DNA of 64,000 nucleotides. Source: Chloroflexota bacterium. Its GTDB lineage: Bacteria > Chloroflexota > Limnocylindria > P2-11E. The translations under genes were made by a program, and so were the position numbers. The stretch lies in NCBI GenBank assembly GCA_005889405.1, contig VBFY01000060.1, forward strand, positions 18,393-82,392, in the 5' to 3' direction. This document shows, in pieces, positions 1-64,000 of this stretch (the first letter of the stretch is position 1; every line of letters starts with the position of its first letter). Under the pieces are notes generated by a model. It saw only the letters and a program-made list of their open reading frames with translations, made no database searches and had not been told where the DNA came from.

Positions 1-1
1 G

Positions 2-424
2 CCGGTCCTGACCGCGAACGGCCAGACGATCGAAGTCCGGGTCACCGGGCGCACCACAGGCGTGCTCGGCGACTACGGCGGGCTCGCGCGTGTGCTCCTC
101 AATCTGCTGGACAACGCGTCCAAGTACGGCCCACGTGGCGATCGCCTTCGCGTGCGTGTGCGCCGGCGTAACTCCGCGACGATCGTCTCCGTGCACGACC
201 ACGGTCCCGGGATCCCGCGTGGCGAGCGTCACGCGATCTTCCGCGCGTTCTACCGTACGAGCGGCGCACGGCAGTCGCAGGTCGATGGTCTCGGGCTCGG
301 TCTCAGCGTGGTGCGCGATGTCATCGACCAGCACGGCGGATCGGTCGGGGTAAGCTGCGCGCGCGGCGAGACGCGCGTGTGGTTCTGCATCCCGTCACGA
401 GAAGCCGACGGCGTCCGCGCATGA
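2..424 (+). CDS. Sensor histidine kinase, C-terminal fragment (HATPase domain), truncated by window start
   Basis: Open frame from base 2; N-box/G1/G2-like motifs LLNLLDNASKYG, HDHGPGIP, GLGLGLSVVRDVIDQHGG. Confidence 0.9.
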   Translation, partial: PVLTANGQTIEVRVTGRTTGVLGDYGGLARVLLNLLDNASKYGPRGDRLRVRVRRRNSATIVSVHDHGPGIPRGERHAIFRAFYRTSGARQSQVDGLGLGLSVVRDVIDQHGGSVGVSCARGETRVWFCIPSREADGVRA

Positions 425-1182
425 AGATCCTGCTCGTCGAGGATGATGCCGACCTTCGCGACGTGACCGCGTACTCGCTGCGCCGCGAACGCTTCGCCGT
501 GATCGAGGCCTGCGACGGCGCGCAGGCGCTTCATCGTTGGAAGGTGGACCGGCCCGACCTCATCGTGCTCGATCTCGGACTTCCGCGTCATGACGGCTTC
601 GACGTGCTGCAGCGGATCCGCGAGAAGGACTCGACGCCGATCCTGGTGTTGTCCGGTATCCAGGATGAGCAGAGCATCATCCGCGCCTTCGCCATCGGAG
701 CGGATGACTTCGTCTCCAAGCCCTTTGCCTCGAAACAGCTCGCGATGCGCATCCGCGCGATCCTCCGCCGCACCGGCATCGAGCCGCTGGAGCAATCACA
801 GCCGACGCTCGATATCGGCGATCTTCACATCGACCCGGAGGTCCGCGAGATCACCTGGGGCGGCAGCTACGTGCGCCTCACGCCGATCGAGTTCCGCATC
901 TTCCATTTGCTCGCGATGCACCTGGACCGCGTCGTGACCAGCAGCCGCCTCTTCGCCTACGTCTGGGGCTACGAGGGCGGAGATCCGAGCGCGCTACGCA
1001 CGCACATCAGCCACCTTCGGACCAAAGTGCACGTGACCGAGCATCCGGGTGCGGCCATCATCGGCGTGCCCGGCGTGGGATATCGCTTCCAGATGTCGGC
1101 GGATCAGGCGGGGGCGACCGCCCGGAACAAGGAACTGGCGAGCCGGGGATCGCTCGGGCCAATCTCCCTCCGAGCCGGCTGA
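421..1182 (+). CDS. OmpR/PhoB-family response regulator (receiver + winged helix)
   Basis: MKILLVEDDADLRD..LDLGLPRHDGFDVL..KPF; C-terminal winged helix ending GVPGVGYRF; ATGA overlap with upstream kinase. Confidence 0.93.
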   Translation: MKILLVEDDADLRDVTAYSLRRERFAVIEACDGAQALHRWKVDRPDLIVLDLGLPRHDGFDVLQRIREKDSTPILVLSGIQDEQSIIRAFAIGADDFVSKPFASKQLAMRIRAILRRTGIEPLEQSQPTLDIGDLHIDPEVREITWGGSYVRLTPIEFRIFHLLAMHLDRVVTSSRLFAYVWGYEGGDPSALRTHISHLRTKVHVTEHPGAAIIGVPGVGYRFQMSADQAGATARNKELASRGSLGPISLRAG

Positions 1183-1209
1183 GCCGCGCTCGCCCTCGGA
1201 ACACGGGCG

Positions 1210-2784
1210 ATGCCCGCGCGGTCTTGGCGACGTTCGCCGCTGGCCACCTGCACCGGTGTCCTCGTGATCGTTCTCGCGTTAACGGGCTGCGCGTCAACAC
1301 CACCAGGCCCGGGATCGGCCGCGGTCGTCACGGTCGACGCGCTGCGCTCGACCGGGCGTGCCGCGACGGAGCTGAACACCCAGATCATCTATCCCGGCGT
1401 CCTCGACCGCGTTCCCGGCGGGCCGGCGCTTCTCGCGGACTACGCGGCGCCGAAGATCCGTCTCATGCTGGGGACGGATGGCGCATATCTGCCCGATCAT
1501 CCGCCGACCCTGCCGGCGGGCTGGACCAAGGGCGCGTGGGACTTTCGCACGATCGACGAGCTCGTGACGGCCACGTTCGCCGCGGGGGCGCGACCGGTCC
1601 TGAACATCGGCTACATGCCCGACTGGATGTGGAACTGCGCGACGGCGCAGCCCGTCGACGCGACGTTCGCCCCGTTCGGTGAGTACGCTGCGCGCCTCGT
1701 CAGCTACTACAACCGCGGGAGCTTCATCGCCGAAGACGGTCGCGTCATCACCAACCCCGCGGGGACCGCGCACCGTGTCGACACCTGGGAGATCTGGAAC
1801 GAGCCGGACCTCTGGACGCTCGCCTGCGTCGGGCCGACCGGCAAAGGGCCGGGCCTTCCGTCGCTGAGTCCCGCAACGTACGTCGCCGTGTGGAACGCGC
1901 TCGCGCCGCGGATGCGGGCCGTCGATCCGACGATCAAGCTCGCGGGTCCGACCACGGCGCGCGGCGTCGAGGGCAACGCGTACGCGTACCTCGATCTTCT
2001 GATGCGGTCGGGTGATCCCAAGCCCGACATCGCGACGCTTCACGGCTACGGATCGCATGACGAGCGAGACCTCGACCGGTGCCTCTTCGATGGGTATGCG
2101 AGCGGCAGCGGCTGCCTCGCCGACGGCATCCCGAGCCTCACCAAGATGCTGACACGCATCCAGACCTCGGCACCCGGCCGGCCGACCTGGGTGACCGAGG
2201 CCAATGCTCTCGCCTCGTACGGCATCGACGCGAAGGCGCGCAACTGGGGACCGCTCGGCGCGGCGTGGCGCGCGAGCGCCTTCGCGCGCCTCTCCGCGAT
2301 GGGTGTGGACGCGATCTTCGACTACTCGTTCGTCCATCCCGGCGGCGACCAGTTCTCCGCGGTCGACCCGACGACCGGCACGCGGTTGCTGCCGTACTGG
2401 ACGAACCGCGAGCTCGCGCGCGCGTTCCCCGTCGGTGCGACGATCGTCGCGTCGGGGACCGATCGGCGTGGCATCGACACGCTCGCGGTGCGGCTCGCCG
2501 GCGGCGCGATCAACGTGCTGATCGTCAATCGCATCGTCGCGAGCGCGAGTGATGTCGGCGGAGCCGGACAGGGCCTCACGATCGAGCTGCAGCTCGCGGG
2601 AGTCACGTCGGCGGGCGAGCTGTCGGTGCGCAGTCTCGACGCGGGCACGCCGCTCGACTCGGGACCGGTCACGAGGAAGGTGGGCGCGGGCACGAGCGTG
2701 ACCCTCGCGCTTGGCGGGTACAGCGCGACCATCGTCAGCTACGAGCCCGCCGTCGCGCGAGCCCCGTCGGAGGCCACGCGATGA
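1210..2784 (+). CDS. Secreted lipoprotein, GH39/PslG-like glycoside hydrolase fold
   Basis: Lipobox LALTGC; WEIWNEPDLW catalytic-type motif; similar to N-terminal part of CDS 38294-41683. Confidence 0.75.
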   Translation: MPARSWRRSPLATCTGVLVIVLALTGCASTPPGPGSAAVVTVDALRSTGRAATELNTQIIYPGVLDRVPGGPALLADYAAPKIRLMLGTDGAYLPDHPPTLPAGWTKGAWDFRTIDELVTATFAAGARPVLNIGYMPDWMWNCATAQPVDATFAPFGEYAARLVSYYNRGSFIAEDGRVITNPAGTAHRVDTWEIWNEPDLWTLACVGPTGKGPGLPSLSPATYVAVWNALAPRMRAVDPTIKLAGPTTARGVEGNAYAYLDLLMRSGDPKPDIATLHGYGSHDERDLDRCLFDGYASGSGCLADGIPSLTKMLTRIQTSAPGRPTWVTEANALASYGIDAKARNWGPLGAAWRASAFARLSAMGVDAIFDYSFVHPGGDQFSAVDPTTGTRLLPYWTNRELARAFPVGATIVASGTDRRGIDTLAVRLAGGAINVLIVNRIVASASDVGGAGQGLTIELQLAGVTSAGELSVRSLDAGTPLDSGPVTRKVGAGTSVTLALGGYSATIVSYEPAVARAPSEATR

Positions 2785-4085
2785 TGCCGCACGTCCCGGC
2801 ACGCGCGCTGGCCGTCCTCGTCGTGATCGCGGCGGTCGCCCTCGCGTGCGAGCCGTTCGGGGCGCAGGGCGCCCCGCGGTCCGGCGCCGGGCCGGACGCG
2901 GCCTCGACCGCGGTATTCGGCGAGCGACTCGCGTTCGGTCTGCGGAATGACCCGACGGATCTGAATTGGATGGTCGAGAGCGGCGTGCCCTGGGCGGCGC
3001 GCTACACCTATCTATCGGGCGGCGTCAACACCGGCGAAGGCTGGGCGACCTGGACGAGCGAGCCCGGCTTCTATGCGACGGACTACGCCCGGCGCACGAA
3101 CGCGGCGGGCTACGTTCCCATCTTCAGCTACTACCAGCTCCAGCAATCGCGACCGAAGATCGGGACCACCGAGCGGGAGCGCGCGTACTCGAACCTCGCC
3201 GACCGCGCGACGATGCGCGACTACTACCGCGATTTCCGGCTTCTCATGCGATCGCTTGCCGATGTCGGCATGGCCGTGGTCCACGTCGAGCCGGATCTCT
3301 GGGGGTATATCGAGCAGGCGCGTCCCGAGGCGAGCGCGGTGCCAGTGAGCGTGCGCTCGTCGGGTGACCCAGACGTGTCGGGCGAGCCCGACAACGCCGC
3401 CGGCTTCGCCCAGGCGCTCCTTGGTCTACGCGATAAGTACGCGCCGCACGTGCTGCTCGCGGTCCACGCCTCGGCGTGGGGCGCCGGGCCCGATCCCGTC
3501 GTCAGCACGACGGCTGTCGACGCGGCTCGAATCGCGCGGGACACCGCGCATTTCCTGAGGAGCCTCGAGCGGACCGATCGTCGCTGGGACCTGGTCTTCC
3601 ACGACGTGATCGACCGCGATGCCGCGCTCGCGGCCGGGAAGGTCGCGGGACGGTCGTGGTGGGACGCCACGGATCAGACTCTTCCGAACTTCGCGCGCTG
3701 GCTCGTCTTCGTGCGCACGCTCTCGTCGTCGCTCGAGCGTCCGATCGTCGTGTGGCAGGTGCCGGTGGGCAACCAGCGCTTCCGCTCGATGGATAACTCT
3801 CCCGGACATTTCCAGGACAACCGCGCCGAATACTTCCTCGCGCACGCCGACCTGCTCGCCGCATCCGGCGTCGCGGCCGTCCTGTTCGGCCCCGGGGTCG
3901 ACGATGCGACGTGGTACCTGGACGCGCGGCACGACGGCGTCACCAACCCGCCGGCGGTCAGCGCGTTCGGATGCGACCGCTGCAACACCGAGATCGCGAC
4001 GTTCGCCGACGACGACGGCGGCAACCTGCGGCTTGCGGTGGGCGCCTATTACCGATCGGGTGGGGTCGCGCTGCAGCCGCGCTAG
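2781..4085 (+). CDS. Lipoprotein of unknown function, probable secreted TIM-barrel-like protein
   Basis: Signal/lipobox VVIAAVALAC; ATGA overlap with preceding GH-like gene. Confidence 0.6.
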   Translation: MMPHVPARALAVLVVIAAVALACEPFGAQGAPRSGAGPDAASTAVFGERLAFGLRNDPTDLNWMVESGVPWAARYTYLSGGVNTGEGWATWTSEPGFYATDYARRTNAAGYVPIFSYYQLQQSRPKIGTTERERAYSNLADRATMRDYYRDFRLLMRSLADVGMAVVHVEPDLWGYIEQARPEASAVPVSVRSSGDPDVSGEPDNAAGFAQALLGLRDKYAPHVLLAVHASAWGAGPDPVVSTTAVDAARIARDTAHFLRSLERTDRRWDLVFHDVIDRDAALAAGKVAGRSWWDATDQTLPNFARWLVFVRTLSSSLERPIVVWQVPVGNQRFRSMDNSPGHFQDNRAEYFLAHADLLAASGVAAVLFGPGVDDATWYLDARHDGVTNPPAVSAFGCDRCNTEIATFADDDGGNLRLAVGAYYRSGGVALQPR

Positions 4086-4088
4086 TCG

Positions 4089-5090
4089 CTAGTCCGGTGC
4101 CTGTCGGGCGAGCTCGGCGATGGGCTCGAGCAGCACCGGCGGGGCGTGCAGGTACGTCGTGGCTCGCCGCTTCTGGTCGATGTCGTCGCAGATCCGGTCG
4201 ACCTGCTCGGCCGTCATCCCCAGGTAGGCCGCGATGACATCGTGCGCGACACCGTGGTTCTTCGCCCAGAGCACCAGATCCAGCCGCGAGTAGTCCAGCG
4301 AGTAGTAGAAGTCCTCCTGCGACTGCGCGAGGCTGAAGGTGTCCGTCGTCGGCTCGCGCCGGAGGATCTCCTCGTTGACGCCAAGATGGCGAGCCAGCGC
4401 GTAGACCTGGCTCTTGTACAGACCGGCGATGGGCTTCACATCGGCGGCGCCGTCGCCGAGCTTCACGAAGAATCCCTGGTCGTACTCGAGACGATTGGGG
4501 GTGCCCGCGACGGCATAGCTCAGGCGGTCGGCGTGGTAGTACTCCAGCATCTTTCGGACGCGCTGCTTGAAATTGGTCGCGGCCACGATCTCGAGATACG
4601 CGCGCGGCGGCAGACGGAAGCGGCGTTCGTCGCCGGACCGGGTGCGGACGACGAGCTGGAAGAAGTGCAGGAGCTCGCCCTTGAGCGGGTCGCTCGCGAG
4701 AACGATCTTCCACGGCAGATCGGGCTCGAAGTCAGGAAAGACACCACGCACCGCGGCGTTCCGGATCTGATAACAGCCGGTCGCCTCGAGCATCGGCGCG
4801 ATGTCGTGGACCTCGTACGGGATCTGGAGCCGTTCGCACAGAGCGCGTCCGTAGACGAGGCTCTCCGGGCTCGAGTCGCGCTCGGGAAGGAGCAGCGCGA
4901 AGACGCGCTCCGGTCCGAGAGCCCTGACGCTCAGCGCCGCGACGCACGCGGAGTCGATCCCACCCGATACCGCGACGATCACCCCGCGGCGCCGTAGGCG
5001 CTGGAGCACCGCGACGCGAAGCGCGGCCGCGAGCTCCGCGGCCTTCGCTTCGAGGTCGAGCGAGAGCGCATCGCGCAGCACGTTGCTCAC
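4089..5090 (-). CDS. NAD(+) synthase-like PP-loop ATP pyrophosphatase
   Basis: AVSGGIDSACVAALS PP-loop; KLGDGAADVKPIAGLYKSQVYALARHLG; last gene of EPS operon. Confidence 0.82.
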   Translation of the reverse strand: MSNVLRDALSLDLEAKAAELAAALRVAVLQRLRRRGVIVAVSGGIDSACVAALSVRALGPERVFALLLPERDSSPESLVYGRALCERLQIPYEVHDIAPMLEATGCYQIRNAAVRGVFPDFEPDLPWKIVLASDPLKGELLHFFQLVVRTRSGDERRFRLPPRAYLEIVAATNFKQRVRKMLEYYHADRLSYAVAGTPNRLEYDQGFFVKLGDGAADVKPIAGLYKSQVYALARHLGVNEEILRREPTTDTFSLAQSQEDFYYSLDYSRLDLVLWAKNHGVAHDVIAAYLGMTAEQVDRICDDIDQKRRATTYLHAPPVLLEPIAELARQAPD

Positions 5091-6622
5091 GTCCGATCCG
5101 CGGCCTGCGGACCGAGGAGCTCCGACGCAACGCGCGCACGCAGCAGCTTCCCCGATTCGTTGTGTGGGAGCGCGTCGACGAACGCGATCGCCTTCGGTAC
5201 CTTGAAGGGCGCGAGGTGCTCGAGGCAGAAGCGGCGCAGGCCGCTCTCGGTGAGGCTGCTGCCGGCGCGCCGTACGACGAACGCGGCCGCGACCTCCCCG
5301 CTCACCTCTTCGGTCGAGCCGACGACCGCGGCCTCAGCGACCTCGGGATGGCGCGTGATCGCCTCCTCGATCTCGCTCGGGCTCACGCGGTGGCCGTCGA
5401 TCTTCAGGATGTCCTTCGTCCGACCCACATAGAAGAGGAATCCGTCCGCGTCGCGCCGCGCCAGATCTCCGGTCCAGAGCCAGCCTTCGCGGAGGATTTG
5501 GCGCGTCTCCTCCGGGTCGGCGAAGTAGCCGGGCGTGACGTTGTCGCCGCGCGCGACCAGGTGACCGACCTCGCCATCGGGGACCGGAGCCCCCGAGCCG
5601 TCCACGACGCGGAGCTCGACACCCGGGACGGCGATCCCGATCGAGCCTTCCTTGTCGGCGGCGCGCTCGGGTGGAAGGTAGCTGAGGCGAGCCGTCGCTT
5701 CGGTCTGCCCGTACATGATGAAAAGGCGCGCGGGCCGGAACGCCTCCCGCGCCCAGCGGACAGTGTCGGGCGCCATCGCGCCGCCGGCCTGCGTCACGAA
5801 GCGCAGCCGAGCGAGTCCGACACCGCCCAGGTCGACCTGACGCCGGATGATCTCGAACGTCGTTGGCACTCCCGCGAAGTTGGTGCATCCCTCGTCGCGG
5901 ATCGCTTCGACGACGGCGCGTGGATACATGAAGCGGTCGTCGAGGAACACCGAGCCGCCGGAGAAGAGGTGCGTCTGCAACACGCTACGGCCGTAGCAAT
6001 AGGAGAGCGGCAGCACGAGCATGGCGCGGTCTCGCTCCGTGAGATCCAGGAACTGCACGATCGAGCGCGTGTTCGCGTCGACGTTGCGCCACGTCTGAAC
6101 GACGCCGCGCGGCTCGCCGGTCGAACCCGACGTGTACACGATGAGCGCGGGGTCATCGAGCCGCAGAAGGTGCGGCTGCAGCGACGGCGCGTCAGACTCC
6201 GAGACGACGGCGCCGTCCTCGCTGATCGACGCCCCCACCACCCACAGCCGCAGCCGATGCTGACGCGCGAGATCGGTCCACAGGCGCAGATCCCGCGCGT
6301 GCACGACGGCCTCGCGGGCGCCGGTCTTCGCCAGGATCGCGGACAGCGCGGGCGCGCGCCAGGTGTTGCCGACCTCGACCACGCAGGCACCGATCGTCTG
6401 GATCGCGAGCTCGGCCACGACGGTCGCCACGAGATTCGGCAGCGATACGACGACGCGGTCACCGGCGACGACGCCCGCCGCCGCGAAGTGCGCCGCCAGG
6501 ACGCGGAAGCGTTCGGCGAGCTCGCTGTACGAGAGCCGCGCCTCGGGCGTCGCGATCGCGGGCGCGTCGGGCGACCGTCGCGCGTGCGAGCGGACCCACT
6601 CCGGGATGAACGGAGTGTTCAT
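5087..6622 (-). CDS. AMP-dependent acyl/aminoacyl-CoA or -ACP ligase
   Basis: ANL motifs VYTSGSTGEPRGV, MYGQTEATARLSYLPPE, WTGDLARRDADGFLFYVGRTKDILKIDGHRVSPSEIE; MNTPFIPEW start overlaps asnB stop. Confidence 0.9.
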   Translation of the reverse strand: MNTPFIPEWVRSHARRSPDAPAIATPEARLSYSELAERFRVLAAHFAAAGVVAGDRVVVSLPNLVATVVAELAIQTIGACVVEVGNTWRAPALSAILAKTGAREAVVHARDLRLWTDLARQHRLRLWVVGASISEDGAVVSESDAPSLQPHLLRLDDPALIVYTSGSTGEPRGVVQTWRNVDANTRSIVQFLDLTERDRAMLVLPLSYCYGRSVLQTHLFSGGSVFLDDRFMYPRAVVEAIRDEGCTNFAGVPTTFEIIRRQVDLGGVGLARLRFVTQAGGAMAPDTVRWAREAFRPARLFIMYGQTEATARLSYLPPERAADKEGSIGIAVPGVELRVVDGSGAPVPDGEVGHLVARGDNVTPGYFADPEETRQILREGWLWTGDLARRDADGFLFYVGRTKDILKIDGHRVSPSEIEEAITRHPEVAEAAVVGSTEEVSGEVAAAFVVRRAGSSLTESGLRRFCLEHLAPFKVPKAIAFVDALPHNESGKLLRARVASELLGPQAADRT

Positions 6623-8595
6623 GCGGCCGCCAGGTCCACGGCGTCGATGTCCGCCTGCGCGACGGCTGCGGGCGCGAGGAACTGTTCGGCCAGAAGCTGG
6701 GTCGTCGCGACCGCCATGATCGCCTGGCTGTCCGTCTCGCTCGGACTCGAGCTCTGGGCGGACAGCTTCGCGACCAGACGCGCGATCTTGTCGTCGTCGA
6801 AGATGCCGCGCTCGCGGATCGCGTCGCGCGACATGAGCGCGTTCGCCCAGCGCGGCGCCTGCCGGCCGGTGAGCGCCGATGCGATGGGCGCCCGGTAGGG
6901 AAACTTCCGCCGCCGGAGGACGCGCTCGGGAACCCAGCGCGCCGCGTAGCGCTTCAGGATCCACTTCTCCTTCAGGCCGCGGAGCTTCAGACCCTCGGGC
7001 AGTGTGGCGGCGAACTCGATGAGGCGGTGATCGAGGAACGGAAAACGGCCCTCGACGGAATGTGCCATGAGCATGCGGTCGCCCTGCGCGCTGAGGAGGT
7101 TGCCCGTCAGGAGCGTGGTCATCTCGAGGTACTGCGCCCGCGCCAACGGCCGCCAGCCGCGTACGCGCGACGGCACAGACGCGATGAGCGACGCCGCAGG
7201 ATCCTCTGCCGCGGTGCGCTCGGCGAAGTCCGGTGACAGGAAACGCAGCGTCCGGCCGCTCGCGGCCCAGCGCGGCAGATGCGAGAAGTGCGGATCGTCC
7301 GGCCGATCCAGGCCGACACCGAAGAACTGCGCGAGCAGCTCGTCGCCCTGTTCGCTGAGTGGCAGGTACGGGTAGAGCCTGCGAAGGAGGGTCGGTCGGC
7401 GGGCCGACTTCGGCTGACGCGACCAGAACTGCCGCACGCGCGCCTCGCCGAAGAGGTCGTAGCCCCAGAAGATCTCGTCGGAGCCCTCGCCGGTCAGCAC
7501 GACCTTCGTGCGATGCTCGTTGACGAGGCCGCTGAGCGCGTACAGGGGTGCCGGAGCCGAGCGCACGAGCACCTGCTCGGCGTGGAACACGACGTCGGGC
7601 AGGAGCTCGCCGATCGCGCGACTCGTGATCTGCACCGATCGGTGGTCGGTCGCGAGCGCGCGCGCGACCTCCTGCTGGTAGCCGCGCTCGTCGAAGCTCC
7701 GGTCGGCGAAGGCGACCGAGTAGGTCGACAGCGTCCCACCGAGCTGCGACTGCGCGATGGCGGAGAGAAGGCTCGAGTCGAGGCCCCCGGACAGGTAGGC
7801 GGCCACCGGCACGTCGGCGCGAAGACGCAGGCGCACCGCGCTCTCGAGGAGCTCACCGAGCTCCGCCTCGGCCTCGTCCTCGGAGAGGTCGGCGCGCGGC
7901 TCGACCCCGAGGTCGAGATCCCAGTACCGCCGGGTCTCGAGCCGACCGTCGGCGAAGCGCGCGATCGAGCCGGGCGCGAGCTGGGAGATCCCCTCGAACA
8001 TGGTGCGCGGCACGACGGGCGACCACAGCTGCAGGGTCTGCTTCAGCGCGACGGCGTCGATGGCCGGCTCTCGCCAGCCGCCGGCAAAGATCGCCTTCGC
8101 TTCAGACGCGAAGGCGAGTCCCTCGCTCGTCATGGTGTAGTGCAGCGGCAGGATGCCGACGCGATCGCGCGCCAGCCAGAGCGCCCGAGTGCGCGGATCG
8201 AAGATCGCGAAAGCGAACTGGCCGATGAAGTCGTTCACGCAGTCGATGCCCTTCGACACGTACGACGCGAGGACGACCTCCGTGTCGGAAGTGGTGCGGA
8301 ACGCGTAGCCCGGTGCGAGCTCCGCGCGCAGCTCGACGTAGTTGAAGATCTCGCCGTTGAAGATGAGCGTCACGCCGCTTCGTGGATCGATCATCGGCTG
8401 CGCTCCGCCCGCCAGATCGACGATCGCCAGACGCGCGTGTCCGAGCGCGGCGCCGTCCAGGAGCACCGCGCGCTGCGCGTCAGGGCCGCGGTGCCTCAGG
8501 CTCGCGGTCATGCTGCGCAGCCGGGCTCCATAGCGCGCCTCGCGCTCCCGCGCAGGACAGCCCGGTCGCGTGGTGAAACCGACGATGCCGCACAT
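6619..8595 (-). CDS. asnB: Asparagine synthase (glutamine-hydrolysing) family
   Basis: MCGIVGF N-terminal Cys2; RHRGPDAQR; SGGLDSSLLSAIA; TGEGSDEIFWGYD. Confidence 0.93.
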   Translation of the reverse strand: MCGIVGFTTRPGCPAREREARYGARLRSMTASLRHRGPDAQRAVLLDGAALGHARLAIVDLAGGAQPMIDPRSGVTLIFNGEIFNYVELRAELAPGYAFRTTSDTEVVLASYVSKGIDCVNDFIGQFAFAIFDPRTRALWLARDRVGILPLHYTMTSEGLAFASEAKAIFAGGWREPAIDAVALKQTLQLWSPVVPRTMFEGISQLAPGSIARFADGRLETRRYWDLDLGVEPRADLSEDEAEAELGELLESAVRLRLRADVPVAAYLSGGLDSSLLSAIAQSQLGGTLSTYSVAFADRSFDERGYQQEVARALATDHRSVQITSRAIGELLPDVVFHAEQVLVRSAPAPLYALSGLVNEHRTKVVLTGEGSDEIFWGYDLFGEARVRQFWSRQPKSARRPTLLRRLYPYLPLSEQGDELLAQFFGVGLDRPDDPHFSHLPRWAASGRTLRFLSPDFAERTAAEDPAASLIASVPSRVRGWRPLARAQYLEMTTLLTGNLLSAQGDRMLMAHSVEGRFPFLDHRLIEFAATLPEGLKLRGLKEKWILKRYAARWVPERVLRRRKFPYRAPIASALTGRQAPRWANALMSRDAIRERGIFDDDKIARLVAKLSAQSSSPSETDSQAIMAVATTQLLAEQFLAPAAVAQADIDAVDLAAA

Positions 8596-8853
8596 CTACG
8601 TGGCGGGCACGGGCGTCGCGGCCTGGACCTTCCGGTCGACGAATGCGGAGGCACGCCGCAGCGAGTCGAGGTTCTGCGGGAGGAGCTCGCTGTCGCGGAT
8701 CTTCACGCCGAACACCTGCTCGATGAAGAGAACGAGCTCCATCATCCCCGTCGAATCGATGATCCCGCTGCGGAGGAAGGACTCATCGTCGTTGAAATCG
8801 TCGACGAAGAAGGTGTCGACGATGAACTGTCGGAGGCGATCGCGCGTGCTCAT
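8596..8853 (-). CDS. Acyl carrier protein
   Basis: 85 aa; SGIIDSTGMMELVLFIEQVFGVKI phosphopantetheine Ser motif (DSTG). Confidence 0.85.
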   Translation of the reverse strand: MSTRDRLRQFIVDTFFVDDFNDDESFLRSGIIDSTGMMELVLFIEQVFGVKIRDSELLPQNLDSLRRASAFVDRKVQAATPVPAT

Positions 8854-9965
8854 CTGCGCTCCGAGCGGACGCCGCGTCCCGCCGTCCGATCGGACCGGAG
8901 GCTGAGGCTCATGCATCTCACCGGATTGCCGATCGCGAGACTGTTGGCCGGCACGTCGGCGGTCACCCTGCTTCCGGCCGAGATCACCGAGCCCGATCCG
9001 ATGGTCACGCCTGGGTCGATGCTCGCCCCATGCGCGATCCACACGTCGGAGCCGATGACGACCGGGCCCGTTCGATCGCCCGTCCGATCCGAGACGCGCA
9101 CGAAGGAACCGAACTGGCAGCGCTCGCCGATCGTCACCGAGCGCGAGACGGTCACCGACACGCCGTAGTTGAAGATCGTGCCCGCGCCGATCTCGAGCGC
9201 TCCACCCCGTGCGCAGACCAAACCGGTCGGGATCATCCCGCCGAGCAGGACGGCATTCGAGCCGACGCGGATGCTGCCTTCGTTCACGACGGCGACCGGT
9301 CCGCCGGCGCGCACGTGCGTTCCGAGCGTGCAGGTCCGCAGGTACCACGCCGCGCGGATGATGTCGGCCGCCGCGCGCACCTTTCCGATGACCGAACGAG
9401 CGGGAACGATCGAACGGTCGTGCGCCACGGGCATGCGCTCCGCGCCATCGCCTGTCCGGCTCGACGCGGATGATGGCTGAGCTGCCCCGAATCGCCGCGA
9501 CACGACCGCGCCCGGCGGCACGACCGCGCCGCTCTCGATCGATGCCCCCGGCAGCAGGATGGCGCGCTCGCCGATGAATGCCCCGGCGCCGACGACCACC
9601 GGGCGCGACGGCGGGAGGCGATGCTCTCCGTCCAGCGGATGGAAGTGGTTGTCCATGATCTTGCAGAAGGCTCCGAGGGTCGCACCGGCGCCGATCGTGA
9701 TGCGCGCGATGGCCTCGAGGGACGCGCCCGACTCGATCCGGACATCTCGGCCGACCCGGATCTCGGCGCCACTCGTGGCGTGTAGCTCGATCGGCGCGGA
9801 CCGCGCGTCGAGGACGACGTCCTCGTCGACGATCACGTCACCCTGGCCGTGGATCCAGACCTTTCCGAGCACACGGACCGATCGCGCGAGTGACGGCCTG
9901 CGACCGAGGGCGAAGTGACGCACCAGTCCGACCGAGTGGCGACGGAGCGGCGTGGCTGCGCTCAT
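8850..9965 (-). CDS. Left-handed beta-helix (hexapeptide) acyltransferase, two LbH segments
   Basis: Repeated [LIV]-G-x4 hexads in both halves (IGAGATLGAFCKIMDN; VIGSDVWIAHGASIDPGVTIGSGSVISAGSRV). Confidence 0.85.
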   Translation of the reverse strand: MSAATPLRRHSVGLVRHFALGRRPSLARSVRVLGKVWIHGQGDVIVDEDVVLDARSAPIELHATSGAEIRVGRDVRIESGASLEAIARITIGAGATLGAFCKIMDNHFHPLDGEHRLPPSRPVVVGAGAFIGERAILLPGASIESGAVVPPGAVVSRRFGAAQPSSASSRTGDGAERMPVAHDRSIVPARSVIGKVRAAADIIRAAWYLRTCTLGTHVRAGGPVAVVNEGSIRVGSNAVLLGGMIPTGLVCARGGALEIGAGTIFNYGVSVTVSRSVTIGERCQFGSFVRVSDRTGDRTGPVVIGSDVWIAHGASIDPGVTIGSGSVISAGSRVTADVPANSLAIGNPVRCMSLSLRSDRTAGRGVRSERR

Positions 9966-10714
9966 GCGCCCTCGGCGAGGGGTGCGAGCACGCCGATCAG
10001 CTCCCGCGCGATCCTCATGCGCGCTGGCGCGGTCAGGTGTCCACCGTCTGTCGTATAGCCGGGCACGAGCGCGGCGATCGGCCGTCCGTGGAGGAGGTGC
10101 AGCTCGCGGGCACCGTCCGGCGCCATCGATTCGGCACTCGCGAGGTCGAACAGCGGCTCCCTCCCCGCGTACGCCCGACGCATGAGACCGTTGAACTCCT
10201 CGCGACGCTCGTTATCGGCGAGAGCCTCGGGGACGCGCCGGAGGAGTCCGCTCACCGCCGCGCGGGCGCCGGCCGGGACCACGGTCAGCGGTGCGGTGAC
10301 GTGCACGAACGTCGCGCGCCGATATGCCTCCCGCAGGCCACGGATCGTTCGGTCGTACGACCGGAACAGCCACGCGGCGTCCGTCCGTGCGGTGATGTCC
10401 GAGTAGCAGAACTTGAGCATCACGATGTCCGCGGACGGCCCGATGCCGCCACGGAGCAGGCCCTCGAAATGCCGCAGCTTGCGAGCGGGATCGCCGTTCG
10501 CGGAGAGCAGGGCGTGCCCGAACGCGCGCTGCGGTAGATAGTCCCCCGTCTCGAGCACACGAAGGGTCTCGTCGCCCTCGTTCGCGGCGATAGCGCGCAC
10601 ACCATCCAACAGATCCGCGCCGACGGAACGGTGCGCGAAGAAGATCCGCAGCCGCGCGAGCCGTTCGAGGTCGCCCTGCAGTCCAGGCTCGCGGCTCGTT
10701 GCCAGCGCGTTCAC
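9962..10714 (-). CDS. SGNH-hydrolase-like protein of polysaccharide loci
   Basis: FFAHRSVGADLLDGV, DIVMLKFCYSDI motifs; operon position. Confidence 0.55.
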   Translation of the reverse strand: MNALATSREPGLQGDLERLARLRIFFAHRSVGADLLDGVRAIAANEGDETLRVLETGDYLPQRAFGHALLSANGDPARKLRHFEGLLRGGIGPSADIVMLKFCYSDITARTDAAWLFRSYDRTIRGLREAYRRATFVHVTAPLTVVPAGARAAVSGLLRRVPEALADNERREEFNGLMRRAYAGREPLFDLASAESMAPDGARELHLLHGRPIAALVPGYTTDGGHLTAPARMRIARELIGVLAPLAEGA

Positions 10715-13389
10715 TCGACACTCCGGAGGATGCCTTCCGTCGGACGCGCGCTGCGTTGGAGGGCGAGGCGAATGGTCCGCAGGTACTGCACTCGCTGACG
10801 CGGCCAGCGGTAACGCTCGTTCCGCGCCGCCGCTCGCGCGACGAGCTGCGCGCGCCGCTCGGGATCGTGATACAGGCTTCGGATACCGCGCGCGAGGTCG
10901 GCCGGATCGCCCGAGTCGAACATCTCGAAGCTGTCGTCGCCGAAGTACGCCTGCACCGCGCTCGTACGCGATACCAAAGCCGGCTTCCGCATGGTGACGA
11001 AGTCGAACATCTTGTTGCAGTGCGTGATGTCGCGGAAGGCGTCGCGTTTCATCGCGACGACACCGGCGTCCGCTGCCGCGATGGCGCGCACGAGATCCTC
11101 GAGCGAGACCCAGCCCATGCTGAACGAGACCCGGTCGTCGACCTGCCGCAGGGCCGCCAGTCGCTCGAGGTATGGGCGGTACGTGCCGCCACCGATCAGC
11201 TGCACCGCGAGCGCGGGGATCTCGTCGCGCAGGAGCGCGACCGCCTCGATGAGCGTGTCGAGCCCGTAGCGCTCCTCCATGGTGCCGTGGCAGATCAGCA
11301 CGAATTTGCCGTCTGACCGCGGCGGCACGGTGAAGCGCTCGGGATCGAAGACCTTCTCGTCCGACGCGTTGAGGACCACGTCGATGCGGCCTTCGTCCGA
11401 CCCACGCCGCACAAAGGCTTCGCGCATCTGCTCGGTGCAGGTGATCGCCTGCGAGGCGAACGCGACGCTGAGCCGCTCGACCGATCCGAGCATCCGCACC
11501 GCGGGGTGCGTGAGCGAGGTCTTGAACTTCGATGAGAAGAATTCCGGCATCGCCTCGGCGAGATGCAGGAGCACCGGCGTGCCGGTCAGCTTCGGCACGA
11601 TCGCCGCGAAGACGAGCGAGTCGGGCGGCGTGTTCACCTGCACGAGGTCATAGGGCCGGCGGATATGCAGGGCGCTCAGGTACGCGCCGGCGAGGACGAG
11701 GAAGGCGCCGTACTCGTAGAGGTAGCGGCGCATACCACCGCGTACGTGGCTCAGCGGCAGGCGACGGATGGTGAGCGCTCCGGTGCGTTCGAAGCGCGCC
11801 TCGCCGCTCCGGCGCATGCAGAGCACGTCCACCTCGAAGCCGTCACCCAGAAGCGCGTCGACCTCGCGGCGCAGCAGCGGATCGTTGTCGTAGTAGAGCT
11901 GCCGGATGACACAGATCCGCGGCGCCCGACGCGTCGGTCCGCCTTCCGGTACACGGGTGCGCCGGCGCGGCGGGACGAGCGTCGCCGCGAGCCGGAGGTC
12001 GTCGATGGGCAGCGCCTGCAGCAGCACGCATCCGAGACCGAAGACCAGGATCCCCAGTGGAGCACTCAGGACGAGCGGCGCATCGGCGAAGGGCAGGAGG
12101 GCGAGACCGGCGATGGCGCCGGCGGCGAGCGTGCGCGCCATGCGTCCGCCGGTCAGGTTGATGAGACCGGGGGGCGCCGCGACGACGAGCGCGCCGAGCA
12201 GGAAGAGCTCCGTCACCGAGGTGATCGCCGCCGCGCCCTCGATACCGAGGATCGGGATGGCGATGATGTTCGCCGCGAAGTTGAGGACCGCGGCGAGCGA
12301 CGCGATCACCAGCAGCCGTCGCTCGAGGTGCAGCGCGAAGAGCGCCGCGCCCAGCACCGAGTTCACGTAGAGGAACAGCAGCCCCGGCGCCAGGAGGCGC
12401 AGTGCGCTCGCCGCGGGCGCGTACGCGGGAAGCGGATACAGCACGCCGATGATCGATGGCGCGAGGGCGGTGAGGAGGACGAACGCGAGCATGCCGGCCA
12501 GCAGCAGATACAGGAGCGTCTTCTCGACCGCCGGCCGGAGCGCCGCGACCGAGACATCGGAGAGGCGCGAGTACATCGGGTAGAGGACCGTTCCGCAGAC
12601 GATCGCCGGCACGATGGACGCGGCGCTGAAGAGGCGATACGCGGCGGCGTAGTGACCGAGGCTCTCACGCGGGGTCATGCGTTCGACGAGCGCCATATCG
12701 GCGTTGAAGTAGAACGTCCCCACGATCCAGTAGAGGCCGATCGGGATCACTGACCCAAAGAGCGCGGTGGTCGCGGCGATATCGATCCGCGGCCGCAGGA
12801 CGCCCGATCCCCGGAGCGCGAGGACCAGCAGGCAGACCGCGAGCGCGGCCGACAGCGCGTACACGACGGCGACGGACACGACGCCGAAGCCCGCCTGCAG
12901 GACCGCGATCCCGAACACCGCCGCGGCGACCCGCTGCAGCGCGTTCGCGATCGTGGGGATCAGGAAATGCTCGTTGCCCTGGAGGAACGCGGCCAGCGCG
13001 CCGGCGACCCCCACGAAGAGAAGCGAATCGACGAGGACGAGGATCGTCGCCTGGAGCTCGGCCTCGTAGCCGAGCACGACGGTGAGCGCCCAGGCGGTCG
13101 GGAGCGCGACGAGCCAGAGGCCGGCGCGCACCGCCAGCGCCGGCCAGAGCACGGTGGCCGCGCCGGCGCCCTTCTGAGCCACCGCGCGCGTGACATGCGT
13201 CGCGACGCCGAAGTCGATGACGATCGCGAAGAACGCGGAGTAGCTGAGCGCGAGCGACAGCTCGCCGAACCGCGCCGGACCGAGGAGGCGCGCCTGCGCG
13301 AGCACGAACAGGAAGGTCGCGATCCACGTGACCGCCTGGCCACTGGACACGATCGCGATGTTCTTCAGGAGGACGCGGACGCTGTTCAT
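10711..13389 (-). CDS. Fusion protein: N-terminal Wzx-type oligosaccharide flippase + C-terminal GT4 glycosyltransferase
   Basis: Single uninterrupted frame; ~440 aa polytopic membrane segment then RRAPRICVIRQLYYDNDPLLRREVDAL... GT-B/GT4-like segment. Confidence 0.85.
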   Translation of the reverse strand: MNSVRVLLKNIAIVSSGQAVTWIATFLFVLAQARLLGPARFGELSLALSYSAFFAIVIDFGVATHVTRAVAQKGAGAATVLWPALAVRAGLWLVALPTAWALTVVLGYEAELQATILVLVDSLLFVGVAGALAAFLQGNEHFLIPTIANALQRVAAAVFGIAVLQAGFGVVSVAVVYALSAALAVCLLVLALRGSGVLRPRIDIAATTALFGSVIPIGLYWIVGTFYFNADMALVERMTPRESLGHYAAAYRLFSAASIVPAIVCGTVLYPMYSRLSDVSVAALRPAVEKTLLYLLLAGMLAFVLLTALAPSIIGVLYPLPAYAPAASALRLLAPGLLFLYVNSVLGAALFALHLERRLLVIASLAAVLNFAANIIAIPILGIEGAAAITSVTELFLLGALVVAAPPGLINLTGGRMARTLAAGAIAGLALLPFADAPLVLSAPLGILVFGLGCVLLQALPIDDLRLAATLVPPRRRTRVPEGGPTRRAPRICVIRQLYYDNDPLLRREVDALLGDGFEVDVLCMRRSGEARFERTGALTIRRLPLSHVRGGMRRYLYEYGAFLVLAGAYLSALHIRRPYDLVQVNTPPDSLVFAAIVPKLTGTPVLLHLAEAMPEFFSSKFKTSLTHPAVRMLGSVERLSVAFASQAITCTEQMREAFVRRGSDEGRIDVVLNASDEKVFDPERFTVPPRSDGKFVLICHGTMEERYGLDTLIEAVALLRDEIPALAVQLIGGGTYRPYLERLAALRQVDDRVSFSMGWVSLEDLVRAIAAADAGVVAMKRDAFRDITHCNKMFDFVTMRKPALVSRTSAVQAYFGDDSFEMFDSGDPADLARGIRSLYHDPERRAQLVARAAARNERYRWPRQRVQYLRTIRLALQRSARPTEGILRSVE

Positions 13390-14900
13390 CGAACTGCCGC
13401 GGGGCTCGTCCGCACCTGATCCCGCAGATAGGCGGTCAGGCCCAGCATCACGCCGAGCACGATCATGTTCCGGCTGTACGTCAGGCCGAGATCCACCGAC
13501 GAGAAGACGACCTGGATCGTGATGAGGAGCACCGGCACGAGGGCGAGCAGCTTCATCTCGGTCGTCGCAAGACGCTTGAACAGCGACGCGGCGACGATGG
13601 CGCTCTGGGAGACGAGTGCCCAGAACGCGACGAACCCGGCGATGCCCGCCTTCAGCCAGACCCAGAGGACCGCGTCGTGGGTCATGTAGCGCCAGTAGAC
13701 GAAGTTCGAGAGCTCCGGAGGCTCTCGCAGGAAGAGATACTGCTGACCCAGACCGACGCCGGTCAGCGGCACCTGCTTCAGCGTGTACGCGATGTTCGCG
13801 TTCTCGAGCTCGCGCCACCAATTGGACGAGAGATCGCGAGCGTTGAGCGACGTCGGATCGATCGCGCCCTTGAGCGCGCGGATCGGCTGCGCCAGCAACC
13901 CCTGTTGGTCCCAGGCGATGACCGCGTAGACGAGGAAGCACGCGAACGCGGAGCCGAACAGCAGGAGCGTGCGGCGCGGCTGTGCCGACGCGAGCAGGAC
14001 AGCGAGCACGACGAATGCCGCGGCCATCGCGATGAACGCGACCCGCCTCTGCGTGAGCAGATCGGTGACGATCACGATCGGAGTGGTCAGGTAGAGAGCG
14101 GTCGCGAAACGCGACCGAAGGCCGAGGACGAATGCGCCGACCGCCAGGGCGAGAAGCAGGTCGAGGAACACGACGTCCTCGTGCGCGGTGACGGCCTCGA
14201 GCCAGATCGGCCCGTTCGTCATCTCGATGTAGTTGAAGACACCCTGCACGGCCTTGACCGCGATGAGGACCACGAGCAGCCGCACCAGGATCGACACGTG
14301 ACGCGGGTCGCGAACGAGATTGACGGTGAGCAGATACGTGACGCACAGGTACAGCGGGCCGCGCAGCTCGGCCAGCGCGGCGCTCAGGTTCCAATCGCCG
14401 CCTCGCGCGATGCCGACCCCCAGGCCGACACCGAAGAACGCGCCGTACGCGAGGATCGGCCAGCCGACCGGGCCGAGACGTCCCGGCTCGTTCGCGCGAA
14501 CGACGCGCCGCAGCAGCCATGCGACGAGGGTGAGGATCACGAGCAGGTCGGCCGCGCTGAGCCGCAGCGGGATCGGGGAGTAGCCGGAGACGTTCTGGAA
14601 GAAGTGCAGCTGCCCGGTGATCGGCTCGAGACCGGCGATCCCCCACTCCTCGAGCAGCAGTGCGGCCGCGAACAGCGCGTACAGACCCAGACGCGGCCAC
14701 ACCAGGAGGACGAGTCCCGCGAGAGCGCCCACGAACGGGAGGACGAAGTACGGAGAGCCCTCCGTCGCCACGACCGCGGCGGCATACCCGACGGTGATGG
14801 CGCCGAGACCGGCCATGACCAGCCCGCGTCTCACCATCGCGGCGCGCGCGAGCGCGTCCGCGCTCCGCCACGCGCCCGTGGAGTACGCCGAGATGGTCAC
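13386..14900 (-). CDS. O-antigen ligase/polymerase-like membrane protein
   Basis: Polytopic hydrophobic protein with large loop; GVGLGQQYLF motif; EPS operon position. Confidence 0.75.
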   Translation of the reverse strand: MTISAYSTGAWRSADALARAAMVRRGLVMAGLGAITVGYAAAVVATEGSPYFVLPFVGALAGLVLLVWPRLGLYALFAAALLLEEWGIAGLEPITGQLHFFQNVSGYSPIPLRLSAADLLVILTLVAWLLRRVVRANEPGRLGPVGWPILAYGAFFGVGLGVGIARGGDWNLSAALAELRGPLYLCVTYLLTVNLVRDPRHVSILVRLLVVLIAVKAVQGVFNYIEMTNGPIWLEAVTAHEDVVFLDLLLALAVGAFVLGLRSRFATALYLTTPIVIVTDLLTQRRVAFIAMAAAFVVLAVLLASAQPRRTLLLFGSAFACFLVYAVIAWDQQGLLAQPIRALKGAIDPTSLNARDLSSNWWRELENANIAYTLKQVPLTGVGLGQQYLFLREPPELSNFVYWRYMTHDAVLWVWLKAGIAGFVAFWALVSQSAIVAASLFKRLATTEMKLLALVPVLLITIQVVFSSVDLGLTYSRNMIVLGVMLGLTAYLRDQVRTSPAAVR

Positions 14901-15049
14901 AGGAACATCTCGAGGACGTGGAAGCTCACGGCGGCGGAGGCGATGACCAGGCTGATCGCGAGCGCCCGGCCATCGCTAACGCGGCCGCGCGTCAGGCCGA
15001 TGATGGCACCGGCCGCGACGATGACGATCGCCAGCCCTGCGTGACTCAT
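14897..15049 (-). CDS. 50-aa two-TM small membrane protein
   Basis: MSHAGLAIVIVAAGAIIGLTRGRVSDGRALAISLVIASAAVSFHVLEMFL; 4-bp overlaps on both sides. Confidence 0.7.
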   Translation of the reverse strand: MSHAGLAIVIVAAGAIIGLTRGRVSDGRALAISLVIASAAVSFHVLEMFL

Positions 15050-15675
15050 CCGACGCGGAAGGCGCCCCAGTCGCCGGCCCGATCGCGGGTCCGGTTGAGG
15101 ATCAGCTGCGGTGGTCGCTCCGCCCCGACCTCGGCCATCGCCCGCCGGATGAGCGCGACTGGAGTCACCGCGCGCCGCAGCACCAGATATGACTGATCGA
15201 CGCTGTTCGCCCAGGGCACGACAAGCGACGGCGCCACCATCACGGGCGAGAGGTCGATCACGACCTTGGCGTAGGTCCGCTCGGCCTCCGCGAGAACGGC
15301 GGAGAGCCGGCCGAGCGGCGGCGGCTCTGCCCCGGGCTGACCGGCGGGAAGGAAGGAGAGTCCCCGTCGCGCCGTGCGAACGATCGCGCGCTCCAGAGCG
15401 ACGCCGTCGCGGAGGCATTCGGCGAGTCCGGGCCCCGCGGATCGGTCGGCGTCCTCGGTCAGAGAGGGATGCAGCCAGTTCGCATCGACCAGGAGCACCG
15501 CGGTCGTCGAGTCGAAAGCCGCGAGGGACAGGGCCATTCCCAGCGCGACCGTGGTCGTTCCTTCTTTGTGAAGCGTGCTCGTGACGGCAAGGGTTCGTAT
15601 CGGCGACGTACTCGCATGCACCCGCGCCGCGACGCCATCGAAGAGCGCCGTGATCGCTGTCGACTCGATCATCAC
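15046..15675 (-). CDS. CpsD/BY-kinase-like P-loop ATPase with degenerate Walker A
   Basis: TLAVTSTLHKEGTTTVALGMALSLA and VLLVDANWLHPSL (Walker A') adjacent to Wzz-like gene. Confidence 0.75.
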   Translation of the reverse strand: MMIESTAITALFDGVAARVHASTSPIRTLAVTSTLHKEGTTTVALGMALSLAAFDSTTAVLLVDANWLHPSLTEDADRSAGPGLAECLRDGVALERAIVRTARRGLSFLPAGQPGAEPPPLGRLSAVLAEAERTYAKVVIDLSPVMVAPSLVVPWANSVDQSYLVLRRAVTPVALIRRAMAEVGAERPPQLILNRTRDRAGDWGAFRVG

Positions 15676-16724
15676 GCCGCTCCCTTCATCGCCTTGGGTG
15701 GTTCGGAGTCGAACGTGAGCGCGGCGAGGGCGCCGCGGAGATCGCGCTTCCCGCGTCCGCGACGCCGAGCGCGGACCTGTGGGATCGATGCCGCGACGAT
15801 CGGCGCGCCTAGGCGCTCGAGATCCGCTTCGCTGGCCACGCTGGCCGTCAGTAGCGTGCCGACGATGATCAGCAGCGCGACCAGGGTGACCGCGCCCACC
15901 ATCATCACGCCGAACACGAGCACGGCTTGCCGGAGGCCACCGGAAGGCTGCTGCTGGACCTGGGGCGCGTCGATGACCTGCACGTCGGTGCTCTGACCGA
16001 GCTGCAGCAGCGTCGCCACGATGGCCGCCCGGTCGATGGCCGCGCGCAGGTCATCCACGCGCGCCTGCGCCAGATCGGATGACGTCCGAAGCTGCTGTTG
16101 GCGGTAGCTGTCAGCGGCGTTGAGTGGCGCCGCGTGCAGCGAGTTGAACTCGTCGAGGTCCTGCTGCGCGCGTGCCGACTTCTGTTGCGCGAGCTCGAAT
16201 TCCTTCGAATACAGCGTCGAGGTCACGCTTGCCGACGCGATGCTCGCCGATGCTGCGCGCTCATCGCGGACTGCCACCGCGGCGGCGACCATCTCGAATG
16301 CGATGGTCGGCGCGGGCGCGCGGAACGACACGCGCACGAGATTGGTCCCGAGCGCCTGCACCTTGAAGCGCTTCCGGATGTCATCGACGTAGGTCAGCGG
16401 GTCTCGCGCCGTCGCCAGGTCCGCCTTGAGAGAGGTCCGGTCGACGACCTCGATGAGGAAGGCCTGGGTCTGGACGAGCTGGCCGAACGCCTCGGCGTAC
16501 TCGCTCCCGGGCGTCAGGAAGTTGGGGACGCTCGGCACGTCGGTCATTACCGCGTGCACCTGCAGAAGCTCCTGGGAGTTGCGCTGCACCCAGATCGTCG
16601 CGCTCGACTCGAAGGTCCCGCTGTACTCGGTATACGCAGCGGCGGAACCCGAAACCGCGAGCACCGCGACGACGGCGACGATCGCCCATAGGTAGTTCCG
16701 GGCCGTGTAAACGTACCGCTGCAT
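15672..16724 (-). CDS. Wzz/chain-length-determinant-like polysaccharide co-polymerase
   Basis: N- and C-terminal TMs, coiled-coil middle, adjacent CpsD-like ATPase. Confidence 0.8.
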   Translation of the reverse strand: MQRYVYTARNYLWAIVAVVAVLAVSGSAAAYTEYSGTFESSATIWVQRNSQELLQVHAVMTDVPSVPNFLTPGSEYAEAFGQLVQTQAFLIEVVDRTSLKADLATARDPLTYVDDIRKRFKVQALGTNLVRVSFRAPAPTIAFEMVAAAVAVRDERAASASIASASVTSTLYSKEFELAQQKSARAQQDLDEFNSLHAAPLNAADSYRQQQLRTSSDLAQARVDDLRAAIDRAAIVATLLQLGQSTDVQVIDAPQVQQQPSGGLRQAVLVFGVMMVGAVTLVALLIIVGTLLTASVASEADLERLGAPIVAASIPQVRARRRGRGKRDLRGALAALTFDSEPPKAMKGAA

Positions 16725-16782
16725 CCCTCAATCCCCCTCAATACCCGTCAGATGGCCGCGACCCGACGCTAGGGGCCAAAGA

Positions 16783-16810
16783 TTGAGACGGCGTAAAGGC
16801 GCCGTTGAGA
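16783..16810 (-). promoter_or_regulatory. Direct-repeat operator (TCTCAA-N16-TCTCAA) and -10 TAGCGT for Wzz operon
   Basis: TTGAGA at 16783 and 16805 (22-bp spacing); CCGACGCTA 11 nt away. Confidence 0.6.
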
Positions 16811-16933
16811 TTCGTGTAGGCAAACACTCGTGCGGAAGCCGTGTTCGTCGCCCTCACAGCCTCACAGCGAGTGAGGGCTTAATACCGGCGGCCCACCTCG
16901 CTCAACCCGCGGAGGGCTTCATAGCGAGCGAGG

Positions 16934-17686
16934 TTGGGAAAGCTATCGGTCTCTCCTGGGGAGAGTTCGGTCATCGACTCCTCACGACGTGGCGCGCGCT
17001 CAGCGCGCGGTCGTGGGGAAGACGGCGCGCCCTTCGTCCAGCCGTTCCCGCCCGGCGTCCTCGTTGGTCGCGGCTGCTTGATCGACGAGAGCGCTCACCT
17101 CGCGGTGCGCCCCGCTCGGCAGATCGCGCACCTGATCCTGCGCATCGGCCGCGATTCGATCGTGCGTAGCGGATCCGTGCTCTATGCGGGCAGCACGATC
17201 GGGGATGGATTCGAAACGGGCCACAACGTCGTCGTGCGCGAGGAGAACCAGATCGGCTCGGGCGTCAAGATCTGGAACAACTCGGTCATCGATTACGGCT
17301 GCACGATCGGCGATCGGGTCAAGATCCACTCGAATTGCTACGTCTCGCAGTTCACGACGATCGAGGACGACGTCTTCCTCGCACCGGGCGCGTCGCTGGC
17401 GAACGACCCGCACCCCGGCAGCACGACCCACCTCTGCATGCGTGGACCGACGATCAAGGCGGGCGCGCAGATCGGGATGAACGCGACGATCCTTCCCTTC
17501 GTCACGATCGGCGAGCGCGCTCTGGTCGGAGCCGGTGCCGTCGTGACGCACGACGTTCCCGCGGGGATGATCGTCGCCGGGAATCCGGCTCGGATCCTCA
17601 AACCCGTCAGCGAGCTCACCTGCCCGCTCGACATCGTCGATCACGAGTACCTCGCGCACCTCCCAGCGGAGGCGGATGCGCCATGA
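16934..17686 (+). CDS. LbH sugar O/N-acyltransferase (WbpD/WlbB-like); start uncertain (TTG 16934 or TTG 17078)
   Basis: Hexapeptide repeats [44 protein letters not shown]. Confidence 0.8.
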
Positions 17687-18237
17687 GGACCCTCCGGCTC
17701 CAGCTCGTGCGCTATCTGACGAACGCGCTCGTCGCGCACATCCCCTCGCACACGCTGCGTCGCGCCTGGTACACGCGCGTCGTCGGCATCGCGATCGGAC
17801 GACACAGCTCGCTGCTCATGGGCCTTCAGCTGGAGTTCCGCGGGCGCCCGCGCGACGGACGACCGGGCATCGTCATCGGCGACCACAGCGTAATCAACGC
17901 CGGTTGCCATGTCGATGGTCGCGGCGGCCTCGCGATCGGCGACAACGTCAGCATCTCCGCTGGAACCTGGATCGTCACCGACGAGCACGACATCAACGAC
18001 CCGCGCTTCCCCGAGATCCTCGCGCCGGTCACGATCGGCGACTACGTCTTCATCGGATCGAAGGCGATGATCCTGCCCGGCATCACGATCGGCCGTGGGG
18101 CGGTCGTTGGGGCGGGCGCGGTCGTGACGAAAGACGTACGTCCCTTCGAGATCGTGGGCGGCGTCCCCGCACGCGCGATCGGCCAGCGGCACGGCGAACC
18201 CGGTTACCAGCTCGATCACCGGCCGGTATTCGAGTGA
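17683..18237 (+). CDS. LbH acyltransferase (WcaF/LacA-like)
   Basis: [60 protein letters not shown]. Confidence 0.88.
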
Positions 18238-18241
18238 CCAG

Positions 18242-19471
18242 ATGAAGGTGCTCGTGGTCACGCCCTACCTGCCGTCTCCGCCGAACACCGGTGGACGGCG
18301 GCGCATGCACGAGCTCATCGCTCGTCTCTCGCGAGCGCACGACGTCAGCGTCGTCTCGTTCGTGGACCCGAGTGGCGAAGCCGCCGCCGTAGAGGCGACC
18401 GGCCAGATCGCGGCGCGCGTGGTCACCGTCCCGAACGGCGCATCGAAAGCGACGGGCGTGGCGAAACGACTCCTGCAGCTCCGCTCGATGTTCTCCGGCG
18501 ACAGCGTGGCGCGACTGGTCTACCGCACGACTGCCATGCAGGCCGCGATCGATGAGCTCGCGCGCGAGGTGCGGTTCGACCTCATCCTCGTGGAATTCGC
18601 GCACATGGCTGGATACACGTTCCCGTCGTCCGCGCCGGTGGTCCTCGACGAACACAACATCGAGTACGACATCTTGCTTCGCACGTCGCAGCACGAGCGC
18701 GGGTTGGTGCGACGCGCGTTCAGCCACCTCGAGTACCTGAAGCTGCGATCCGAAGAGCCCCTCGCCTGGAGTCGCGCGGACGGATGCATCTTCACGTCCG
18801 ACCGCGATCGCGACATGGCGATCGCGGCGGGATGCGACGCTCCGGTCGCGGTCGTCCCGAACGGTGTCGACGTGACCGAGTTCGTACCGCGGCCAACGCC
18901 CACAGGATCGGACATCGTGTTCGTCGGCGCGGACTTCTACCCCAACGCCGACGCGCTCCGGTTCTACGCGGACCAGGTGCTGCCCGCCGTCCGGCGAAAC
19001 GTTCCCGCGGCGCGCCTGGTCGTCGTCGGCGGCGCGGCGAGCGTTCTGCGTGACCGGCCGCGCGCGGGCGTCGAGCTTGTCGGCGTGGTCGACGACGTGC
19101 GCGCATACCTCGCGCGCGCCGCGGTCGTCATCGCGCCCCTGCGCATCGGCGGCGGCACGCGTCTCAAGATCCTCGAAGCGATGGCGATGGCTCGCCCGGT
19201 CGTCGCCACAAGCATCGGCGCCGAGGGCATCGCTGCGGTCGCGGGGCGAGACATCCTCATCGCCGACGACGCGCTCGGGCTCGCGCGCGAGACCACCCGT
19301 CTCCTGACAGATCCCGATCTCGCGCGGTCGGTGGGACAGGCGGGGCGCGAGCTCGTGGAGCGCCGCTACGACTGGGATGTCGTGGCCGGCGATCTTCGGC
19401 GATTCACCCGCACGTTGCTCGCGCCGCGGCGCGCGTATCGACTCGTACTCGGAAGGGAGCGCGCGTCGTGA
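18242..19471 (+). CDS. Glycosyltransferase family 4
   Basis: MKVLVVTPYLPSPPNTGGRRRMHELI..; VIAPLRIGGGTRLKILEAMAMARPVVAT. Confidence 0.92.
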   Translation: MKVLVVTPYLPSPPNTGGRRRMHELIARLSRAHDVSVVSFVDPSGEAAAVEATGQIAARVVTVPNGASKATGVAKRLLQLRSMFSGDSVARLVYRTTAMQAAIDELAREVRFDLILVEFAHMAGYTFPSSAPVVLDEHNIEYDILLRTSQHERGLVRRAFSHLEYLKLRSEEPLAWSRADGCIFTSDRDRDMAIAAGCDAPVAVVPNGVDVTEFVPRPTPTGSDIVFVGADFYPNADALRFYADQVLPAVRRNVPAARLVVVGGAASVLRDRPRAGVELVGVVDDVRAYLARAAVVIAPLRIGGGTRLKILEAMAMARPVVATSIGAEGIAAVAGRDILIADDALGLARETTRLLTDPDLARSVGQAGRELVERRYDWDVVAGDLRRFTRTLLAPRRAYRLVLGRERAS

Positions 19472-20169
19472 GCACGGAAGCACGCGACGCCCGGTACCTC
19501 GCGATCGCCGCGCCGCCCGGTCTCCTGCTGGACGTGGACCGCGGGCGCGCCTACATCGCGATGAAACGCGCGATCGACGTCGCCGCGGCGCTCGTGCTGC
19601 TCCTCGTCCTGATCCCGGTGCTGCTCGGTGTCGCGCTCGCGATCGTGGTCGATAGCGGCTGGCCGATCCTGTATCGCGGAGACCGCGTCGGCCGAGGGCT
19701 CCGGACATTCCGCGTCTTCAAGTTCCGATCCATGAGGGCCGACGCCGACCCGTCGGTGCACGCCGCGTACCTGCGCGAGCTCCTGCAGGGACGGACCGCG
19801 GCCACGAGCGATGGCATCTACAAGGTCCCGGACGATCCGCGGATCACACGCCTCGGCGCCTTCCTCCGCAAGAGCAGCCTCGATGAGCTGCCCCAGCTCG
19901 TGAACGTGCTGTGGGGCGACATGAGCTTGGTCGGTCCGCGGCCGGAGGTGCCGTACGCGCTCACCGACTACGAGCCGTGGATGTTCCGACGCTTCGAAGT
20001 GTCGCCGGGCATCACCGGTCTGTGGCAGGTGCGAGGTCGGGGACGCATCGGTCTGCGCGACATGCTCCGACTCGACGTCGAGTACGCCGAGCAATGCGAC
20101 CTGGCGCTCGATCTCGAGATCCTGGCGCGGACGCTCCCGGCCGTCGTCCGCACGACCGGTGCCGCGTGA
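19468..20169 (+). CDS. Undecaprenyl-phosphate sugar phosphotransferase (bacterial sugar transferase)
   Basis: [64 protein letters not shown]. Confidence 0.95.
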
Positions 20170-21347
20170 ACGGTTCACTCGTCGCTGTGGTGCTTGCGAT
20201 TGTCCTCGTGCTCGCTCCGAGTGTCGTGCTGGGCATCCTCGCGATCGCCACACTGCGCCGCGCGAAGCGCGACACGGACGAGCACGATGCGGTCGTCGGA
20301 CCGCCGCTCGCCGTGCTCATCGCCGCGCACGACGAAGAGCTCGTCATCGGGCGAACGCTCGCCGCGATCGCCTCGGTCGATCGCTCGGTCTACGTCCACG
20401 TCATCGCCGACAACTGCTCCGATCGAACGGCGGAGATCGCGGCGACCGCGAGCGCGTGCGTGCACGAACGCAACGACCCAGCGCATCCCGGAAAGGCCGC
20501 TGCGCTCAATCGGTTGACGGCGGAGGTGCTCGCCGAGGACCAGGGGACCGGCGCGTTCGTGTTCCTCGACGCCGACGCGCGTCCCGAGCCGGGCTTCTTC
20601 CTGGCAATGCGCCGCGCGGTGGCGCGCGGAGCCGAGGCGCTCCAGGCGAAGAATCTCGTCGCAGACGCACGCGCACCTCTCGCACGACTCCGCGAGCTCG
20701 CGTTCCACCTCAAGTGCGAGCTACGCCCAATGGCGTACGAACGCCTCGGGCTCTCGGTGGGACTTCACGGGAACGGGATGTGCCTGACGCGCGATCTGCT
20801 GCAGCGTTACCCGTGGAACGAGGGGTCGGTGGTGGAGGACGGTGAGCTCCACCTCCGCCTGGTCCGACGTGGCATCCGCGTACGGCTCGCATCGGGGGCG
20901 GTCGTCCGCTCGCCCATGCCGGAGAGCTTCCGCGGTGCGGCCGGACAGGCCGTCCGCTGGGAACGCGGGAAATTCGACCTCCTCCGGGACGGGATGCGCC
21001 TCATGGCGATCGGGCTGGTGTCGCGGCGCATCGCGCCGCTGGCCGCGGGCTACGACGTGCTGATCCCGCCCTTCTCCTTCCTTGTCGCCACGAGCACCGG
21101 TGTCACCGCGCTGGCCGCAGCGATCGGTGACGCCGGGCTCCTGGCGGTCGGGCTGGCATCGCTCGCCGGCTGCGTCATCTACGTCGCACGCGGCCTCAGC
21201 CTCGCTCGCATCGGGCTCGGTGCTTGCGCGCGTCTCGCGCTGTGGTCCGTTCTGTACGTGTCCTGGAAGCTCGTCCTCCTCGCCCGAACGATGTTCGGTG
21301 GTGGTCGTGGCGAATGGATCCAGGCGCGGCCGGCGCAGGTGAAGTGA
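20166..21347 (+). CDS. Glycosyltransferase family 2 (membrane-associated)
   Basis: LAVLIAAHDEELVIGRTLAAI; FLDADARPEPGF; QAVRWERGKFDLL. Confidence 0.9.
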   Translation: MNGSLVAVVLAIVLVLAPSVVLGILAIATLRRAKRDTDEHDAVVGPPLAVLIAAHDEELVIGRTLAAIASVDRSVYVHVIADNCSDRTAEIAATASACVHERNDPAHPGKAAALNRLTAEVLAEDQGTGAFVFLDADARPEPGFFLAMRRAVARGAEALQAKNLVADARAPLARLRELAFHLKCELRPMAYERLGLSVGLHGNGMCLTRDLLQRYPWNEGSVVEDGELHLRLVRRGIRVRLASGAVVRSPMPESFRGAAGQAVRWERGKFDLLRDGMRLMAIGLVSRRIAPLAAGYDVLIPPFSFLVATSTGVTALAAAIGDAGLLAVGLASLAGCVIYVARGLSLARIGLGACARLALWSVLYVSWKLVLLARTMFGGGRGEWIQARPAQVK

Positions 21348-24300
21348 GAAGTCGTCTCGCGTGGCTCAGCGTCTGGTTGGTCATCACGATCCAGATCGGG
21401 AGCGGCGCGATGATCCCCTCGCAGGCGAACGCGGCGGGGACGGTGACGCTGCGGTCGACTTCGACGTTCGTTCCGACCGGGTCCACCACCACGTTCACCG
21501 CGGCGCGGCCCGCGGGTCTTTCGGCCAACGATGTGATGGTCGCGGCGCTCAGTCTGAACAATGGTGGCTCGGTCGCGACCCCGAGCGGTTGGACGGCCAT
21601 CGGCCGCACGCAGAAAGGTGCGGTCCGGCTTTGGACCTATTACCGGGTGGCGGGCGCGAGCGAGGCGGCGACCTACACCTGGACCGCGGGAAGCAGCGCG
21701 GCCGGTGTCCTGGGAATCGCGGCGTACGTCGGCGTGGACCCGATCAATCCCCTGGCCAATTTCTCGAGCGCGACAGGGAGCAATGCGACAGCCGCGGCGC
21801 CCGCGGTCGCCGTTTCGGCGAGCAGCGTGGCCCTGCTGCTCCTCACGGTCGACGGGACCTTCACCGGCGCGGTGACGTACCCGGCCGCCTTCACGGAGCG
21901 CTGGGCGCTCGTCGATTACGAGCGAGGGTACGCAGCCGACAACCTGGTGGCCGCGAGCGGCACCCTTCCCGCGGCGACGATCACGCTGAGCACCGGCAAG
22001 ACCTGGGCGATCCAGCAGGTCGCCCTGCGCGTGATGGGACCACCACCGACGGTGACGTCCGTCACACCGAATAGCGGATCCACCGCGGGCGGGAGCTCGG
22101 TGACCGTGAGCGGCAGCGGTTTCCAGTCCGGCGCGAGCGTGTCGCTCGGGGGATCGCCGCTCACCGTCGCGACCGTGACCGCGACCAGCATCACCGGGAC
22201 GACCACCGCGCATGTGGCCGGAGCGGCGAATGTCACCGTCACCAACCTGGATACCCAGAGCGCCACCTGCGTCAGTTGCTTCACCTTCGTACCACCGCCG
22301 CCCGTCGCTACGTCCGTGACGCCGACCAGCGGCGCCAGCGACGGCGGCACGTCCGTGACGATCGCCGGCACTGGCTTCCAGGCCGGGGCCACGATCGCTT
22401 TCGGTGGTTCGGCGCTGACCGTGTCGACGATCAGCGCAACGAGCATCACCGGCCTGACGACCGCGCATGCGGCCGGTGCGGTGAACATCGTGGTCACCAA
22501 TCCGGATACGCAGAGCGGCACCTGCGGCAGCTGCTACACGTACGTGACCGCGGCACCGACGGTCAGCGCGGTGACACCCGGCAGCGGCGCGAGCGCCGGT
22601 GGCACGTCGGTGACTCTGGCGGGGACGGGCTTCGTGGCGGGCGCAACGGTGTCCTTCGGTGGCTCGGCGCTCACGGTCTCGACCATGACCGCGACGAGCA
22701 TCAGCGGCACCACCACCGCTCATGCGGGCGGAGCGGTGAATGTCACGGTGACGAATCCGGATACGCAGAGCGGCACCTGCACCGGCTGCTTCACGTACGT
22801 GGCGCCGGCACCGACGGTGAGCTCGGTCACACCGAATAGCGGATCGACCGCGGGCGGCACGTCGGTGACGATCGCCGGGAGCGACTTCCAGAGCGGCGCG
22901 ACCGTCTCGTTCGGCGGCTCGGCGATGACCGTGTCGACGATCAGCGCGACGGCGATCACCGGCAGCACGACCGCTCACGCGGCGGGCGCCGCGAACGTCG
23001 TGGTCGCCAACCCCGACACGCAGAGCGGCACCTGTACTGGCTGCTTCACCTACGTCGCACCGCCGCCGCCAACAGTCACGTCGGTCACGCCGAACAGCGG
23101 CGCAAGCGCCGGTGGCACCTCCGTGACGATCGCCGGTACGGACTTCCAGGCCGGGGCCACGGTCACATTCGGTGGTTCGGCGCTGACCGTGTCGACCATC
23201 AGTGCGACGGCGATCACCGGCGCGACCACCGCGCATGCGGCTGGACCGGTGAATGTGATCGTGACGGATCCTGATGCGCAGAGCGGCACGTGCAGCGGTT
23301 GCTTCACCTACCTCGCGCCAGCCCCGGTGGTGAGCGCGGTCACACCGAACAGCGGCGCGAGCAGCGGCGGCACGTCGGTCACGGTCAGCGGTACTGACTT
23401 CCAGGCCGGCGCCACCGTCTCCTTTGGTGGCTCGGCGCTCACGGTGTCGACGATCAGCGCCACGAGCATCACCGGTACGACCACGGCTCATGCGGGCGGC
23501 GCGGTGAGCGTCGTGGTCACCAACCCCGATACGCAAAGCGGCACCTGCACCGGATGCTTCACATACCTCGCAGCGGGGCCGACGGTGAGCTCGGTGACTC
23601 CGGCCAGTGGATCGACTGCGGGCGGGACATCGGTGACCGTGGCGGGGACGGGCTTCGTGGCAGGAGCCACGGTGTCCTTCGGTGGATCGTTCCTGACCAT
23701 GTCAACGCTCAGCCCGACCGCGATCACCGGCACGAGCACCGCTCACGCCGCGGGAGCGGTGAACGTGGTGGTCACCAACCCCGACGCGCAGAGCGGCACC
23801 TGCACCGGCTGCTTCACGTACCTCGCACCAGCGCCGGTGGTGAGCTCGGTCACACCCAGTAGCGGGGTTACCGCCGGTGGCACGTCCGTGACGATCGCCG
23901 GGAGCGACTTCCAGAGCGGCGCGATCGTCTCGTTCGGTGGCTCAGCGCTGACCGTGTTGACCATCAGCGCGACGAGCATCACCGGCACCACGACCGCGCA
24001 TGCGGCCGGAGCGGTGAACGTCGTGGTCACCAACCCCGATACGCAGAGCGGCACGTGCACCGGCTGCTTCACGTACGTGGCACCGGCGCCGACGGTGAGC
24101 TCGGTCACACCCAGTAGCGGGGTTACCGCCGGTGGCACGTCCGTGACGATCGCCGGTAGCGACTTCCAGAGCGGCGCGACCGTCTCGTTCGGTGGCTCGG
24201 CGCTCACGGTCTCCACCGTCAGCGCGACGAGCATCACCGGCACCACGACCGCGCATGCGGCTGGGGCCGTGAGTGTGGCGGTCACCAACCCGGATACACA

Positions 24301-27300
24301 GAGCGGCAGCTGCACCGGCTGCTTCACGTACGTCGCACCGGCACCGACTGTCGCTTCGGTCACGCCAAGCAGCGGCGGGAGCGCCGGTGGCACATCGGTC
24401 AGCGTGACGGGGACAGGCTTCGCGGCGGGCGCAGCGGTCTCCTTCGGTGGATCCGCCTTGAACGTGTCGACCATCAGCGCGACCGCGATCACCGGCACGA
24501 CGACCGCGCACGCCGCGGGCGCCGTAAACGTCGTGGTCACCAACGCCGACACGCAGAGCGGAACCTGCACCGGCTGCTTCACGTACCTCGCGCCGGCTCC
24601 GGTGGTGAGCTCGGTGACTCCGACCAGTGGACCCACGGCGGGCGGCACCTCGGTGACGGTGGCGGGGACAGGCTTCGTGGCCGGCGCGACGGTTTCCTTC
24701 GGTGGCTCGGCGCTCACGGTTTCGACGATCAGCGCGACCGCGATCACCGGCACGACGACCGCGAATGCGGCCGGAGCGGTGAACGTGATCGTGACGAACG
24801 TCGACGCCCAGAGTGGCAGCTGCGGCGGCTGCTTCACCTACGTGGCCCCGGCACCAACGGTTGGCGGGGTCACGCCGAACAGTGGATCCACGGCGGGCGG
24901 GACCTCGATCACGATCACTGGTACCGGGTTCCAGCCCGGGGCGACGGCTTCGCTGGGCGGCTCCGCGGTGACCGTGTCGACGATCAGCGCGACCAGCATC
25001 ACCGGGACCACGACCGCTCACGCTGCCGGAGCCGTGAACATCGTCGTGACCAACACCGACGCGCAGAGCGGTACCTGCGCCGGCTGCTTCACCTACCTGG
25101 CATCCGCGCCGACGGTCACGTCGGTCACGCCAAGTAGCGGCGCGGCCGGCGGCGGTACATCGGTGACGGTCGCGGGCAGCGGGTTCCAGACCGGAGCCAC
25201 CGTTTCGTTCGGCGGATCGGCACTCACCGTCTCGACCGTCAACGCAACGTCGATCACCGGTGTCACGACCGCGCACGCCTCGGGTGCGGTGAGCGTGGTG
25301 GTCACCAACCCCGATACACAAAGCGGCACCTGCAGCGGCTGCTTCACGTACGTCGCCGCTCCGACGGTCACGTCGATCACGCCAAGTAGCGGCGCGGCCG
25401 GCGGCGGCACATCGGTGACCGTCGCGGGTACCGGGTTCGCCGCCGGCGCGACCGTGTCGTTCGGTGGATCGGCCCTCACCGTCTCCACCATCAGCGCGAC
25501 GACGATCACGGGTACGACGACCGCGCACGCCGCGGGATCGGTGAGCGTCGTCGTCACGAATCCCGACACGCAGAGCGGGACCTGCTCGAGCTGCTTCACC
25601 TACGTCGCGGCGCCGACGGTGACCGGAGTCACGCCGACGAGCGGACCCACGGCGGGCGGCACCTCCGTGACGATCGCCGGCACTGGCTTCCAGGCCGGGG
25701 CAACGGTGTCCTTCGGCGGCTCGGCGCTCACGGTCTCGACGATCAGCGCCACGAGCATCACCGGCGCCACCGCCGCGCATGCGGCTGGAGCCGTGAATGT
25801 GACCGTGACGAACGTCGATACCCAGAGCGGTACGTGCAGCGGCTGCTTCACGTACGTGGCGCCGGCGCCGACGGTGACTTCGGTCACGCCCACGAGCGGC
25901 CCGACAGCCGGAGGAACTTCGGTGACCGTTGCCGGCACCGGATTCCAGACGGGGGCCACGGTCGCGTTCGGCGGTTCGGCGCTCACGGTCTCCACGATCA
26001 GCGCGACCAGCATCACCGGCACGACGACCCCGCACGCCGCTGGATCGGTGAACGTCGTCGTCACGAACCCCGATACGCAGATCGGCACGTGCTCCGGCTG
26101 CTACACGTACGTCGCCCCCGCGCCGACGGTGACCTCGGTCACGCCGAATAGCGGCGCGGCCGCCGGGGGTACGTCGGTGACCGTTGGCGGTACCGGCTTC
26201 GCCGCCGGCGCGACGGTGTCGTTCGGCGGGTCGGCCCTCACCGTCTCCACGATCAACGCGACGACGATCACCGGTACGACGACCGCGCACTCCGCCGGAT
26301 CGGTGAACGTCGTCGTCACGAACGCTGATACGCAGAGCGGCACCTGCTCCGGCTGCTTCACGTACTTCGCGGCACCGACGGTCACGTCGGTCACGCCGAA
26401 CAGCGGACCGGCAGGCGGCGGCACGTCGGTCACCGTCGCGGGGACCGGCTTCCAAAGCGGTGCGACGGTCTCCTTCGGTGGGTCGGCACTCACGGTCGCG
26501 ACGATCAACCCAACGGCGATCACCGGTACGACGACCACGCACTCCGCGGGCGCCGTAAACGTCGTGGTGACGAACCCCGACACGCAGAGCGGCAGCTGCT
26601 CCAGCTGCTTCACCTACGTCGCGGCGCCGACGGTGACGGCGGTCGCGCCGACGAGCGGAAGTGCGGCCGGCGGTACGTCGGTGACGGTCAGCGGGACCGG
26701 CTTCCAGGCCGGGGCCACGGTGTCCTTCGGCGGTTCCGCGCTCACCGTCGCCACGGTCAACGCGACCACGATCACCGGCACGACCACCCCGCACGCCGCG
26801 GGCGCCGTGAACGTGATCGTCACGAACGCCGACACGCAAAGTGGCACCTGCTCCGGCTGCTTCACGTACGTCGCACCGGCACCGACGGTCGCTTCGGTCA
26901 CGCCAAATAGCGGCGCGACCGCCGGAGGCACTTCGGTCACCGTCGCGGGGACCGGCTTCGGCGTGGGCGCGACCGTGTCGTTCGGCGGCTCGGCCCTGAC
27001 CGTCGCGACGATCGCGTCCACCAGCATCACGGGCACCACCACGGCGCACGCCGCGGGATCGGTGAACGTCGTCGTGACCAACACCGACACACAGAGCGGC
27101 ACATGCACCGGCTGCTTCACGTACCTGGCGCCTGCGCCGATAGTGAGCTCGCTCGCGCCGACCAGCGGCCCGGCCGTTGGCGGCACGTCGGTCACCATCA
27201 CGGGCACCAACTTCCAGAGCGGGGCGACGGCCTCACTCGGCGGCTCCCCCGTGACGGTTTCCAGCGTGACCGGGACGAGCATCACCGGGACGACGACCGC

Positions 27301-30300
27301 GCACGCGGCGGGTGCGGCGAGTGTGACCGTCACGAATCCGGACGCGCAGAGCGGGACGTGCACCGGCTGCTTCACGTACGTCGCGGCACCGACGGTGAGC
27401 TCGGTCACGCCGAGTAGCGGCGCCAGCGCCGGTGGCACAGCGGTGACGCTCGCCGGCACAGGCTTCGTGGCGGGCGCAACGGTGTCCTTCGGTGGATCGG
27501 CGCTCACGGTCTCGACGATCAGCGCCACGAGCGTCACCGGGACGACGACCGGGCACGCGGCTGGAGCGGTGACGGTGACCGTGACGAATCCGGATACGCA
27601 GAGCGGCACCTGCATCGTCTGCTTCACCTATATCGCACCGCCGCCGCCGACGGTCACCTCGGTCACACCGAACACCGGCGCGAGCGCCGGTGGATCCGCG
27701 GTGACCGTGAGCGGCACCGGCTTCCAGAGCGGCGCGACCGTTTCGTTCGGTGGCTCGGCCCTGACGGTCGCGACGATCAGCGCCACGAGCATCACCGGCA
27801 CCACGACCGCGCACGCCGTCGGAGCCGTGACTGTGACCGTGACCAACCCCGAAGCGCAGAGCGGCACCTGCTCGGCCTGCTTCACGTACCTCGGACCCGC
27901 GCCGACGGTGAGTTCGGTCACACCGAATAGCGGCGCGAGCGCCGGTGGCACGGCCGTGACGATCGCCGGTACCGACTTCCAGGCCGGGGCCACCGTCTCG
28001 TTCGGTGGCTCGGCTCTCACGGTGTCGACCATCAGCGCCACGAGCATCACCGGCACCACGACGTCACACGCCGCGGGCGCCGTGAACGTCGTGGTCACCA
28101 ACACCGACACGCAGAGCGGGACCTGCACCGGCTGCTTCACCTACGTCGCACCCGCGAGCGTCACGCTCAGAGCAACCTCGACGGGCACGGGAACGAACAC
28201 GTACGTCGTGCCCAAGCCGGCCGGCCTCAGCGCCAACGACGTCATGGTCGCCTCGCTCAGCGCCAACGGGGCAAACACGATGACCCCACCGAGCGGCTGG
28301 ACGCTCATCGCGCACACCCAGGGCGTGAGCGTGGTCGACCTATGGACGTACTACCGCGTCGCCGGTGCGAGCGAGCCCGCGAGCTATACCTGGACCGCGT
28401 CCGCCAGTGCGACCGGCGTCGCCGGGATCGCCGCATACGTCGGGGTCGACCCCGTCAGTCCGCTCGCCGGTTTCTCGAGCGCGGCCACGAGCGGAGGCTC
28501 GAACCAGGCGGGGGCGCCCGCGATCACCACCTCCGCGCAGCGGGTCGCGCTCCTGCTCCTGACCATCGACGGAGGATTCGCGGGGACGGTCACCTATCCG
28601 ACCGGATTCGCGCAGCGCTGGGCCGTCGTGAACTACGAGCGCGGCTACGAGGCGGACAACCTCGCGATCGGGACCGGGAACGTGCCCGCCGCGACGATCG
28701 CGCTCAGCGGTGTGACGTTCTGGTCCATCCAACAGGTCGCACTCAAGACCGCGGGGCCGGCCCCGGCGCCGAGCGTGACCTCTGTCACGCCGAACAGCGG
28801 ATCGACGAATGGAGGCAGCTCCGTCACTGTCGCCGGCACCGGCTTCCAGTCGGGCGCGACGGTGTCATTCGGCGGCTCGGCGCTCACCGTCTCAACGGTG
28901 ACCTCGACGAGCATCACCGGCACGACGACCGCGCATGCCGCGGGTCCGGTGAGTGTGACCGTCACCAATACCGACGCGCAGAACGGCGCGTGCAGCGCTT
29001 GCTTCACCTACGTGACGCCGGCACCGCCGCCAACGGTCAGCTCCGTCGCGCCCAATAGTGGCCTGGGCACGGGTGGGACCGCCGTGACCATCGCCGGCAC
29101 TGGATTCCAGAGCGGCGCGACGGTCTCATTCGGCGGTTCCGCGCTCACCGTGTCGACGGTCAGCGCGACCAGCATCGCGGGGACGACCACCGCGCACGCG
29201 AGCGGCGTGGTCAACGTGGTGGTCACCAACGCCGACGCGCAGTCCGGCACCTGCACGGGCTGTTTCACGTACGTCGCGGCGCCGCCGCCGACGATCAGCT
29301 CGGTGACACCGAGTAGCGGCACCAGCGCGGGTGGGACGGCGGTGACCATCGCCGGCACCGGATTCCAGACGGGCGCCACCATCACGTTCGGCGGCGCCGC
29401 GCTCACGGCGACGACCGTCAACGCGACGAGCATCACCGGCAACACGAGCGTGCACGCCGCCGGCGCCGTGAGCGTCGTCGTCACGAACCCGGATCTTCAG
29501 AGCGTGACCTGCACGAACTGCTACACGTACACGGCGGCGGCACCGCCAACGGTCAGCTCCGTCACGCCGACCAGCGGCTCGACGTCCGGCGGGACCTCCG
29601 TCACGATCTCCGGCTCCAACTTCCAAACGAGCGCGACGGTCTCGTTCGGCGGCTCGCCGGTCTCCGTGGCCACCCTCACCGCGACGACCATCACCGGCGT
29701 GACGACCGCGCACGCGGCCGGGGCCGTGACCGTGTCAGTGACGAATCCCGATACGCAAACTGGTTCCTGCGCCGGCTGCTTCACGTTCGTCGGCACCGGC
29801 AACGCGATCCAGAGCGAGAACGCGCTCCCTGGGACGGCCGGGTGGAATGACTTCGCGGCGGTCTCCGACCAGCTTGCGCTCTCCGGCTACGGGTCGAAGA
29901 TCAGCGTGTCGCACGGAGATTCGATCGACTTCTTCATCACGACCAAGGACGCCACCGTCAGCATCGACATCTTCCGCACCGGCTACTACGGCGGCGTCGG
30001 GGCCCGGCGGATCGTCCAGCTTGGGAGCTTCCCCGGAAGGGCACAGGCCATACCGGCGCCCGACCCGGTGACCGGAATGATCGCGGCCACGAGCTGGACG
30101 AAGACCACGACGGTGACGATCCCGAGTGGCTGGGTCACGGGCGTCTATCTCGCGAAGCTCACCGGAAGTAGCGGCCACCAGAGCTTCATCTACTTCGTCG
30201 TGCGGAACGATGGCGGTTTCGAGAAGTACGTCTTCCAGACCAGCGTGACGACGTACCAGGCGTACAACCTGTACGGCGGCGTGAGCCTGTACTCGAACTC

Positions 30301-31225
30301 GACGAACAAGTCCGTATATCCGTATGCGGCGGCAACGAAGGTGTCGTTCGACAGGCCCTTCAATCCGCAGGACAGCAACGGCGCGGGCCAGTTCTTCTTC
30401 TACGACTACCCGTGGCTGCGCTGGGCCGAGTCACAGGGTTACGACCTGACCTACATAACGAACGTCGACACCGACACGAACGTGAATCCGCTGACGAACC
30501 ACAAGGCGTTCCTGTCGATCGGCCACGACGAGTACTGGTCCAAGGGCATGCGCGACAACGTGACCGCGGCCGCGAACGCGGGGGTGAACCTCGGCTTCTT
30601 CTCCGGGAATGTCATGTACTGGCAGATCCGCCTCGAGTCGAGCTCGCTCGGCACGCCGAACCGCGTCCAGGTCGGGTACAAGAGCTTCGCGGAGTCATCC
30701 GCGGCGCCGGGTCCCGATCCGTTGTTCTGTCCCACGGCACCGTGTGCTCCGGGCACCGACAACACGCGCGTGACGACGCTCTGGCGGAACTGGCCCGTGA
30801 GCTTACCGGAGCAGCTCCTCGTCGGGGTGATGTCCGAGAGCGTCGCGAATGAGGTCCCATACGTCGTACAGAACTCATCGAGCTGGGTCTACACCGGCAC
30901 CGGGTTGGCGAACGGCAGCAAGATCAATGGGATCGTCGGATACGAATACGACCGCATCTTCGCGACATACGTCGACGAGATCACCGGCGCGACGATCACG
31001 CTGACACCACAGCCAGGGCTCGTCACGCTCTCGAATTCGCCGGTCGGGTCCTCGCATTCCAACTCGACGCTCTACACCGCACCGAGCGGCGCGAGGGTCT
31101 TTGCGGGCGGGACGATCGAATGGAGCTCCGGACTCGACAGCTCGGGGTATGGGTGCACTGGCGGCTGCGTGAGCCCGGCCCTGCAGCAAACGACCAGGAA
31201 CATCCTGGCCAACTTCGGGACTTGA
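21344..31225 (+). CDS. Giant secreted protein: signal peptide, beta-rich domain, 24 IPT/TIG repeats, second beta-rich domain, 4 IPT/TIG repeats, C-terminal N,N-dimethylformamidase-like domain
   Basis: Start GTG 21344 overlaps upstream TGA; repeats TVSSVTPNSGSTAGGTSVTIAG.; C-term IDIFRTGYYGGVGARR..FLSIGHDEYWSKGMRDNV..FFSGNVMYWQIRLE. Confidence 0.88.
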   Translation: MRSRLAWLSVWLVITIQIGSGAMIPSQANAAGTVTLRSTSTFVPTGSTTTFTAARPAGLSANDVMVAALSLNNGGSVATPSGWTAIGRTQKGAVRLWTYYRVAGASEAATYTWTAGSSAAGVLGIAAYVGVDPINPLANFSSATGSNATAAAPAVAVSASSVALLLLTVDGTFTGAVTYPAAFTERWALVDYERGYAADNLVAASGTLPAATITLSTGKTWAIQQVALRVMGPPPTVTSVTPNSGSTAGGSSVTVSGSGFQSGASVSLGGSPLTVATVTATSITGTTTAHVAGAANVTVTNLDTQSATCVSCFTFVPPPPVATSVTPTSGASDGGTSVTIAGTGFQAGATIAFGGSALTVSTISATSITGLTTAHAAGAVNIVVTNPDTQSGTCGSCYTYVTAAPTVSAVTPGSGASAGGTSVTLAGTGFVAGATVSFGGSALTVSTMTATSISGTTTAHAGGAVNVTVTNPDTQSGTCTGCFTYVAPAPTVSSVTPNSGSTAGGTSVTIAGSDFQSGATVSFGGSAMTVSTISATAITGSTTAHAAGAANVVVANPDTQSGTCTGCFTYVAPPPPTVTSVTPNSGASAGGTSVTIAGTDFQAGATVTFGGSALTVSTISATAITGATTAHAAGPVNVIVTDPDAQSGTCSGCFTYLAPAPVVSAVTPNSGASSGGTSVTVSGTDFQAGATVSFGGSALTVSTISATSITGTTTAHAGGAVSVVVTNPDTQSGTCTGCFTYLAAGPTVSSVTPASGSTAGGTSVTVAGTGFVAGATVSFGGSFLTMSTLSPTAITGTSTAHAAGAVNVVVTNPDAQSGTCTGCFTYLAPAPVVSSVTPSSGVTAGGTSVTIAGSDFQSGAIVSFGGSALTVLTISATSITGTTTAHAAGAVNVVVTNPDTQSGTCTGCFTYVAPAPTVSSVTPSSGVTAGGTSVTIAGSDFQSGATVSFGGSALTVSTVSATSITGTTTAHAAGAVSVAVTNPDTQSGSCTGCFTYVAPAPTVASVTPSSGGSAGGTSVSVTGTGFAAGAAVSFGGSALNVSTISATAITGTTTAHAAGAVNVVVTNADTQSGTCTGCFTYLAPAPVVSSVTPTSGPTAGGTSVTVAGTGFVAGATVSFGGSALTVSTISATAITGTTTANAAGAVNVIVTNVDAQSGSCGGCFTYVAPAPTVGGVTPNSGSTAGGTSITITGTGFQPGATASLGGSAVTVSTISATSITGTTTAHAAGAVNIVVTNTDAQSGTCAGCFTYLASAPTVTSVTPSSGAAGGGTSVTVAGSGFQTGATVSFGGSALTVSTVNATSITGVTTAHASGAVSVVVTNPDTQSGTCSGCFTYVAAPTVTSITPSSGAAGGGTSVTVAGTGFAAGATVSFGGSALTVSTISATTITGTTTAHAAGSVSVVVTNPDTQSGTCSSCFTYVAAPTVTGVTPTSGPTAGGTSVTIAGTGFQAGATVSFGGSALTVSTISATSITGATAAHAAGAVNVTVTNVDTQSGTCSGCFTYVAPAPTVTSVTPTSGPTAGGTSVTVAGTGFQTGATVAFGGSALTVSTISATSITGTTTPHAAGSVNVVVTNPDTQIGTCSGCYTYVAPAPTVTSVTPNSGAAAGGTSVTVGGTGFAAGATVSFGGSALTVSTINATTITGTTTAHSAGSVNVVVTNADTQSGTCSGCFTYFAAPTVTSVTPNSGPAGGGTSVTVAGTGFQSGATVSFGGSALTVATINPTAITGTTTTHSAGAVNVVVTNPDTQSGSCSSCFTYVAAPTVTAVAPTSGSAAGGTSVTVSGTGFQAGATVSFGGSALTVATVNATTITGTTTPHAAGAVNVIVTNADTQSGTCSGCFTYVAPAPTVASVTPNSGATAGGTSVTVAGTGFGVGATVSFGGSALTVATIASTSITGTTTAHAAGSVNVVVTNTDTQSGTCTGCFTYLAPAPIVSSLAPTSGPAVGGTSVTITGTNFQSGATASLGGSPVTVSSVTGTSITGTTTAHAAGAASVTVTNPDAQSGTCTGCFTYVAAPTVSSVTPSSGASAGGTAVTLAGTGFVAGATVSFGGSALTVSTISATSVTGTTTGHAAGAVTVTVTNPDTQSGTCIVCFTYIAPPPPTVTSVTPNTGASAGGSAVTVSGTGFQSGATVSFGGSALTVATISATSITGTTTAHAVGAVTVTVTNPEAQSGTCSACFTYLGPAPTVSSVTPNSGASAGGTAVTIAGTDFQAGATVSFGGSALTVSTISATSITGTTTSHAAGAVNVVVTNTDTQSGTCTGCFTYVAPASVTLRATSTGTGTNTYVVPKPAGLSANDVMVASLSANGANTMTPPSGWTLIAHTQGVSVVDLWTYYRVAGASEPASYTWTASASATGVAGIAAYVGVDPVSPLAGFSSAATSGGSNQAGAPAITTSAQRVALLLLTIDGGFAGTVTYPTGFAQRWAVVNYERGYEADNLAIGTGNVPAATIALSGVTFWSIQQVALKTAGPAPAPSVTSVTPNSGSTNGGSSVTVAGTGFQSGATVSFGGSALTVSTVTSTSITGTTTAHAAGPVSVTVTNTDAQNGACSACFTYVTPAPPPTVSSVAPNSGLGTGGTAVTIAGTGFQSGATVSFGGSALTVSTVSATSIAGTTTAHASGVVNVVVTNADAQSGTCTGCFTYVAAPPPTISSVTPSSGTSAGGTAVTIAGTGFQTGATITFGGAALTATTVNATSITGNTSVHAAGAVSVVVTNPDLQSVTCTNCYTYTAAAPPTVSSVTPTSGSTSGGTSVTISGSNFQTSATVSFGGSPVSVATLTATTITGVTTAHAAGAVTVSVTNPDTQTGSCAGCFTFVGTGNAIQSENALPGTAGWNDFAAVSDQLALSGYGSKISVSHGDSIDFFITTKDATVSIDIFRTGYYGGVGARRIVQLGSFPGRAQAIPAPDPVTGMIAATSWTKTTTVTIPSGWVTGVYLAKLTGSSGHQSFIYFVVRNDGGFEKYVFQTSVTTYQAYNLYGGVSLYSNSTNKSVYPYAAATKVSFDRPFNPQDSNGAGQFFFYDYPWLRWAESQGYDLTYITNVDTDTNVNPLTNHKAFLSIGHDEYWSKGMRDNVTAAANAGVNLGFFSGNVMYWQIRLESSSLGTPNRVQVGYKSFAESSAAPGPDPLFCPTAPCAPGTDNTRVTTLWRNWPVSLPEQLLVGVMSESVANEVPYVVQNSSSWVYTGTGLANGSKINGIVGYEYDRIFATYVDEITGATITLTPQPGLVTLSNSPVGSSHSNSTLYTAPSGARVFAGGTIEWSSGLDSSGYGCTGGCVSPALQQTTRNILANFGT
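22049..28158 (+). repeat. 24 tandem coding IPT/TIG repeats, ~255 bp period
   Basis: Counted unit by unit in the translation; each ~84-86 aa with terminal C-x2-C. Confidence 0.9.
28772..29793 (+). repeat. 4 further coding IPT/TIG repeats
   Basis: SVTSVTPNSGSTNGGSSVTVAGTGF... to GSCAGCFTFVG. Confidence 0.88.
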
Positions 31226-31229
31226 CCCC

Positions 31230-34200
31230 ATGACGCGCATGCCGACGCGGCGGAACATGTCCGCCGCCCGCGACCTCGGGCTGGTGGTCGTGCTCGTCGC
31301 GGCCTCGCTCCTGTTCGGCGCTACAGGCAGCAGGCCGGCGGCGGCGGCCACGCAGAACGCGATCCAGATCGAGAACGCGAAGCCCGGGACGTCGAGCTGG
31401 AATGACTTCTCAGCGATCGCGACCCAGGACGCGATCAACGGCTACGGCTCGAAGATCAGCGTCAACCACGGCGACTCGATCGACCTCTACGTGACGACCA
31501 CCGCCGCGAACTTCACGATCGACATCTTCCGCACCGGCTGGTACGGCGGTGTCGGCGCGCGGCTCGTCGCGTCGCTCGGTAGTTTCACGGGCGTTCATCA
31601 GGCCATCCCCGCACCGGATGCGGTGACCGGCATGGTCGCAGCGACGAGCTGGACGAAGACCACGACACTCGCGATCCCGAGCGACTGGGTCACCGGCGTC
31701 TATCTCGCGAAGCTCACGGCATCGAACGGCAACAAGAGCTTCATCCTGTTCGTGGTCCGGAACGACGGCGGCACCGAACCGATCATGTTCCAGACCAGCG
31801 TGACCACCGCCCAGGCGTACAACGTCTGGGGCGGCACCAGCCTGTATACGAACGAAGGGAACAAGGCGGTCTATCCGTACGCCGCCGCAACGAAGGTGTC
31901 CTTCGACCGGCCCTTCGACCCACGCGACGGCGACGGAGCTGGCCAGTACTTCGCCTTCGAGTACCCGTTCGTGCGGTGGGCAGAGTCACAGGGTTACGAC
32001 CTCACCTACATCACGAACATCGACACGCACACGAACGTCAACCCGCTGACGAATCACCGGCTGTTCATGTCGATCGGCCACGATGAGTACTGGTCGAGAG
32101 GGATGCGCGACAACGTGAGCAACGCGATCGCTCACGGCGTCAACGCCGCCTTCTTCTCGGCGAACTCGATGTACTGGCAGATCCGCCTCGAGTCGAACAG
32201 CGCCGGGACGGCCAATCGTGTCGAGGTCGGCTACAAGGACTCCTCGCAGTTCAATACTCCGCCGGGTCCCGACCCGATGTACGGCGTGAACAACGCGATC
32301 GTCACGTCCCGCTGGCGCGATGCGCCGGTGAGCCAGCCGGAGAACGCCGTGATCGGGGTGATGTACCAGGACCAGGTCCAGCGGAACTACGACTACGTGG
32401 TCCAGAACGCGGGCAACTGGATCTACGCCGGCACAGGCTTCGCGGAAGGGACGCACGTTCCCGGCATCGTCGGCTACGAGTACGACAAGGTCTGGAGCAA
32501 CGGCTTCTCACCGCCGGGCCTCACGGTCCTGTCCAACTCGCCGGTGGTCGGCTGCTGCGAGGGCTCGGGAAACTCGTTCTCGAACTCGACGCTGTACACC
32601 GCGGCGAGCGGTGCGCAGGTGTTCGCCTCGGGCACGATCCAGTGGTCGTGGGGCCTCGACGGCTTTACCGCGAATTTCGTGAACGCCGGCATCCAGAAGA
32701 CGACCGCGAACATCCTCGCCGCGTTCAGCGCCGGAACGACGACGGCGCCCGCGGTGTCGCTCGCTCCCACCGGCCTCGTCTTCGGGTCGCAGCTCGTGGG
32801 CACCACGAGCGGCACCCAGTCGGTGACGCTGACGAACAGCGGGAACGCACCGCTCACGATCAGCAGCGTCGCCGTGACCGGCGCGAATGCCGGGGACTAC
32901 ACACAGACCAACACGTGTCCGCTCACGCCGAGCACGGTCGCGGCAGGCGGGACGTGCCAGATCGCCGTGAAGTTCACCCCCGGCGCGACAGGAACGCGAA
33001 CCGCAAGCGTGACGATCGGCGACGACGCCGGCGGCAGTCCGCATGGTGTGACGCTGAGCGGCACCGGAAGCCCGCGTAGCGCGACGGCGATGCCGCTGAT
33101 CAGTCGAGGCGTTCCCGCCTTCGCATCGTCGCAGATCTACCCCGCGAGCAACGCGAACGACGGCGATTACTCCAGCTACTGGAACGGATCGATCCCCTCG
33201 TCGCTCTCGTACGACCTCTCGAGCGTGTCGGTGGCCCAGCGCGGTAAGGTCATCGTCGCCTGGTACAACGACCCGCAGACCTCGTCGTACGACCACGGCA
33301 TCGTCGGAGACCTCGCCTACAACATCCCCCGGGACTACACCATCCAGGCCAACGCGGCCCCTGGCGGTGGGGCCGCGCCAGCATCCTCTTGGGTGACGCT
33401 CGTGACAGTGACGGGCAACGGCTATCACTCCCGTGAGCATCTCGTCGATCTCACCGGCTACAACTGGATACGGATCAGCGTCACCGCGTCCGATGGGTCG
33501 TCGGGGAACACGAACGCGGTACTCAACCTCGACGTCCACGATGCGAGCCTGGGTGTAGGCGACAGCTCGATCTTCTTCGGCGACTCGATCGCGATGGACG
33601 CCCTGCACCACGAGCCGATCAACGGCACCGGCAACTACAGCCAGCTCGTGAGCGCCGCGCGGCCGGGGTTCTACCCGGCCTACGAGGACGGCGGCACCGG
33701 CGGCATCGGTTCCCTCGACGGCGCCACGCACATCGGTGCCTGGCTGAACGCGTTCCCGGGGCGATACGTCGGGATCGCGCTCGGCACCAACGACGCAAAC
33801 GGCTGCGGCGACACGACGGCCTTCTACAACAACTACGTCGCGATGGTCCAGGCCGTCCTCGGCGCGGGCAAGGTCCCGATCGTCCCGACCATCCCGTGGG
33901 CGCGGACGGCGAACATCCAGAACTGCGGCCCGGCATTCAACGCGAAGATCCAAGCGCTCTACACGGCGTTCCCGCAGTTGGACAAGGGACCGGACCTCTG
34001 GGCCTATTACCAGGCGAACCAGGGCCTCATCTCGAGCGATGACCTGCACCCGACCACCGCGGGCTACGCCGCCTACCGGCAGCAGTGGGTGAACAGCATG
34101 CTGGCCACCTACTACGGCGGTGGCGGGCCGGCTCCGGCGGTGACGCTGACCCCCGCGAGCCTCGCGTTCGCTTCGCAGGTGGTCGGCTCGACCAGCACAT

Positions 34201-37200
34201 CGCAGACGTCCACGCTGAAGAACACCGGCACCGCCTCGCTGACCATCACAAGCGTCGGCCTCACTGGCGCGAACCCAGGCGACTTCACGCAAGCGAACGA
34301 CTGTCCCGCAAGCCTCGCGGCGAACGCGACGTGCACGATCACCGTCGCGTTCAGGCCGACGGCGACCGGAAGCCGGAGCGCGAGCGTCGCGATCACCGAC
34401 AACGCCGTCGGCAGTCCGCACAACGTCACCCTGACCGGGACCGGAACGGCCTCGAGCGTGACCCTCACACCGGCGAGCCTCGCGTTCGGTTCGCTGGCGA
34501 TCGGCTCGACCAGCGCACCGCAAACGTCGACACTGCAGAACACCGGCACCGCGCCGCTCACGGTCAGTGGCATCGCCCTCACCGGAACGAACCCCGGCGA
34601 CTTCACGCAAGCGAACGACTGCCCGGCGTCGCTGGCGGTGAGCGCGACCTGCACGATCACGGTCAGCTTCAAGCCGACCGCGACGGGCAGCCGCAGCGCG
34701 AACGTCAGCGTCACCGACAGCGCCCCGGGTAGCCCGCACGCCGTCGCCCTCTCCGGGACCGGAACGACGAGCGGCGGCGCGTCGATCGCGTTCGACAAGA
34801 GCCTCGGCGCGAGGACGGACAACGCGGCCGGAACGACGATGGCGCTCACCACGAACGCCGCGGCGGTCACGGGATCACGCGTGTTCGCGTTCGTCGTTTG
34901 GAACGACGCCGCCCGGACGCTCACGTCGGTCACGGGCGGCGCGCTGACCTGGACGGTCGACGTGCAGAGCCGGGACGACAACAACGACCACGTGGCGATC
35001 GCGTCTGCCGATGCTCCGCTCGGGCTCGCATCGGGCACGGTTCTCACCGCGACCTTCTCGGGCTCGGTCACGCATGGGCTGATCGCGGGCGCCTCCTTCA
35101 CCGGAGTCAGCGCCGGCGCGTTCCTCGACGCGACCGGTAACCGCGTCCAGGGCGCGGTCACGGCCTGGAATGCGACCGTGACGACCACCGTGCCGGGCGA
35201 CCTCGTGCTCGCGTACAGCGTCATCGACGCGAACACGACCAGCACCGCGACCACGCCGAATGTCGAGATCCATGATTTCGGCGACGCGAGCTATTACGGG
35301 TGGTCGACCTCGACGTATCGCCTCGCGGCGAGCGCCGGCGCGACGACGGTGAACGGCACATGGGCGAGCGCCAGCGGCGCGGTCGGCACGGTCACCGTCG
35401 CAGCCGCGTACAAGCCGGCCGGCGGCGGGACGCCCACGCCCGCGGTGACGCTGTCGCCGACGAGTCTCGTCTTCGGCGCGCAGGCCGTGGGGACGACGAG
35501 CGCCTCGCAGTCGGTGACGCTGACGAACTCGGGCACCGGGCCAGTGACGATCACGTCGATCACCGTCGCGGGAACGAACGCCGCCGACTTCGGCAGGACG
35601 ACGACCTGTCCGCTCAGTCCGACCACGCTCGCGGCCGGAGCGAGCTGCACGATCGGCGCGACGTTCGCGCCGGCGGCCGCAGGCGCGCGCGCGGCGAGCA
35701 TCCAGGTCGCGGACAACGCCACGGGTAGCCCGCACACCGTCGCGCTCAGCGGAACGGGCACTGCGCCCGCGGTGACGCTCACGCCAACGAACCTGGTCTT
35801 CGGCTCGCAGCTCGTGGGGACGACCAGTGCGTCGCAGTCGTCGACGCTGCGCAACTCGGGCACGGCATCGCTCACGATCGCGAGCATCACCGTGGTGGGC
35901 GCGAACGCCGGCGAGTTCGGTCAGACGAACGACTGCCCCGTGTCGCTCGCCGCCAATGCGACCTGCACGATCACCGTCACGTTCTCGCCCAGCGCGACCG
36001 GTTCGCGGGCGGCGACGGTGCAGATCTCCGACAACGCGGTCGGCAGCCCGCACGCCCTGACGCTCAGCGGCACCGGTGCGACGCCGGTGCCCGCCGTGAC
36101 GCTGTCCCCGACGAGCCTCGCGTTCGGCTCGCAGCTCGTCGGCACAACGAGCGCGTCTCAGTCGTCGACGCTCAAGAACACGGGCACCGGTCCGATGACG
36201 ATCACCAGCATAGGTCTCACGGGCGCCAATGCGGGCGACTTCGGGCAGTCGAACAGCTGCCCTGGCTCGCTCGCCGCGAACGCGACGTGCACGATCACAG
36301 TGACGTTCTCGCCGACGGTCTCGGGCGGCCGCGCAGCGAGCGTGAGCATCGCCGACGACGCTCCCGGGACTCCCCACACCATCCCACTCAGCGGCAACGG
36401 CACCACACCCGCGCCGGCCGTGATGCTGACGCCGACGAGCCTCACGTTCGCGTCGCAGCTCGTCGGCTCGACGAGCGCATCGCAGTCTTCGATGGTGAAG
36501 AACACCGGCACCGACGTGCTGACGATCACCAGCATCGGCACGACCGGGACCAACGCCGCCGACTTCGGGCAGACGAACGACTGTCCGGCGACGCTGGCCG
36601 TGAACGGAACGTGCACCATATCCGTGACCTTCTCGCCGACGGCGGGTGGAAGCCGGGTCGCCACCGTTTCGATCGTCGACAACGCGGCGAGCAGCCCGGA
36701 CAGCGTCACGCTGGGCGGCACCGGTGTGACGCCGGCGCCGGCCGTGACACTCACGCCCGCGAGCGTCGGCTTCGGATCAGTTCGCGTCGGCACGACGAGC
36801 GCCTCGCAGCTGTCAACGCTGAAGGACACCGGCACCGCGCCGCTGACCATCACGGGCATCACGATGGTCGGCGCGAACGCGGGCGACTTCGCCCAGACGA
36901 ACGATTGCCCCGGGACGCTCGCCGTGAACGCGACGTGCACGATCACGGTGACGTTCTCGCCGACGGCGACCGGCGTTCGCGCCGCGAATGCCCAGATCAC
37001 CGACGATGCCGGCGGCAGCCCGCAGTCCATCGCACTCAGCGGCACCGGCACCGCGCCGGCGGTGACGCTGTCGCCGACGACCGTGAACTTCGGGTCGCAG
37101 CGCGTCGGCACGACGAGCGCCGCTCAGACCGTGAACGTCATGAATACGGGTACCGCAGCCCTGTCGATCGCAAGCATCGGTCTCGCCGGAACGAACGCCG

Positions 37201-38027
37201 GTGACTTCTCGCAGAGCACGACCTGCGCGCTGAGCCCGGCGACGTTGGCCGCGGGTGCGAGCTGCACGATCAGCGTCAGGTTCGCGCCGACCGCGGCCGG
37301 GGCTCGCAGCGCGAGCCTGCAGATCGCCGACGACGCGTCGGGGAGCCCGCACTCGGTCGCCCTGTCGGGGACGGGCACCACGACAGCGATCGCGTTCGAC
37401 AAGAGCCTCGGAACGAAGAGCGAGAACGCGAACAGCGCGAGCATGACCTTGACCACGAGTGGGACGGCCGTGGCGGGCGCGAGAGTCTTCGTGTTCGTGT
37501 CGTGGACGCACTCGACACGGACGCTGACGTCGGTCAGCGGCGGCGGACTGACCTGGACGGTCGACCGTCAACAGAAAGCCGCCGGCAACAACGCGCGCGT
37601 CGCGATCGCGTCCGCGGCCGCGCCGACGGGCCTGGCCTCGGGCGTGGTCCTGACAGCGACCTTCTCCGGTCCGGTGACGCACGGTCTGATCGCGGCGACC
37701 TCATTCACCGGTATCGCGACGAGCGCGCCCGTGGATGCGACGGCGGGCGCCACCGGAACCGGGACAGCGTGGACCGCTTCGGCCACGACGACGAACGCGA
37801 ACGACCTCGTGCTCGGCTTCTCGACGATCGATGCGAACGCGACGAGCACTGCGACCGCGCCGAACACGGAGATCCACGACTTCGGCAACGCGAGCTATTA
37901 CGGATGGGCGACCAGCGTCTATCGGATCGAAACGACGACGGGCGCCAAGACCACCAGCGGCACGTGGAGCACCTCGAGCGGCTCGACCGGAAACGTCACT
38001 ATCGCCGTCGCCTACAAAGCCGGCTAG
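31230..38027 (+). CDS. Giant secreted protein: N-terminal N,N-dimethylformamidase-like domain, ASH/choice-of-anchor-D repeats (9), discoidin-like region, SGNH hydrolase domain, two beta-rich domains
   Basis: IDIFRTGWYGGVGARL..SIGHDEYWSRGMRD; PAVTLSPTSLAFGSQLVGTTSASQSSTLKNTG repeats; FFGDSIAMD..GTNDANG..DDLHPTTAGYAAY. Confidence 0.85.
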   Translation: MTRMPTRRNMSAARDLGLVVVLVAASLLFGATGSRPAAAATQNAIQIENAKPGTSSWNDFSAIATQDAINGYGSKISVNHGDSIDLYVTTTAANFTIDIFRTGWYGGVGARLVASLGSFTGVHQAIPAPDAVTGMVAATSWTKTTTLAIPSDWVTGVYLAKLTASNGNKSFILFVVRNDGGTEPIMFQTSVTTAQAYNVWGGTSLYTNEGNKAVYPYAAATKVSFDRPFDPRDGDGAGQYFAFEYPFVRWAESQGYDLTYITNIDTHTNVNPLTNHRLFMSIGHDEYWSRGMRDNVSNAIAHGVNAAFFSANSMYWQIRLESNSAGTANRVEVGYKDSSQFNTPPGPDPMYGVNNAIVTSRWRDAPVSQPENAVIGVMYQDQVQRNYDYVVQNAGNWIYAGTGFAEGTHVPGIVGYEYDKVWSNGFSPPGLTVLSNSPVVGCCEGSGNSFSNSTLYTAASGAQVFASGTIQWSWGLDGFTANFVNAGIQKTTANILAAFSAGTTTAPAVSLAPTGLVFGSQLVGTTSGTQSVTLTNSGNAPLTISSVAVTGANAGDYTQTNTCPLTPSTVAAGGTCQIAVKFTPGATGTRTASVTIGDDAGGSPHGVTLSGTGSPRSATAMPLISRGVPAFASSQIYPASNANDGDYSSYWNGSIPSSLSYDLSSVSVAQRGKVIVAWYNDPQTSSYDHGIVGDLAYNIPRDYTIQANAAPGGGAAPASSWVTLVTVTGNGYHSREHLVDLTGYNWIRISVTASDGSSGNTNAVLNLDVHDASLGVGDSSIFFGDSIAMDALHHEPINGTGNYSQLVSAARPGFYPAYEDGGTGGIGSLDGATHIGAWLNAFPGRYVGIALGTNDANGCGDTTAFYNNYVAMVQAVLGAGKVPIVPTIPWARTANIQNCGPAFNAKIQALYTAFPQLDKGPDLWAYYQANQGLISSDDLHPTTAGYAAYRQQWVNSMLATYYGGGGPAPAVTLTPASLAFASQVVGSTSTSQTSTLKNTGTASLTITSVGLTGANPGDFTQANDCPASLAANATCTITVAFRPTATGSRSASVAITDNAVGSPHNVTLTGTGTASSVTLTPASLAFGSLAIGSTSAPQTSTLQNTGTAPLTVSGIALTGTNPGDFTQANDCPASLAVSATCTITVSFKPTATGSRSANVSVTDSAPGSPHAVALSGTGTTSGGASIAFDKSLGARTDNAAGTTMALTTNAAAVTGSRVFAFVVWNDAARTLTSVTGGALTWTVDVQSRDDNNDHVAIASADAPLGLASGTVLTATFSGSVTHGLIAGASFTGVSAGAFLDATGNRVQGAVTAWNATVTTTVPGDLVLAYSVIDANTTSTATTPNVEIHDFGDASYYGWSTSTYRLAASAGATTVNGTWASASGAVGTVTVAAAYKPAGGGTPTPAVTLSPTSLVFGAQAVGTTSASQSVTLTNSGTGPVTITSITVAGTNAADFGRTTTCPLSPTTLAAGASCTIGATFAPAAAGARAASIQVADNATGSPHTVALSGTGTAPAVTLTPTNLVFGSQLVGTTSASQSSTLRNSGTASLTIASITVVGANAGEFGQTNDCPVSLAANATCTITVTFSPSATGSRAATVQISDNAVGSPHALTLSGTGATPVPAVTLSPTSLAFGSQLVGTTSASQSSTLKNTGTGPMTITSIGLTGANAGDFGQSNSCPGSLAANATCTITVTFSPTVSGGRAASVSIADDAPGTPHTIPLSGNGTTPAPAVMLTPTSLTFASQLVGSTSASQSSMVKNTGTDVLTITSIGTTGTNAADFGQTNDCPATLAVNGTCTISVTFSPTAGGSRVATVSIVDNAASSPDSVTLGGTGVTPAPAVTLTPASVGFGSVRVGTTSASQLSTLKDTGTAPLTITGITMVGANAGDFAQTNDCPGTLAVNATCTITVTFSPTATGVRAANAQITDDAGGSPQSIALSGTGTAPAVTLSPTTVNFGSQRVGTTSAAQTVNVMNTGTAALSIASIGLAGTNAGDFSQSTTCALSPATLAAGASCTISVRFAPTAAGARSASLQIADDASGSPHSVALSGTGTTTAIAFDKSLGTKSENANSASMTLTTSGTAVAGARVFVFVSWTHSTRTLTSVSGGGLTWTVDRQQKAAGNNARVAIASAAAPTGLASGVVLTATFSGPVTHGLIAATSFTGIATSAPVDATAGATGTGTAWTASATTTNANDLVLGFSTIDANATSTATAPNTEIHDFGNASYYGWATSVYRIETTTGAKTTSGTWSTSSGSTGNVTIAVAYKAG
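34135..34773 (+). repeat. Two adjacent ASH/choice-of-anchor-D repeats (coding)
   Basis: PAVTLTPASLAFASQVVGSTSTSQ.. and SVTLTPASLAFGSLAIGSTSAPQ..; boundaries approximate. Confidence 0.75.
35440..37383 (+). repeat. Six tandem ASH/choice-of-anchor-D repeats (coding), ~325 bp period
   Basis: Six PAVxLxPTSLxFGSQ.VGTTSASQ starts; boundaries approximate. Confidence 0.78.
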
Positions 38028-38206
38028 CGCTCCGCTCTTCGCGCGTTCCGTGCGACCCACGGGGTCGCTGCGCAACATGACAGATCGATCGATGCGCAGT
38101 GCCGGTTCCGGCTATGGTGTGCCAGCCGATGTATGAGTGCTGCTTCGCGGTGCGCACATGACTTGGAACATCGCACCCAACCTCTGTAGTTGACGTATCT
38201 CACTGA

Positions 38207-38231
38207 GTACCGCGGTTTAGTACCACGGTAC
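38207..38231. promoter_or_regulatory. Inverted repeat GTACCGCGGT-ttagt-ACCACGGTAC upstream of GH39-like gene
   Basis: 10-bp arms, 9/10 complementary, 5-nt spacer, in intergenic DNA. Confidence 0.5.
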
Positions 38232-38293
38232 CCACCGCGCGCAGATGGGTCCGTGGCGTAGCGTTGCGCCTGCCTGTGCGTTCAGCCGTCCGA

Positions 38294-41200
38294 ATGCTCG
38301 AAGAACGACCGCGCTCGCACGGCCGCGGTCTCCCCATCGCTGTCGCAGTCATCACGCTCGTCGCGAGCATCGCGGCGTCCTGGTCGATCACACAGCCCGC
38401 CGCGGCCGCGACGACAGCCACGCTGACCGTCGACGCGGCCACCGTCACCGGCACGGTCAACACGACGCTCTCAACGCAGATCGTGTGGCCGACGATCCCG
38501 GGGACGCCCAATGCACAGACTCGGTTGAACACGCTCGCGCCGCAGATGGTCCGCATCCACGCCGGAACCGACGGCGGCTTCGGCAACGTCGTGCTCCCGT
38601 TCAACGTGGCGGGAAAGGTCCTCGAGGGCGGCGGGACGAAGCAGCCGTGGGACTTCGCGGTGATGGACTCGATGGTCAACAGCGTGAGGGCCGCCGGGAC
38701 CGTCCCGGTGATGAACGTCCGGTACGCACCCGATCCGATGTACACCTGCACCGGAAACTTCGGCGACCCCGGAACGCTCATCGACCAGACGTACGGCGTC
38801 TTCTCCGACTACATGGCCAACCTCGTCCGCTACTACAACGTCGGCAGCTTCGCGATGCCGCAGGGCGGGACGAAGACGAATCCGGCGGGTACGGCGAACA
38901 GGATCACCTGGTGGGAGATCTGGAACGAGCCGGACTACCCGTGGGAGAACCCTTGCACCGGCGATGGCACGCACCCGATCCTGAATCCATCGCAATACGT
39001 GGCTCTCTGGAACGCGACGGCGACGAAGATGAAGGCGGTCGATCCGACCATCAAGCTTGTCGGTCCGGCACCGAGCAACCACCCATCGCTCGAGGCCGGC
39101 AATTACCCGGTCGACTACGTGCCGCTGCTCCTGAGCACCGCGACCATCAAGCCCGACGCCGTCAGCTTCCACGGCTACGGCGGCTGGGACAACACACAGG
39201 GTGACCGGCTGCTCTTCGACGGCAGCGGTGGCGGTGGCATCAAGGCCGACGTCGACGGGCTCGCCAACATCAAGTCGTTGGTCGCGCAGTACGCGCCCGG
39301 CACGCCGGTCTGGCTAACCGAGACGAACGTCAGCGCCGACCCCGGCCTCGATCCCGCGCAGCGAGCCTGGAACCAGTTCAGCGCGGCGTGGGGCGCGTCG
39401 TTGTTCAGAGCGATGGTCGTCGGCGGGCTCTCGATGATCCATCAGTTCCAATTCCTCGAGAGCAAGCAGCTCGGTCTCATCGACCCGACCGCCGGGACTC
39501 CGCTGCTCCCCTACTGGCGCGACTACTACCTATCGCGCTACTTCCCGGTGGGCAGCCCGATCCTGCTGTCGACGCCGAGCGCCGGCGCGCCTGAGGTCGA
39601 GATGCTCGCGGCGCGTCAGCCCGGCGGCAGCAACGTGCGCGTCCTCGTCATCGATCGCCAGGTCGGGACGACGAAGGCCATCGGCCTTCCCGTGACCGTG
39701 ACGCTCAACCTTCAGAACATGGCCGGCCTTCAGTCGGTCACGATGCGGATGCTCGACGCGACGACGCTCGCGACCCTCGCGACCGGCCCCGCGCTCGTGA
39801 CAATGCCGGCATCTTCCACGCAGACGATCGCGTTCACGGGATACGGCGCCGCGCTCCTCGAATTCAGCTCGTCGTCACCTCCGCCCTCAGGCGCCCCGAC
39901 GCCAACGCCGACTCCGACCGCGACTCCCGCGCCGATTGTCTCGTCCGTCGCCCCGAACGGCGGGTCGATCGCGGGCGGTACGTCGGTGACCCTGCAGGGA
40001 GCGAACTTCCAAGCCGGTGCGACGGTCTCCTTCGGCGGCTCTGCGCTCAGCGTGGGGACGATCACAGCCACGACGATCACCGGTACGACCACCGCGCATA
40101 GCGTGGGGGCGGTCACGGTGACCGTGACGAATCCGGGTGGGCAAAGCGGCTCGTGCTCTGGATGTTTCACGTACTCCAGCGCGACCGCGTCGCCGTCGCC
40201 ATCTCCGTCGCCATCGCCCTCGGCGAGCGGGAGCGCGTCACCGACTCCGTCGTCGAGCGGATCGGCGACGCCAGCTCCGTCCGGCGCGCCGACCCCGACG
40301 CCGATCCCGATACCGTCGGGCGCGCCGACGACGACGATGTTCATGCCTAACCTCACCAAGACCCTCGGCGGCCCCGACGGCTGGGACACGCCCTTCATCG
40401 TCCAGAACGTCGGTGCGGATCCCGCGGACGTGCTGCTCTCCTTCTATCGCTTCTCCGACGGTGCGCTGATCTCCGAGCAGTTCGTGCCCGCCCTTGCGCC
40501 CGGCACGTCGTACGCCGACGTGCCGGTGAATGATGGTGAGCTTCCGTCGGACACGCAGTTCTCGCTCGTCGTGCGTTCGTACGGGTCGCGCGTGGTCACG
40601 GTCGTCAACCAGGCGCAGGGCAAGGGAGACCGCATGCAGGCGGCGTCCTACGTCGGGACGTCGAGCGGAGCGACGACGGTATACCTGCCGAACGTCACGC
40701 GCCGCTTCTACGGCTATGACACGCCGTTCATCGTGCAGAACCTCGGCAGCGCGACGACCCTCGTCACAGCGTCCTTCACGAGCTTCGATGGGCTGCAGCA
40801 CCGCAGCGTCGTCCTGGTGGTGCAGCCGGGTAGGTCCGGCGTGGTTGATCCGGACTACACCGCCGGCCTTGTCGATGGCACGCAGTACTCGGTGGTGCTT
40901 CACGCGGACCAACCCATCGCTGCGATCGTGAATGCGCACAACGAGACGGGCGCACCCGTCGCGTATACGACCGGCGGCGTCACGACCGGCGGGCGCGTGC
41001 TGTTCGCGCCCTACGCCGCGAAGAGCGATAGCGATGCCGGGCTGAGCTCGCCGATCGTCGTGCAGAACCTGTCCGATTCGCCCCTGGACGCGCTCCTTGA
41101 ATTCACGCAGCTGGGCGGCGGAAGCCAGCAGACCTTCACACTCAGCGGGATCGGCGTCGGCGGCTCGAAGGTGTTCGATCCGCGCTTCACGCTCGGGACG

Positions 41201-41683
41201 ACCAGTCCGTGCCACGGCGCCTCGGCCACGTGCCTCGGCGCGGGTGAGTACTCGGTGCGCATCGTGGCCACCGGAACCGCCGCGGCCATCGTGATCCCGA
41301 CCAGCAGCGTGACCGCGGACGCGTACGCCGCGTCCGCCGCTCCCGCGACGCGGGCCTTCCTACCGAACGTGACGCGCACGCTCGGCGGTCCGGACGGGTG
41401 GACGACGCCGATCGTCCTGCAAGCGGGCACCGGCGTCTCGACGACCGCGACCCTCCGCTGGTACCGCTTCACCAATGGCGCCCTCGCGCGCACGCAGGTG
41501 CTCACGGTGCCCGCCGGTGGAGCGCTGTGGATCGATCCCCGCACCGTGACCGGGCTACAGGACGACGCTCAGTACTCCGTCGTCGTCGATGGCAGCGCCG
41601 GGGCGACGATCACCGCGATCGTCTACGAGCACTTCTTCGGTGGCGGCGACGGCGTGATGATCTATTCGGGGTTGCCCGAGTAG
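38294..41683 (+). CDS. Secreted GH39-like glycosidase with one IPT/TIG repeat, Ser/Pro/Thr linker and four C-terminal adhesive-like repeats
   Basis: ITWWEIWNEPDYPW; SSVAPNGGSIAGGTSVTLQG..CSGCFTY; SPSPSPSPSAS linker; TTMFMPNLTKTLGGPDGWDTPFIVQNVG repeats; TTG 38264 is an alternative start. Confidence 0.75.
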   Translation: MLEERPRSHGRGLPIAVAVITLVASIAASWSITQPAAAATTATLTVDAATVTGTVNTTLSTQIVWPTIPGTPNAQTRLNTLAPQMVRIHAGTDGGFGNVVLPFNVAGKVLEGGGTKQPWDFAVMDSMVNSVRAAGTVPVMNVRYAPDPMYTCTGNFGDPGTLIDQTYGVFSDYMANLVRYYNVGSFAMPQGGTKTNPAGTANRITWWEIWNEPDYPWENPCTGDGTHPILNPSQYVALWNATATKMKAVDPTIKLVGPAPSNHPSLEAGNYPVDYVPLLLSTATIKPDAVSFHGYGGWDNTQGDRLLFDGSGGGGIKADVDGLANIKSLVAQYAPGTPVWLTETNVSADPGLDPAQRAWNQFSAAWGASLFRAMVVGGLSMIHQFQFLESKQLGLIDPTAGTPLLPYWRDYYLSRYFPVGSPILLSTPSAGAPEVEMLAARQPGGSNVRVLVIDRQVGTTKAIGLPVTVTLNLQNMAGLQSVTMRMLDATTLATLATGPALVTMPASSTQTIAFTGYGAALLEFSSSSPPPSGAPTPTPTPTATPAPIVSSVAPNGGSIAGGTSVTLQGANFQAGATVSFGGSALSVGTITATTITGTTTAHSVGAVTVTVTNPGGQSGSCSGCFTYSSATASPSPSPSPSPSASGSASPTPSSSGSATPAPSGAPTPTPIPIPSGAPTTTMFMPNLTKTLGGPDGWDTPFIVQNVGADPADVLLSFYRFSDGALISEQFVPALAPGTSYADVPVNDGELPSDTQFSLVVRSYGSRVVTVVNQAQGKGDRMQAASYVGTSSGATTVYLPNVTRRFYGYDTPFIVQNLGSATTLVTASFTSFDGLQHRSVVLVVQPGRSGVVDPDYTAGLVDGTQYSVVLHADQPIAAIVNAHNETGAPVAYTTGGVTTGGRVLFAPYAAKSDSDAGLSSPIVVQNLSDSPLDALLEFTQLGGGSQQTFTLSGIGVGGSKVFDPRFTLGTTSPCHGASATCLGAGEYSVRIVATGTAAAIVIPTSSVTADAYAASAAPATRAFLPNVTRTLGGPDGWTTPIVLQAGTGVSTTATLRWYRFTNGALARTQVLTVPAGGALWIDPRTVTGLQDDAQYSVVVDGSAGATITAIVYEHFFGGGDGVMIYSGLPE

Positions 41684-41701
41684 ATCGGACCGCGCGCGGC
41701 G

Positions 41702-42763
41702 CTAGGCGCCGATGCTCGCGAGCGTCACGAGCTCCGGTCGCCGCGCTCCCTCGATGCGGTACGGCACCCGCGCGCCCCCGGTCCGCAGCGAGCGCATCCC
41801 CGCCTCGAGCACCCTGACAACGCGGGTGCCGGCCTCGCCGCCGCTGAGCGGCAGCGCGTCGCCGTTGATGCAGTCGACGAAGTGCCGCATCTCGAGCTGC
41901 AGCGGCTCGGTCTCGGGGATGCGCGGGCTGTGAACGTCACCGGCGCGATAGCTGCGTCGCAGCTCTTCGATGGAGATGGCCTCGACCCCGCGGTCGTACA
42001 CCTTCACGCGTTCGGCGGGCAGCGTGTCGTCGTACACGGCCATCTTGCGAGAGCCGACGACCACGGTGCGGCGCAGCTTGCTCGGCGCGAGCCACGACAG
42101 GTGCGCGTGGGCGATGGCGCCCGACGGGAAGCCCATGGTGAGGAAAACGACGTCCTCGATGTTCGGCTGGACGTAGGCCTGGCCGACGCACTGCACCCAG
42201 ATCGGCTCTTCACCGAGCCAGTAGAGGATGATCGAGACGTCGTGCGGACCGAGGTCCCAGAGCACGTTGAAATCGAACTGGTGGATCCCGAGGTTGACGC
42301 GCTGGCTGTCGACGTAGAACACCTCGCCGAGGACACCGTGACGAAGCAGTCCGCGCACGGTTTCGACCGCCGGGTTGTAGACGAAGGTGTGACCGACCAT
42401 GAGCGTGCGTGCCGCGATCTCGCTCGCACGTACGATCGCGTCGGCGTCGGCCACGTTACCGGCGAGAGGCTTTTCGACGAAGACGTGCTTGCCGGCGGCG
42501 AACGCTTCTTCGGCCAGTCTCCGGTGGGTCGAGATCGGAGTCGCGATGCAAACGGCATCGACGGCGTGATCCGACATGAGCGTTCGGTGGTCCTGCGTCG
42601 TGCGGACCGCGGGAAAGCGCTTCGAGACGGTGGCGAGCCGCTTCGGGTCGAGATCGGCGACGGCGACGACCTGCGCTCCAGGGGTCTCCGCGAGGGCCCT
42701 GATGATGTTCGGCCCCCAGTAGCCAGCTCCTATGACGCCCACGCCGATGGTGCGATCCGACAT
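41702..42763 (-). CDS. Gfo/Idh/MocA-family NAD(P)-dependent oxidoreductase
   Basis: MSDRTIGVGVIGAGYWGPNIIRAL; VEKPLAGNVADADAIV; GGAG ribosome site upstream of ATG 42763. Confidence 0.9.
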   Translation of the reverse strand: MSDRTIGVGVIGAGYWGPNIIRALAETPGAQVVAVADLDPKRLATVSKRFPAVRTTQDHRTLMSDHAVDAVCIATPISTHRRLAEEAFAAGKHVFVEKPLAGNVADADAIVRASEIAARTLMVGHTFVYNPAVETVRGLLRHGVLGEVFYVDSQRVNLGIHQFDFNVLWDLGPHDVSIILYWLGEEPIWVQCVGQAYVQPNIEDVVFLTMGFPSGAIAHAHLSWLAPSKLRRTVVVGSRKMAVYDDTLPAERVKVYDRGVEAISIEELRRSYRAGDVHSPRIPETEPLQLEMRHFVDCINGDALPLSGGEAGTRVVRVLEAGMRSLRTGGARVPYRIEGARRPELVTLASIGA

Positions 42764-42810
42764 CTTGTCCATCTCCATACCGGGATGCCACCGACGCTAC
42801 CGTTGGGCGG

Positions 42811-42827
42811 TTGAGAATCGATTGAGA
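42811..42827 (-). promoter_or_regulatory. Direct-repeat operator TTGAGAATCGATTGAGA
   Basis: 11-bp repeat; CCGACGCTA 11 nt away (42791-42799). Confidence 0.65.
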
Positions 42828-42833
42828 CCGACC

Positions 42834-43706
42834 ATGCAAGAACGCGAGCGGACGAATGCGGCGAAGCGCCACAGCATCTACCGCGATATCGCCGCGCCCG
42901 CCGCCGGGCCCGCGCTCGCCTTCGGCGTGACGCTCGTCCGCCTCGCCAGCGGCCGCGAGGTCTCGGACGCGGTGATCACGCCGCTGCTCTTCGCCGCGGT
43001 CGTGATCGGGGCCGCTCTCAGCGGGCGCTGGCCGGCCCTCGCGACGGCCGCTCTCGCGACGTTCGGCCTCGTGCTCGGCTCGAGCGAGACCGATCCACTC
43101 AGGACCGGGCTCGCGGTGGCGGCCCTCGTCGCGATCGCGCTGGTGACCGGCGAGCTGCGGGATCGCGCGGAACGCGCGGAGGGCGCCGTCGAGGTGGCCC
43201 ACCAGCGGCTGCAGCGCGTCGCCCTCCGCGACGCCCTCACCGGGCTGCTGGACCGGCGTGGCTTCGAGTTCGCGATGGGCGTGGAGATCGCCCGCGAGAG
43301 ACGTCGAGGTGGAACGTTCGCGCTACTTCTGCTGGACCTGAGTGGCGTGAAGACCGCGAACGAGCGGTTCGGTGCGTCCGTCGGCGACACGCTCATCCAG
43401 GTGCTGGCCGACGCGATCGAGCAGCGCATCCGCCAGTCGGACATTCCCGCGCGCGTGGCGGACCATCAGTTCGCGGTGATCCTCCCCGACACGAACGCCC
43501 GTGGCGCCGAGGTCATCGCGGGGCAGATCCTCGGCAGCTTCAAGGACGAGCTCGCTGGCGTCGCGCCGAGCGGCCTCGTCGCGCGCGGATCGTTCGCCTT
43601 CTCGCTCTTCCCCGCGGACGGGCGGAACGCCGATGAGCTGCTGAACGGGGCTACGCGGCGACTCGAAGCGGCGCCATCAGGCGGGACGATCCCGGACGGA
43701 GCCTGA
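42834..43706 (+). CDS. Membrane protein with degenerate GGDEF domain
   Basis: DALTGLLDRRGFEFAMG then RVADHQFAVILP in place of RxGGDEFxxxLP. Confidence 0.8.
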   Translation: MQERERTNAAKRHSIYRDIAAPAAGPALAFGVTLVRLASGREVSDAVITPLLFAAVVIGAALSGRWPALATAALATFGLVLGSSETDPLRTGLAVAALVAIALVTGELRDRAERAEGAVEVAHQRLQRVALRDALTGLLDRRGFEFAMGVEIARERRRGGTFALLLLDLSGVKTANERFGASVGDTLIQVLADAIEQRIRQSDIPARVADHQFAVILPDTNARGAEVIAGQILGSFKDELAGVAPSGLVARGSFAFSLFPADGRNADELLNGATRRLEAAPSGGTIPDGA

Positions 43707-44828
43707 TCACCGTCGAGCCGCAAGGGCCTCGCGAATGATCGACTGCAGCAGCGGACCCACTGACTTGCTGCCGCCCCGGTTCTCGTCGGTCTGCACGACG
43801 TCCGTGTTGAGCTCGTAGAACTTCACGCCCGACTTCGTCGCCTTGTCGACCTCGGCGAAGGTGCGTGAACCGGCGAGCAGGTGGTGATCGGCGAACTCCT
43901 GCTCGTACATGATGTCCTGCGCCTCGCGCGACAGCATGTAGTTGATCCAGAGCTTCGCTGCGTTCGGGTGCGCGGCGTTCTTCGGCACACCCATGTACAG
44001 ATAGCCGAGAAGCGCTCCATCGCTCGGCTCCGACCAGCCGATCAGGGTGCCCTTCGCCTTCATCTGGTTCGTGCGCGCGCTGCCGCAGTCGTACACGAGA
44101 ACGTCGAAGTCGCCCTTCGCCACGCGATCCTCGTCGCCGCAATTGACGATGCCGCCGATCTGAGGGGCCAACGCGCGGACGTACTGGACTGTGCGCTCCT
44201 GTCCCCAGACCTCTGGCAATGCGAGACGCTCGAAGAGCGCCGTCGACGACGTCGTCGCGATGCGGCCGCGGTACTGCGGCTTGAGGAGATCCCCCAGGCT
44301 CTTCGGCACGGACGCGCCGGTCAGCCTGGTGCTGTTGTACGTGATGCCGGGCATCCGTGTCTGGATCTGTATCGCGACACCGCCCGCGGCGATCAGCTTC
44401 AGGTTGTCGAGGCCTTTGACCCAGGCTTGCCAGGGCTCCGATAGAAGCGCACCGGCCCTCGCCATCTCGTTGATCTCGGCCTCGGTCCCGATGACGATGT
44501 CCGTCGAGCTCTTCGCACCACGCCGGAACTCGTCGATCGTGCGCGCCGCCGATTCAGGCAACGCGAGTCCGGTCTTGGAAGTCACGCTCAGCTTCAACCC
44601 GTACTGCTTGTTGAAGCCGTCCGTGAAGCGGCGCATCTCCTGCCCGACGTCAAGGAACCCGGGTGCCCACGACACCGCGAGCTCGAGCTCGGAGCGTGCG
44701 CCCGCGACGATCTGATTGAACTGCTCGTTCGGTCTCGGCGCCGGCGTCGCCGGGCTGGCGGCCGCGGTGCCACAGGCGGACAGGACCGCGACGCATGCGA
44801 GCAGAGCCACGCACCGTCGGAGGGTCAA
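43707..44828 (-). CDS. Periplasmic/extracellular solute-binding lipoprotein (iron/sulfate-type SBP fold)
   Basis: Lipobox AVLSACG; GITYNSTRL..SLGDLLKPQYRGRIA; TTGA overlap with upstream gene. Confidence 0.8.
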   Translation of the reverse strand: MTLRRCVALLACVAVLSACGTAAASPATPAPRPNEQFNQIVAGARSELELAVSWAPGFLDVGQEMRRFTDGFNKQYGLKLSVTSKTGLALPESAARTIDEFRRGAKSSTDIVIGTEAEINEMARAGALLSEPWQAWVKGLDNLKLIAAGGVAIQIQTRMPGITYNSTRLTGASVPKSLGDLLKPQYRGRIATTSSTALFERLALPEVWGQERTVQYVRALAPQIGGIVNCGDEDRVAKGDFDVLVYDCGSARTNQMKAKGTLIGWSEPSDGALLGYLYMGVPKNAAHPNAAKLWINYMLSREAQDIMYEQEFADHHLLAGSRTFAEVDKATKSGVKFYELNTDVVQTDENRGGSKSVGPLLQSIIREALAARR

Positions 44829-45955
44829 TCCGTGTCTCCCCCGGTCGCGCCACGGTCCGCTCGCATGACCGAACGTCCCAGCCACACCGCGATGAGCGCC
44901 GCAAGCGCCACGGCGAAGATGGCGCCCGTGTTCTGCCCGTTTGTCGCACCCGCGAGAACGCTGGTGTAGCTGGCGGGCGGCATCGCGACGACGTACACCC
45001 ACGGCTTGGACTCGAGGCGCGTCGCGACGGCCCGCTGCTCGACGCCAGCCGCGAAGAACGTGAGCGGCACGGAGCCCGGACGGATCATCGAGTCGACCAC
45101 CGTCTTCAGCTCGGGGAGCGGATCGACGACGAGCTGCTCGGCGCTCTTCTGTCCGAACCGCTTGTCCGCGGCGAGCTTCACCGCGGTGTCATGCTCGATC
45201 GGCGCGATGACCTTGTAGATGAGCGACTCGGCCTTGTCGCGGTTGCCCTTTGTCTCGGAAACCGCGAGGCGGATCCCGAAGTCATCCACCATGAATGAGC
45301 GGGCCCCCACCCCGGTAGCGCCGAGGTCGGCCTCGACGAGGTCCCAGATCACACCCAGATTGACGCGGCTGCGGACGACGCCCGCGAGGATGCCGTCCGT
45401 GGTCTTCACCGGAGCCGAGAAGAACAGCGCGGGCTTGTTCGTAATGACGGAGTAGCTCGGATCGCTGACGTATACCTGACCGGTGCGGGCGTTCTGGAAG
45501 TAGTCACGGAACCGAACGTTGGTCCCCTCGTCGGTCTGGATCGACGCCGCCATGATCGTGCCGTTGAGGTCGAGGACGGCGATCGACTCGTACTCGGGGC
45601 CGACCGTCGCCGCGGACGCGAGCGCCGCGCGCGCAAGACTCCGCTGCGTCTGGTCACCCAGGTTCTGGGCGTACGCGATCACGTCCGGGAACTGGCTCAC
45701 GTTGATGATGTCCCGGCGACGGGTCTGGATGTAGCTGTCGATCGAGGCCGCCGTCGAGCTCGACCGTGACGTCAGGTTCGCGACGACCAGGTCGGTGAGA
45801 CGGTCGCGCGTCCCCTGCAGAGCCACCGATGCGACGAGCTCCATCGGCGCCAGTCCCAGGACCAGCAGCACCAAGACGACGGGGACCGCCTTAAGGAAAG
45901 CGGGTGGACGGACCCCAAGCCAGGTCCTCGTCCTCGGTGCGGCTACCGTGCTCAT
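44825..45955 (-). CDS. Double-Cache (dCache) sensor membrane protein without cytoplasmic output domain
   Basis: TM, ~300-aa extracytoplasmic region with FRDYFQNARTGQVYVSDPSYS..FSAPVKTTDGILAGVVRSRVNL, TM, then only VMRADRGATGGDTD. Confidence 0.78.
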   Translation of the reverse strand: MSTVAAPRTRTWLGVRPPAFLKAVPVVLVLLVLGLAPMELVASVALQGTRDRLTDLVVANLTSRSSSTAASIDSYIQTRRRDIINVSQFPDVIAYAQNLGDQTQRSLARAALASAATVGPEYESIAVLDLNGTIMAASIQTDEGTNVRFRDYFQNARTGQVYVSDPSYSVITNKPALFFSAPVKTTDGILAGVVRSRVNLGVIWDLVEADLGATGVGARSFMVDDFGIRLAVSETKGNRDKAESLIYKVIAPIEHDTAVKLAADKRFGQKSAEQLVVDPLPELKTVVDSMIRPGSVPLTFFAAGVEQRAVATRLESKPWVYVVAMPPASYTSVLAGATNGQNTGAIFAVALAALIAVWLGRSVMRADRGATGGDTD

Positions 45956-45999
45956 CGTCCCCTCCCCAAGCGCCCGCGGGGAATCGTCTACCCGGAGTG

Positions 46000-46016
46000 T
46001 TGAGATTCGATTGAGA
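46000..46016 (-). promoter_or_regulatory. Direct-repeat operator TTGAGATTCGATTGAGA
   Basis: 16/17 identical to 42811 site; in 91-bp intergenic region upstream of dCache gene. Confidence 0.65.
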
Positions 46017-46046
46017 TGACGACGCCGTTCGGGCGGCTTTTTCCGC

Positions 46047-47309
46047 CTACAACAGCGTCGCGCTGCGCTCGGGTCCGATGCCGACCATACCGACCGGCGC
46101 GCCCACCGTTGCCTCGATGCGCGAGAGATACGCCCGCGCCGCGGCCGGGAGATGCGCGCGGTCGGCGACGCCGGTGAGCGGATCGCACCAGCCGGCGAGC
46201 TTCTCGTACCGCGGCACCGCGCGCTCCAGCACCGCCGTCGGAGGCATGTCGGTCGTGAGCGCGCCGTCGAGCTCGTAGCCGACGCAGAACGGGATCTCGC
46301 GGTACGCGCCGAGCACGTCGAGCTTCGTCACCGCGAGCTCGGTGAACGCGTTGAGGCGATGCGCATGGCGCGCTGCGACGGCGTCGAACCAGCCCACGCG
46401 CCGGGGACGCCCGGTCGTCGCCCCGTATTCGTTCGCACGCTCGCGGAGCGCATCGCCCTCGCCACCGGCCATCTCGGTCGGGAACGGTCCCTCGCCGACC
46501 GCGGTGGAATACGCCTTCACCACGCCGATGACCTTCGTGATGTATCGCGGTGGGATCCCGGCACCGACCGAAGCGCCGCCCGCGAGCGGATTCGACGAGG
46601 TCACGTACGGGTAGATACCCCAGTCGAGGTCGCGCATCGCACCGAGTTGTCCTTCTAACAGGATGCGCGCGCTGGTCTGGAGCGCCCGCTCGACGAGCGG
46701 GAGCGTGTCCACGATGCGATCGCCGAGCGTTGCCGCCGCCGCAAGCACCCCGTCGGCGACGACCTTCGCGTCCAGCGGAGCGTCGCCGTACCGCCCGAGG
46801 ACCTTCTTCTGGCGCTCGAGCTCGTGCGCGACGCGCTCGCGGAAGCGGCGCTCGTCGCGGACTTCGTAGACCTGGATCCCGTGACGCGAGACCTTGTCCG
46901 CGTAGGCCGGGCCGACGCCCTGACCGGTCGTGCCGAGCTTCTGCCGGCCGCGCTCGCGCTCGTCGAGACGGTCGATCGCGACGTGCCACGGCATCAGGAG
47001 ATGCGCGCGGTCCGCGACGCGCAGGTTGCCGGTGCGGATCCCGCTGCGCTCGAGGTTCGCGAGCTCTTCGCAGAGCACTTGGAGACTCACGACCGTGCCG
47101 GGTCCGACGATGCACAGAGCGTTCGGATTGAAGATGCCCGACGGCACGAGGTGCAGCTTGAACGTGCCGTGCTGGTTGACGACGGTGTGGCCGGCGTTGT
47201 TGCCGCCCTGGAATCGGATGACCACATCCGCCTCCTGCGCCAGGAGGTCCGTGATCTTGCCCTTGCCCTCGTCACCCCACTGGGCCCCGACGACGGCGGT
47301 CACTGGCAC
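46047..47309 (-). CDS. purA: Adenylosuccinate synthetase
   Basis: VVGAQWGDEGKGKITDLLA; GGNNAGHTVV; TTGQGVGPAYADK. Confidence 0.97.
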   Translation of the reverse strand: MPVTAVVGAQWGDEGKGKITDLLAQEADVVIRFQGGNNAGHTVVNQHGTFKLHLVPSGIFNPNALCIVGPGTVVSLQVLCEELANLERSGIRTGNLRVADRAHLLMPWHVAIDRLDERERGRQKLGTTGQGVGPAYADKVSRHGIQVYEVRDERRFRERVAHELERQKKVLGRYGDAPLDAKVVADGVLAAAATLGDRIVDTLPLVERALQTSARILLEGQLGAMRDLDWGIYPYVTSSNPLAGGASVGAGIPPRYITKVIGVVKAYSTAVGEGPFPTEMAGGEGDALRERANEYGATTGRPRRVGWFDAVAARHAHRLNAFTELAVTKLDVLGAYREIPFCVGYELDGALTTDMPPTAVLERAVPRYEKLAGWCDPLTGVADRAHLPAAARAYLSRIEATVGAPVGMVGIGPERSATLL

Positions 47310-47369
47310 GTATTAAGACGATACGCGTTCGCGTTTCCTCGCGTCACCTGTCGGAGATAGCCTCACGTC

Positions 47370-47840
47370 GTGCCTGGATCTGCATTTGAGTGGCGTGACA
47401 TCAGCGTCCCCTCCGTGGTCCTTCGTGGATCGCAAGGAGATGGCCTCGAGATCCACATTCGGTCGCGTACTGTGCCGGAACCAAGCTACAGCGGTTATGC
47501 GAGGGGCTACGTCGCGACGATCGCGGAAGGCACGGCGCAGCGGCACGAGAACGTGCTTATGGACATCGCGGACCCTTGGCACCTCGCGGATCTGCTGGCA
47601 AATGCGGTAACACGCTCCACGACAGACCGCACCATCTCGCTCTTCGACGATGGGATTACTCTCCGAATCGACCGACTCGATGACGAGACGTGGCGCATCA
47701 CCTGTCGTCCAGTTCCGCTGCCGCCACGGGACTCAAACTGGAAGTCATTTCCCGAGTTCAGCTTTGTTGTTGGCCGAACGGAGCTTGAGCGCGCACGACG
47801 CGAAGCCGGTGCGCTCGCCGCGCGTCTCCGAGACGAGTGA
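47370..47840 (+). CDS. Hypothetical protein (156 aa)
   Basis: GTG start, isolated ORF with no better-scoring competitor; no recognised motif. Confidence 0.5.
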   Translation: MPGSAFEWRDISVPSVVLRGSQGDGLEIHIRSRTVPEPSYSGYARGYVATIAEGTAQRHENVLMDIADPWHLADLLANAVTRSTTDRTISLFDDGITLRIDRLDDETWRITCRPVPLPPRDSNWKSFPEFSFVVGRTELERARREAGALAARLRDE

Positions 47841-47883
47841 GCGATCTGCCCTCGCTTAACTCGCGACGTGGTTCACCGCGCCT

Positions 47884-48474
47884 TCACTTCGTTTGGCTGA
47901 GGTAGACCGCGCCGAGCTTCACCAGCTCGAGCAGCGTCCGCGAACGAACGGGCTCCTGTCTCCACCAGAGGAACGCGTTCCACTCGGAGTCGTTCGCCGG
48001 GTGATTCCGGAATACGAGGCCACGCGGATCGAACGCGCGATGGAACTCGTATGCCGCGCGACGCTGGTGGTAGGGGCTCGTCACGAGGATCGCGGAGCGC
48101 AGCTTGCGCCCCGTCATGAGCTTCGCGACCTCGGCGGCATTCTCTTCCGTGGTCGTCGACGCACCTTCCACGAGCACCGCATTCTCCGGCACGCCCTGGC
48201 GGAGCGCCTCGCGGCGCATGATCTCGGCGGAGCTCACCGATTCCGGGTCGATCGCCGCCCCCGAGAACACGATGATCGGGGCCCAACCAGCCTTCCATAG
48301 CGTGATCGCGGTGTCCGCTCGTGCGCCGGTATCCCCGGAGATCGCGACGATCGCGTCGACCCTCTCGAGCGGATCTTCGACCGCGAGCCAGCTGCCTAAT
48401 AAAAGGAACGCGGTGAGGCCGGTGCCGACGCTGAGCAGGATGCCGACGAGCACCCCGGCGAGGAACCTACGCAT
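47884..48474 (-). CDS. YdcF-like (DUF218) membrane protein
   Basis: N-term TM; AIVAISGDTGARADTAI, VLVEGASTTTEENA, SAILVTSPYHQRRA. Confidence 0.85.
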   Translation of the reverse strand: MRRFLAGVLVGILLSVGTGLTAFLLLGSWLAVEDPLERVDAIVAISGDTGARADTAITLWKAGWAPIIVFSGAAIDPESVSSAEIMRREALRQGVPENAVLVEGASTTTEENAAEVAKLMTGRKLRSAILVTSPYHQRRAAYEFHRAFDPRGLVFRNHPANDSEWNAFLWWRQEPVRSRTLLELVKLGAVYLSQTK

Positions 48475-48500
48475 GCTCCGAGGCTATCGCGAGTGTTGCG

Positions 48501-48815
48501 TCAGGCTGGCGGCGCGGCGGGCGGCGGAACGCTGCGGTGTGCCTCGAAGCACTCCGAGCAGTACACGGGTCGGTCGGTGCGGGGCTCGAACGGCACCTGC
48601 GCAGCCTTGCCACAGTTGCTGCAGATGACGTCGTGCATGTTCGCGGCCCGCGCGGCGGCGCGTTCGGCCTTTGCCTTCTTGCGGCAGTCGGTGCAACGCT
48701 GCGGCTCGTGGAGCAGACCCTTCTGCTGGTAGAACTCCTGCTCGCCCGCCGTCCACACGAAGGCGTTGCCGCATTCGCGGCAGGAGAGCGACTTGTCGGC
48801 GAAGGCCATGGTCAT
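48501..48815 (-). CDS. Zinc-ribbon protein (zf-trcl/CxxC-CxxC type)
   Basis: CRECGNAFVWTAGEQEFYQQKG..CTDCRKK..ICSNCGK..YCSECF. Confidence 0.88.
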   Translation of the reverse strand: MTMAFADKSLSCRECGNAFVWTAGEQEFYQQKGLLHEPQRCTDCRKKAKAERAAARAANMHDVICSNCGKAAQVPFEPRTDRPVYCSECFEAHRSVPPPAAPPA

Positions 48816-48857
48816 CGCGTCGATTTCCGTGCGGAATCGTATCGCGACCGCGCAACA

Positions 48858-48886
48858 GCGAGGCCGGGCAACTCGCCCGGCCTCGC
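48858..48886 (-). terminator. Perfect 12-bp hairpin downstream of 48915-49805
   Basis: GCGAGGCCGGGC-aactc-GCCCGGCCTCGC; no strong U-tract. Confidence 0.6.
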
Positions 48887-48914
48887 AAAGGATCGGCTAC
48901 GACGGTAGCTTCAA

Positions 48915-49805
48915 TCAGCTTGCCGGATAGAACCGGAGCTGCAGGAGCTTGAGGCCGTTGTTGTCGTAGTTCCAAAAGTCGTTCTGGAGGCACGGGCTGA
49001 AGAGCGGGATCTGGACCGTTCCTGTCGCACCGAGGCACGTCGCGAGCGTCGAGCCGGCGACCACATTCAGGGTCACAAAGAGCAGCTCGCTCGTGACGTT
49101 CTGGAACTTGGTGTTGATGGCGCCGGTCTTGCGCACGAGGCTGAGTGTCGCGACCGAGCAGATGACTTCCTGAGTGATCGCGCCGGTGACCGGATCGACC
49201 ACGTTCTGGGTGGCGCACGTGGTCATGTCGGCACTGCCGCCCGGCTTGCCGAGCGCCCGGGCGTAGACCGTCCACTTGGCCGAGACGTCGAGAGGAAGTT
49301 GGAAGAGTGCTCCGTTGCTGTCGGTTGCATTCGCGTCCAGCACGTTGAAGGTCCCGGGAACGGCCGTGTCCGGGACCAGCATGATCTTGTTGACCTTGCT
49401 CAGGGTGGCGAAGTCCTTGCCGGAGATGTCGGCAGCCGACTGGCCGCCGAAGAGCTGGACGAAGATCCGGTGCCCGTTGTTGTCGTCCATGGCAGCGGTC
49501 TTGTCCTTCGGCACACCGATGATGTTGAGGTTGTAGTGCGAGCCGCTTGGCGCGCCATTGCCTGTGGTGGCGACCGAGGCGGTCGTCGTCGTGGGCGTCG
49601 TCGTGCTCAGCACCGCCGTTGGCTTGATTTCGGCGGTGGTCCGTTGCGCGTCCGTGGTCTTCGCTTGAGTCGTGGCGGCTTGAGTCGTCACGCTGGCTGC
49701 GGTGGCGGTGCTCGATGTCGCTGGCGAAACAACGTAGCTGCTCGCCACGAAAACCGTCGTTGATGCCATCACCAGCGCTGCGAGTCCAGACAGGATCCGT
49801 AACAT
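48915..49805 (-). CDS. Secreted protein with Thr-rich N-terminal linker, unknown function
   Basis: Signal-like MLRILSGLAALVMASTTVFVASS; TTTPTTTTASVATT. Confidence 0.65.
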   Translation of the reverse strand: MLRILSGLAALVMASTTVFVASSYVVSPATSSTATAASVTTQAATTQAKTTDAQRTTAEIKPTAVLSTTTPTTTTASVATTGNGAPSGSHYNLNIIGVPKDKTAAMDDNNGHRIFVQLFGGQSAADISGKDFATLSKVNKIMLVPDTAVPGTFNVLDANATDSNGALFQLPLDVSAKWTVYARALGKPGGSADMTTCATQNVVDPVTGAITQEVICSVATLSLVRKTGAINTKFQNVTSELLFVTLNVVAGSTLATCLGATGTVQIPLFSPCLQNDFWNYDNNGLKLLQLRFYPAS

Positions 49806-50058
49806 TTTGTACGCCTTCCCGCCCCTCTCCTCCCCGAACGAGAGCCGTCCGCCCGCGCTTTCTTGCGCCTCCTTTCAATGGCGAGCTTCCGCCTCGCTCG
49901 TCTAACGCTCCAATAAGGAGCTGAGCGGCCGGACTCTCGTCAAAATCGGGCCGGACCATCTTCTGGATCGTTCAGGGCCCATTCACCTGTGCGGCGGATC
50001 GGCTACTTGTGCACGCTCATCCGAGCTTTCTCCCCGGCGCCAACGCCCGAGGAACATG

Positions 50059-50107
50059 GCCGCATTCACGGCAGGTGAGCGACGTGTCGGCGAAGGGCCT
50101 TGGTCAT
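50059..50107 (-). pseudogene. Decayed 5' fragment of a zinc-ribbon (48501-48815-like) gene
   Basis: ATGACCAAGGCCCTTCGCCGACACGTCGCTCACCTGCCGTGAATGCGGC vs intact ATGACCATGGCCTTCGCCGACAAGTCGCTCTCCTGCCGCGAATGCGGC; 1-nt insertion shifts frame. Confidence 0.7.
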
Positions 50108-51000
50108 CAGGATGACGCCGTACGGCGGAGGCCTTCGACGAGCGTCGTCCGCGGCCGCCAGAGACCGTCGCGCCTTGCCTTCGACGCGTCCACGCAAGAG
50201 CGCTCGATCTCCGCTGGGCGCGCGGCGGTGTGAGTCAGCCCCTGCGGCCGGCCGAGGATCTCGCTGAGCGCGGCGATGAGATCGTTCACACTTGTCGCCA
50301 CGCCCGTGCCGATGTTGTACACGCCGTTCCAGGTGCCGGCGAAGGAGGCCACGACGGCATCGACGACATCGGACACGAACACGTAGTCACGCTGGGCGCT
50401 GCCGGCGCCGAACACGACGAGCGGCTCGCCGCTACGCCACCGAGCCAGGAAGATCGCCACCACCCCGCCCTCCAGGTCCTTGCGCTGCCGGGGTCCGTAC
50501 ACGTTCGCGAGGCGGAGAGTGATGGATGGGACGCGGCTCGCCGCGACGATCTGTTCGGCCTCGGCCTTGTTCTTCCCATAGTTCGACGTTGGTTTGACCG
50601 GCATGTCCTCCGCCGCGCAATCGGCTGTCTCGCCGTAGATCGCACCGCCGGTCGATAGGTTCACGAGCATCCGTGCGCCGAGCTCGTCCGCGATCTTCAC
50701 GATGTTCCGGGTGCCTTCGACGATCACGCGCCGATACAGGTCGGGCTTCTCCATCGACTCGACGACCTTCGTCTTCGAGGCGGCGTGGACGACCGCGTCG
50801 AAGGCCTCATCACGGAGCGCCCCCCGCAGCTGCCGCTCGTCAGACACGTCGGCTACGCGCAGCGGCGTACCCGTCGCGACGTTAGCGCGCGCCCCCGTGG
50901 AGAGGTCGTCGACGGCGACGACGGTGTCGCCGCGCGCCACGAGCGCGTCGACGATCGTGCTGCCGATGAAGCCGGCGCCGCCGGTGACAAGTACACGCAT
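50107..51000 (-). CDS. NAD-dependent epimerase/dehydratase (SDR)
   Basis: MRVLVTGGAGFIGSTIVDALVARGD; SNYGKNKAEAEQ (YxxxK). Confidence 0.92.
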   Translation of the reverse strand: MRVLVTGGAGFIGSTIVDALVARGDTVVAVDDLSTGARANVATGTPLRVADVSDERQLRGALRDEAFDAVVHAASKTKVVESMEKPDLYRRVIVEGTRNIVKIADELGARMLVNLSTGGAIYGETADCAAEDMPVKPTSNYGKNKAEAEQIVAASRVPSITLRLANVYGPRQRKDLEGGVVAIFLARWRSGEPLVVFGAGSAQRDYVFVSDVVDAVVASFAGTWNGVYNIGTGVATSVNDLIAALSEILGRPQGLTHTAARPAEIERSCVDASKARRDGLWRPRTTLVEGLRRTASS

Positions 51001-51015
51001 CTGTCGGATGCTCCT

Positions 51016-51079
51016 TTTTCCACAGCGGTGGACAACTCTCGGTGGATAGACCCGCGAGCGCGAGAAAATCGGTGGACCA
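51016..51079. promoter_or_regulatory. DnaA-box-like cluster
   Basis: TTTTCCACA, GGTGGACAA, GGTGGATAG, GGTGGACCA. Confidence 0.4.
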
Positions 51080-51189
51080 TCGCGCCGATCCCTTGGGGAT
51101 AGTGTCCTAGGCGGCCCGACCCTTCTCAGTCACCCTTTGGTCCTATAGCGAGCGATCCCCAAGGCGCATTTCATCGGATTCCGGTCCGA

Positions 51190-51218
51190 TTGACACCGAA
51201 CGTATGTTCTAAGATAAC
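51190..51218 (+). promoter_or_regulatory. Promoter with embedded LexA (SOS) box upstream of tandem dnaB
   Basis: TTGACA-N17-GATAAC; GAACGTATGTTC at 51198-51209. Confidence 0.8.
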
Positions 51219-51242
51219 TGCGACCCTGCACCAGGAGGCGGC

Positions 51243-52562
51243 ATGACGCTGGAGGGCACGAACCGGGCGCTTCCCTACGACGAGTCGGCCGAGCAACAGG
51301 TGCTCGGCAGCCTCCTCATCGATCGCGACGCGATCTTCAAGGTCGCGGACCTCCTCGGGAAAGATGACTTCTATCTGGCTCGGCACCAACGCATCTACGG
51401 GACGGTGCAGTCGCTGCTCGAGCGCCGCGAGCGCATCGACCCGCTCACGGTGCAGATCGAGCTGGCGCGCCGCGAGGAGCTCGACCGCGTCGGAGGCCCG
51501 GCCTACCTGCGCGAGCTCACCGAGCTCGTGGCCACAGCGGTCGAGATCGAACGTCACGCCCGCGTCGTGCGCGACCGCGCGATCTTGCGCCGCCTCCTGG
51601 GCGCGGCGACCGCGGTCGCGGCCGACGCGTACGGCGAACCGACGGATATCCCGCTCGCGCTCGATCGCGCCGAGCAGCGCATCTTCGCACTGCGCGACGA
51701 ATCCGCGAATGCTCAGCTCCGACACATCCAGGCGGCCCTGCAGGAGAACTTCGACCACCTCAGTCAGCGGATGGAGCGACCGTACGAAGTGAGCGGCATC
51801 CCGTCGGGCTTCCGCGAGATCGACTTCTACACCGAGGGCTTCTCCGCCGGCGACCTCGTCGTCGTTGCGGCGCGCCCGTCGGTCGGCAAGACGAGCCTGG
51901 GACTCGCGATGGCCTTCAACATGGCGAAGCGCGGCCATCCCACACTCGTCTTCTCGCTCGAGATGGACACCAAGCAGGTCGTGTCTCGCTTCCTCGCGAT
52001 GAATAGCCGGACCGATCTGCTCGCGCTGCGCACCGGCAACGTGTTCGACACGGAGGCCGCGTCTTCGCTCGCAAACCTGCCGATCCTCATCGACGACACG
52101 CCGGGCCTGTCCATCATGGAGCTGCGCACGAAGGCGCGGCGCGCGAGCACGCACGACCGTCTCGAGGTGATCCTCGTCGACTACATCCAGCTCATGCGCA
52201 CCGGCGAGCACGAAGAGAATCGCGTGCAGGAGATCGCGACGATCACGAAGAATCTCAAGTCGCTCGCGCGCGAGCTCAACGTGGTGGTCATCGGTCTTTC
52301 GCAGCTTTCGCGCGCCGCCGGCGATTCAGGTTTGGAGCCGAAGCTCTCGACGCTTCGTGAATCGGGGTCGCTCGAGCAGGACTCAGACGTCGTGCTGATG
52401 CTCTGGCGCGATAAAGAGGAGACCGCCGCAGGCGCGCCCAAGCTCATCCACGGCAGCATCGCGAAGAATCGCAACGGTCCCACCGGCATCTTCTCGCTGC
52501 TCTTCGCGAGCGAGCAGGCGAAGTTCTTCAGCCGGGCCTCGGACGATTCGATGCCGGTATGA
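51243..52562 (+). CDS. dnaB: Replicative DNA helicase DnaB, copy 1
   Basis: RPSVGKTSLGLAMA; VILVDYIQLM; SQLSRAAGD..STLRESGSLEQDSDVVLMLWRD; AGGAGG RBS. Confidence 0.95.
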   Translation: MTLEGTNRALPYDESAEQQVLGSLLIDRDAIFKVADLLGKDDFYLARHQRIYGTVQSLLERRERIDPLTVQIELARREELDRVGGPAYLRELTELVATAVEIERHARVVRDRAILRRLLGAATAVAADAYGEPTDIPLALDRAEQRIFALRDESANAQLRHIQAALQENFDHLSQRMERPYEVSGIPSGFREIDFYTEGFSAGDLVVVAARPSVGKTSLGLAMAFNMAKRGHPTLVFSLEMDTKQVVSRFLAMNSRTDLLALRTGNVFDTEAASSLANLPILIDDTPGLSIMELRTKARRASTHDRLEVILVDYIQLMRTGEHEENRVQEIATITKNLKSLARELNVVVIGLSQLSRAAGDSGLEPKLSTLRESGSLEQDSDVVLMLWRDKEETAAGAPKLIHGSIAKNRNGPTGIFSLLFASEQAKFFSRASDDSMPV

Positions 52563-53899
52563 CGGTCGAATACGGACTCGAACGCGGCACACCCAAGCCG
52601 CCACCCGAGAACCCCGAGGCCGAGGCCTCCCTCCTCGGCGCGGTCCTCATCGATCCGGCGATCTACGAGGGCATCGTGCGTGGACGCATCGCGCCTGCGT
52701 CGCTCTCGCGCGAGCAGCATCGCCTGATCCTCGGCGCGATCGAGCGCGTCGCGGAGCGCGGCGAGGCCCTGGGTTTTCAGACCGTGCAGACCGAGCTCGC
52801 GGCCCGCAGCGAGCTCGATGAGATCGGCGGCGCGCAGTTCCTCGTCGGCCTCATGCAGAACGTGCCGACGGTCGCGCACGCCGAGTCGTACGCCGCGATC
52901 GTCGAGCGCACGGCGCTCCTGCGCCGCCTCATCCAGGCCGCCAACGAGATCGCCCATCTCGCGCTGACCCGCGAGGACGCCGAGAGCGCCGTCAGCGACG
53001 CACAGGAGCTCCTCTTCGCGGTCAGCGAGTCGAGCCTGCATCGCGATGTCGTCCCCCTCGAGATCGCGCTGCGCCGTTTCGCCGACCAGATCACCGCGCG
53101 CGGCGACGACCAGCGGCAGGGCGTGCCCACCGGCTTCGAGCATCTCGACGCGAAGACCGGAGGCTTCCAGCCGTCCGACCTCATCATCGTCGGTGGGCGC
53201 CCAGGCCTCGGAAAGACGAGCCTCGCGCTGAACATCGTCTGGCACGCCGCGGTCGCAGCGCACAAGACCTGCGCGGTGTTCTCGCTCGAGATGACCGAGC
53301 TCCAGGTCGTGCAGCGGCTGATCTCGATGACCGCTGAGATCGACGGAAACCGCATGCGCCGCGGTCGGCTCTCGGAGAAGGAATTCGAGTCGATCAACTC
53401 CGCGTCGAACCAGCTGCAGCGCGCGCCGATCTTCATCGAGGAGTCGAGCCGTCTCACGGTGACTGACATCCTTGCGAAATCGCGGCGGCTCCAAGCCGAT
53501 CGTGGCCTGGACATGGTCGTCGTCGACTACCTGCAGCTCATCGAAGGTGTGGGCAATGACGAGGGCCGGGTGCAAGAGGTGGCGGTCATCACCCGAGCGC
53601 TGAAATCGATCGCGCGCGAGCTGGAGGTGCCTCTCGTTGCGCTCTCGCAGCTGTCGCGTCAGATCGAGACACGCGGCACCGAGCCGATGCTGTCTGACCT
53701 CCGGGAGAGCGGAGCGATTGAGGCCGACGCCGACCTCGTTCTGTTCCTCTGGCAGAAGGACCGCAAGGACCGCGACGAAAGCGTGGTGCGCCTGAAACTG
53801 GCGAAGCACCGCAACGGCCCGACCGGCGACTTCGACCTGCACTTCCAGTCCGAGCTGACGCGTTTCCGCGATTTGGGCGAGACTCGGGCGGACATCTGA
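52559..53899 (+). CDS. dnaB: Replicative DNA helicase DnaB, copy 2
   Basis: GRPGLGKTSLALNI; MVVVDYLQLIEG; SQLSRQIETRG..SDLRESGAIEADADLVLFLWQKDR; ATGA overlap with copy 1. Confidence 0.95.
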   Translation: MTVEYGLERGTPKPPPENPEAEASLLGAVLIDPAIYEGIVRGRIAPASLSREQHRLILGAIERVAERGEALGFQTVQTELAARSELDEIGGAQFLVGLMQNVPTVAHAESYAAIVERTALLRRLIQAANEIAHLALTREDAESAVSDAQELLFAVSESSLHRDVVPLEIALRRFADQITARGDDQRQGVPTGFEHLDAKTGGFQPSDLIIVGGRPGLGKTSLALNIVWHAAVAAHKTCAVFSLEMTELQVVQRLISMTAEIDGNRMRRGRLSEKEFESINSASNQLQRAPIFIEESSRLTVTDILAKSRRLQADRGLDMVVVDYLQLIEGVGNDEGRVQEVAVITRALKSIARELEVPLVALSQLSRQIETRGTEPMLSDLRESGAIEADADLVLFLWQKDRKDRDESVVRLKLAKHRNGPTGDFDLHFQSELTRFRDLGETRADI

Positions 53900-54318
53900 T
53901 GAAAGTCCTGTTCGTCGCCGGCTTCGGCCCGATCGTCCGCGACATGGACGCGGCGCTGCGCTTCTATCGCGACACGCTCGGCCTCCCGCTCGAGGAGAGC
54001 GGGGACGTTTCGACCGAGAAGGTCGACGGCGTCAAGCATCTCGGCCTCTGGCCGCTCGCCGAGGCAGCGGAATCGTGCTTCGGCTCGCGCGAATGGCCGT
54101 CCAACGTCGCCGCGCCGCAGGCGTGGATCGAGTTCGACGTGGAGGACGTCGCCGCGGCGGCCGAAGAGCTACGCGCGAAAGGCTATCGACTCCTCGTCGC
54201 TCCCAAGACCGAGCCATGGGGCCAGACCGTGGCGCGCCTGCTCAGTCCGGAGGGGATCATCGTCGGCGTCACCATCACGCCCTGGATGCGCGAACCGAAG
54301 AAGGAAGCGGGCGGTTAG
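53899..54318 (+). CDS. VOC/glyoxalase-family protein
   Basis: DMDAALRFYRDTLGLPLEE; LLSPEGIIVGVT. Confidence 0.85.
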   Translation: MKVLFVAGFGPIVRDMDAALRFYRDTLGLPLEESGDVSTEKVDGVKHLGLWPLAEAAESCFGSREWPSNVAAPQAWIEFDVEDVAAAAEELRAKGYRLLVAPKTEPWGQTVARLLSPEGIIVGVTITPWMREPKKEAGG

Positions 54319-54333
54319 ACCACACTAGGCCGC

Positions 54334-54420
54334 ATGACGTCGGCCCAGGCCTTCGTCCTGCTCGGCCTGATGCTGCTCCTCGGCGCGGCGATCCTGTGGT
54401 GGACGGTGCTGCGCAAATAG
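54334..54420 (+). CDS. 28-aa single-TM micropeptide (not in supplied ORF track)
   Basis: MTSAQAFVLLGLMLLLGAAILWWTVLRK*. Confidence 0.4.
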   Translation: MTSAQAFVLLGLMLLLGAAILWWTVLRK

Positions 54421-54424
54421 CGCA

Positions 54425-54874
54425 TCAGCGTTCCGGTTCGATCGCCACCGTCACGTTCGCGCGGACGTCGGTCAGCAAGCGGATCTCGACCGTGTGCACA
54501 CCGAGAGACTTGAGCGGCTCCGGCAAGTGCACCCTCGTCTTGTCGACCTCGACCTTGTGCTCGCGCTGCAGCGCGTCGGCGATGTCCTTGTTCGTCACGG
54601 AACCGAACGTCTTGCCCTGCTCTCCCGCTTTGAGGCGGAACACGAGCGTCGTCTCGGACAGGCGTTTCGCGAGCTCCTCCGCGTCGGCGTGAGCGCGGTC
54701 CTGCTTCGCGCGCTTGGCGTCTCGCGCGCGCGCGAGCACCTTGAGCTCGCCTGCCGTCGCCTCGATGGCGAGGCCGCGCGGCAGAAGGAAGTTCTGGGCG
54801 TAACCGTCAGCGACGTCCTTGACGTCACCGGGGCGGCCGAGTCCGGCCACCTCACGCTTCAGGATGACGCGCAC
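54425..54874 (-). CDS. rplI: 50S ribosomal protein L9
   Basis: MRVILKREVAGLGRPGDVKDVADGYAQNFLLPRGLA. Confidence 0.97.
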   Translation of the reverse strand: MRVILKREVAGLGRPGDVKDVADGYAQNFLLPRGLAIEATAGELKVLARARDAKRAKQDRAHADAEELAKRLSETTLVFRLKAGEQGKTFGSVTNKDIADALQREHKVEVDKTRVHLPEPLKSLGVHTVEIRLLTDVRANVTVAIEPER

Positions 54875-54883
54875 GGGTCCGCG

Positions 54884-55066
54884 CTAGTTGCTGGGCTGAG
54901 TGGTCTCCGCGAGCGAGCCGTCCTGCTCGCTCTTTCGGAGCTCCATCTCCCATGCGAGGACCGACGCGGCGACTGCGACGACTCCCATGACGGTCAGCGC
55001 GCCGATGATCGCGAGCAGCGCCTCGATGACGTCGAATACACCGCCGCCCGAGTCCCGGTCGCTCAT
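54884..55066 (-). CDS. Small membrane protein (60 aa)
   Basis: One long TM; GTGA/ATGA-type overlap with upstream DUF1232 gene. Confidence 0.6.
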   Translation of the reverse strand: MSDRDSGGGVFDVIEALLAIIGALTVMGVVAVAASVLAWEMELRKSEQDGSLAETTQPSN

Positions 55067-55488
55067 GCGTTATCTCCTTCGCGGTCGCGTGACAAGATCC
55101 GGTCCAATGTAGCGCGAAGCTCGCTCGCTCGACCGGACAGCGCGCCCTGAGCGCGTTCCAGGTCGTGCTTCAGCTCGTCGTCGTTGCGCGCGATGCGACC
55201 CATGTGCTCCTCGACGACCTCGGGAGGCGCGTTGCGGATGAAGAAATCGAGTCCGAAAATGAGCACGCCGAGATCGTCGAGCTGCCCGATGACCGGGATG
55301 AAGTCCGGGATGATGTCGATCGGGAACACGAGATAGCCGGCGATCGCACCGAGCACCAGCTTCTGCCGGGTCGGTACGCGCGGATCGCGCGCGAGCGCCC
55401 ACACCAAACGGGCGTATGCGGGCATCTTGCGCATCAGCTCGATCGCTTCCTTCGGGTCGCGGGGCGGACGGAATTCTCTAGCCACCAT
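55063..55488 (-). CDS. DUF1232 (YkvA-like) protein
   Basis: GAIAGYLVFPIDIIPDFIPVIGQLDDLGVL. Confidence 0.9.
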   Translation of the reverse strand: MVAREFRPPRDPKEAIELMRKMPAYARLVWALARDPRVPTRQKLVLGAIAGYLVFPIDIIPDFIPVIGQLDDLGVLIFGLDFFIRNAPPEVVEEHMGRIARNDDELKHDLERAQGALSGRASELRATLDRILSRDREGDNA

Positions 55489-56233
55489 GCACCTCTCCCT
55501 GCGGGAATCGTGCCCGCAGCGCGGCGACGGCCGCGGAAAGGGCCGCGTCGCGCTCGGCCGTCCAGAACGTGACCAGGTAACTAGCCTTGCCACCCGTAAC
55601 GCTCCGCAGCTCCACACTGGGCGGAGGCTCCTTTGCGACCCCGGAGGTTTCCCGGAGCGCGGAACGGACGTCGTCGGCTGCGATGGGCTTGCTCGCATCA
55701 TCCACGACGAGCCAGAGGCTCGCGCGCCGGGTCGGAAAACGCGTGAGGTTCACGACGGAGCTCGTCATGAACGTGCCGTTCGGCACGATCACCTGCTGCG
55801 CGTCCACCGTCCGCAGCAGCGTCGTCCGGAACGTGATCTCCTCGACGACCCCGCTGTAGCCGCCGACCTCGATCGTGTCGCCGATCCGGAACGGCCGCTC
55901 CACCAGCACCCAGATGCCGGCCAGGAAGTTCTTGAGGATGTCCTGGAGCGACAGGCCCAGCACGATGCCGACGACGCTGAATGACCCGAGGATCCAGCCG
56001 AACGCGTCGCGCGTGTAGATGGCGAGGACGAGCAGCACTCCGATCGTGACGACCGCGACCTGCACGAGGTTGCCGAGCAGGATCGTGACGTTCGCCTGGG
56101 CCCGGCCACGGGTGAGCGCACGCATCGTCGTGCGCCGAACGACGCGCGCCAGAAGGAGCATGACGATGATGACGACGAGCGCCCAGAACGTGCGGGCGGC
56201 GTACTCGAAGACGACAGCCGGATCGATGGGCAC
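55478..56233 (-). CDS. Small-conductance mechanosensitive channel (MscS family)
   Basis: GLSLQDILKNFLAGIWVLVERPFRIGDTIEVGGYSGVVEEITFRTT..VIVPNGTFMTSSVVN; GTG start. Confidence 0.92.
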   Translation of the reverse strand: MPIDPAVVFEYAARTFWALVVIIVMLLLARVVRRTTMRALTRGRAQANVTILLGNLVQVAVVTIGVLLVLAIYTRDAFGWILGSFSVVGIVLGLSLQDILKNFLAGIWVLVERPFRIGDTIEVGGYSGVVEEITFRTTLLRTVDAQQVIVPNGTFMTSSVVNLTRFPTRRASLWLVVDDASKPIAADDVRSALRETSGVAKEPPPSVELRSVTGGKASYLVTFWTAERDAALSAAVAALRARFPQGEVHGG

Positions 56234-56459
56234 GCGCCGGAGAATACCCACGAATAGGCGAGCCGCAGAGCGTGGGGGTGCTGCGCTGCGGGTGACGGCT
56301 CGCGTAAGAGGCAGCGGGCGCATCGCGAACGAGAGTCGAGCCCGCGGCCCGACGCGAGGGCAGCAGATGCGGGCTAAGGCGGGCCCGTTTCGAGAGAGCG
56401 ATGCGCCCGCTGTCTCCCCCGAGCCGCGGCAGGACCAGCAGGGGCCCCGGACGCGCTGC

Positions 56460-56488
56460 TTGACAGGTGAACATCTGTTCGGTATGGT
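56460..56488 (+). promoter_or_regulatory. lexA promoter with embedded LexA box
   Basis: TTGACA-N17-TATGGT; GAACATCTGTTC at 56469-56480. Confidence 0.88.
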
Positions 56489-56494
56489 CCAAGC

Positions 56495-57103
56495 GTGACG
56501 AAGCAGGACCAGCAGCGCGCCGAGCGCATCTTGGCCTTCATCCGCGAGCGCATCGCGGAGCGGGGCTACCCGCCGACGGTGCGGGAGATCGCCGAGGCCG
56601 TCGGGCTCGCCTCGACGTCGGCGGTCCACCACCACCTCACCAAGCTCGAGAAGGAGGGCCGTCTCACCAAGGACGCCACGCGTTCGCGCGCCCTCTCGAT
56701 CCCCGGCTCCTTTGGCGGTCGCGTCGTCTCCGCGCCGATCATCGGCGAGATCGCCGCCGGTGAGCCCATCTATGCGATGGAAGACAAGACGGAGACGCTC
56801 TCCATCCCCGGCGAGCTCGCGGGTCGCGGTCGCGACACCTTCGTGCTACGCGTCCGTGGCAAGTCGATGATCGATGACCACATCGACGACGGCGACTACG
56901 TCGTCGTGCAACAGCAGAACACCGCCCGGGACGGCGACATCATCGTCGCGCTCCTCGAAGACAACCGCGCGACGCTGAAGCGCTTCTTCAAGGAGAAGGA
57001 TCGCGTACGACTGCAGCCCGCCAACGGCGCGATGCAGCCGATCTACACGCGCGACATCCAGATCCAAGGCAAAGTCATCGGGGTCATTCGCCGGCTGGCC
57101 TAA
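56495..57103 (+). CDS. lexA: SOS repressor LexA
   Basis: N-term wHTH RGYPPTVREIAEAVGLASTSAVHHHL; GEIAAGEPI cleavage site; RGKSM catalytic Ser; ATLKRF Lys. Confidence 0.97.
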   Translation: MTKQDQQRAERILAFIRERIAERGYPPTVREIAEAVGLASTSAVHHHLTKLEKEGRLTKDATRSRALSIPGSFGGRVVSAPIIGEIAAGEPIYAMEDKTETLSIPGELAGRGRDTFVLRVRGKSMIDDHIDDGDYVVVQQQNTARDGDIIVALLEDNRATLKRFFKEKDRVRLQPANGAMQPIYTRDIQIQGKVIGVIRRLA

Positions 57104-57112
57104 CCTCTGGCG

Positions 57113-58225
57113 ATGCCCGCACAGCCCGATGTTCCCGTCATCACGCTTCGCGAACTCAACCGCGCGCTGCTCGCGCGTCAGATGCTCCTCACTCGACAGC
57201 GCGTCGGCGTCGTCGATGCGATCGAGCGCCTCGCCTGTCTTCAGGGCCAGTGGGCGCCATCACCGTACGTCGCCCTCTGGACGCGGCTCGCGGGTTTCAG
57301 GCGCGACGACCTGACCGGACCGATCGACAAGGGCCTCGTGATCAAGGCGACGCTCATGCGCGCGACCCTGCACCTCGTCAGCGCGAAGGAGTACGGGGCG
57401 TATGCGCTTGCGACCCTCGATGGACGCTTCGCCGCGTGGCGGCCGCCGGGCGGACCGGATCTCGCGGCGCTCAAGGACATCCACGACAAGGTCTTCACGT
57501 TCGCGGCGAAGACGCCTCGCACGCGCGAAGAGATCCGTGAGTTCATCGCGCGAGACGCACCGAAGGACGAGCGCCTTCGCAACTGGTATCTCTTCGCGGC
57601 CGTCACAGCGAGTGGGCTCATCTGGGAGAAGAGCGGCGCGCACTGGGAATACCGGCAGCTGGCCCGATTCGTCGCGCCGCCGGCGAAGCTGCGCAGAGCC
57701 CCGAAGCCCGACGCGGCATTCGACCTCGTTGCGCGCCGCTACCTCGGGGCCTTCGGTCCGTCGACCGTCGGCGATCTCGCGAACTGGACCGGCTGCCGCG
57801 TGCCGCCGCTGCGTGAGGCGCTCACTCGGATCAAGGACATCCGGCGGTTCCGCGACGAGCGTGGACGCGACCTGTTCGACCTCGCGAAGGCGCCGCGTCC
57901 ACCGGCCGACACGGTCGCGCCCGCGCGTTTCCTGGCCCGCTTCGATGCGGCGATCCTCGGCCACGATGCGGCCGAGCGGACGCGGATCCTGCCGGCCGCG
58001 TACAAGAAGCAGGTGATCTTCTCGGCCGAGGTCTGGACGACGTTCCTCGTCGACGGCTTCGTCGCCGGTCGGTGGAAGATCGCGGCCACGCCACGGCAGG
58101 CGATGCTCGAGCTCTTGCCGTTCACGACGCTCGCGAAGCGCGACAAGGCGGCGCTGATCGACGAAGGCGAGCGGCTGGTGCGCTTCTATTACCCGCAAGC
58201 GAAAACGCATGGGGTGAAGGCGTGA
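57113..58225 (+). CDS. AlkZ/YcaQ-superfamily winged-helix DNA glycosylase-like protein, copy 1 (QGQ)
   Basis: LRELNRALLARQMLL..RLACLQGQWAPSPYVALWTRL; RATLHLVSAKEY. Confidence 0.82.
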   Translation: MPAQPDVPVITLRELNRALLARQMLLTRQRVGVVDAIERLACLQGQWAPSPYVALWTRLAGFRRDDLTGPIDKGLVIKATLMRATLHLVSAKEYGAYALATLDGRFAAWRPPGGPDLAALKDIHDKVFTFAAKTPRTREEIREFIARDAPKDERLRNWYLFAAVTASGLIWEKSGAHWEYRQLARFVAPPAKLRRAPKPDAAFDLVARRYLGAFGPSTVGDLANWTGCRVPPLREALTRIKDIRRFRDERGRDLFDLAKAPRPPADTVAPARFLARFDAAILGHDAAERTRILPAAYKKQVIFSAEVWTTFLVDGFVAGRWKIAATPRQAMLELLPFTTLAKRDKAALIDEGERLVRFYYPQAKTHGVKA

Positions 58226-59355
58226 GCCCGCGCCGGGCCGCCGATGCGCCGGAGCTCACGCTGCGCGAGCTCAACCGCGCGACATTGGCGCGCCAGATGC
58301 TCCTCGAGCGCGCGTCACTGTCGGTCGTGACCGCGATCGAGCGCCTCGCGGCTCTGCAAGCGCAGTGGGCGCCGTCCCCATATCTCGCGCTCTGGTCGCG
58401 CCTGAGGAACTTCGAGCGCGAGAGCCTGTGGAGCGCGATCGAGAAGACGCACACCGTCATACGCGCCCGGCTGATGCGCGGCACGCTTCACCTGGTGAGC
58501 GCGCGCGACTTCTTCGCGTACGCGGTCGCGACCCAGGATCTGCAGCGCGGCGCGTGGAACCGACTTCAGGTCGGCCAGGGCGTCGATCCCAAGGCGGTCG
58601 CGAAGCTTGCGGTCGCGTTCGCGCGAGAACCACGTCTGAAAGAGCAGGTCGTCGCGCACCTGACCGAGCGCCTCGGCTCGTTCGGCGGTCCGTACAAATG
58701 GCTCATCTGGCGGTTCGTGAGTGCGCATGCGGATCTCGTGTCCGCTCCGCCGGGCGGCCACTGGGCGCACGGCGGCACGAACGCACCGTATGTCGCGGCA
58801 CGCCACTGGATCGGCGGTGGCTCGCGCCCGTCAGAGCAGGTCGCGCTGCGGCTCCTCATCCGCCGGTATCTCGCGGCGTTCGGGCCCGCGAGCCTCGCGG
58901 ATATCGCACAGTTCGCGGGACAGGTCCCTCCACGCATCCGACCCGTCCTCGAGAAGCTCGCGCCGTCACTGAAGCGTTTCTCCGACGAGCGGGGTCACGT
59001 CCTCTTCGACTTGCCGCACGCGCCGCGACCGACCGCGGACACGACTGCGCCGGTGCGCTTTCTTCCTCGATATGACGAGCTGCTCATCGGCTACGAGCAT
59101 CGCGACCGCGTCATCGCCGCGAGACATCGTTCCGCCGTCTATTCGAAGAACGCGATCATCGAAGCGGTCTTCCTCGTGGACGGCTGGGCCGCCGGCACCT
59201 GGGCGCTCACGACGACGAAGTCCGACTCGGTCGTGCGCATCCGTCCCTTCGGGAAGCTCGGTCGTGCGGAACGCGCCGCGGCCGTGGAAGAAGGCGAGGC
59301 GCTGGCGCGCTTCATGGCGCCCGAGGCGAAGACGCATGGGGCGCGCGTCGGATGA
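58222..59355 (+). CDS. AlkZ/YcaQ-superfamily winged-helix DNA glycosylase-like protein, copy 2 (QAQ)
   Basis: LRELNRATLARQMLL..RLAALQAQWAPSPYLALWSRL; GTG start, GTGA overlap. Confidence 0.82.
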   Translation: MSPRRAADAPELTLRELNRATLARQMLLERASLSVVTAIERLAALQAQWAPSPYLALWSRLRNFERESLWSAIEKTHTVIRARLMRGTLHLVSARDFFAYAVATQDLQRGAWNRLQVGQGVDPKAVAKLAVAFAREPRLKEQVVAHLTERLGSFGGPYKWLIWRFVSAHADLVSAPPGGHWAHGGTNAPYVAARHWIGGGSRPSEQVALRLLIRRYLAAFGPASLADIAQFAGQVPPRIRPVLEKLAPSLKRFSDERGHVLFDLPHAPRPTADTTAPVRFLPRYDELLIGYEHRDRVIAARHRSAVYSKNAIIEAVFLVDGWAAGTWALTTTKSDSVVRIRPFGKLGRAERAAAVEEGEALARFMAPEAKTHGARVG

Positions 59356-60581
59356 GCGTCATCGTGCCCGAGCGCCGCGCGATCCTGCACTGCGACCTCG
59401 ACGCCTTCTACGCGTCGGTCGAGCAGCGCGATCATCCCGAATACCGCGGCAAGCCCGTGATAGTCGGCGGCGGACCGAACGACCGCGGCGTCGTCGCCGC
59501 GGCTTCCTACGAGGCACGCGTCTTCGGCGTCCACTCGGCGATGCCCCTCCAGACCGCGGGCCGGCTGTGCCCCGACGGTATCTTCGTTCCGGGTGACGGG
59601 CAGAAGTACGAGGAAGCGTCCGACGCCGTCATGGCGCTCTTTGCCGAGCGGACCCCGCTGGTGGAGCCGATCTCGCTCGATGAAGCGTTCCTAGACGTAA
59701 CGGCGACCGAGCATCTGTTCGGCGGAGCGGAGAACATCGCGAGGGAGCTGAAACGCGATGTACGCGAGCAGCTCGGTCTCGTGCTGTCCGTCGGGGTTGC
59801 CACGAACAAGCTCTGCGCGAAGATCGGGTCGGACCTGCGCAAGCCGGACGGGCTGGTCATCGTCCCCGCGGGCGGCGAGGAGGCGTTCCTCGCGCCACTC
59901 GAGCTCGGCCGGCTGTGGGGCGTCGGACCGAAGACGCGCGAGGTCCTCGAGGGCTGGGGACTCCGTACGATCGCCGAGCTCGCCGCGATGGACGTGAGCG
60001 TGCTCGAGACACGGCTCGGCGAGCACGGGCGTCACATCTGGGAGCGCGCGCATGGCATCGACGAAGGCGTGGTCGTGGGCGACGGCAGGACCCCGAAATC
60101 GGTCGGGCACTCGCACACGTTCGATCGCAACACGCTCGACCCCGCGACGATCGAATCCATGCTCCTGGCCCTCTCCGAGGGCGTCGGACGCAGGCTCCGC
60201 GGTCAACAGCTCCGCGGTCGCACCATCACACTGCATCTGCGCGTCGCGCCCTTCGAGACGCGCACGCGGCAGCGCACGCTCGCCGAGCCGACGGACGACG
60301 ATCTGAGGATCTTCAGCACCGCGCGTCAGTTGCTGCGCGACGCGCTGGCGGAAGACCGTCGCAGTGGTCGGACCAGTCCGGTGCGGCTGGTCGGGGTCAC
60401 CGCTTCCGGGATCGAGATCGGACGGCAGATGGGGCTCTTCGATCACGTGCGCACGACGCGACTCAACGCCGCGCTTGATGCCGTGCGTGAGAAGTTCGGC
60501 GACACGGCGCTCGACCGCGCGAGCGCGCGTCTGCGGGAACGGCGTCGTTTCTCGGATCGCAGGACGAAGAAATCGACATGA
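59352..60581 (+). CDS. dinB: DNA polymerase IV (Y family)
   Basis: ILHCDLDAFYASVEQRDHPEYRGKPVIVGG; PISLDEAFLDVT; QMGLF clamp-binding-like motif. Confidence 0.95.
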   Translation: MSVIVPERRAILHCDLDAFYASVEQRDHPEYRGKPVIVGGGPNDRGVVAAASYEARVFGVHSAMPLQTAGRLCPDGIFVPGDGQKYEEASDAVMALFAERTPLVEPISLDEAFLDVTATEHLFGGAENIARELKRDVREQLGLVLSVGVATNKLCAKIGSDLRKPDGLVIVPAGGEEAFLAPLELGRLWGVGPKTREVLEGWGLRTIAELAAMDVSVLETRLGEHGRHIWERAHGIDEGVVVGDGRTPKSVGHSHTFDRNTLDPATIESMLLALSEGVGRRLRGQQLRGRTITLHLRVAPFETRTRQRTLAEPTDDDLRIFSTARQLLRDALAEDRRSGRTSPVRLVGVTASGIEIGRQMGLFDHVRTTRLNAALDAVREKFGDTALDRASARLRERRRFSDRRTKKST

Positions 60582-60606
60582 AACGAGTAACGCCACTCGC
60601 CTCAAG

Positions 60607-60672
60607 TGTGGATACGTTGTGGGAAACGTGGTCAGATCGTGTGGATGAACCTGTGGACAAGAAGGTGGACGA
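60607..60672. promoter_or_regulatory. Phased array of DnaA-box-like sequences
   Basis: TGTGGATAC (60607), TGTGGGAAA (60618), TGTGGATGA (60640), TGTGGACAA (60652), GGTGGACGA (60664). Confidence 0.5.
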
Positions 60673-60712
60673 AAGCCCTTGTTGCTTCGTTAGAGGGTGC
60701 GGATGATGCGCC

Positions 60713-60988
60713 ATGTCGCATCTGGGAGGGGACGGAGTGCCAGAGGAGCGGGTCGCCCAGGTGGCGATCGATTTCATCGCTTTCTGCTTCGAGCGAAAGG
60801 GCGCGGAATGGCCCGTCTTGTACGACGAGATGTGCTACGTCGCCGGCAAGCGGCTCTATCGAGGGCTTGGATACGAAGAACTGAAAGAAGCGGGTCTCGA
60901 CTTCACGCTCGCGGGGCTCGCAAGGACCAGCCGATTGACGAATGAGGTGACAAAGCGTCTTCGGCAGGCGGCGCTGGCGACGACCTAG
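60713..60988 (+). CDS. Hypothetical protein (91 aa)
   Basis: ORF followed after 23 nt by a strong intrinsic terminator. Confidence 0.65.
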   Translation: MSHLGGDGVPEERVAQVAIDFIAFCFERKGAEWPVLYDEMCYVAGKRLYRGLGYEELKEAGLDFTLAGLARTSRLTNEVTKRLRQAALATT

Positions 60989-61011
60989 CGACTGACATCG
61001 GCCACACCGGC

Positions 61012-61054
61012 AGAGGCGGCGAGTGAAAGGAAGCGCACTCGCCGCCTCTTTTTC
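61012..61054 (+). terminator. Rho-independent terminator
   Basis: AGAGGCGGCGAGTG-aaaggaagcg-CACTCGCCGCCTCT followed by TTTT. Confidence 0.92.
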
Positions 61055-61109
61055 GTCTCTGTCAGAATGGTGAGGCGCGAGGGGAGCACAGAACGCTTTC
61101 GCAGCGCAT

Positions 61110-61186
61110 GGTCCCGTGGTGCAGCGGCCTAGCATACGTCCCTGTCAAGGACGAGATCGCCGGTTCGAATCCGGTCGGGACCGCCA
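61110..61186 (+). tRNA. tRNA-Asp (anticodon GTC), CCA encoded
   Basis: GGTCCCG acceptor pairs CGGGACC; anticodon loop CTGTCAA; GGTTCGAATCC T-arm. Confidence 0.95.
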
Positions 61187-61207
61187 GATCGCGTCGCGGC
61201 TTTGAGG

Positions 61208-61609
61208 TCATTGGTACCGCACCCCTTTGAAGTCGATCCATCCTCCCTCATGGGCCGGCGCGGGATCGTGATGCGTGAAATGGATCAGCCCGCCCTCGTC
61301 GTTCCACACGTACTCGCCGTGCACGATCACGTTGTCACCCGGCATTACCGGAGCCCGCTGTCCGATGGTCACGTTGTTGTCGACGAGCACCGTCTGCGTC
61401 GAACCGGCAAGGCGAATGATGAAACGCTGATGCGCGCCGGACGGGCCGCTGTCGTCCGCGAGAACCCTCGTCACCACGCCGTCAGCGGTGACCTCGACGG
61501 TCGAGCGTTTTTCGGCGTAGTCGCGCTCGACCGCCGCGTTGTCGGCTGTCGCTGGCGCGCACGCCGGGCCGAGCAGCAGGAGAAACACCATGCCGAAACG
61601 GCGATCCAC
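61208..61609 (-). CDS. DUF3465-like secreted protein
   Basis: VTRVLADDSGPSGAHQRFIIRLAG..GDNVIVHGEYVWNDEGGLIHFTHHDP..HEGGWI. Confidence 0.8.
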   Translation of the reverse strand: MDRRFGMVFLLLLGPACAPATADNAAVERDYAEKRSTVEVTADGVVTRVLADDSGPSGAHQRFIIRLAGSTQTVLVDNNVTIGQRAPVMPGDNVIVHGEYVWNDEGGLIHFTHHDPAPAHEGGWIDFKGVRYQ

Positions 61610-61668
61610 TGACCGTAACGGAGAATGACGCCCTCTCTCCGGATGCCCTCGCCGCCTAACATCGATCC

Positions 61669-61998
61669 ATGACCGGTCTCGAAGTCGCTCGGGGTTTCAT
61701 CAACGCGGTGCGTGAGCGTGACGCGGATGCCGCGGCCGAGCTCTGCACAGAGGCGGTCGAGGTCCTTCTGCCGGGTGCGGAAGCGCCGCTCCGCGGCAAG
61801 GAAGGCGTCCGCCAGATGATCCGCATGGCTCCGCAGTTCCTCCAGAGCATGCGCGACGAGGAAGAGCGCGATGGCGAGGTGCGGATCACCACGCTGACCC
61901 GCGCCCCCGGCGTGTTCGCGAACTACACGACGTGGCTCTTCAAGATCGACGGCGGCAAGGTCGACCGTCTCTCCTTCGAGCTGCGCGGCGCGAACTGA
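61669..61998 (+). CDS. SnoaL/NTF2-like protein
   Basis: LEVARGFINAVRERDADAAAELCTEAVEVLLPGAEAPLRGKEGVRQM. Confidence 0.8.
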   Translation: MTGLEVARGFINAVRERDADAAAELCTEAVEVLLPGAEAPLRGKEGVRQMIRMAPQFLQSMRDEEERDGEVRITTLTRAPGVFANYTTWLFKIDGGKVDRLSFELRGAN

Positions 61999-62008
61999 CG
62001 CGCGGAGG

Positions 62009-64000
62009 CTAGCGGCTCTCGGTCAACACCTCCCATGCCTGGAACGCGATGGTGCCGGCGGTGCCGTTGTGGATGACGAGCGCATACGCGCCCGCGCCAT
62101 CGGGCAAGGCCTGTAGATCCAGAACGCCGCCGTCATCGACGGTGGCCGTTGCGAGGGTCTTGCCGCTCGCGTCCTTGATGCTGACCGTCGTTCCGGCGAC
62201 CGTCTCGACGACGACGTCGATCAACTCGGTCGCGGGATCCACGACGAGCTCGTTGACGGAGTCGAGTCCGGCGAGCGCCGTGCTCACGACGAGACCGGCG
62301 GTCTCCTGGACGAAGTGCCCCGCCGGTGTGCCGATGTCGCCGCCGTAGATCTGGAAGCCGTCGACGTACACCATGTCGCGCTGGTTGTCTGTGGAATCGT
62401 TCGTCACGACCACGCTATGCATGCCGGACGAGACGTTACGATGGATGGCGACGCTGTAGGTCAGTCCCTTTCGCCCGCTCTGGTCGGGCGGCCCGGAAGC
62501 CGTCGAGGCAGCGTACTCGTTGATCTCCTGCTTGACGCCGTCGACGCTGAAGCCGAGGACACCGCCGCGCGGCCCCTTCGCGACGACGATGTCGATGCCG
62601 GTACCGGTGAACTGGAGCTTCAGAGAGTCGCTCGTCTTGCTGGTGCCGACGTCGCGGCAGAGCGTGCCGCTCGTGGCCTTCGCGTCGTTCAGCACGTGCC
62701 AGCCGCCAGCGCTTTGGATGTTCGGATCGGTGCAGTCGACCGCGACCGGCGCGGGCGCGGGCTGCATGGCAAGAGTCGCATCGAACGGCGGGGACGCGTC
62801 GACCGTCCGCATCGGAATGAGGATCGTTCCGTCGAGCGCCTCGGCGGGTCCCGCCAGGGAGAACGCCGAGGCGCCGGTGAGGCCGGAGCCGACAGCGAGC
62901 CCGAAGGCGCTGAGCGGCCCGCGAAGGGTGAGCGCACCGCTATCGAGCGTTCCGATGCCGGAGAAGCTGGCGTCGGTGTTGTACACGGCGCCGAGCGACG
63001 AGCTTCCGTTCGACATCGAATCGTTCGCTCCGAGCTTTCCGCCGAAGAAACGGACGGTCCCGTCGGAGTTGTACTCCATCGAGAGGTGGAACACATCCTC
63101 AGCCGTCGAGAACCGGAAGACGTACTGGAGACGATCGGCGGGCGGTGTCGACTGCAATACCGCGTTGTATGCCGCGAGATCGCGCGCCATGCCCGCGCGG
63201 GTCGCATCGGCGAGGGGGATCCGCGCGACAAGGTCGCTCCCACTCACGAAGACCGACGCTCCGAGAAGGTCAAGGGATCGCAGGTTCGGCGAACCATTCA
63301 CATTCGGCCACGTCGCGTCACCCGATGCGTCGCTGCGGCCGTTCTGCGGGATCGAGATCGAGACCTGTGATGTGCCCGTCCCCGTCGGCGCGAGCAGCGA
63401 CGGTCCGGCGACCTCCTTCGCGAACTGCGTGAAGGGGCCCTTCTTCGATGGGTTGGTGCGAGGCTCGGCCGCGAGACCGTTGTTGTTGTCCATGAATACG
63501 ACGCCGATGCGGCCGGTCTGGTCGAATCCGAGATCGAGCATGTCGAGGAGCGATCGGTCTCCACTGCAGGTCGTTCCTGACGTGCAGACCTGTCCACGGT
63601 GATCGATGCGGTGGTTCACCTTGCCCGCCAGGATCGTGGTGGGTCCGCCGCGTGCGATCGAAAGCGCATCGGTGAGGACCGAGACGTACGTGTTCCAGTG
63701 CGCTGCGTCGGCGCAGTTGTCGGAAAGACCGGTGCAGTCCTCGCTGCCCATGTACGCGATGGCGATACGGCCGGTGTCACCGCCGGTCACCGCGGGGAAC
63801 ACCGCGCTCGTGACCTGCGATGGGGTGACGCGGACCTTCGGCGTCCAGTAGGTCGCGGGTCGTCCTGCCGGGGTCGCATGCGGGTTGTTGCGCGCATCGT
63901 CGATGGGCGAGACCGACAGATACACGATGCCGTTCGTGACCCAGACGGCGTACGCGTTCCCGCGCGCGTCGAGGTTGAGCCACGGGAAGATCGCGGGCTG
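62009..64000 (-). CDS. Large secreted protein with sialidase/BNR-like region, 5' end beyond window
   Basis: Frame open to base 64000 (reverse: QPAIFPWLNLDARGNAYAVWVTNGIVYLSVSP..); RIAIAYMGSEDC, RIGVVFMDNNNG. Confidence 0.7.
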   Translation of the reverse strand, partial: QPAIFPWLNLDARGNAYAVWVTNGIVYLSVSPIDDARNNPHATPAGRPATYWTPKVRVTPSQVTSAVFPAVTGGDTGRIAIAYMGSEDCTGLSDNCADAAHWNTYVSVLTDALSIARGGPTTILAGKVNHRIDHRGQVCTSGTTCSGDRSLLDMLDLGFDQTGRIGVVFMDNNNGLAAEPRTNPSKKGPFTQFAKEVAGPSLLAPTGTGTSQVSISIPQNGRSDASGDATWPNVNGSPNLRSLDLLGASVFVSGSDLVARIPLADATRAGMARDLAAYNAVLQSTPPADRLQYVFRFSTAEDVFHLSMEYNSDGTVRFFGGKLGANDSMSNGSSSLGAVYNTDASFSGIGTLDSGALTLRGPLSAFGLAVGSGLTGASAFSLAGPAEALDGTILIPMRTVDASPPFDATLAMQPAPAPVAVDCTDPNIQSAGGWHVLNDAKATSGTLCRDVGTSKTSDSLKLQFTGTGIDIVVAKGPRGGVLGFSVDGVKQEINEYAASTASGPPDQSGRKGLTYSVAIHRNVSSGMHSVVVTNDSTDNQRDMVYVDGFQIYGGDIGTPAGHFVQETAGLVVSTALAGLDSVNELVVDPATELIDVVVETVAGTTVSIKDASGKTLATATVDDGGVLDLQALPDGAGAYALVIHNGTAGTIAFQAWEVLTESR

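Follow-up and report, generated by a model that had tools for sequence, protein, structure and literature searches.

Tandem DnaB paralogs behind a predicted LexA box across an order of Chloroflexota

The replicative helicase DnaB is a textbook homohexamer, normally encoded once and constitutively expressed. This locus raises the question of what it means when two full-length dnaB genes stand in tandem behind a predicted LexA box. The locus lies in a 64,000-nucleotide stretch of Chloroflexota DNA (the window), which lies on contig C47 of a 3.05-Mb metagenome-assembled genome (G000); every genome compared here is a metagenome assembly. The order sample contains 29 genomes, 28 from the family and one from a sister family (G028), and the named relatives include the Chloroflexi MAGs CF_147, CF_143, CF_4, UBA4730, and NC_groundwater_608. 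Taken together, the comparisons indicate that the locus is probably a LexA-repressed operon encoding the only replicative helicase of the order, in the form of two obligately co-retained DnaB paralogs.

The gene pair and its products

The features of the locus, with the basis for each, are:

51190–51195, + strand: TTGACA, −35-like element (sequence)
51198–51209, + strand: predicted LexA box GAACGTATGTTC of dnaB1 (sequence; a perfect box near dnaB1 in 29/29 order genomes)
51213–51218, + strand: GATAAC, weak −10-like element (sequence)
51233–51238, + strand: AGGAGG, dnaB1 ribosome-binding site (sequence)
51243–52562, + strand: dnaB1, replicative helicase paralog 1, 439 aa (domain and family matches)
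52559–52562, + strand: ATGA stop-start overlap of dnaB1 and dnaB2 (sequence; suggests translational coupling)
52559–53899, + strand: dnaB2, replicative helicase paralog 2, 446 aa (domain and family matches)
56460–56465, + strand: TTGACA ahead of lexA (sequence)
56469–56480, + strand: predicted LexA box GAACATCTGTTC of lexA (3 nt past TTGACA; 30/30 class genomes)
56495–57103, + strand: lexA, GTG start, 202 aa (LexA HTH and S24 peptidase domain)

A sequence-only reading of this DNA had described two full-length dnaB open reading frames of 439 and 446 aa that overlap by ATGA. The coordinates bear this out, and both products carry the N-terminal (PF00772) and C-terminal (PF03796) DnaB domains and pass the curated cut-off of the NCBIfam DnaB family TIGR00665 (385.25 bits), with scores of 423.5 bits for DnaB1 and 453.0 bits for DnaB2. 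Both also match the solved structure of Geobacillus stearothermophilus DnaB (PDB 2r6a / 4esv; E = 7e-94 for DnaB1 and 2e-98 for DnaB2). Judged from sequence, DnaB1 and DnaB2 are ordinary members of the DnaB family, and their fold is settled.

Like Bst DnaB (TIGR00665), each paralog is a full NTD-linker-CTD protein with all ATPase and finger residues. The positions checked were the Walker A Lys, the catalytic Glu, the Walker B Asp, Gln362, and the Lys418/Arg420 fingers; K216, E241, D320, Q362, K418, and R420 (Bst numbering) are invariant among 29 DnaB1 and 25 DnaB2 sequences. The ratio dN/dS is ~0.04–0.08 for dnaB1 and 0.04–0.05 for dnaB2, and both paralogs are under strong purifying selection. 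The earlier impression that neither copy looks dead therefore holds, on the invariance of these residues and on the selection acting on both genes. Unlike Bst DnaB, DnaB1 is without ~6 residues after LRTG.

In G000, dnaB1 and dnaB2 are the sole DnaB genes, a third PF03796 match lying barely above cut-off at 27.1 bits. The relatives in the order likewise hold the DnaB pair and no further DnaB. Since the genome contains no other DnaB, the two genes together must provide the normal replicative helicase, and the term “alternative helicase” used in the sequence-only reading was wrong. A single DciA gene and a single DnaG gene were found in the genome, which would make loader and primase common to both helicases.

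The two paralogs are retained together throughout the order (29 genomes, with some dnaB2 partial). dnaB2 is complete in 25 order genomes, has an internal deletion in G023, and is cut by a contig end in G005, G019, and G027. The 4-nt overlap of dnaB1 and dnaB2 is present in 28/28 family genomes, as ATGA in 26 and GTGA in 2; in the sister-family genome, a small ORF separates the two genes, which still have one box. The G023 deletion is an in-frame gap of ~40 aa in DnaB2 that includes the arginine finger, and is either real or an assembly fault.

Inteins occur at the RE|SG site of 7 DnaB1 and 2 DnaB2 genes, with the Cys start and His-Asn|Ser end intact. Inteins prefer conserved sites in essential proteins, and their presence in both paralogs thus fits two working helicases. 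The intein-bearing genomes are G001, G018, G019, G005, G012, G025, G015, G002, and G028. One DnaB1 intein is a mini-intein of about 172 aa, and one DnaB2 intein is shortened (G028). At this site, a comparable gap is seen in the lone DnaB of two class relatives, G032 and G052.

Age and divergence of the paralogs

Phylogeny and synteny, which the sequence-only reading had proposed as checks, give DnaB1 and DnaB2 as two fully supported clades, with dnaB2 following dnaB1 across the order. The sister-family genome branches first in both clades, which places the origin of both paralogs before the family split. Loss or inactivation of one copy in relatives had been named as an observation that would count against the pair; the pair is order-wide, and the proposal stands. 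A transient duplication is ruled out by the same breadth and age. An origin from a phage or genomic island was rejected as well, as no close viral relative was found: the best viral identity is 37% for DnaB2, and none was found for DnaB1.

These data bear on the reading that one copy is a recent duplicate, a phage-derived gene, or a decaying pseudogene without function. Losses of ancestrally invariant residues are more numerous in DnaB2 than in DnaB1 (27 vs 12), and the G023 protein without ~40 aa and its arginine finger could be taken for decay. Against this stand the order-wide presence of both copies, each as one fully supported clade with the sister family first, the strong purifying selection, and the distance of the viral relatives. 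The conservation and selection data refute this reading, which is scarcely credible.

The paralogs have diverged far from each other and from their relatives. Unlike the case of Bst DnaB, there are two paralogs with 35% mutual identity, and each is more diverged than its single-copy relatives: identity to Bst DnaB is 41% for each paralog vs 50% for single-copy DnaBs of the class. The stems of the two clades are both long (0.81 and 1.03 changes per site), and present rates are equal (slope 0.97, r 0.95 over 276 genome pairs). The long stems, the equal identity to outside DnaBs, and the equal rates indicate that neither copy stayed as the conservative ancestor. DnaB1, DnaB2, and the class DnaBs group together with support of 84/96. 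Within this group, the pairing of DnaB1 with DnaB2 has support of 45/12, and a topology that places DnaB1 with the class DnaBs is not rejected (AU p 0.505).

How the two proteins assemble is a separate matter. A mixed DnaB1/DnaB2 ring would explain the co-retention, the coupling, and the equal divergence. Ancestrally invariant residues have been lost at 12 positions only in DnaB1 and at 27 only in DnaB2, a count that leaves out Bst positions 381–382 (stray residues from extein joining in intein-bearing rows). Complementary loss between the paralogs gave no signal, with 3 double losses vs 3.3 expected, so that sequence support for a mixed ring consists of the co-retention, coupling, and equal divergence themselves. 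A mixed ring comes close to an even prospect, and is somewhat likelier than two separate homohexamers.

Separate homohexamers would imply a division of labour, in which one paralog serves replication from oriC and the other restart or repair, and the shared operon sets their joint level. The full set of catalytic and finger residues in both proteins means that each could work alone, their 35% mutual identity could prevent mixing, and each has lost ancestral residues that the other keeps. A helicase dedicated to oriC would be expected to stay conservative, which fits poorly with two long stems and equal outside identity, and for both helicases together only one DciA gene and one DnaG gene were found. 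Division of labour is accordingly a possible arrangement, on the doubtful side.

The predicted LexA box and its setting

Upstream of dnaB1, the sequence reads TTGACA-CC-GAACGTATGTTC followed by GATAAC, with a spacer of 17 nt between TTGACA and GATAAC. The promoter proposed from sequence, with the box 2 nt after the −35 element, agrees with the DNA, although its GATAAC element is weak and was missed by a consensus scan. GAACGTATGTTC is a perfect GAAC-N4-GTTC palindrome 33 nt before the dnaB1 ATG. The window contains 2 such boxes vs 0.78 expected, and 16/100 shuffles reach 2; the box count inside the window is by itself not beyond chance. Genome-wide, exact boxes are mildly enriched, with 32 vs 21 in the reversed control. 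From this density (about 32 in 3.05 Mb), the chance of a box in a given 60-bp stretch is ~6e-4.

Comparison among genomes carries more of the argument. A perfect GAAC-N4-GTTC lies near and upstream of dnaB1, with dnaB2 next, in 29/29 order genomes; absence of the box from close relatives had been named in the sequence-only reading as grounds for refutation, and the opposite was found. The N4 core takes 19 forms among the 29, and these varied cores, with diverged surroundings, suggest that the palindrome itself is under selection. Only some of the relatives have TTGACA beside the box, and the −35 hexamer is thus not conserved. In the sister-family genome, the box appears distant from the dnaB1 start (−134), which is explained by an upstream in-frame dnaB1 ATG 14 nt past the box start. 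No perfect box was present upstream of dnaB in the 28 class relatives (sister families) with that region checked, and among the loci of named relatives the box occurs in 9/9 inside the order and 0/71 outside. A chance box is ruled out by its position, by conservation in 29/29 order genomes, and by 0/28 in class relatives.

The lexA gene lies 5.25 kb downstream of the dnaB1 start. Its promoter in the window, TTGACA-GGT-GAACATCTGTTC, has the like layout that had been claimed for it, with the box 3 nt after the −35 element, and across the class a GAAC-N4-GTTC box stands before lexA in 30/30 of the genomes tested. Several other G000 genes have the box in front of them as well: uvrB, an Rv2578c-like radical SAM gene, a DEAD-box helicase gene, an HNH-like gene, and an ImuA-like gene, the last with a Y-family polymerase-like gene behind it. 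No box lies within 300 bp before recA of G000, even allowing one mismatch, and the SOS circuit may therefore be atypical.

These genes help to weigh the view that the palindrome arose by chance or binds some other regulator. The near-background number of exact boxes genome-wide speaks for that view; the 29/29 boxes at dnaB1, the 30/30 at lexA, and the boxes before uvrB and the imuA-like gene speak against it and make it highly improbable. LexA control of the order's only replicative helicase genes is well supported by comparison as a prediction. Likewise, the damage-inducible helicase expression suggested in the sequence-only reading gains strong comparative support from the 29/29 box at dnaB1, the lexA box across the class, and the boxed genes of SOS type.

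Several neighbours and box-bearing genes were recorded alongside. From 56495 to 60581 on the same strand, lexA, two tandem AlkZ-like DNA glycosylases, and DNA polymerase IV (dinB) are close-packed or overlapping; lexA with the downstream glycosylases and DinB (57113–60581) is an apparent LexA-headed repair operon. The DEAD-box helicase gene (G000:C15; TIGR03817-like, with an HRQ1-type winged helix) has two boxes 32 bp apart at its start. At G000:C70:72439, a box lies 16 nt before a 306-aa ORF with two HNH-like zinc/His motifs and no NCBIfam match.

Elsewhere in the class, the position of lexA suggests that dnaB may have been linked to the SOS regulator before it was duplicated. In one sister family (f3), lexA lies upstream of the single dnaB on the same strand in 13/13 genomes, and directly adjacent in 12; ten measured gaps span 146–350 nt, and no terminator was found in the one gap scanned. 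In another family (f4), lexA is 1–2 kb from dnaB and divergent, and in the order genomes it is downstream of dnaB2, a few kb away on the same strand. On this account, dnaB once lay directly behind lexA, and the box kept control after the two genes separated. The f3 gap is long for an operon, however, and could hold a separate dnaB promoter, and the f4 dnaB has neither a box nor a lexA operon. This account is plausible but falls somewhat short of an even chance; it concerns the origin of the arrangement and is compatible with the main explanation, a LexA-repressed operon for the order's helicase pair. In f3, lexA is preceded by TTGACA and a LexA box, and lexA-dnaB is a possible SOS-controlled operon.

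A replication origin at the dnaB locus was also considered and rejected: dnaA lies on another contig (C17), where two TTATCCACA sites accompany it, and the 2.6 kb upstream of dnaB contain few near-consensus DnaA boxes (3). Upstream of dnaB1, at 51015–51080, are the TCCAC/GTGGA elements TTTTCCACA, GGTGGACAAC, GGTGGATAG, and AATCGGTGGACC. Elements like TCCAC/GTGGA are also seen in the f3 lexA-dnaB gap and are possibly DnaA-related sites.

Proposed mechanism and relation to known systems

In the proposed mechanism, LexA bound at 51198–51209 would cover the promoter and hold the operon at a basal level. This basal level would suffice for normal replication, because no other dnaB exists. RecA on single-stranded DNA would trigger LexA cleavage, upon which DnaB1 and DnaB2 would rise with UvrB, the ImuA-like protein, and LexA. 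The induced supply of helicase would permit reloading at stalled or broken forks, and the 4-nt overlap would couple translation and give a fixed DnaB1:DnaB2 ratio. The complete scheme, in which the order uses a two-component mixed DnaB1/DnaB2 ring made at a fixed ratio from an SOS-repressed operon, is put forward tentatively and is more doubtful than the operon itself.

The closest precedent is the dnaB of Mycobacterium tuberculosis, which has a putative SOS box and whose expression goes up after mitomycin C in a recA/pafBC-depleted strain (PMC8151990). As here, a candidate box of the Gram-positive type lies at the replicative helicase gene. In M. tuberculosis, however, the effect is weak and partly PafBC-dependent and dnaB is single (PMC8151990), whereas here a perfect box is found order-wide at a tandem pair. 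In a literature search for LexA-controlled or tandem dnaB, the M. tuberculosis case alone turned up; the literature covered, in which subscription journals are thinly represented, yielded no account of a conserved tandem DnaB pair.

The LexA regulons of Streptomyces venezuelae, Clostridioides difficile, and Leptospira interrogans are likewise LexA-centred damage responses (PMC9380542, PMC4234289, PMC3789691). The boxes of S. venezuelae and C. difficile are of the GAAC-N4-GTTC type, as here, and dnaB is not mentioned in the papers on these two regulons (PMC9380542, PMC4234289). Leptospira dnaB is without a box and is not induced, at 0.61-fold after irradiation (PMC3789691). The eukaryotic Mcm2-7 complex offers a functional analogy only, as a set of co-retained ring-helicase paralogs replacing a homohexamer. 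Mcm2-7 belongs to an unrelated superfamily (AAA+) and is a hetero-oligomer, whereas a mixed DnaB assembly in this order is only hypothetical.

An order with a tandem, LexA-boxed, co-retained dnaB pair breaks both the single-copy and the constitutive expectations. It raises the question of whether a cell can afford SOS repression of an essential fork motor, and what it would gain by this after damage. It also raises the question of whether bacteria have arrived at a mixed replicative helicase ring, as eukaryotes have with another helicase family. If true, bacteria would possess a hetero-oligomeric replicative helicase, and the DNA-damage response would determine how much of it is made.
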